A stretch of 24,884 nucleotides of DNA from a virus, in the IMG/VR virus record IMGVR_UViG_3300046002_000386, positions 1-24,884 of that record; one strand, given 5' to 3'. Each line of letters opens with the position of its first letter. Within the stretch, counting starts at the first letter, position 1. A program made the position numbers and the translations under genes. The notes under the pieces are model-generated. The model did no database searches and had not been told where the DNA came from. It saw only the letters and a list, made by a program, of their open reading frames with translations. Positions 1 through 24,884 of the stretch are shown piece after piece.

Positions 1-29
1 AAGGTTTTAACACTGGGGCTTTTTTTTGC

Positions 30-527
30 TTACTTCTTAGCCCAAGGTGGGGCGGCTTTAGCAGGGGCAGCGGCTGGCGCTGTAGAAGCATTAAACGGCG
101 TAGTAGGCATGGCAGCAGGTACAGCACCGGATAATGCTTTAAATCCTTTAACGTCGTTGCTATCTCCGTATTGTTCATCTCGGCGTATGCTCAACTTGAT
201 AGCCAGTTGGCCACCGATAAGCATATCAGTGTCTGTTACCTTGGCCAAACCAGTAGCGCGCATGATCTGGCCTAATTGTTCGCGGCCAATTTCCTCGGCT
301 TTTTGATTCGGGTTTTTAATATTCAGGTTGCCAAATACAACTCTACCTTGCATTGTCGGGCCGGTAACTTGGTATTTGATGGCGATATATTGGCCGTTGC
401 CTGCCTTGGTTGATTTCAACTCAGCACCGGCAATCGTTACGTTGTACCAACCTTCGGGCAGCGGGTCAAAACTGCTGGTTGATACGGGCATATCTGCAAC
501 GTTAAACTCTTGATCTAAAAAAGCCAT
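30..527 (-). CDS. DUF669-type phage protein (putative ssDNA-binding partner of the recombinase)
   Basis: 165 aa. The start at 527 (protein begins MAFLDQEFNV) is preferred over an upstream in-frame ATG at 587 because AAGGA lies just before it and the longer form would run far into the upstream gene. Residues 1-130 carry the pattern I associate with DUF669: a PLPEGWYNV strand near the N-terminus, then GQYIAIKYQV, and a region ending QLGQIMRATGL. The tail is low-complexity Ala/Pro and ends WAKK; flexible tails of this kind occur in SSB-like proteins. Family knowledge: DUF669 genes often sit beside Sak4/RecA-like ATPases in phage recombination modules, as here. An ssDNA-binding role is inference from that pairing, not from a visible OB-fold motif. 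It is the last gene of the leftward operon seen in the window; the operon may continue past position 1. Confidence 0.8.
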   Translation of the reverse strand: MAFLDQEFNVADMPVSTSSFDPLPEGWYNVTIAGAELKSTKAGNGQYIAIKYQVTGPTMQGRVVFGNLNIKNPNQKAEEIGREQLGQIMRATGLAKVTDTDMLIGGQLAIKLSIRRDEQYGDSNDVKGFKALSGAVPAAMPTTPFNASTAPAAAPAKAAPPWAKK

Positions 528-531
528 GATG

Positions 532-924
532 TTATTCCTTGAAAGTAATTGAGAAAGATGTGCGGCCAGGGGTTGAAGTAATAGCACCTAGTAGCGGGGT
601 AGTTATTGAGTTATCAGCCTGTTTCCAAACTGTCGCGTTTATTTCCGGTTTCCATCGGAAAAGTGAACCAAGATGATCTGACAAACCGGCTTCAGCGGCC
701 AACTCTTGCAACTTTGCAGCGTCCACCTTTTTGTCAATCCGTCCTACCATCTTGATAATAAAGCCATCGTGCTTAATGGTTTCAGTGCCCTCCAGTACTC
801 CAATTTGTAGAGCTTGTAACATTTGATCTTCCACCTCGCGGCGAGCTTGTACGGCGTTAGCTTCAGCTTGTTTGTACGCCATCCAAGCATCGGCCATTAG
901 TTTTAAATCATCAAAATCAGGCAT
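532..924 (-). CDS. Small phage protein of unknown function in the recombination operon
   Basis: 130 aa, starting at ATG 924 with AAGGA upstream (AAGGAATTTATATG). The N-terminal 45 residues are predicted helical (LKLMADAWMAYKQAEANAVQ followed by a charged stretch). The rest looks mixed alpha/beta, with a KLQELAAEAGLSDHLGSLFRW segment and a C-terminal strand FSITFKE. It lies 9 nt downstream of the MazG-like gene and 4 nt upstream of the DUF669 gene, so it is almost certainly co-transcribed and translationally linked to both. I believe similar small proteins sit in the recombination modules of other phages, but I do not recognise a function. An accessory to the ATPase/DUF669 pair is the natural guess. 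Confidence 0.75.
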   Translation of the reverse strand: MPDFDDLKLMADAWMAYKQAEANAVQARREVEDQMLQALQIGVLEGTETIKHDGFIIKMVGRIDKKVDAAKLQELAAEAGLSDHLGSLFRWKPEINATVWKQADNSITTPLLGAITSTPGRTSFSITFKE

Positions 925-933
925 ATAAATTCC

Positions 934-1380
934 TTAAACAAAATCAGTTAAATCAGGGGCAGTCCATCCGTCCGGCTTGCCAATCTTGCCACCGCGCAAA
1001 ATTACAGGCTTACCATCTATTAGCTTTGCATCATTGCTATTAAGTACAGCATCATCAGCATCTTCTTTATTAAAACCTGCAAAATAAGCAATACCATTAC
1101 CAGTCACTTCGATGTCGCAAAGCGCATCTAAAGCATCAACACGCAAATGGCTGGGAATATAAACAAAGTTTTCACGGTTTTTTAATTTGTTTGCAAACCA
1201 CACCAGATCAGTAATGCTGCGCTCTAGCAAACGTGCATAACCGTCCTTGTCGGTGCGTAAACTTGCTAAAAACTCGCATATTTCCTCCAACTGGCATCCA
1301 ATCTGGACGCTAACGTTTTCCTCTATTTGCTCTTTACCGCAGGCTGCAAGCCAATCAGCGGTACGTTCAAAATTACTCAT
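934..1380 (-). CDS. MazG-like / PRA-PH-type all-alpha NTP pyrophosphohydrolase
   Basis: 148 aa. Two blocks fit the all-alpha NTP-PPase superfamily: an acidic helix QLEEICEFLASL near residues 30-42 and a second helix DALDALCDIEVTGNG near 80-95 carrying the acidic metal-binding residues. The C-terminal AVLNSNDAKLIDGKP, then a lysine-rich GKIGKP and APDL, matches the phage version of the family, where SN(x)SK...DGK...GK...PDL is usual. Likely role: hydrolysis of a nucleoside triphosphate or related nucleotide to the monophosphate plus pyrophosphate, shaping the nucleotide pool or removing an alarmone or modified nucleotide. The exact substrate cannot be read from sequence. The start ATG (1378-1380) overlaps the stop of the upstream ATPase gene by one base (TAATG), pointing to translational coupling. 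Confidence 0.75.
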   Translation of the reverse strand: MSNFERTADWLAACGKEQIEENVSVQIGCQLEEICEFLASLRTDKDGYARLLERSITDLVWFANKLKNRENFVYIPSHLRVDALDALCDIEVTGNGIAYFAGFNKEDADDAVLNSNDAKLIDGKPVILRGGKIGKPDGWTAPDLTDFV

Positions 1381-2042
1381 TATTTAGCACCTCCAATTTT
1401 AGAAATAATCACACCAAGATCAGGCGCTTCCCAACTTGACAACTTACCGCTGCGATCTTTAGCCAACCAGAGGCCGTCAGAATCACACATTAGCGCACGC
1501 TGGGTGTTACCTTCAGCATCCTTCTCTACTCGCAAAGCTAGCACCTCATCGAAAAAATAGGGCAATGCTTGGCCTGTTTTATTACCTGGCATAGATGGGC
1601 TGTACAGTACGCGCCCCATTTCATCTTGGGTTTTTTCCAACTTTGCAGTCATAAGCACATGCTTTGGCAGGTCACGAAAGGCGCGGATAATATCGGCCAT
1701 CTGTTCCTGCATAGCACCATATGCGGCGCGTGGGTCTTTGTTTACCTTTTTTTCATGGTTCAGGCACACTTCAGCAACTTCGGATGCAGAATCAAGCACT
1801 ACGCTTGCAAAGTCTGAATTTAGCGCATATGTGTATGCTTCGCGCAGGTCTGCCATGCTACTAATTTCAATGTATGGCAAGTCTGCATCTTGAATGCTAA
1901 GCAGGCCACCTTCGGCACTTAAAACAATAGGGTTTGGCATTGTTTTAATTAACGTAGTCTTACCAGCACCAGCGGCACCGTAAACAAGTAATTTAACACC
2001 ATTGGCACTAAGGCCGCTGGTACGTTTTAGATTGATAGCCAT
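1380..2042 (-). CDS. Sak4-like RecA-fold ATPase (phage recombinase / ssDNA annealing)
   Basis: 220 aa. The start at 2042 (MAINLKRTSG) is chosen over an upstream ATG at 2123 because AAAAAAGGAG stands just before it and the longer form would cover the promoter region. Walker A is GAAGAGKTT at residues 22-30 (Lys28); Walker B is SVVLDS with Asp84; a later conserved segment reads HVLMTAKLEK. This is the AAA_24/Sak4 pattern, a single-domain RecA-like ATPase that phages use for single-strand annealing or strand exchange, usually together with an SSB. Downstream in the same leftward operon are a MazG-like enzyme, a small unknown and a DUF669 protein. Transcription probably starts from the divergent region at 2094-2123. 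Confidence is high for the ATPase fold, lower for the precise recombination activity. Confidence 0.85.
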   Translation of the reverse strand: MAINLKRTSGLSANGVKLLVYGAAGAGKTTLIKTMPNPIVLSAEGGLLSIQDADLPYIEISSMADLREAYTYALNSDFASVVLDSASEVAEVCLNHEKKVNKDPRAAYGAMQEQMADIIRAFRDLPKHVLMTAKLEKTQDEMGRVLYSPSMPGNKTGQALPYFFDEVLALRVEKDAEGNTQRALMCDSDGLWLAKDRSGKLSSWEAPDLGVIISKIGGAK

Positions 2043-2081
2043 TTGGCTCTCCTTTTTTACAACCTTCTGGAGATCAGTTCG

Positions 2082-2108
2082 TTGCATGGCTGAATTGTAG
2101 CATACAAT
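2082..2108 (+). promoter_or_regulatory. Candidate rightward promoter for HTH gene and primase
   Basis: TTGCAT (2082-2087) and TACAAT (2103-2108) are separated by 15 nt, shorter than ideal, so the -35 assignment is weak; the -10 is a 5/6 match. It is the best placed candidate for the plus-strand early genes starting at 2155, and its -10 is the right arm of the palindrome. Confidence 0.35.
2094..2108. promoter_or_regulatory. 15-bp palindrome, probable operator
   Basis: ATTGTA-GCA-TACAAT is a perfect 6-bp inverted repeat with a 3-bp centre. One arm is the candidate -10 of the leftward promoter and the other arm the candidate -10 of the rightward promoter. Short dyads of this size are typical targets of XRE/Cro-type repressors, and a 56-aa XRE-like gene starts 47 nt to the right. 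That this protein binds here is inference. Confidence 0.5.
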
Positions 2109-2123
2109 ATGGCGCATAAGCAA
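2094..2123 (-). promoter_or_regulatory. Candidate leftward promoter for the recombination operon
   Basis: On the minus strand TTGCTT (2118-2123) is followed after 18 nt by TACAAT (2094-2099), a reasonable sigma-70 match about 50-80 nt upstream of the ATPase start codon. It is the only good candidate in the 112-nt divergent gap. The -10 hexamer is one arm of the palindrome described separately, so binding there should block RNA polymerase. Confidence 0.5.
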
Positions 2124-2154
2124 ACTTTTTCACACTTTTTTTAAAGAGGACATC

Positions 2155-2325
2155 ATGACACTGGATGAGATTAAACAAAACCTGCAAGATAGGAACCTTA
2201 AAGCGGTAGCTTTAAATACAGGCGTAAGCCCTCACACACTGTATAGATTAGTGCGCGGCATGGTTACACCCCACCCATCAACTTTGCAGGTAATTAGCAG
2301 CTACTTAAAGGCATCACATGGCTGA
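2155..2325 (+). CDS. Small XRE-type helix-turn-helix regulator (Cro-sized)
   Basis: 56 aa. It starts MTLDEIKQNLQDRNL and continues with an HTH-like segment AVALNTGVSPHTLYRLVRG (about residues 17-35), followed by HPSTLQVISSYL. The order 'LKAVA...TGVSPHTLYRLVRG' is the usual recognition-helix layout of the Cro/CI-like fold. AGAGGA precedes the ATG by about 5 nt. The stop (2323-2325) lies inside the primase coding region, 8 nt past its ATG, so the two are translationally linked. It is the first gene of the rightward transcript, the place occupied by cro in lambdoid phages. It probably represses one or both divergent promoters. No CI-like partner is visible nearby. Confidence 0.8.
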   Translation: MTLDEIKQNLQDRNLKAVALNTGVSPHTLYRLVRGMVTPHPSTLQVISSYLKASHG

Positions 2326-4117
2326 TATATCGCACATATTGGGCGGGTCATGGGAACCTACACAAAAATACGTTAAAAGCTGTGAAGATCAGCTACGTGA
2401 TGCAATGCTAGACCGTGGCATTACACCACCACCAGACCTATCTATAGATGGCAAATTGCACAGGTTTCGCAGTGGCACCAAAGGCGAAGGCGGTCACGAT
2501 AAGTCCGGCTGGTATGTAATTTATGGCGATGGCATACCATCGGGACAATTTGGAGATTGGCGCACTGGCGAGGCTATCAATTTCAGAGCTGACATTGGCC
2601 GTGATTTAAGCATGGCAGAGCAATTGACCAACACACGCCGGCAGGCCGAAGCTAAAGCCATGCGCGAAGCTGAGTTAAAGATAACACGGCAGGCGGCTGA
2701 AAACACCGTAGAAAAGATATGGGTTGAAGGCGGTATAGCAAGCGCACAGCATCCATACCTGACCCGTAAAGGCATACAGCCACACGGCGCAAGAGTAACC
2801 GGAGACGGGCGTTTAATCGTACCGCTTTACGGCATAGATAACAAACTTAGCAGCTTGCAATATATCGATGAATCAGGCGGTAAGTTGTATCACTCAGGCG
2901 GTCAAGCTGGGGGCAAATTTTGGATGATTGGCACGTTAGACGAGCCTGGCACGTTATACGTTGGCGAAGGCTTCGCAACCGCGGCCACTATCCATGAGAT
3001 TACTAAGCGGCCATGTGTAGTGGCTTACAGTGCAAGCAGTTTGCCGTCAGTCGTGCAAGCATGGCGCGAGAAGCTAGGCGTAACGCAAGAGATTGTTATC
3101 GTAGCTGATAACGATAGCCATGGCGTAGGCCAAAAGTATGCTGACCAAGCCAGTGCCAAATATGGGGCGCGGGTTGTAATGCCACCAATTGTAGGTATGG
3201 ATGCAAATGATTACTTAGTAGCAGGCCATGATTTAGCGGCATTGCTTAATCCACCAGCTAGCGATTGGCTAATTCAAGCCGATGATTTTTGCGCACAACC
3301 ATCACCCATTAGCTGGCTTGTAAAGAACTGGATACAGGCGCAGGCTCTTGTTATGGTGCATGGCCCATCTGGAGGCGGTAAAACGTTTGCAGTGCTAGAT
3401 TGGTGTTTACGCATTGCCAGTGGCGGCGGCTTATGGATGGATAAGCACAAAGTAAAGGCCGGCGGGATTGTGTACCTAGCAGGTGAAGGCCATCATGGTT
3501 TACGCGGTCGTGTAGCGGCATGGAAGCAGGCGCACGGCGTTAAAAAGTTAAATATGTGGCTAAGCAAAGACGGATGCGATTTAAACACACCAGAAGGTTA
3601 TTTACGTGTTGTAACAAATATCAGGGCATTGCCTAACGTTCCAGAGATCATAACGGTTGACACATTGCATAGATTTTTATTGGGCGATGAGAATAGCTCG
3701 CAGGATGCCAAAACCATGCTAGACGCATGCGCAGGCTTGATGCGTGAGTTTAATTGCACCGTGATACTTGTACACCATACCGGCGTATCAGACGAGGCGC
3801 AGCATAGGGCGCGCGGGTCTAGTGCGTGGCGTGGGGCATTAGACATTGAGATTAGCATCGTACCAAGCAAAGACGATAAGCCGATGGAGATCGTACAACG
3901 TAAGTCTAAAGATGCAGAGATGGCAGAGCCGATTTACGCCAATCTTGAAACCGTGGAGATTATCGGCTGGATAGATGAAGATGGCCATGTTGTAACCAGT
4001 GCAGTGCTTGTTGAGGCTCAGGCACCAGCCAAAGCCAATAAAAAAGAATCAAAATTTAGCTCTGAGGCGCGTGTGCTCGAAAATGCTTGGTGGTCAACAA
4101 AAGCAGAAACACGATAA
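2318..4117 (+). CDS. Bifunctional DNA primase (TOPRIM) / RepA-type replicative helicase
   Basis: 599 aa, with AAAGG before the ATG. The N-terminal part has a fold-like segment around SGWYVIYGDGIPSGQFGDWR. The TOPRIM core follows: Glu217 in VGEGFATA and D264/D266 in VADNDSHG, the metal-binding residues for primer synthesis. The C-terminal half is a RecA-type hexameric helicase of the AAA_25/RepA kind: Walker A GPSGGGKT at 349-356, Walker B ITVDTL with Asp448, and H486/H487 in LVHHTG, followed by RGSSAWRGALD. It would unwind and prime phage DNA during replication. The oddity is the end: the protein stops just after ENAWWSTKAETR. From memory of the family, this element is normally followed by a further domain of about 70-80 residues; here that sequence appears as a separate gene 193 nt downstream. 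Confidence 0.9.
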   Translation: MADISHILGGSWEPTQKYVKSCEDQLRDAMLDRGITPPPDLSIDGKLHRFRSGTKGEGGHDKSGWYVIYGDGIPSGQFGDWRTGEAINFRADIGRDLSMAEQLTNTRRQAEAKAMREAELKITRQAAENTVEKIWVEGGIASAQHPYLTRKGIQPHGARVTGDGRLIVPLYGIDNKLSSLQYIDESGGKLYHSGGQAGGKFWMIGTLDEPGTLYVGEGFATAATIHEITKRPCVVAYSASSLPSVVQAWREKLGVTQEIVIVADNDSHGVGQKYADQASAKYGARVVMPPIVGMDANDYLVAGHDLAALLNPPASDWLIQADDFCAQPSPISWLVKNWIQAQALVMVHGPSGGGKTFAVLDWCLRIASGGGLWMDKHKVKAGGIVYLAGEGHHGLRGRVAAWKQAHGVKKLNMWLSKDGCDLNTPEGYLRVVTNIRALPNVPEIITVDTLHRFLLGDENSSQDAKTMLDACAGLMREFNCTVILVHHTGVSDEAQHRARGSSAWRGALDIEISIVPSKDDKPMEIVQRKSKDAEMAEPIYANLETVEIIGWIDEDGHVVTSAVLVEAQAPAKANKKESKFSSEARVLENAWWSTKAETR

Positions 4118-4139
4118 CAAAAACAACCTAAAAAAACCC

Positions 4140-4169
4140 TTTACAACCCTAATCAATATGCTATATAAT
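4140..4169 (+). promoter_or_regulatory. Strong sigma-70-type promoter
   Basis: TTTACA (4140-4145, 5/6 match) and a perfect TATAAT (4164-4169) are separated by 18 nt in an AT-rich setting. The predicted transcript start is about 4176, at the base of the first hairpin. It would drive the two small genes at 4311 and 4550 and probably the terminase small subunit. Confidence 0.65.
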
Positions 4170-4174
4170 AAGTT

Positions 4175-4215
4175 TAGGGTAGTTAAAGGCGGCAAAAATT
4201 TCGTAAACTACCCTA
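4175..4215 (+). repeat. Inverted repeat / hairpin 1 of the leader
   Basis: TAGGGTAGTT (4175-4184) and AACTACCCTA (4206-4215) are perfect 10-bp complements around a 21-nt loop. Because TACCC is repeated to 4223, the left arm could pair in a second register. There is no U-tract after it, so it does not look like a simple terminator. It begins at the predicted +1 of the promoter. Confidence 0.6.
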
Positions 4216-4232
4216 CCCTACCCATACTCCTA

Positions 4233-4258
4233 TACCCCCAGTTAGTGAAACTGGGGTA
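4233..4258 (+). repeat. Inverted repeat / hairpin 2 of the leader
   Basis: CCCCAGTT (4236-4243) pairs with AACTGGGG (4249-4256) across the loop AGTGA. Two more pairs form outside a bulged C, giving a stem of about 10 bp. It is not followed by a U-tract. It stands 52 nt before the start codon at 4311 and leaves the ribosome site free. Confidence 0.6.
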
Positions 4259-4310
4259 AAGGTGAAAGGTAGGAGGGTCGTTCGGTAATGCGGTCAACTT
4301 TGGAGCAACT

Positions 4311-4553
4311 ATGAATTGGGAAAAAAACGGGTCAAGGCCCTATATCAGCGAAAGCGGTTTAAAAAATCATTTGGAAAAACAAGGGTACTCAGCAAGCAAA
4401 ATTCGCAAGGCGGTTGACCCGTCAAATGGCGATGGACTGATCGGAGGTTTGCTTCAAGCAAACATGATTGAAACATTTGAGCATGGCTGGATTGTCATTG
4501 ACGACACATGGGCCAGCGCAATGATGGTGAGTAAGCATGGGGCGTCAGAATGA
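4311..4553 (+). CDS. Detached C-terminal-like domain of the primase-helicase
   Basis: 80 aa, ATG preceded by TTTGGAG at good spacing, so it is translated independently. Residues 8-60 read as the small helical (winged-helix-like) domain found, by my recollection, at the end of many phage TOPRIM/RepA proteins: an RPYISESGL element, a helix to LEKQGYSASKI, a DPSNGDGLIGGLL turn-helix, then FEHGWIVIDD and WASAMM. The preceding primase stops exactly at the element (WWSTKAETR) that normally leads into this domain. It may act in trans on the helicase, or be a remnant that is still translated. The stop overlaps the next start (ATGA), so the two small genes are coupled. Confidence is good that it is a gene, moderate that it is the missing primase domain. 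Confidence 0.7.
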   Translation: MNWEKNGSRPYISESGLKNHLEKQGYSASKIRKAVDPSNGDGLIGGLLQANMIETFEHGWIVIDDTWASAMMVSKHGASE

Positions 4554-5113
4554 ATCAAAAATCCTTTTATAAGCTATGCCTTTATTTTGGCGCTTTTCCA
4601 GATAGCACAAACTTTACTGTTAAACGTGATGATTTTGTGAAGTGGATGGAGAGTCAAGGTTATGCAGAGCGCACAATTAACAACCATGCAGCCCCGTCAA
4701 GACCAGGAGGAATCATCAACCAACTTATGGAAGATGGCCTTATTGAAGATGGCGGAGTTAAGCGATGGAACGTCCCATGCGTACAAAAGCTTAATGCACA
4801 AAAGCCACGCATTAAAAAACCATCAATAAAGATGTTTGCAGGTAATCCACCAGATGGTGATGGCTGGATTACTAGCACTAGGCTTGATGATGAGAATGAA
4901 TTAGGCATTGAATGGCGGTTGTTTCGCAAAGAATATGCGCCAAATTGCAATAACCTAAAAGTTGTGGCTATTGGTAAGCGCGTTCCTCACAAAGCAAATT
5001 ACTGGCTTTCATCAAAAAACGGAAAATTACTTATGACTAAAAATGCCGTGCTACTTAAACAACACCGGCCTGATATTTTTGATAATCTTAGCGAAGATTT
5101 AGAGGATTTATGA
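4550..5113 (+). CDS. Unknown protein with an N-terminal copy of the primase-tail domain
   Basis: 187 aa, starting in an ATGA overlap with the 80-aa gene. Residues 25-72 align with that protein without large gaps: FVKWMESQGYAERTI against LKNHLEKQGYSASKI, then PSRPGGIINQL against PSNGDGLIGGL, then GLIE against NMIE. The two genes therefore look like a tandem pair sharing one domain. The C-terminal 100 residues contain GDGWITSTRLDDENELGIEW and a basic segment with GKRVPHKANYWLSSKNGKLL, and end in an acidic tail (LSEDLEDL). I recognise no catalytic motif. A DNA- or primase-binding role is the most economical guess, given the shared domain and the position after the replication gene. Confidence 0.65.
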   Translation: MNQKSFYKLCLYFGAFPDSTNFTVKRDDFVKWMESQGYAERTINNHAAPSRPGGIINQLMEDGLIEDGGVKRWNVPCVQKLNAQKPRIKKPSIKMFAGNPPDGDGWITSTRLDDENELGIEWRLFRKEYAPNCNNLKVVAIGKRVPHKANYWLSSKNGKLLMTKNAVLLKQHRPDIFDNLSEDLEDL

Positions 5114-5152
5114 AGCACCACCAAGAAACCTTTAACTTTGCAACATGGAAAT

Positions 5153-5605
5153 ATGAAATACAATAAACCAATGAACACGAAAACACACACATCAAAAGCG
5201 CGGCCAATTGAAGATAAGCAAGCAATAGCTGCAAACGTTTTTAATTGCATGCGCAGTGGTATGAGTGCATACAAGGCTTGCGTAGCCTCTGGCGTGCCTC
5301 AGAGCACGTTTAATCATTGGTTGAATGATGACGCAACCATGGCGGTAGAATATGCGCGCGCGAGGGAAGACTTGCAAGAATTGATAGCCTCGCAAATCAT
5401 GGAGATTGCAGACCAAGCGCCGGCGCTTACTGCGAATGGTAGCGTGGACACTGGGGCGGTGCAAAAACAAAAGCTACAGATTGATACACGGCGCTGGCTA
5501 TTGTCCAAGCTGGCACCTAAGAAGTACGGCGATAAACTGGAGGTGTCCGGAGATGCGGCAAATCCAATTGCAATACAGCGCATTGAGCGAGTGATCGTAA
5601 AATAA
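5153..5605 (+). CDS. terS: Terminase small subunit
   Basis: 150 aa from ATG 5153. A TTG at 5138 and an ATG at 5171 are alternative in-frame starts, and no ribosome site is decisive. The N-terminal half holds a helix-turn-helix: GMSAYKACVASGVPQSTFNHWL, read as SAYKACVASGV then STFNHWL. It is followed by DATMAVEYARAREDLQELIA and then the family signature TRRWLLSKLAPKKYGDKLEV, ending in a beta strand (IERVIVK). This is the small terminase type that binds the packaging site on phage DNA as an oligomeric ring and hands it to the large subunit. The large subunit lies 824 nt further on; three small genes separate them. Confidence 0.9.
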   Translation: MKYNKPMNTKTHTSKARPIEDKQAIAANVFNCMRSGMSAYKACVASGVPQSTFNHWLNDDATMAVEYARAREDLQELIASQIMEIADQAPALTANGSVDTGAVQKQKLQIDTRRWLLSKLAPKKYGDKLEVSGDAANPIAIQRIERVIVK

Positions 5606-5628
5606 TTTTAACTTTTCTTTGTTATTGC

Positions 5629-5656
5629 TTGCAATTGTGTTTTTTAGTGATACAAT
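5629..5656 (+). promoter_or_regulatory. Candidate extended -10 promoter upstream of the terS-terL cassette
   Basis: TTGCAA (5629-5634), 16-nt spacer, then TACAAT (5651-5656) preceded by TG one base upstream (TGATACAAT), the extended -10 form. The predicted start is about 5663, close to the ribosome site of the gene at 5685. It would give the cassette and the terminase large subunit an independent transcript. Confidence 0.55.
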
Positions 5657-5684
5657 AGAGACATCAACAACGAAGGATAGCAAA

Positions 5685-5861
5685 ATGCACATGCCACACA
5701 CAATACAAACTAACATGACAATCATTGGCACAGGTGCCGATGGCTGCGATTTGCGCACATGGAACGAAGGTAAAAAAACATTTGAAGAGCGTTACGAATA
5801 CTTCCCAACCAGCCTTGGTTACAAAATCGGTTTGATTGTGGTGGTAGAAATCACAGCATAA
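5685..5861 (+). CDS. Small unknown protein (58 aa) between terminase genes
   Basis: The start at 5685 is chosen over an upstream in-frame start at 5619 because AAGGA stands 7 nt before it and a promoter overlaps the longer version. The protein starts MHMPHTIQTNMTIIGTGADG, has a charged middle (WNEGKKTFEERYEYF) and ends in a hydrophobic strand KIGLIVVVEITA. This alternation suggests a small beta-rich domain rather than a membrane protein. I do not recognise the family. Its promoter and position between terS and terL are what one expects of an accessory gene picked up by a phage. Confidence 0.6.
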   Translation: MHMPHTIQTNMTIIGTGADGCDLRTWNEGKKTFEERYEYFPTSLGYKIGLIVVVEITA

Positions 5862-5868
5862 CAACAAC

Positions 5869-5886
5869 CCGGCCAGAGATGGCCGG
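5869..5886 (+). repeat. GC-rich hairpin with GNRA tetraloop
   Basis: CCGGCCA-GAGA-TGGCCGG is a perfect 7-bp stem closed by GAGA, a GNRA loop, just after the stop of the 58-aa gene. It has no U-tract, so it is more likely an mRNA stabiliser or processing barrier than an intrinsic terminator. Confidence 0.55.
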
Positions 5887-5914
5887 TAACTAAACGAAAT
5901 AAAAAGGTAACAAA

Positions 5915-6274
5915 ATGACAACACTTGAACAAGCAGCGCGGCAGGCGCTGGAGGCGCTACAACTTTGTGCGAACGGGACAGACGACACAATGCTTACCCG
6001 CGATGCACTCGCTGCTCTGCGACAAGCACTTGAGCAACTAAACCAATTCAATCCTGATTGGGCTACGCAGGCCGTGCTAGTCGAAGAGATGCAGCGCATG
6101 GCAAAGCGCATAGAGGAACTGGAGACGGCGACGCCACAACCAGACCTGGAATGGGTAGGATTGACGGACGTAGAAATTGGAGATGCACTGATTGATTTGC
6201 CTGTTTTGGGCAACGGGTATTTCCTTCGGATTGCCCGCGCTATTGAAGCAAAGTTAAAGGAGAAAAACACATGA
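5915..6274 (+). CDS. Small helical phage protein of unknown function
   Basis: 119 aa, AAGG 9 nt before the ATG. Residues 1-70 are predicted as a long helical pair (LEQAARQALEALQLCANGTD, then DALAALRQALEQLNQ and EEMQRMAKRIEELE). The C-terminus has the block EWVGLTDVEIGDALIDLP followed by FLRIARAIEAKLKEKN. In my experience both blocks are widespread in small phage accessory proteins, joined in varying combinations, without assigned function. The stop overlaps the next start as ATGA. It may have a coiled-coil or scaffold role; nothing enzymatic is visible. Confidence 0.65.
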   Translation: MTTLEQAARQALEALQLCANGTDDTMLTRDALAALRQALEQLNQFNPDWATQAVLVEEMQRMAKRIEELETATPQPDLEWVGLTDVEIGDALIDLPVLGNGYFLRIARAIEAKLKEKNT

Positions 6275-6432
6275 CAACAATTGAAAACGCAGCGCAAAAC
6301 GAATATATTGATGCTTGGGCATCAAGCTTAATTAAGCAAAAAGACACTAGCGGATGGTTCTATGAAATTATGCTTTTCATGATGTTTATCATCTGTTTTG
6401 GTTTTATTGGTTTTTTAGTGGTAACTTTGTGA
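6271..6432 (+). CDS. Single-span membrane microprotein (53 aa)
   Basis: AAAGGAG lies 8 nt before the ATG, one of the best ribosome sites in the window. The first 29 residues are polar (MTTIENAAQNEYIDAW and onwards). Residues 33-53 are a strongly hydrophobic span reading EIMLFMMFIICFGFIGFLVV, so it should insert once in the inner membrane with the N-terminus as the soluble part. It overlaps the preceding gene (ATGA) and the terminase start (GTGA), so all three are translationally chained. Candidate roles are a pinholin or antiholin type lysis regulator, superinfection exclusion, or a membrane anchor. None is supported by a specific motif. Confidence 0.65.
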   Translation: MTTIENAAQNEYIDAWASSLIKQKDTSGWFYEIMLFMMFIICFGFIGFLVVTL

Positions 6433-7652
6433 CAACCCTACAAATTAAAACACCAGCATGGGCAGTGCCTTTGCTGGAGCCTGCACGCTATAAAGGCGCT
6501 TATGGTGGCCGTGGCTCTGGCAAATCGCATATGTTCGCAGAGCTGATGATTGAGGCGCACATTATTGATCCTCAAAGCCGGTCGGTGTGTGTACGTGAGG
6601 TGCAAAAGTCTTTAGGGCAGTCAGTAAAACGTTTGCTGGAGCTAAAGATACAGGAGCTTAATGCTGGCGCTTACTTTGAGGTGCAGGAAGCCCAGATCAA
6701 GGCCAAAAACGGGCAAGGCTTGATTATATTTCAAGGTATGCAGAACCATACCGCTGACTCTATCAAGTCGCTGGAAGGCTATGATAGGGCATGGGTAGAG
6801 GAAGCGCAAAGCCTATCACAGCGAAGCCTTGACCTGTTACGGCCAACTATCCGCAAGCCTAACTCTGAAATATGGTTTACGTGGAACCCTAGCCAGGCTA
6901 CTGATCCGGTCGATGTCCTGCTACGTGGTGCAACTCCACCTAAAGATGCAATCATCTTGCCAGTTAACTACGACAACAACCCGTGGTTTCCTGAAGTGCT
7001 TAAAGATGAAATGGAATACGATAAGCGCCGTGACCCAGATAAATACATGCACGTATGGCGTGGTGAATACGTGCGCAACTCAGAAACCCGTGTATTTAAG
7101 AACTGGAAAATAGAGGACTTTGAAGCCCCTCGCGATGCACTGCACAGGCTAGGCGCTGACTGGGGCTTTAGCGTTGACCCTACGGTGTTGGTACGCTGTC
7201 ACATCATTGGGCGCATGCTGTACGTGGACTATGAGGCTTACATGGTGGGTTGCGAGATTACCAGCACACCTGACCTATTTATGACCGTGCCAGAATCGGA
7301 GAAATGGCCGCTAATAGCAGACAGCGCACGGCCGGAGACTATCAGCCACATGCGGCGCAATGGGTATCCGAAAATAATGGCGGCAGTTAAAGGGCCTAAG
7401 TCTTTAGAGGAAGGCATAGAATGGTTAAAATCATACGATATCATTGTCCATTCACGTTGCATACATACCATTGACGAGCTTACACTTTACAGTTATAAGC
7501 AAGACCCATTGACTAATCAGATAATCCCAGTGCTAGAGGACAAACAGAATCACGTTATAGATGCGCTTAGGTATGCGTGCGAAGGTGTGCGCAGGGCAGC
7601 AACTAAGAAACCTGATAAAGTCAATCTAATTCCTACTATGAACAAATGGTAA
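6429..7652 (+). CDS. terL: Terminase large subunit (PBSX/Terminase_3-like)
   Basis: 407 aa with a GTG start inside the stop of the microprotein (GTGA). The N-terminal ATPase has Walker A GGRGSGKS at 26-33, Walker B DRAWVEEA near 119-126 with the catalytic acidic pair E124/E125, and the coupling element WFTWNPS near 149-155. The C-terminal nuclease has its first acidic residue in GADWGFSVDP (Asp244), a second in IADSARPETI and a third in NHVIDALRYA. It is the motor that pumps DNA through the portal and the nuclease that cuts concatemers. The length is normal for the PBSX-type family and shorter than P22 gp2 (about 500 aa). It directly precedes the portal gene, with one nucleotide between them. 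Confidence 0.95.
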   Translation: MTTLQIKTPAWAVPLLEPARYKGAYGGRGSGKSHMFAELMIEAHIIDPQSRSVCVREVQKSLGQSVKRLLELKIQELNAGAYFEVQEAQIKAKNGQGLIIFQGMQNHTADSIKSLEGYDRAWVEEAQSLSQRSLDLLRPTIRKPNSEIWFTWNPSQATDPVDVLLRGATPPKDAIILPVNYDNNPWFPEVLKDEMEYDKRRDPDKYMHVWRGEYVRNSETRVFKNWKIEDFEAPRDALHRLGADWGFSVDPTVLVRCHIIGRMLYVDYEAYMVGCEITSTPDLFMTVPESEKWPLIADSARPETISHMRRNGYPKIMAAVKGPKSLEEGIEWLKSYDIIVHSRCIHTIDELTLYSYKQDPLTNQIIPVLEDKQNHVIDALRYACEGVRRAATKKPDKVNLIPTMNKW

Positions 7653-7653
7653 T

Positions 7654-9684
7654 ATGAAAAACGAATATAAGCTATCACAGTTGCATCAGAATGCTTTGTC
7701 AGAATTTGATAAAATACAAACTGCTATTCGTGACGAGCGCTTGCAATGTTTGCAAGACCGTAGATTTTATTCAATAGCCGGTGCGCAATGGGAAGGGCCA
7801 TTAGGTGACCAATTTGAGAATAAGCCGCGCTTTGAAGTTAATAAAGTGCATCTTGCAGTTATACGCATCATTAACGAATATCGTAATAACCGCGTCACTG
7901 TGGATTTTATTTCCAAAGATGGCACAGCTAATGAGACTTTAGCCGATACATGCCAAGGTCTATACCGTGCCGATGAACAGGATAGCGTGGCTAATGAAGC
8001 TTACGATAACGCATTCGAGGAAGCCGTAGGCGGTGGCTTTGGAGCATGGCGTTTACGTACATGTTACGAGGATGAAGAGGATGATGATAATGACCACCAG
8101 CGCATACGCATAGAGCCAATCTTTGATGCTGATAGCAGCGTTTATTTTGACCTGCAAAGCAAGCGACAAGACAAGAGCGATGCACAGCATTGCTATGTTA
8201 TCTATAGCATGACCCGCGATGCCTACGAAGAGCAATACGAGGACAACCCTACAGACTGGCCTAAAGAGGTGCACCAGTACGAATACGATTGGTGCACTCC
8301 TGATGTGGTGTTTGTTGCTGAGTATTACAAGATCGAGGAAAAGAGCGAGACTATACGCATCTTTGAAAACTTGGTAGGCGAAGAGGAACGCTACACCGAA
8401 GCAGACTTTGCCAATGACGAAAAGCTAGAGGAAACCCTACAGGCCACAGGTAGCCGTGAGATACGTCAAAAAAAGGTTAAGCGTAAGAAGGTGCATAAGT
8501 ACATCATGTCCGGTGGGCGCATCTTAGAAGATTGTGGCTACATTGCGGGTAAGTGCATACCTATCGTGCCGGTGTACGGCAAACGATGGTTTGTGGACAA
8601 TGTAGAGCGATGCATGGGACATGTACGCCTGGCTAAAGATGCACAGCGTTTAAAGAATATGCAACTATCCAAACTGGGTGAGCTTAGCGCATTGTCTAGC
8701 GTGCAAAAGCCTATCCTAACCCCTGAGCAGATAGCAGGGCATCAGGTGATGTGGGCAGAGGACAACATCAAAAATTATCCATACCTGCTTATCAACCCGA
8801 TAACCGATGCTAACGGACAAACATTACCAAGTGGCCCGGTTGCTTACTCGCAGTCAGCGGTAATACCACCGGCAATGGGCGCGTTATTTCAAATTACAGA
8901 ATTGGATATGTCGGAGATACTAGGCAACCCGCAGCAGGGTGAGAAGATGGTTAGCAATATCTCAGGAAAGGCCGTGGAGATGATTCAGCAGCGACTAGAT
9001 ATGCAGACTTTTATCTACATGTCAAACTTTGCTAAGGCCATGAAACGATGTGGAGAGATATGGCTATCCATTGCAAAGGATATTTACGTAGAGGAAGGCC
9101 GGCGCATGAAGAAGGTAGGCGGTAATAATGACATTAACAATGTTACGCTTATGAAACCTAAATTGAACCAAGAGAATGGCATGGTAGAGGTAGAAAACGA
9201 TTTAAGCATGGCTAACTTTGATGTTGTAAGCGATGTCGGGCCATCGAGCGCATCTAAGAAGGCTGCAACTGTACAGGCCATCACTGGCATGATGCAGATT
9301 ACTCAAGACCCTGAGACATTGCAAGTATTAGGCAGCATGGCAATGCTTAACATGGAAGCCGAAGGCGTGGAAGATGTGCAAGCGTATTTCCGCAACCGTC
9401 TAATCAAGATGGGCGTTGTTAAACCAACTGAGGAAGAGACAGCTAAATTGCAAGCAGAGATGCAAGGCCAACAGCCTGACCCTAATGCGCAATACTTAGC
9501 AGCCGCCGCAGAGGAAGCACAGGCCAAAGCAGCACAGGCACGGGCTACAGTAATCAAGACATTGGCAGATTCAGAATTAGCCAAAGCTAAGACAATGGAA
9601 ACCATATCAGGGATTGATTTAAAAGCACAATCTCAGTCATTAGATATGATTGAGAAACTAATTCAACCGCCTAAAGTTATGTAA
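7654..9684 (+). CDS. P22-like portal protein
   Basis: 676 aa, against about 725 in P22 gp1. The N-terminus has the conserved block RRFYSIAGAQWEGPLGDQF followed by KPRFEVNKVHLAVIRIINEY. An acidic insert (EDEEDDDNDH) follows, then KRWFVDNVERCMGHVRLAKD, and the later SEILGNPQQGEKMVSNISGK and FIYMSNFAKAMKRCGEIWL blocks are typical of this family. The C-terminal 100 residues are Ala/Gln-rich and helical (EEAQAKAAQARATVIKTLAD), matching the barrel/crown region of P22-type portals. It forms the dodecameric ring at one capsid vertex through which DNA enters and leaves. It is followed by a 79-nt gap before the scaffold. Confidence 0.93.
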   Translation: MKNEYKLSQLHQNALSEFDKIQTAIRDERLQCLQDRRFYSIAGAQWEGPLGDQFENKPRFEVNKVHLAVIRIINEYRNNRVTVDFISKDGTANETLADTCQGLYRADEQDSVANEAYDNAFEEAVGGGFGAWRLRTCYEDEEDDDNDHQRIRIEPIFDADSSVYFDLQSKRQDKSDAQHCYVIYSMTRDAYEEQYEDNPTDWPKEVHQYEYDWCTPDVVFVAEYYKIEEKSETIRIFENLVGEEERYTEADFANDEKLEETLQATGSREIRQKKVKRKKVHKYIMSGGRILEDCGYIAGKCIPIVPVYGKRWFVDNVERCMGHVRLAKDAQRLKNMQLSKLGELSALSSVQKPILTPEQIAGHQVMWAEDNIKNYPYLLINPITDANGQTLPSGPVAYSQSAVIPPAMGALFQITELDMSEILGNPQQGEKMVSNISGKAVEMIQQRLDMQTFIYMSNFAKAMKRCGEIWLSIAKDIYVEEGRRMKKVGGNNDINNVTLMKPKLNQENGMVEVENDLSMANFDVVSDVGPSSASKKAATVQAITGMMQITQDPETLQVLGSMAMLNMEAEGVEDVQAYFRNRLIKMGVVKPTEEETAKLQAEMQGQQPDPNAQYLAAAAEEAQAKAAQARATVIKTLADSELAKAKTMETISGIDLKAQSQSLDMIEKLIQPPKVM

Positions 9685-9689
9685 CGAAA

Positions 9690-9705
9690 TATAATTGGAT
9701 ATAAT
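9690..9705 (+). promoter_or_regulatory. Two adjacent TATAAT hexamers upstream of scaffold and coat
   Basis: TATAAT occurs at 9690-9695 and again at 9700-9705, 10 bp apart, in the 79-nt gap before the scaffold gene. No convincing -35 element lies at the right distance from either, so this is only a weak promoter candidate, or one that needs an activator. A short ACGGT/ACCGT inverted repeat follows downstream. Confidence 0.3.
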
Positions 9706-9763
9706 TCAATCAAACGGTATCCATCCAACCGTATAAAGTGGGTGAGTTTAAACGGGGTTTTTT

Positions 9764-10609
9764 ATGTCAGAAACGGTAGAATCAGTAGCCGATGAGGTTA
9801 TCGAAGCAGCGGAAGATGTTACTAATGATGTGGATAATACCGCAGAATCAGGGCAAACTAACGCAGTAGATGATGATGTTGTCGTAACTATTGGCGAGGA
9901 AGCACCACCTCAAGATGAGCCGGCAGCGGCACCGGATTGGGTTAGAGAATTGCGCAAGCAAAATCGGGAAAAAGAAAAGCGCATCAGAGAACTTGAAGCT
10001 AAGCTAAACACTACAGCGACTGAGACAAAGCCGGTCGTATTAAGTAAAAAGCCAAAGCTAGAGGATTTTGATTATGACGCTGAAGTATTTGAGTCTGCAT
10101 TAGATAAATGGTTTGACCAAAAGCGCAAGGTCGAAGATCAAGCGAAAGTGCAAGAAGCTGAAGTTATGACCCAGCAAAAAGCATGGCAGGGCAAACTAGA
10201 TAACTACAGCAAGGCCAAAGCAGAGCTAAAAGTAAAAGACTACAACGATGCCGAAATGGTGGCGCAGGAACTCTTTAATGTTACTCAGCAAGGCGTTATG
10301 CTGCAAGGTGCAGACAATCCCGCATTGGTTATTTATGCGCTAGGCAAAAACCCAATTAAGGCCAAAGAACTGAGCTTAATCACTGACCCCGTAAAGTTTG
10401 CATTTGCGGTAGCCAAACTGGAGAAAGACTTGAAAGTTACAAACCGTAAAGCAATACCCGCACCTGAGAAAGTAATCACTAGCAATGGTGGTAAAACCTC
10501 TGGCGGTTTAGATTCAACACTTGAGCGGTTGAGAGCTGACGCAGAAAAGACTGGAAACTATACAAAAGTGGTACAGTACAAGAAGCAAAAGCAATCGGCT
10601 AAAATTTAA
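9764..10609 (+). CDS. Scaffolding protein
   Basis: 281 aa, against 303 in P22 gp8. The first 55 residues are very acidic and disordered (VADEVIEAAEDVTNDVDNTA). A short coiled coil follows (ELRKQNREKEKRIRELEAKL, about residues 65-85), then a helical middle (FESALDKWFDQKRKVEDQ). The C-terminus ends in a basic coat-binding-like segment, LERLRADAEKTGNYTKVVQY followed by KKQKQSAKI. This layout, and the place between portal and coat, identify the internal scaffold that guides procapsid assembly and is later released. The ribosome site is weak (GGGG 6 nt before the ATG). Confidence 0.85.
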   Translation: MSETVESVADEVIEAAEDVTNDVDNTAESGQTNAVDDDVVVTIGEEAPPQDEPAAAPDWVRELRKQNREKEKRIRELEAKLNTTATETKPVVLSKKPKLEDFDYDAEVFESALDKWFDQKRKVEDQAKVQEAEVMTQQKAWQGKLDNYSKAKAELKVKDYNDAEMVAQELFNVTQQGVMLQGADNPALVIYALGKNPIKAKELSLITDPVKFAFAVAKLEKDLKVTNRKAIPAPEKVITSNGGKTSGGLDSTLERLRADAEKTGNYTKVVQYKKQKQSAKI

Positions 10610-10630
10610 TTTTTAATTTGAAAGTAAATC

Positions 10631-11905
10631 ATGGCAAATTCATTTAACAAAGAAGAGCGCGTAGCCTTTGAGAACATCCTTGAAGGTTTTAACGATGCTC
10701 TGGTATTGTCGCGCAACGTGTCTATTTATAGCACCGATAGCGTGACTATGGAGCGCACCAATAACACTATCTGGCGGCCACAGCCTTATATTGCCCAGTC
10801 TATCAATAGCACCCCCGGCGTGTCTATTTCATCCTCTTACCAGACAATGACCCAGTTGGCAGTCCCTGCAACGCTTGGTTTTTCTAAGACCGTGCCTTGG
10901 ACTATGACAACCCTAGAGTTGCGTGATAGCTTGCAAGAAGGTCGATTGGGTGATTCAGCCAAGCAAAAGCTAGCCTCTGATATCAATATCGCTATCATGA
11001 ATGTGGCATCTAGCCAAGGCTCTTTGGTCGTGCCAGTTGCTACCGCATCAGGCGACTATGACGATATCGCATTGTGCGACAGCATCATGAATGAGCAGGG
11101 CGTACCTAACTTTGACCGTTACCTAGCCCTTTCAAGCCGCGACTATAACGGTTTAGCTGGCAATCTTGCTGTAGCTACTCGCAGTTTTGGCAATGCTAAA
11201 TCTGACAAAGCATATGAGCGTTCATACGTTGGTATGGTGGCAGGCTTTGACACTTACAAGATGGATTATGCAAACCGTATCGCTATTGCGGGCGGCGGTG
11301 CAACCACCATCAACACCTCCAACGGTTCGCAAGAGTACACCCCTGAAGCCACTAGCACCAGCGTGGGCGGCCAGATCAACGTGGACAACCGCTTCCAAAC
11401 CGTTACAGTGTCTAACACTGTAGGCGTGGCTGTAGGCGATGCGTTTACCATTGACGGCGTAGAGGCAGTGCATCACATCACTAAGCAGGCTACCGGCCAA
11501 CTAAAGACCTTCCGCGTGGTTGCTATTGCTTCTGGCACCACTATGGTTATTACCCCACCGATTATCTCGGCAACCACAGCACCAAGTGATGCAGCTTTGC
11601 AGTACCAAAACTGCAAGATTGTTACCGGCGCATCTTCCGCACCTTTGAACTGGCTTAACACCGGTGCAAGCAACATTAACTGTTTCTGGCAAAAAGACTC
11701 GCTGGAGATTCTGCCCGGCCGTTATGCTGTACCTTCCGACGCTGGCACCGCAGTGATGCGCGCAAGCACTGAGCAAGGTATCGAGCTGGTAATGCAAAAG
11801 TTCTACGATATTGACAGCATGACCATTAAATATCGTTTGGATACTCTGTTCGGTGTTGTTAACAAACAGCCCGAAATGTCCGGCATCCTGATTTTTAATC
11901 AGTAA
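10631..11905 (+). CDS. Major capsid (coat) protein, P22 gp5-like
   Basis: 424 aa, close to the 430 of P22 gp5. The N-terminal block NNTIWRPQPYIAQSINSTPG and the following SSYQTMTQLAVPATLGFSKT are typical of P22-type HK97-fold coats. ALSSRDYNGLAGNLA comes in the middle. Residues about 235-330 are rich in Thr, Val and Gly and correspond to the surface-exposed inserted and peripheral domains. The C-terminus has ILPGRYAVPSDAGTAVMR and ends LDTLFGVVNKQPEMSGILIF. It forms the T=7 type shell on the scaffold. It follows the scaffold by 21 nt and is followed by a stable hairpin. Confidence 0.93.
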   Translation: MANSFNKEERVAFENILEGFNDALVLSRNVSIYSTDSVTMERTNNTIWRPQPYIAQSINSTPGVSISSSYQTMTQLAVPATLGFSKTVPWTMTTLELRDSLQEGRLGDSAKQKLASDINIAIMNVASSQGSLVVPVATASGDYDDIALCDSIMNEQGVPNFDRYLALSSRDYNGLAGNLAVATRSFGNAKSDKAYERSYVGMVAGFDTYKMDYANRIAIAGGGATTINTSNGSQEYTPEATSTSVGGQINVDNRFQTVTVSNTVGVAVGDAFTIDGVEAVHHITKQATGQLKTFRVVAIASGTTMVITPPIISATTAPSDAALQYQNCKIVTGASSAPLNWLNTGASNINCFWQKDSLEILPGRYAVPSDAGTAVMRASTEQGIELVMQKFYDIDSMTIKYRLDTLFGVVNKQPEMSGILIFNQ

Positions 11906-11915
11906 GCGGTAAAAT

Positions 11916-11941
11916 AGGAAAGGGGCTTAGGCTCCTTTCCT
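11916..11941 (+). terminator. Hairpin after the coat gene (weak terminator or 3' stabiliser)
   Basis: AGGAAAGG (11916-11923) pairs perfectly with CCTTTCCT (11934-11941), and three further pairs inside give an 11-bp stem with a TTAG loop. The tail is CATTCATTGG, with only scattered T residues, so termination would be partial. A stem right after the coat gene would also protect the 3' end of that abundant message while letting some transcription through. Confidence 0.5.
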
Positions 11942-11959
11942 CATTCATTGGAGTACACC

Positions 11960-12103
11960 ATGCCATTATCTAAAGGCTATAGTCAGAAAACTATTAGCAA
12001 AAATATTTCAAAAGAAGTTAAATCAGGCAAGCCACAAAAGCAAGCCGTTGCTATTGCATTAAGCGTGGCAAAAGAAGCTAAAGCCAAGGTCAAAAAGAAA
12101 TGA
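11960..12103 (+). CDS. Small lysine-rich phage protein (47 aa) next to the coat gene
   Basis: TTGGAG lies 7 nt before the ATG. The protein reads MPLSKGYSQKTISKNISKEV, then a KPQKQAVAIALSVA helix and a lysine-rich tail. The block KPxKQAVAIALxxA recurs in small basic phage proteins near capsid genes; the family has no assigned function that I know. The net charge is strongly positive, so binding to nucleic acid or to the acidic scaffold is possible. It overlaps the next gene by ATGA. Confidence 0.75.
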   Translation: MPLSKGYSQKTISKNISKEVKSGKPQKQAVAIALSVAKEAKAKVKKK

Positions 12104-12492
12104 TATTCCCCGCATTGGTTTATAAAAGCCCGGGCAACTATACGCACCATGCAACCAAAGGTTCTTACGACTGCATAGCAGCTATTGATGCTGATATGTT
12201 GGCGGTATGGTTAGAACGCGGTTATCATTTGAGCATTGATAATGCGGTTAAAGCCGCAGGCGATAAGGCTTTCAAAATTAAAAAGGTAACATTAAGCGTA
12301 AAGCCTAAAAAGAAAAAAAAGCCTTCTAAGCCGCTAGGTATTGCCAAGCCTGAAAAAGAGGCTGTAATGGCCGATAATGCACCTCCAACACGGGCAGAAT
12401 TAGAAACCAAAGCTACAGAGTTAGGAATAAAATTCGATGGCCGGTGGAGTGATAAACGTTTACAGCAATACATTGCTAACCAACTGGGGTAA
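12100..12492 (+). CDS. Head-region protein with C-terminal HeH/LEM-like domain
   Basis: 130 aa. The N-terminal 50 residues (MIFPALVYKSPGN, then AIDADMLAVWLERGYHLS) match a small unnamed phage domain often found next to head genes. A long basic linker follows (KPKKKKKPSKP). The last 35 residues, PTRAELETKATELGIKFDGR then WSDKRLQQYIANQL, have the helix-extended loop-helix pattern of HeH/LEM domains, which bind DNA or peptide partners. It lies between coat and the gp4-like gene, so it could be a minor head or connector protein. The function is not established by the sequence. Confidence 0.7.
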   Translation: MIFPALVYKSPGNYTHHATKGSYDCIAAIDADMLAVWLERGYHLSIDNAVKAAGDKAFKIKKVTLSVKPKKKKKPSKPLGIAKPEKEAVMADNAPPTRAELETKATELGIKFDGRWSDKRLQQYIANQLG

Positions 12493-12495
12493 ATC

Positions 12496-12972
12496 ATGGG
12501 CTATTCAAAGCGTCAATTTATAGCAGCCGCATTCGAGGAGATCGGCCTTGCATCTTATGTCTTTGATCTTAGCCCAGAGCAAATAGAATCTGCATTGCGG
12601 CGCTTAGATACAATGATGGCAGAATGGAACGGCAAGGGCATACGCTTAGGCTATCCATTGCCATCTAGTCCACAATATAGCGATGTAAATGCGCAGTCAG
12701 ATGTACCTGACGCTGCATTTGAAACTATTATCACTAATCTGGCGATACGCATTGCACCTAGTTACGGCAAACAAGTAATGCCAGATACTAAAATCACTGC
12801 AAAAAATGCTTACAATACGCTCTTATCGCGTGCAACACTGCCAATGCAAGCGCAATTAGGTCAGTTACCAAGCGGTGCAGGTAATAAGTCATGGCGATAT
12901 GACAATCCATTCTTAAATCGACCAGTTGACCCAGTGTTGGCTGGCCAAGATGGTGAAATACAGTTTAATTAA
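12496..12972 (+). CDS. P22 gp4-like head-closure / packaged-DNA stabilisation protein
   Basis: 158 aa, against 166 in P22 gp4. Conserved features are the N-terminal helix (KRQFIAAAFEEIGLASYVFD), the RRLDTMMAEWNGKGIRLGYP block, the VPDAAFETIITNLAIRIAPS helix with YGKQVMPD, and a C-terminal tail containing WRYDNPFLNRPVDPV. gp4 adds to the portal ring after packaging and forms the first layer of the neck. In P22 it is followed directly by gp10, but here five additional virion genes intervene. Confidence 0.9.
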   Translation: MGYSKRQFIAAAFEEIGLASYVFDLSPEQIESALRRLDTMMAEWNGKGIRLGYPLPSSPQYSDVNAQSDVPDAAFETIITNLAIRIAPSYGKQVMPDTKITAKNAYNTLLSRATLPMQAQLGQLPSGAGNKSWRYDNPFLNRPVDPVLAGQDGEIQFN

Positions 12973-12980
12973 GGGACAAA

Positions 12981-13433
12981 ATGCCAACGATTAACCAACT
13001 TTCAAGCATTGGCACAGTTCAAGCCGGTGACTTAATCCCCGTTTACGTGCCTAACAATGGCGATGCGCGAAAAATGTCAGTAAGCGCATTGTTGGCTTAC
13101 TTTCAGCAAACATTTGCAAGCCCCGATGTGTTTACTCAGTTTGTAACACCTGGCACTGGCTTTAATGTGGCTGTAACAAACAACGGTAACAACGGCTGGC
13201 TACTGTTACAACCGGCCGGCACGCTGGCCACCGGCACAATCACACTGCCACTAAACACCGTAGCAGCCGATGGACAAGAGTTAACCGTAACCACTACCCA
13301 GCAAATTACAGCCGTAACAATTGGCCTAAATGGTGCAACCGCAGTATTCGGCGCACCTACATCATTAGGCGCTGACGACTTTTTCAAACTTAGGTTTTAT
13401 CAGACCACAAATAGCTGGTACAGAATAGGTTAA
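12981..13433 (+). CDS. Beta-rich virion protein of unknown role
   Basis: 150 aa, AAGGGAC before the ATG. The N-terminus has INQLSSIGTVQAGDLIPVYV and NNGDARKMSVSALLAYFQ, an adaptor-like element that is common at the start of phage surface proteins. The rest is a beta sandwich of about 90 residues (GWLLLQPAGTLATGTITLPL, then ELTVTTTQQITAVTIGL) ending NSWYRIG. Related proteins in other phages are encoded with tail fibres. It is probably a surface or fibre-base protein; no enzymatic motif is seen. It begins the fibre block between gp4 and gp10. Confidence 0.65.
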   Translation: MPTINQLSSIGTVQAGDLIPVYVPNNGDARKMSVSALLAYFQQTFASPDVFTQFVTPGTGFNVAVTNNGNNGWLLLQPAGTLATGTITLPLNTVAADGQELTVTTTQQITAVTIGLNGATAVFGAPTSLGADDFFKLRFYQTTNSWYRIG

Positions 13434-13436
13434 ATC

Positions 13437-14063
13437 ATGACATTCTTAGCCAAAAAACAGCAAGCACAGTTTGCACTTACAACTACTTTTTACGTAGATG
13501 TAGCACCTCTTACCAATAGCGGATGGACTACAGTTTACCGAGTAGATAACGCATTCTCAGTGCCTAAGTTGGTAGTATTGGCTAAGTTCATGCAGCCTAC
13601 TAAAATAGGGCCATACACTTCTGACATTATTATCCGCATTTTGGCAAGTACCGATGATGTGGAATATAGCGTTGTTGACCCTACACCGGCACCATTACCA
13701 CCGGCACCAGACCCAACAGCACCACCACCAACATCTACAACACCAACGGCGACCGTAGGTATTAGTTCGGCGGTACAGGCAGAGTTAGACAAAAAAGCAC
13801 CATTAGACGCTAATGGCAAAGTGCCAATTGCCAATTTGCCTATTGATTTAAATTCGAGCATTGTTGCTGATAAGCACTACACACATAATCAAACTGTAGC
13901 AGCAGCAACATGGGCTGTAACGCACAGCATGAGTAAATATCCCGCTGTTATGATTACAGATAGCACGGGAGCAGAGGTTGAGGGGGAAGTTCAATACACG
14001 GGGCTTAACACTTTGACAATTAAATTTTCGGCACCATTCGCTGGAAAGGCTTTTTTTAACTAA
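13437..14063 (+). CDS. Fibre-type protein with proline-rich hinge and beta cap
   Basis: 208 aa. Residues 1-80 form a beta-rich base (ALTTTFYVDVAPLTNSGWTT). A proline/threonine linker at about 82-105 acts as a flexible hinge. LDKKAPLDANGKVPIANLPI is a linker motif seen in phage fibres. The C-terminal 60 residues, with WAVTHSMSKYPAVMITDSTG and NTLTIKFSAPFAGKAFFN, form a small beta cap recurrent at fibre tips. The next gene ends in a diverged copy of the same cap. It is likely a short fibre or fibre-tip protein involved in host contact. Confidence 0.65.
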   Translation: MTFLAKKQQAQFALTTTFYVDVAPLTNSGWTTVYRVDNAFSVPKLVVLAKFMQPTKIGPYTSDIIIRILASTDDVEYSVVDPTPAPLPPAPDPTAPPPTSTTPTATVGISSAVQAELDKKAPLDANGKVPIANLPIDLNSSIVADKHYTHNQTVAAATWAVTHSMSKYPAVMITDSTGAEVEGEVQYTGLNTLTIKFSAPFAGKAFFN

Positions 14064-14078
14064 ACCGGAGCGTCTTTT

Positions 14079-15056
14079 ATGACCAAGAAAATCCTAGTCT
14101 CTTATGACTTTTCGCAAAATGAAATTCAGAACGCTAAGGTTCAAAACTTAGCCTCTGACCCCAGTTCACCAGTTGCCGGCCAGATTTGGTATAACACCAC
14201 CACCGGCAAGCTAATGGTTCGTGATGGTTCGGCTAATGTGGACGTTACCGCGCGCGCTAACCATTCAGGCACCCAGTTAGCAGCCACTATCAGCGATTTG
14301 GCTAGCGTAGTGCAAGCTACCCGCCTCGATCAGTTCGCAGCCCCTACAGCCGCTGTAAGCGCTAACGGCCAACGGTTGACCGGCGTAGCTGACCCAGTAA
14401 GCGCACAGGATGCAGCTACTAAAGGATATGTAGATGCAGCCGTTAACGGTACCGATTGGAAGCAATCAGTACGTGCAGCCACTACCGCTGACATTACATT
14501 GTCCGGCCTGCAAACCGTAGATGGCATTAGCTTGGCTAACGGAGACCGCGTATTGGTTAAAAACCAAGCCGCAGTAGAAAACAACGGTTTGTATGCTGCA
14601 TCCTCGGGCGCATGGGTTCGCACTGAAGATGCAAACTCCAATGCCGAAGTTACAGCCGGTTTGACCGTGATGGTTGAAGAAGGCGTGACTATGGCAGATA
14701 GCCAATGGCGTCTTATCACAGATGGCGGGATTACCGTTGGCACCACCGGCCTTGACTTTGCCCAGATCGGCGCAGGTACAACCTACAGCGCTGGTACAGG
14801 CATTAGCATTGGTGGCAATACCCTTGCTATTGATACAGGTGTTGTGGCTCGCAAGTTCGCTGCGACTGTCGGAGGCGCTGTTAACAGTGTTGTTAATCAT
14901 GGTTTTAACAACCTTGACGTAACTGTGCAATGCTACTTTGTCGCAACTGGCGAAAGCGTAGAATGTGATGTTGTGCGTAACAGCGTGAACCAAGTTACTC
15001 TTGGCTTCGCAGTTGCCCCAGCCGCAGCTTCTATTCGTGTAGTTGTAACTGGCTAA
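14079..15056 (+). CDS. Tail-fibre-like protein
   Basis: 325 aa, GGAG 10 nt upstream. The N-terminus (SSPVAGQIWYNTTTGKLMVR) is an adaptor motif common in phage fibres. The stretch RLTGVADPVSAQDAATKGYV is a very widespread fibre element that ends in a trimerising helix. A beta-rich shaft domain follows (DGISLANGDRVLVKNQAAVE, then LYAASSGAWVRTED). The last 65 residues repeat the beta cap of the preceding gene (VVNHGFNNLDVTVQCYFVAT, then VTLGFAVAPAAASIRVVV). It is probably a trimeric fibre or fibre segment. A terminator follows at 15069. Confidence 0.75.
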   Translation: MTKKILVSYDFSQNEIQNAKVQNLASDPSSPVAGQIWYNTTTGKLMVRDGSANVDVTARANHSGTQLAATISDLASVVQATRLDQFAAPTAAVSANGQRLTGVADPVSAQDAATKGYVDAAVNGTDWKQSVRAATTADITLSGLQTVDGISLANGDRVLVKNQAAVENNGLYAASSGAWVRTEDANSNAEVTAGLTVMVEEGVTMADSQWRLITDGGITVGTTGLDFAQIGAGTTYSAGTGISIGGNTLAIDTGVVARKFAATVGGAVNSVVNHGFNNLDVTVQCYFVATGESVECDVVRNSVNQVTLGFAVAPAAASIRVVVTG

Positions 15057-15068
15057 AATGTAAAGCAT

Positions 15069-15100
15069 ATGCCCTCCACAATGCTGGGGGGCATCTTTTA
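15069..15100 (+). terminator. Rho-independent terminator inside the virion region
   Basis: ATGCCCTCC (15069-15077) pairs with GGGGGGCAT (15086-15094), 9 bp with one G-T pair and an 8-nt loop, followed by CTTTTA. It lies between two fibre genes and 10 nt before the ATG at 15110. It should split expression of the fibre block, giving less of the downstream genes unless a promoter or antitermination compensates. Confidence 0.65.
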
Positions 15101-15109
15101 AGGGTTGCC

Positions 15110-16030
15110 ATGTGTATAGATGTTAATGGTTTTATAGTCGGGTTACTACCGGCTGGTAGTGGTGGCGCTGTAGACCCATTGGAGCTTGCAAACACTACAC
15201 CAACGGCACCCGCAGCGGATAAAGTTAAAGTATTCGGGCGCAAGGTAGGCGGGCGTATGATGCCTGCTTTTATCGGGCCATCAGGTTTAGATTCTAGTTT
15301 GCAAGCATCGTTTGCACGTAACAGCATTGCCTTTGCACGGCCAATTGGCAACACTAATACAGTTTCAACCAGTGGCATTATGCTAAGTATGACCGGTTCA
15401 GCGCAAACATTAAATGTAGCGCCTACAAACCATCACATGGCAATGAAACATGTAATCTATGCAGCAACAGTTGCAGCGGCTACGGCGGTAGGTGGTTTTT
15501 ATACTTTGCATCCACAATATTTTAGAGGCGTAGCAAATAGCAAGTTAGGCGGTTTTCATTTTGTATGCAGATTTGGCCCGGGCACATTTGGCACTGCTAC
15601 AATTGCAGCAGCTAATGCCACACGTCGAGGTTTTTGTGGTTTTACATCATCCGTAGCAAATAATACAGACGTAAACCCGTCAACTATCGCCAATGTGCTA
15701 GGCGTAGGATGTGATAATACTGATACTACATATCAGATTATGCACAAAACCGGCACAGGCGCGGTAACAAAGATAAATACAGGTATTGTAAAAAGCGTAG
15801 CAGATAACACTGAAGTGTATGAATTAGCTATGTTCTGCGCACCGGGTAAAACTGAGGTGCATTTTGAAGTTACAAACTTAACTACCGGATTCGTGTTTAA
15901 TCACACAGCAAATACAAATTTACCTGCTGAAACTGCAATGCTAGCCCCACGCGGTTATTATTCAGTCGGCGGTACATCTAGCACTATTGGCTTTGCGTTA
16001 ATGAGCCTATACATTGAAACTGATTATTAA
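15110..16030 (+). CDS. Phage tail or surface protein (beta-rich)
   Basis: 306 aa, AAGGG before the ATG. Residues 20-70 hold the recognisable block ADKVKVFGRKVGGRMMPAFI followed by GPSGLDSSLQASFARN, which recurs in a family of phage tail-associated proteins. The remaining 230 residues are a single beta-rich domain (GGFHFVCRFGPGTFGTATIA, RRGFCGFTSS, TIANVLGVGCDNTD) ending IGFALMSLYIETDY. This looks like a lectin-like or jelly-roll receptor-binding domain, although no binding site can be named. It comes immediately after a terminator and 8 nt before the S74 fibre gene. Confidence 0.7.
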   Translation: MCIDVNGFIVGLLPAGSGGAVDPLELANTTPTAPAADKVKVFGRKVGGRMMPAFIGPSGLDSSLQASFARNSIAFARPIGNTNTVSTSGIMLSMTGSAQTLNVAPTNHHMAMKHVIYAATVAAATAVGGFYTLHPQYFRGVANSKLGGFHFVCRFGPGTFGTATIAAANATRRGFCGFTSSVANNTDVNPSTIANVLGVGCDNTDTTYQIMHKTGTGAVTKINTGIVKSVADNTEVYELAMFCAPGKTEVHFEVTNLTTGFVFNHTANTNLPAETAMLAPRGYYSVGGTSSTIGFALMSLYIETDY

Positions 16031-16038
16031 GGTCTTAC

Positions 16039-18036
16039 ATGTCAACCAAGCAATTAAACTTTAAATCTTTGCCAGTTATTGCAGCCGCTGATGGTGCAAC
16101 TAGCCCAGCGCTTACCGCAAGCGATAAGGGCGCATTGGCCTTTAGCACCACCATTAGCAAGGCGCTTATGTGGGATGGCGCAAAATGGACTAGCGCGGGG
16201 CTTAAAGGCGACACAGGGGCTACAGGCGCGGTATCAGCAGCAGATCAAACCAAACTAAACGGCATACAAGCCGGAGCAACTGCAAACGCAACCGACGCGC
16301 AATTGCGTGATCGTAGCACCCACACAGGCGCGCAAGCCATCGCAACAGTTACAGGTTTGCAATCTATGCTAGATGGTAAATCATCTACCACGCATACCCA
16401 CGCTAATGCATCTACTACAGTGGCGGGCTTTATGTCAGACGCTGACAAAACCAAGATAGACGGTATTTCAGCAGGCGCTAACGCTTATGTTCATCCTGCT
16501 AACCATCCCGCAAGTGTTATCACTCAGGATGCAAGTAATAGGTTCGTGTCTGACGCAGAGAAAACAGCGTGGAATGCTAAGCAAGCTGCACTTGGGTTCA
16601 CACCTGTCCAGCAGGGCGGCGGCGCTAACCAAGGCGCAAATAAAATTTATCTCGGGTGGGGCACTGACTCGAAATTGAAGCTGCAAGTTGACGCGACCGA
16701 TTTTGGCTCCACTTGGCCGGTTAATATTTCATTAAACGCCGCGACCGCTACGGCCTTATCAGTCGGGGCTGACCGTACAAAGCTAGATGGCATTGCGGCA
16801 AGCGCAAACAACTACGCTCACCCAGCAACCCATCCCGCAAGTGTTATTGCTCAGGATGCAAGTAACCGATTTGTTACTGATGCTGAGAAAACAGGGTGGG
16901 ATGCTAAGCAACCGGCAGGAACTTACGCAACGGGCACAGGCACAGCAAGCGGCACAAACACTGGCGACCAGACCACAATTACCGGCAATGCGGGCTCTGC
17001 AACTACTCTATCAACTGGTGCCGATCGTACTAAACTTGACGGCATTGCTGCAGGCGCAACCGCCTACGCGCATCCTGCGACCCATCCCGCAAGTGTCATA
17101 ACTCAGGATGCTAGTAATCGGTTTGTAACCGATACAGAAAAGGCAGCTTGGAATGAAGCAGGTAATAAAGTTAAAATACATGCAACCACTAAAAGCGTTG
17201 CAATTGGTACTTTTTCAGGGGGACAGGGCGGCACAAACAATGTGGCTATTGGCTTGCAATCAATGCAAGTAAGTACTACAGGTGGGTATAACTCATGTAT
17301 TGGACATAATTCATTACAAGCAAATCAAGATGGTGCATACAATACAGCAATTGGCGCAGGAAGTATTCAAAATAATACAACTGGGACTAATAATTCTGCA
17401 TTAGGTTATTTTGCAAGTAATTCTAATACAACAGGAGGTTATAACGTTGCAATTGGTCCTAATGCACTACGAACAAATAAAACTGGAAACAGCAATGTAG
17501 CAATTGGCAGCATGGCTTTATCTGTAGCAATTGGAGAAGGAAGGAATACTGCAATTGGTTCCAACGCATTACAAGACCTTACAACTGGTGTTGCAAATAT
17601 ATGTATAGGAACTAGAGGCTCTACTCCAACAAGTACGCCAGTATTTAATGTAGTTGCACAAAATGACCATGTGGTAATGGGGAGTTCAACAGTCACAAAT
17701 GCTTACATTAAAGTAGCGTGGACAGTGGTATCCGATGCACGCGATAAGACAAACTTTAAAGCTATTCCGCATGGTTTGGATTTTGTAAAGCAGCTAAAAC
17801 CTACCGCGTATCAGTTCAGAACCGACCGTGGCAGCGAAAAAACTAACGGCGGCGTGCGGTACGGTTTCAAGGCGCAGGACATTGCAGCCATTGAACCAGA
17901 GGCGGTTATAGTTGATATTACTAACCCTGAAAAACTCTATTACAATGAAAGCAATCTGATTCCAATATTGGTTAAAGCTATACAAGAATTGTCGGCTGAA
18001 GTTGAACGCTTAAAAAATGCAAATTCAAATACTTAA
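16039..18036 (+). CDS. Tail fibre with S74 intramolecular chaperone
   Basis: 665 aa, modular. Residues 1-60 are an N-terminal adaptor (GALAFSTTISKALMWDGAKW). Residues 65-375 hold repeats of the type DKTKIDGISAGA and three 34-residue repeats (149-182, 258-291, 342-375). Residues about 385-530 have a YadA-head-like run of NVAIG, NTAIG and similar repeats every 15-18 residues. The last 101 residues are an S74 chaperone: VVSDARDKTNF with Ser565 and Lys570 in the +5 spacing of the known Ser/Lys cleavage dyad, then LKPTAYQFRT, GVRYGFKAQD and a helix. The chaperone should trimerise the fibre and then cut itself off before Ser565. The gene overlaps gp10 by 20 nt. Confidence 0.9.
   Translation: MSTKQLNFKSLPVIAAADGATSPALTASDKGALAFSTTISKALMWDGAKWTSAGLKGDTGATGAVSAADQTKLNGIQAGATANATDAQLRDRSTHTGAQAIATVTGLQSMLDGKSSTTHTHANASTTVAGFMSDADKTKIDGISAGANAYVHPANHPASVITQDASNRFVSDAEKTAWNAKQAALGFTPVQQGGGANQGANKIYLGWGTDSKLKLQVDATDFGSTWPVNISLNAATATALSVGADRTKLDGIAASANNYAHPATHPASVIAQDASNRFVTDAEKTGWDAKQPAGTYATGTGTASGTNTGDQTTITGNAGSATTLSTGADRTKLDGIAAGATAYAHPATHPASVITQDASNRFVTDTEKAAWNEAGNKVKIHATTKSVAIGTFSGGQGGTNNVAIGLQSMQVSTTGGYNSCIGHNSLQANQDGAYNTAIGAGSIQNNTTGTNNSALGYFASNSNTTGGYNVAIGPNALRTNKTGNSNVAIGSMALSVAIGEGRNTAIGSNALQDLTTGVANICIGTRGSTPTSTPVFNVVAQNDHVVMGSSTVTNAYIKVAWTVVSDARDKTNFKAIPHGLDFVKQLKPTAYQFRTDRGSEKTNGGVRYGFKAQDIAAIEPEAVIVDITNPEKLYYNESNLIPILVKAIQELSAEVERLKNANSNT
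16483..17163 (+). repeat. Three 102-bp repeats in the fibre gene
   Basis: Units lie at 16483-16584, 16810-16911 and 17062-17163. Each encodes 34 residues with the core HPASVI(T/A)QDASNRFV. The DNA cores CCATCCCGCAAGTGT and CTCAGGATGC are kept in all three, including synonymous positions, which suggests fairly recent duplication or gene conversion. Spacing between units differs (327 and 252 nt). Confidence 0.85.
17195..17619 (+). repeat. Region of YadA-head-like AIG repeats in the fibre gene
   Basis: GCAATTGG recurs about six times here and encodes the AIG core of 15-18-residue units (NVAIG, NTAIG, NICIG). The stretch is visibly more AT-rich than the fibre DNA before it, which fits a module acquired separately. 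Such repeats form left-handed beta-roll heads in trimeric adhesins. Confidence 0.7.
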
Positions 18037-19414
18037 CGGAATTTTTACGGATAGCACGGCAGACATTAAGACTGCCTATCCGGTGAATCTAATACCCGTG
18101 CCCATTGATAGCGGTATCAGCAAGGGCTATTTAAGCCCCGCTGAAGGCTTAGTAGCCAATGGTGCAGGCGCTGGTATAGACCGTGGCGGTATTGAGTGGC
18201 AGGGCGTTTGTTATCGCGTTATGGGAACTAAGCTGGTAACCGTTGCAAGCAATGGCACAGTTACCACGCTCGGCGATGTTGGCGGCACTGGCTTGGTTAC
18301 ATTTGATTATTCATTTGATCGTTTAGCCATTGCAAGCGGTGGGCGTTTGTACTACTGGAATGGAACGCTAACCCAAGTGACAGACCCAGATTTAGGCACT
18401 GTTATTGATTTTTGCTGGGTTGACGGTTATTTCATGACAACCGACGGCGAGTTTTTAATTGTTACAGAGTTAAATGACCCAACACAGATCAACCCGTTAA
18501 AGTACGGCAGCTCTGAGGTTGACCCTGACCCAGTTATAGCATTGGTCAAATTGCGCAATGAGGTATATGCCATTAACCGGCATACTATTGAGGTATTTGA
18601 CAACGTAGGCGGTGATTTATTCCCTTTTCAGCGCATCGATGGCGCTCAGATTCAAAAGGGTGCCATAGGTACATTTGCATGTTGCGTTTACAACGAGTCT
18701 ATTGCTTACTTAGGCAGCGGTCGCAATGAAGCACCTGGCATCTATTTGGGTGCAAATGCCACAGCGCAAAAAATCAGCACGCAAGAAATAGATGGTTTGC
18801 TTTTAACCTACACCGAAGCACAGCTATCTGGCGTAAAGCTAGAATCACGCAACGATAAATCACACCAATACCTTTATGTGCATTTGCCAGATCGGACTAT
18901 GGTTTACGACATAGCATCTTCGCAAGTGTTCCAAACTCAGGTATGGTTTACGCTAACGAGCGACATTGTAGGCTTTGGCCAGTATCGGGCGCGTAACTTT
19001 GTATGGGCATACGACAAATGGCTAATCGGTGACCCTTTGTCTAACTCAGTAGGCTACCTAGACCCCACTATTAGCAGTCACTATGGCGCTAAGGTTCGCT
19101 GGGAGTTTGGCACTATGATTGTGTACAACGAAAGCAATGGCGCTATTTTTAACCGGATTGAATTGGTGGCATTAACCGGCCGCGTTGCTTTAGGCAAAGA
19201 CCCTAGAATCAGCACCAGCTACAGCATAGATGGCATGGTTTGGAGCCAAGAGCGCAGCATAAGCGTAGGCACCATAGGTAACACCGGTAAGCGTTTAGCA
19301 TGGTTTCAGCAGGGGCATATGCGCAACTGGCGTATTCAGCGATTCAAGGGCGATAGCGATGCATACCTATCGTTTGCACGCCTTGAAGCGCAGCTAGAGC
19401 CTTTGGCCTTTTAA
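18017..19414 (+). CDS. P22 gp10-like tail accessory (packaged-DNA stabilisation) protein
   Basis: 465 aa, against 472 in P22 gp10. The N-terminus (MQIQILNGIFTDSTADIKTA, then YPVNLIPVPID) is the conserved start of this family. The body is a series of beta blades typical of its propeller (FDRLAIASGGRLYYW, CWVDGYFMTTDGEFLI, VFDNVGGDLFPFQRIDGAQI, AYLGSGRNEAPGIYLGANAT). The C-terminus ends WRIQRFKGDSDAYLSFARLE. gp10 makes the second layer of the neck under gp4 and closes the head for the needle. It starts inside the 3' end of the fibre gene and is followed after 2 nt by the needle-position gene. Confidence 0.92.
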   Translation: MQIQILNGIFTDSTADIKTAYPVNLIPVPIDSGISKGYLSPAEGLVANGAGAGIDRGGIEWQGVCYRVMGTKLVTVASNGTVTTLGDVGGTGLVTFDYSFDRLAIASGGRLYYWNGTLTQVTDPDLGTVIDFCWVDGYFMTTDGEFLIVTELNDPTQINPLKYGSSEVDPDPVIALVKLRNEVYAINRHTIEVFDNVGGDLFPFQRIDGAQIQKGAIGTFACCVYNESIAYLGSGRNEAPGIYLGANATAQKISTQEIDGLLLTYTEAQLSGVKLESRNDKSHQYLYVHLPDRTMVYDIASSQVFQTQVWFTLTSDIVGFGQYRARNFVWAYDKWLIGDPLSNSVGYLDPTISSHYGAKVRWEFGTMIVYNESNGAIFNRIELVALTGRVALGKDPRISTSYSIDGMVWSQERSISVGTIGNTGKRLAWFQQGHMRNWRIQRFKGDSDAYLSFARLEAQLEPLAF

Positions 19415-19416
19415 TC

Positions 19417-20277
19417 ATGGCAACACAAAAGCTAAACCTAACCCGTGACCAGTTAGCAACGTTTTTAAAAAGTCACGAGCAGATAAAACAGTTTGAGCGT
19501 TTGTTTCAAATTGTAGAGGAAATAGCACCGTTAACCGATACGGAAGGCATACAGATCAATGCGGAGCAAGCGCAAGCCACGGCTAATACTGCATTGGATT
19601 TAATTAGTACAATCTCGCAGGCATTGGCGTTAAACACCGGCGCGGCAGATCAAAAAGCTAATGAGGCCTTAATCAAGATTGAGCAATTGGCGCAAAGCAT
19701 AGAGATAAACAATTCCATTGCACAAACCAAGGCGCAGCAAGCCTTAGATGCGGTAGCTAAGCTCACACCAATGGTTGAATGGTTAGCACTGGCACCGGCA
19801 CCTCGGGAATTCAAACGCTCACGCTATGGTGCGTTTTACGATACCACTACGCAAACAGCACCAGCTATAAACACAGCTACACCGATTACATTTAACACTA
19901 CAAACCTATCAAAAGGTATTTATCTAGGTACACCAGCATCACGCATTTACGTGGATACGCAGGGCATTTATAACGTACAGTTTTCTATTCAATTAGATAA
20001 AACCACTGGCGGCGTAGATGAGTTCTTTGTATGGTTTAGACAAAATGGCGTTGATATACCAGATTCATGTAGCCAAGTTAGAATACAAGGTAACAATGCC
20101 GAAGTATTGGCAACGGTTAATTATTTTGTAAACATGAAATACCATGATTACATGGAGATAGTGTTTGCAGTAACGGATACAGCAACTAAAATCACATCGT
20201 TTCCGGCTACTGCGTTTTCGCCATCTATCCCTGGCATTATTGTTACAATATCCAATAACATCGAAGGCATGATATGA
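19417..20277 (+). CDS. Coiled-coil protein with C1q/TNF-like knob: candidate tail needle
   Basis: 286 aa. Residues 1-35 (LNLTRDQLATFLKSHEQIKQ and following) are a conserved helical N-terminus. About 40-125 are alanine-rich heptads (QINAEQAQATANTALDLIST, then IAQTKAQQALDAVAKL), i.e. a long trimeric coiled coil. From 138 on there is a beta-sandwich knob: RYGAFYDTTTQTAPAINTAT, GIYLGTPASRIYVDTQGIYN, VQFSIQLDK, then IPSxxVTxxxNN-like GIIVTISNNI. This is a recurrent C1q/TNF-like phage module. In P22 the gene after gp10 encodes the tail needle gp26, a trimeric coiled coil; in the relative Sf6 the needle carries a distal knob. Needle identity is inference from position and architecture, not from sequence identity. 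Confidence 0.7.
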   Translation: MATQKLNLTRDQLATFLKSHEQIKQFERLFQIVEEIAPLTDTEGIQINAEQAQATANTALDLISTISQALALNTGAADQKANEALIKIEQLAQSIEINNSIAQTKAQQALDAVAKLTPMVEWLALAPAPREFKRSRYGAFYDTTTQTAPAINTATPITFNTTNLSKGIYLGTPASRIYVDTQGIYNVQFSIQLDKTTGGVDEFFVWFRQNGVDIPDSCSQVRIQGNNAEVLATVNYFVNMKYHDYMEIVFAVTDTATKITSFPATAFSPSIPGIIVTISNNIEGMI

Positions 20278-20609
20278 CCATCACAGTCAAGGTTTTAGTA
20301 CCACCAAAGCAGCTAGAAGCTACGCAAACAACGCAATATACGGCTACCAATTGCAGAGCAATTATTGATAAATGCACGGTTACAAATACCAATACAAGTA
20401 ACATCACGGTTAGCGTTAACTTGGTGACTAGCGGAGGCACGGCAGGTGTAAGCAATTTGATAGTAGATAGCAGATCAATCGTGCCTGATGAAACCTATAC
20501 ATTCCCTGAGCTAGTGGGACAGGTGTTAGAGTCTGCATCATTTATTAGCACCATAGCAAGCTCGGCCACATCACTAACCATGCGGGTTAGCGGTCGTGAG
20601 ATAACATAA
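20274..20609 (+). CDS. Small beta-sandwich virion protein
   Basis: 111 aa, starting in an ATGA overlap with the needle-position gene. It is almost wholly beta: ITVKVLVPPKQLEATQTTQY, CRAIIDKCTVTNTNTSNITV, LVTSGGTAGVSNLIVDSRSI, then ETYTFPELVGQVLESASFIS and a final MRVSGREIT strand. The same fold recurs in other phages beside tail genes, without assigned function. Tight coupling to the knob protein suggests they are made together and may bind each other. No membrane segment or catalytic motif is seen. Confidence 0.7.
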   Translation: MTITVKVLVPPKQLEATQTTQYTATNCRAIIDKCTVTNTNTSNITVSVNLVTSGGTAGVSNLIVDSRSIVPDETYTFPELVGQVLESASFISTIASSATSLTMRVSGREIT

Positions 20610-20618
20610 GGGCAGATC

Positions 20619-21053
20619 ATGAATTTAATGACAATAAACGAAATGCCAACTAGAGAAAAAATTCAAAGGTTGCAAGAAACAATGCTACCAATGCAAACAG
20701 AGCAACCAGAGCCTCGGCATTTTTTTGCACCAGGTATGTATATGCGAGAATTGGTTGTACCAGCCGGAATGCTAATGGTAGGTAAAATACACAAGCATGC
20801 ACATTTTCTAATGGTATTAAAAGGCAAAGCCGAAGTTATTAGCGAGTTTGGTAGAATGATAGTGGAAGCAGGCCATCTTTCAGTATCTCCATCTGGAGTA
20901 AAACGTGTGGTGTTAGCGTTAGAAGATACTCAGTTTGTTACTGTTCACGTCAATAAAAATGATTCTCAAGATTTAGAAATTATTGAATCTGAGCATATTG
21001 AGCCAGAAATTTTATCAATTAACGATAAAGAAAAACAGGAGCATATATTATGA
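20619..21053 (+). CDS. Cupin-domain protein
   Basis: 144 aa, AAGGG 6 nt before the ATG. Residues 33-115 form a single cupin barrel: HFFAPGMYMRELVVPAGMLM, then the first metal motif with H58, H60 and H62 (GKIHKHAHF), GKAEVISEFGRMIVEAGH and a second motif ending FVTVHV. The usual His in the second half is not in its ordinary place (SPSGVKRVVLALED), and a His appears later, so metal binding may use H58/H60 plus this one. The C-terminal 35 residues are acidic and charged. Phage cupins of this kind sit in virion gene clusters; the substrate is unknown. It overlaps the first ejection protein gene by ATGA. Confidence 0.8.
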   Translation: MNLMTINEMPTREKIQRLQETMLPMQTEQPEPRHFFAPGMYMRELVVPAGMLMVGKIHKHAHFLMVLKGKAEVISEFGRMIVEAGHLSVSPSGVKRVVLALEDTQFVTVHVNKNDSQDLEIIESEHIEPEILSINDKEKQEHIL

Positions 21054-21775
21054 CATGGGGAATGGTTGCAATGGCAACAGCTACAGTAATATCAGCAAAT
21101 AGTGCATCAAAATCGGCAAGCGCACAATCTCAAGCGGCAGGCCAAGCGGCTGATACTCAGGCAGGCGCTGCACAAGCTGGAATAGATGAACAGCGCAGGC
21201 AGTTTGATTTAACGCAAAATCTATTGCAACCGTATACGCAAGCAGGTGCACCGGCATTACAGCAACAGCAAGCCTTTTTAGGCTTAGGCGGTGCACCAGC
21301 GCAACAGCAAGCCATACAGGGCATTGAACAATCACCAGCTATGCAGGCCATGATGCAACAGGGCGAGAATGCCATGTTGCAAAATGCGTCAGCGACTGGA
21401 GGTTTACGTGGTGGTAATATTCAGGGTGCACTAGCCCAATTTAGGCCACAATTGCTAAACCAGCTTATCAATCAGCAATATGAACGCTTAGGAGGTCTAA
21501 CCAGTTTAGGCCAACAATCAGCGGCAGGCGTAGGTACAGCAGGTATGCAAACCGGTGCAAACATTGCTAACCTTATGGGGCAGCAAGGCGCAGCGCAGGC
21601 CGGTGGAATACTAGGACAAGGCAGGGCGCAAGCAATGCAAGCAAACGTACTACCGCAAGCCATTGGGCAATTCGCAGGCATGGGTGGCTTTAATGGTTTT
21701 GGCGGTGGCAACGGTGTAACTGGTAATGATTTTAACTTTTCACCAGTTGGCGGCAGCGGTCAGCTATCTTTTTAA
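21050..21775 (+). CDS. Ejection protein 1 (P22 gp7-position, DNA transfer)
   Basis: 241 aa, against about 229 in P22 gp7, and in the same place. The N-terminus is a hydrophobic Ala/Ser segment (GMVAMATATVISANSASKSA). The rest is Gln/Ala/Gly-rich with helices (QFDLTQNLLQPYTQAGAPAL, NAMLQNASATGGLRGGNIQG, QYERLGGLTSLGQQSAAGVG) and a glycine-rich C-terminus (GMGGFNGFGGGNGVTG). Ejection proteins leave the capsid with the DNA and help build a channel across the envelope. Sequence identity to gp7 is not claimed; the composition and order are. Confidence 0.75.
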   Translation: MTWGMVAMATATVISANSASKSASAQSQAAGQAADTQAGAAQAGIDEQRRQFDLTQNLLQPYTQAGAPALQQQQAFLGLGGAPAQQQAIQGIEQSPAMQAMMQQGENAMLQNASATGGLRGGNIQGALAQFRPQLLNQLINQQYERLGGLTSLGQQSAAGVGTAGMQTGANIANLMGQQGAAQAGGILGQGRAQAMQANVLPQAIGQFAGMGGFNGFGGGNGVTGNDFNFSPVGGSGQLSF

Positions 21776-21783
21776 GGTTAAAA

Positions 21784-23061
21784 ATGCAACCAATAAACTA
21801 TAACTTAGATGTTGCAAACCCGTTTCAGGCGGCATTGCAAGGCTATCAAACTGGCGCAGGAATCCAGCAAGTGCAACAAGCACAGCAAGATCAAATGCTA
21901 AAGCAGCAACAGCAGCAACAGGCCATGCAAGCGCAACAAAATGAACAAGCGCGGGTTACTGCTATTCATCAAAAATACGCTAATTTTAAAGGGGAAATGA
22001 CCCCAATGAATGCAATTGAGTTTGCATCTACAATGCCTGCCCCAATGGTAACGGCGCTTAAAGATCAATTTGCAGCACTAGGGGCAGAGGCAGGCAAAAA
22101 ACAACTAGGGAATATGGCTGGCATTTTGTCTGCTTTAAAAACAAATCCAGATATTGCGCAAAACTTAATTCAGCAAAAAATAGATGCAGCTACTAATAGC
22201 GGAAATACGCAAGAAGCGGCATCGTTTAAAGCATTGCAAGACATAGCTAAAACTAACCCAGTGCAAGCATATAACGCTTTAACACCATTAGTGGCAGCAC
22301 TTGGCAAAGAAGGTCAAGATATGCTAGCGTCTGTATATGGCGCTGAAAAAACAGGCGTAGAAATTCGCAAACTAACGGCTGAAGCTGAACAAAAAGAATT
22401 AGAAGCAAAATTTGCGCCACAAATGGCGCAAGCAACATTACAAAAATTATTAACAGATACAGATGTTGCTAAACAAAATGCGCGTGTTAATGCTATAAAT
22501 GCACAAATATCACGCGAAGGCAATGATTTAAAACGTCAAGAATTACAGTTAAAACTTGATGATGCAAAAAAAACACGAGATTCAATTATTCGTGAAAAAG
22601 CAGCAGATATTGAAATAGCACGATCAAGCATGGATAATATGCTTAATACAGCAGATAGAATTTTAGCCACTCCAAAATCAGTAGTTGGGTCAGCGGCTGG
22701 ACCAGTGTCATCACTTATTCCAACAACATCACAATCAACAGCAGATTTTGAAGCATTAGTTGAAACATTAGGTTCTCAGGCATTTATGGCACAAATACCC
22801 AATATAAAAGGAATGGGCGCTTTATCTGATGCAGAGGGTAAAAAATTACAAGCGGCATTGCAAAATTTTAGTTTGAAACAATCGCCAGAACAATTGGTGC
22901 GCAATGTAAAAGAAGCGCAACGGTTAATTTTAAAAGCACGTTCAACATTATCAAACCGTTATGGTGTTGAAGAAAGCATGCCAGATAGACCGGCAGCAAG
23001 TCAGCGTGGAACACCTACAGCGCCAGCAGCAGGTCAACGTAACGTAACCGTAGATTATTGA
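21784..23061 (+). CDS. Ejection protein 2 (P22 gp20-position)
   Basis: 425 aa, against about 470 in P22 gp20. The N-terminus is PFQAALQGYQTGAGIQQVQQ followed by a glutamine-rich coiled stretch. The middle is helical with long charged helices (LTAEAEQKELEAKFAPQMAQ, LKRQELQLKLDDAKKTRDSI). A conserved-looking C-terminal domain contains TADFEALVETLGSQAFMAQI and IKGMGALSDAEGKKLQAALQ. This last block is typical of ejection or internal virion proteins. The DNA is more AT-rich than the preceding structural genes. It probably forms a soluble or periplasmic part of the conduit together with the flanking proteins. Confidence 0.75.
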   Translation: MQPINYNLDVANPFQAALQGYQTGAGIQQVQQAQQDQMLKQQQQQQAMQAQQNEQARVTAIHQKYANFKGEMTPMNAIEFASTMPAPMVTALKDQFAALGAEAGKKQLGNMAGILSALKTNPDIAQNLIQQKIDAATNSGNTQEAASFKALQDIAKTNPVQAYNALTPLVAALGKEGQDMLASVYGAEKTGVEIRKLTAEAEQKELEAKFAPQMAQATLQKLLTDTDVAKQNARVNAINAQISREGNDLKRQELQLKLDDAKKTRDSIIREKAADIEIARSSMDNMLNTADRILATPKSVVGSAAGPVSSLIPTTSQSTADFEALVETLGSQAFMAQIPNIKGMGALSDAEGKKLQAALQNFSLKQSPEQLVRNVKEAQRLILKARSTLSNRYGVEESMPDRPAASQRGTPTAPAAGQRNVTVDY

Positions 23062-23062
23062 T

Positions 23063-24884
23063 ATGCCATATTCAATCACTACCAAAGATGGCATTACCAT
23101 CAACAACATACCTGACGATGTACAGCCAGATTCGGCAGATTTAAAAGCGAGAGTGGCACAAATACGGTCAAGTACATTAGAGCAAGCACCAGCGCAAGAA
23201 GTGCAAGAACCTAGCATGATGCAAGACATTGCGGCAGGTGCAGCGCGTGGTTTAGCACCTATAGCCGGTGGTGCAGCATTAGGCGCAGCTATGGGCGCAC
23301 CTTTGGCCGGTGTTGGCGCAATACCTGGCGCAATAGCTGGCGCAGGTGCAAGCGCATTAGCGCAAATGGTAGGCGACCCAGTTATTAACGCGGTGAACAA
23401 ACTTACAGGAAGCACGTTTGCAACGCCTACAGAGGCCATTGAAGGCCTACTAACCGCAGCAGGTATGCCAAGGGTACAAACCGAAGCAGGGCGCATTGCA
23501 CAAACAACGGCGGCCGGTGCAGGTTTAGGCGGAGGCTTTGCGGCGGCAGGTAAAACATTACAGGCCGCAGCAGCATCGCCATTAGGCAAGGCTGTTGGCG
23601 GTGCTATTGCAGCGCAACCAGTGGCGCAGGTTACAGGTGGTGCAGGTGCAGGTTTAGCAGGTCAAATGGCGCAAGAATCAGGTGCAGGTACAGGCGGTCA
23701 AATTGCAGCTAGTTTGTTAGGCGGTGTAGTCGGTGGAGCATTGCCATTTGCAAAGCAAATAGGTAAAACAGCACAAACAGCAACACAGGCCACAGCACAA
23801 TCAGCAGCTAAGGCTTTGGCACCACCTCAGGCTGGCATTAGCACCAGCAGGGCATTGGTGCCGGTTAAAGAGTCTTTGCAAAGCATCGGCGCTACTATCA
23901 AAGGTAAAATTAGTCCTGAAAAACAGCAAGCCATAAAGCAGCAATTATTGACACAGCCTGATTCAGTGGAAACTGTAGGTTTTAAATTGTCAGGTTCGCA
24001 AGTGGTGCCGGATAATTTAGCTAATGAAACCATTAAGCAAGGCTGGAAAGATGGAACCATAGCTAGCATTAAAACGGCTTCAGATGCTGATAAAACAAAA
24101 ATGCAGCAAATGTTAAACATTTTTAAAATGGGCGAAAAAAGCGAAAAATTCAGAGCTATGAATAGACCTGCTGACATTTTAGGTAAATCAGTAGATAGTC
24201 GTGTGCAATTTTTGGTAAACACTAAAAACCAAGCAGGCAAAGAAATAGATCAAATTGCACAAACACAATTAAAAGGACAACCAATTAATTATGACCCTGC
24301 AATTAATTCATTTATTGATGATTTAAACCAGTTAGGCGTGCAAGTTGTGATGGATGATAAAGGCGTAGCAAAAGCTGTATTAACCGGCTCTGACATTCAA
24401 GGTGACAAAGCAGCGCAACGTATTTTAAACGCAACCTTGGAGCGTTTAAGCACTACTAAGGCACCAGATGCTTATGGTTTACATACGGCCAAACGGTTTA
24501 TTGACACACAGGTCAGCTATGGTAAAAAAAGTTTAGCATCGCCATTAACTACGCAAGCAGAGCGCACCTTAAAAAATTTACGCAAAAACCTAAACCAAAC
24601 TTTAGGAGATCAATTTGAAAATTATCGCGTAGCAAATACAAAGTATGCGGATTCAATTACCGCACTTGATGATATGCAAAAAGCGGCAGGTACAAAATTA
24701 GATTTTGATTCTCCAAACGCTGATAAAGCCTTTGGTACTGCAATGCGTAAATTGTTAAGCAATTATGGCTCACGCGCTAACATGATTGATGCTTTGGATG
24801 AAGTAAACAAAATATCGGCCAAATATGGAATGAAAATAGATGATGATGTAATCAATCAAGTTATTTTTGTAAATGAATTAGATC
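23063..24884 (+). CDS. Ejection protein 3 (P22 gp16-position), runs off the window
   Basis: At least 607 codons without a stop to the last base, so the 3' end is missing; P22 gp16 is 609 aa. The ATG follows the stop of ejection protein 2 by 1 nt. The start MPYSITTKDGITINNIPDDV with DSADLKARVAQIR is a signature I recognise from phage ejection proteins. Residues about 56-230 are Gly/Ala-rich and hydrophobic (GGAALGAAMGAPLAGVGAIP, GGAGAGLAGQMAQ), suited to insertion in a membrane. From about 260 the protein becomes charged and helical (TLKNLRKNLNQTLGDQFENY, NVAN-like segments, YGSRANMIDALDEVNKISAK). No lytic transglycosylase motif is seen in the part present. Confidence 0.8.
   Translation, partial: MPYSITTKDGITINNIPDDVQPDSADLKARVAQIRSSTLEQAPAQEVQEPSMMQDIAAGAARGLAPIAGGAALGAAMGAPLAGVGAIPGAIAGAGASALAQMVGDPVINAVNKLTGSTFATPTEAIEGLLTAAGMPRVQTEAGRIAQTTAAGAGLGGGFAAAGKTLQAAAASPLGKAVGGAIAAQPVAQVTGGAGAGLAGQMAQESGAGTGGQIAASLLGGVVGGALPFAKQIGKTAQTATQATAQSAAKALAPPQAGISTSRALVPVKESLQSIGATIKGKISPEKQQAIKQQLLTQPDSVETVGFKLSGSQVVPDNLANETIKQGWKDGTIASIKTASDADKTKMQQMLNIFKMGEKSEKFRAMNRPADILGKSVDSRVQFLVNTKNQAGKEIDQIAQTQLKGQPINYDPAINSFIDDLNQLGVQVVMDDKGVAKAVLTGSDIQGDKAAQRILNATLERLSTTKAPDAYGLHTAKRFIDTQVSYGKKSLASPLTTQAERTLKNLRKNLNQTLGDQFENYRVANTKYADSITALDDMQKAAGTKLDFDSPNADKAFGTAMRKLLSNYGSRANMIDALDEVNKISAKYGMKIDDDVINQVIFVNELD

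Follow-up and report, generated by a model that had tools for sequence, protein, structure and literature searches.

The window analyzed here, a stretch of 24,884 nucleotides (nt) covering positions 1 to 24,884 of the IMG/VR virus record IMGVR_UViG_3300046002_000386, encodes a 599-amino-acid (aa) TOPRIM/RepA-type primase-helicase that terminates in WWSTKAETR* and, 193 nt 3' of its stop codon, an 80-aa protein (ORF80). A minus-strand divergent operon (30 to 2123) lies upstream and codes for an SSB-like protein, a PHROG 2480 protein, a MazG-like pyrophosphatase, and a Sak4-like annealing ATPase; downstream, at 5138 to 5605 on the plus strand, lies the gene for the terminase small subunit. The features of the intervening region are as follows, with the evidence for each in parentheses.

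2318 to 4117, plus strand: primase-helicase body without its C-terminal domain, 599 aa (Pfam; comparison with intact relatives)
4040 to 4114, plus strand: linker/tail KKESKF...AETR, imported with the exchanged cassette, whose left edge it marks (identity breaks)
4140 to 4169, plus strand: promoter-like TTTACA-18-TATAAT ahead of ORF80 (11/12 match)
4171 to 4303, plus strand: putative replication origin, an iteron/hairpin element with the layout found downstream of intact primases (profile match)
4177 to 4182, plus strand: GGGTAG iteron
4208 to 4223, minus strand: three overlapping inverted GGGTAG iterons, CTACCCTACCCTACCC
4229 to 4262, plus strand: hairpin CCTATACCCCCAGTT/AACTGGGGTAAAGG inside the element (pairing in four sequences)
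4302 to 4305, plus strand: ribosome-binding site GGAG of ORF80 (sequence; conserved in split relatives)
4311 to 4553, plus strand: ORF80, the detached C-terminal domain, a putative origin-binding winged helix (alignment, dN/dS, AlphaFold2 [AF2])
4550 to 5113, plus strand: ORF187, a second winged-helix domain plus another domain; right cassette edge (hhalign, ORF matches)

Pfam searches place a Toprim_3 domain at residues 213 to 302 of the primase-helicase (E = 8.8e-11) and an AAA_25/RepA-type helicase at residues 320 to 491 (E = 1.1e-33), both within the one 599-aa chain; the only PDB match of the family profile is the RSF1010 RepA helicase (1g8y; E = 2.4e-11), which aligns with the helicase domain. 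A search of IMG/VR with the primase as the query recovered 40 loci, and those with readable 3' ends are all intact except L012, which is the window's own virus and identical to it, and L013. The intact relatives are mostly 660 to 673 aa long, and 35+ of them carry about 70 C-terminal residues beyond the end of the window body. When ORF80 is aligned with six intact phage proteins (from Idiomarinaceae phage 1N2-2, Salicola phage CGphi29, two Alteromonas phages, and two environmental phages), it covers exactly this missing C terminus, beginning where the window body ends (AETR|NGSRPYIS versus AEERNGLPYIS in the intact relatives), and as a tblastn query it matches the C terminus of nearly all relatives tested. 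The domain is thus absent from the primase-helicase polypeptide of the window and present in that of its intact relatives; among homologs outside the cassette described below, termination at the last residue of the window protein is not the norm. These alignments bear out the sequence-only reading of the locus, in which the primase-helicase was held to stop after WWSTKAETR and its C-terminal domain to reappear 193 nt later as an 80-aa gene. ORF80 shows no significant family in Pfam, PHROGs, or NCBIfam.

Searches with ORF80 and ORF187 added the loci L051, L052, L053, L054, and L223, in each of which a body running to AETR (AETRHQKLP in L054) is followed by a spacer and then by the standalone domain. 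In total, seven distinct contigs in IMG/VR, including one that is identical to the window, have the complete split, and L063, whose contig begins inside ORF80, is probably a further case. The last ORF80-type search, comprising 78 loci, recovered 7 standalone and 68 fused copies of the domain, with 3 cut by the contig end, and all 7 standalone copies belong to one cassette type. The spacer is 196 to 197 nt long and well conserved in split contigs of several metagenomes, so that the split is due neither to faulty assembly nor to a single base error; the insufficiency of the latter had already been proposed from the stop codons between the two genes, which indeed occur in all frames. ORF80 is under strong purifying selection, with dN/dS values of 0.04 to 0.16 in pairwise comparisons. 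Its start codon and ribosome-binding site are conserved in the split relatives, as is the TTTACA-18-TATAAT-like (sigma-70-like) promoter in the other split contigs (two promoter-like sites were found in the region versus a mean of 0.5 in shuffles), so that the earlier description of a separate gene with its own promoter and ribosome-binding site also holds. The split is therefore real with near certainty. The notion that the primase merely lost its end, with ORF80 as a remnant or an assembly error, can point to a lone in-frame stop codon (WFD*GAEV) in the same linker of L098, a single contig of an otherwise intact relative in which we take the stop to be a nonsense mutation or an error; against the identical layout of seven contigs from several metagenomes and the selection on ORF80 and its expression signals, we give this notion a next-to-negligible chance and reject it.

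Scarcely more credible is the idea that a single full-length protein is still made, whether ribosomes bypass or frameshift across the 211 nt between the AETR and NGS codons or the RNA is spliced there. The near-seamless join of the coding parts (AETR|NGSRPYIS) and the conserved, structured spacer would suit such a product, but the spacer contains no Rfam intron family (only chance-level matches were obtained), and its first ~45 nt in the window lack any G and thus offer neither a group I guide nor a GUGYG start. Moreover, the stops that fill all frames vary between relatives, as does the end of the body's tail, to which L054 adds HQKLP; ORF80 has a conserved ribosome-binding site and start of its own; and the spacer resembles elements that lie outside the intact genes. 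In the absence of an intron family and of a group I or II start, and with stops in all frames, introns and bypassing were rejected.

The AF2 model of ORF80, computed with 81 relatives in the alignment, has a pLDDT of 87.6 and a predicted element order of E-H-H-H-E-E-H, as in the winged helix, with the second helix at residues 28 to 35. Foldseek comparison with PDB folds returned no significant match (best E = 0.5), and comparison with PDB sequences likewise recovered nothing significant; since no solved structure matches significantly, the name winged helix rests on topology. In a viral fold library, one uncultured-phage Prim_Pol protein was matched (E = 1.5e-5). From the model, together with the covariation described below, we read the domain as, most likely, a winged helix that binds the origin. 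The same C-terminal domain was also observed on proteins with another N terminus, namely, L006 (MW202867.1) and the BFVD entry A0A6J5RWR5 (annotated as Prim_Pol), and hence it seems to have been exchanged between primase types too.

Directly behind the intact primase genes we observed iterons, the first of them a median of 19 nt past the stop codon and with a median of eight copies, which are phage-specific hexamers, mostly of the form GGNNNN, arranged around a GGGGCAAAACAGCG-type spacer plus a hairpin in elements about 140 to 190 nt long. In L008, L015, L020, and L047 a conserved ORF of ~76 aa (weak PHROG 7597) lies between the primase and the element. A TIGR-Tas array, such as the one carried by the relative CGphi29, was considered and rejected, the Nop-domain Tas protein (PF01798) being absent from the window record, itself a fragment.

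The iterons vary with the C-terminal domain. Across 106 loci, iteron similarity correlates with the similarity of the C-terminal domains once the body is controlled for (partial Mantel r = 0.60; 0/999 permutations) and not with body similarity once the domain is controlled for (partial Mantel, -0.05). Likewise, among bodies less than 15% apart, the mean iteron distance is 0.99 for the 112 pairs with unlike domains versus 0.68 for the 177 pairs with like domains. The alignment columns most informative on the iteron class correspond to ORF80 residues 26, 34, 33, 32, 36, and 39, which lie on or around the predicted recognition helix, and residues 28 to 42 average 0.85 in informativeness versus 0.33 to 0.53 elsewhere, with both the covariation and the mutual information partly confounded by relatedness. 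Individual pairings are clear: SAK[QL]YIKPS domains occur with GGTAAC iterons, SAKVYIKPS domains with (G/C)GGAAC, AERTVRNMxNPSY domains with GGGTCA, and KPRTIENDLSxAY domains with GGGGGC. The C-terminal domains of L087 and L096 differ in three residues (QYIKPSSP versus VYIKPSAT) and their iterons are GGTAAC and GGGAAC, respectively; elements of the GGAAC class often retain one GGTAAC, as if in transition. KPGYPDQ is paired with GGTCCG (L111, L114, L115, and L144) and KPGSADQ (RPGSADQ in L112) with GGTACG (L112 and L113), a difference that possibly reflects a short-range recognition rule. Four loci (L044, L069, L130, and L135) are misfits to the general pattern. L044 has a body ~88% identical to that of the window, yet it carries ACTAGTA iterons, outside the GGNNNN pattern, and a distinct C-terminal domain.

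Given the covariation and the informative helix columns, a sequence-reading, origin-binding role is the best reading of the domain, and these comparisons make it very probable that the C-terminal domain is the iteron reader. Accordingly, the suggestion that the tail is a primase domain stands insofar as it is the C-terminal domain of the primase-helicase that has been detached, but its function is best read as origin recognition rather than primase activity. The iterons might instead be operators of a transcription switch, with the C-terminal domain as an autoregulatory DNA binder: the DNA behind the gene in which the elements are found is intergenic, the region is overlapped in the window by a promoter-like site, and a gene for an HTH regulator (2155 to 2325) precedes the primase. 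We consider this quite improbable in view of the length of the elements, with their several iteron copies and hairpin, and of their position directly behind the primase-helicase, which is that reported for the SaPI and SCCmec initiators (PMC7581432); pRN1 offers a comparable position, without iterons (PMC4234260).

An element of this kind is found in the spacer of the window. A GGGTA-class profile constructed from three elements behind intact primases (L020, L047, and L123) has its best window match at 4171 to 4303 (E = 5.6e-6), where it scores 19.7 bits versus a maximum of 7.5 in 500 dinucleotide shuffles; the GGGGGC-class profile matches the same element weakly (E = 0.015). A DNA profile pooled from 64 elements missed it, its best match being elsewhere (E = 0.31), because the iterons differ by class. 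The iterons of the element are few: four of the nine GGGTAG copies in the window fall within 47 nt of each other there, the count of GGGTAG or of the maximal hexamer in the spacer not being significant against Markov-model shuffles (p = 0.33). Comparison of the window with L013 gives an identity of 86% for the spacer versus 78 to 83% for the flanking coding DNA. In the hairpin, 98% of the cells are paired and two pairs are changed on both sides, in an alignment of four sequences and hence with weak statistics; folding of the whole spacer as RNA is not exceptional (z = -1.4). In the window, the element lies between the truncated body and the domain. Since the profile that matches it was derived from behind intact genes, the presumed origin and the domain have swapped places, and the order body-domain-origin became body-origin-domain. 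The recognition segment of ORF80, SASKIRKAVDPSNGD, differs from those of the intact GGGTA-class domains, so that it is the position and layout of the element, rather than the residues, by which its specificity is assigned.

The neighboring ORF187 contributes a second domain of the same type; neither this domain nor the conserved element in the spacer had been noted in the sequence-only reading. Its N terminus (residues 24 to 68) is a paralog of the C-terminal domain (hhalign probability, 97.1; E = 5.8e-11), with an invariant recognition segment, AERTINNHAAPSR, that is somewhat like the AERTIVNMLTPSR of L020, an intact GGGTA-class phage. Its C-terminal half matches short standalone ORFs behind the primase in L002, L018, L019, L037, and L038, and a fold search of ORF187 against the PDB returned nothing significant. 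The iteron reader of the window could be ORF80, ORF187, or both as a mixed dimer.

Comparison of closely related phages delimits the cassette to which these genes belong. The window and L009 share ~93% DNA identity up to ~4040, where it collapses, and the identity between L013 and L015 breaks at the same codons; conversely, the window and L013 are ~63% identical before ~4040 and 81 to 87% identical from there on. The shared cassette ends with ORF187 and thus spans ~4040 to 5113, or ~1 kb. The bodies to which it is attached have different affinities: that of the window has ~96% protein identity to those of the intact GGTAAC phages L008, L009, and L036, that of L013 is 98% identical to that of the intact L015, and the remaining split bodies are near still other intact phages. 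On the body tree the split requires five label changes, and the grouping of all split bodies in one clade is rejected (p-AU = 3.6e-31). This tree pattern and the sharp breaks in the linker show that the cassette, comprising the tail, presumed origin, ORF80, and ORF187, has been exchanged among at least five backbones, and they suggest that the split did not originate in the window phage but was acquired by it.

We propose that ORF80 is a separate origin-recognition protein that acts with the primase-helicase on a displaced origin, a reading to which we assign a probability of roughly 0.7. The intact family would constitute a three-part initiator, with a TOPRIM primase, a RepA-type ring helicase, and a C-terminal winged helix that reads iterons in an origin directly behind the primase-helicase gene. 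In the window, as a consequence of the changed gene order, the domain is a free-standing protein of 80 aa whose gene has a promoter and a ribosome-binding site of its own, and a second such domain follows on ORF187. ORF80, perhaps together with ORF187, would bind the GGGTAG element at 4171 to 4303 and bring the primase-helicase to it in trans, probably via the imported tail SKFSSEARVLENAWWSTKAETR. The comparisons show the split with its conservation and selection, the identity of the domain, its covariation with the iterons across the family, and the exchange of the cassette; DNA binding, origin function, action in trans, and the assignment of iteron reading to one or the other protein are what we infer from them, and we regard the supply of origin recognition in trans by ORF80 as probable. 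By recombination in the linker, the ~4040-to-5113 cassette would move between phages, and the recipient would gain a new origin type. More tentatively, and with rather less than even odds, this ~1-kb origin-recognition cassette may act in trans with divergent backbones, its two paralogous winged-helix proteins forming a mixed initiator, and phages may swap such cassettes to change their origin type, possibly escaping origin-directed attack or competition; the driver of the exchange is speculation.

Alternatively, ORF80 might be a regulator, i.e., a free copy of the origin-binding domain that limits copy number through mixed dimers or through competition for the iterons, with initiation left to ORF187 or a host factor. 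The tandem of paralogous domains in ORF80 and the N terminus of ORF187 would suit such a role, for which P4 offers a precedent in a second winged-helix protein (Yeo et al. 2002, to go by its title; cited in PMC4234260), and, as a promoter-like site just precedes the iterons, autoregulation is easy to imagine. Yet ORF80 is the exact part missing from the primase-helicase and is conserved on five backbones, and something must supply origin recognition, since the primase body of the same phages is without such a domain. We therefore consider the regulator unlikely and favor ORF80 as the origin-recognition protein.

Origin-reading domains fused in phage initiators, and separate ones in plasmids, are already known. 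Because the present family shows both the fused and the detached states, the uncoupling of origin recognition from the primase-helicase, and the purpose of the fusion, become directly testable. In addition, the ~100 natural domain/iteron pairs, some of them three residues apart, make up a preliminary table of recognition by a small winged helix, and phage origins that can be interchanged could come from them. A literature search, in which few subscription papers were covered, returned no description of the origins of these primase-helicases or of their split.

Among known systems, to which the intact family adds a new member, the P4 alpha protein combines a TOPRIM primase, a helicase, and a winged helix that binds origin repeats in one chain (PMC4234260), and, as Yeo et al. 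2002 state in their title (PMC4234260 cites the paper), the P4 origin-binding domain is regulated by homo- and heterodimerization of winged-helix proteins. The intact relatives show the same three functions in the same order, with a predicted C-terminal winged helix and short iterons. They differ in having a helicase of the RSF1010-RepA type and a domain for which no solved origin-binding domain gave a sequence match or a significant fold match; the window, furthermore, encodes this domain as a separate protein beyond the presumed origin and adds a second paralog. SaPI Rep and SCCmec Cch2 read iterons immediately behind their genes with the C-terminal domain, which in Cch2 binds its iterons when isolated (PMC7581432). 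The intact relatives likewise have iterons directly behind the gene, which their C-terminal domain would read. The SaPI and SCCmec proteins, however, have MCM/D5-type helicases without a fused TOPRIM primase, unlike the AAA_25/RepA-type helicase of the phages, and no split is described for them in the available text of PMC7581432. In the Vibrio satellite PLE, the initiator's DNA-binding domain covaries with the origin and shuffles with it as a module among backbones (PMC8263062), but the initiator, RepA_N, belongs to another protein family, and there the domain is N terminal and no gene is split. RSF1010 uses three proteins, of which a separate one, RepC, recognizes the iterons (PMC4234260). 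Its RepA is the sole PDB relative of the phage helicase, and ORF80, with its presumed role in origin recognition, is similarly separate from the helicase. In IncQ RSF1010 (RepA/RepB'/RepC), however, the primase is separate too, whereas in the window the primase and helicase stay fused and only origin recognition would be detached; the window cassette thus represents a variant in which origin recognition appears to have been uncoupled from the initiator.
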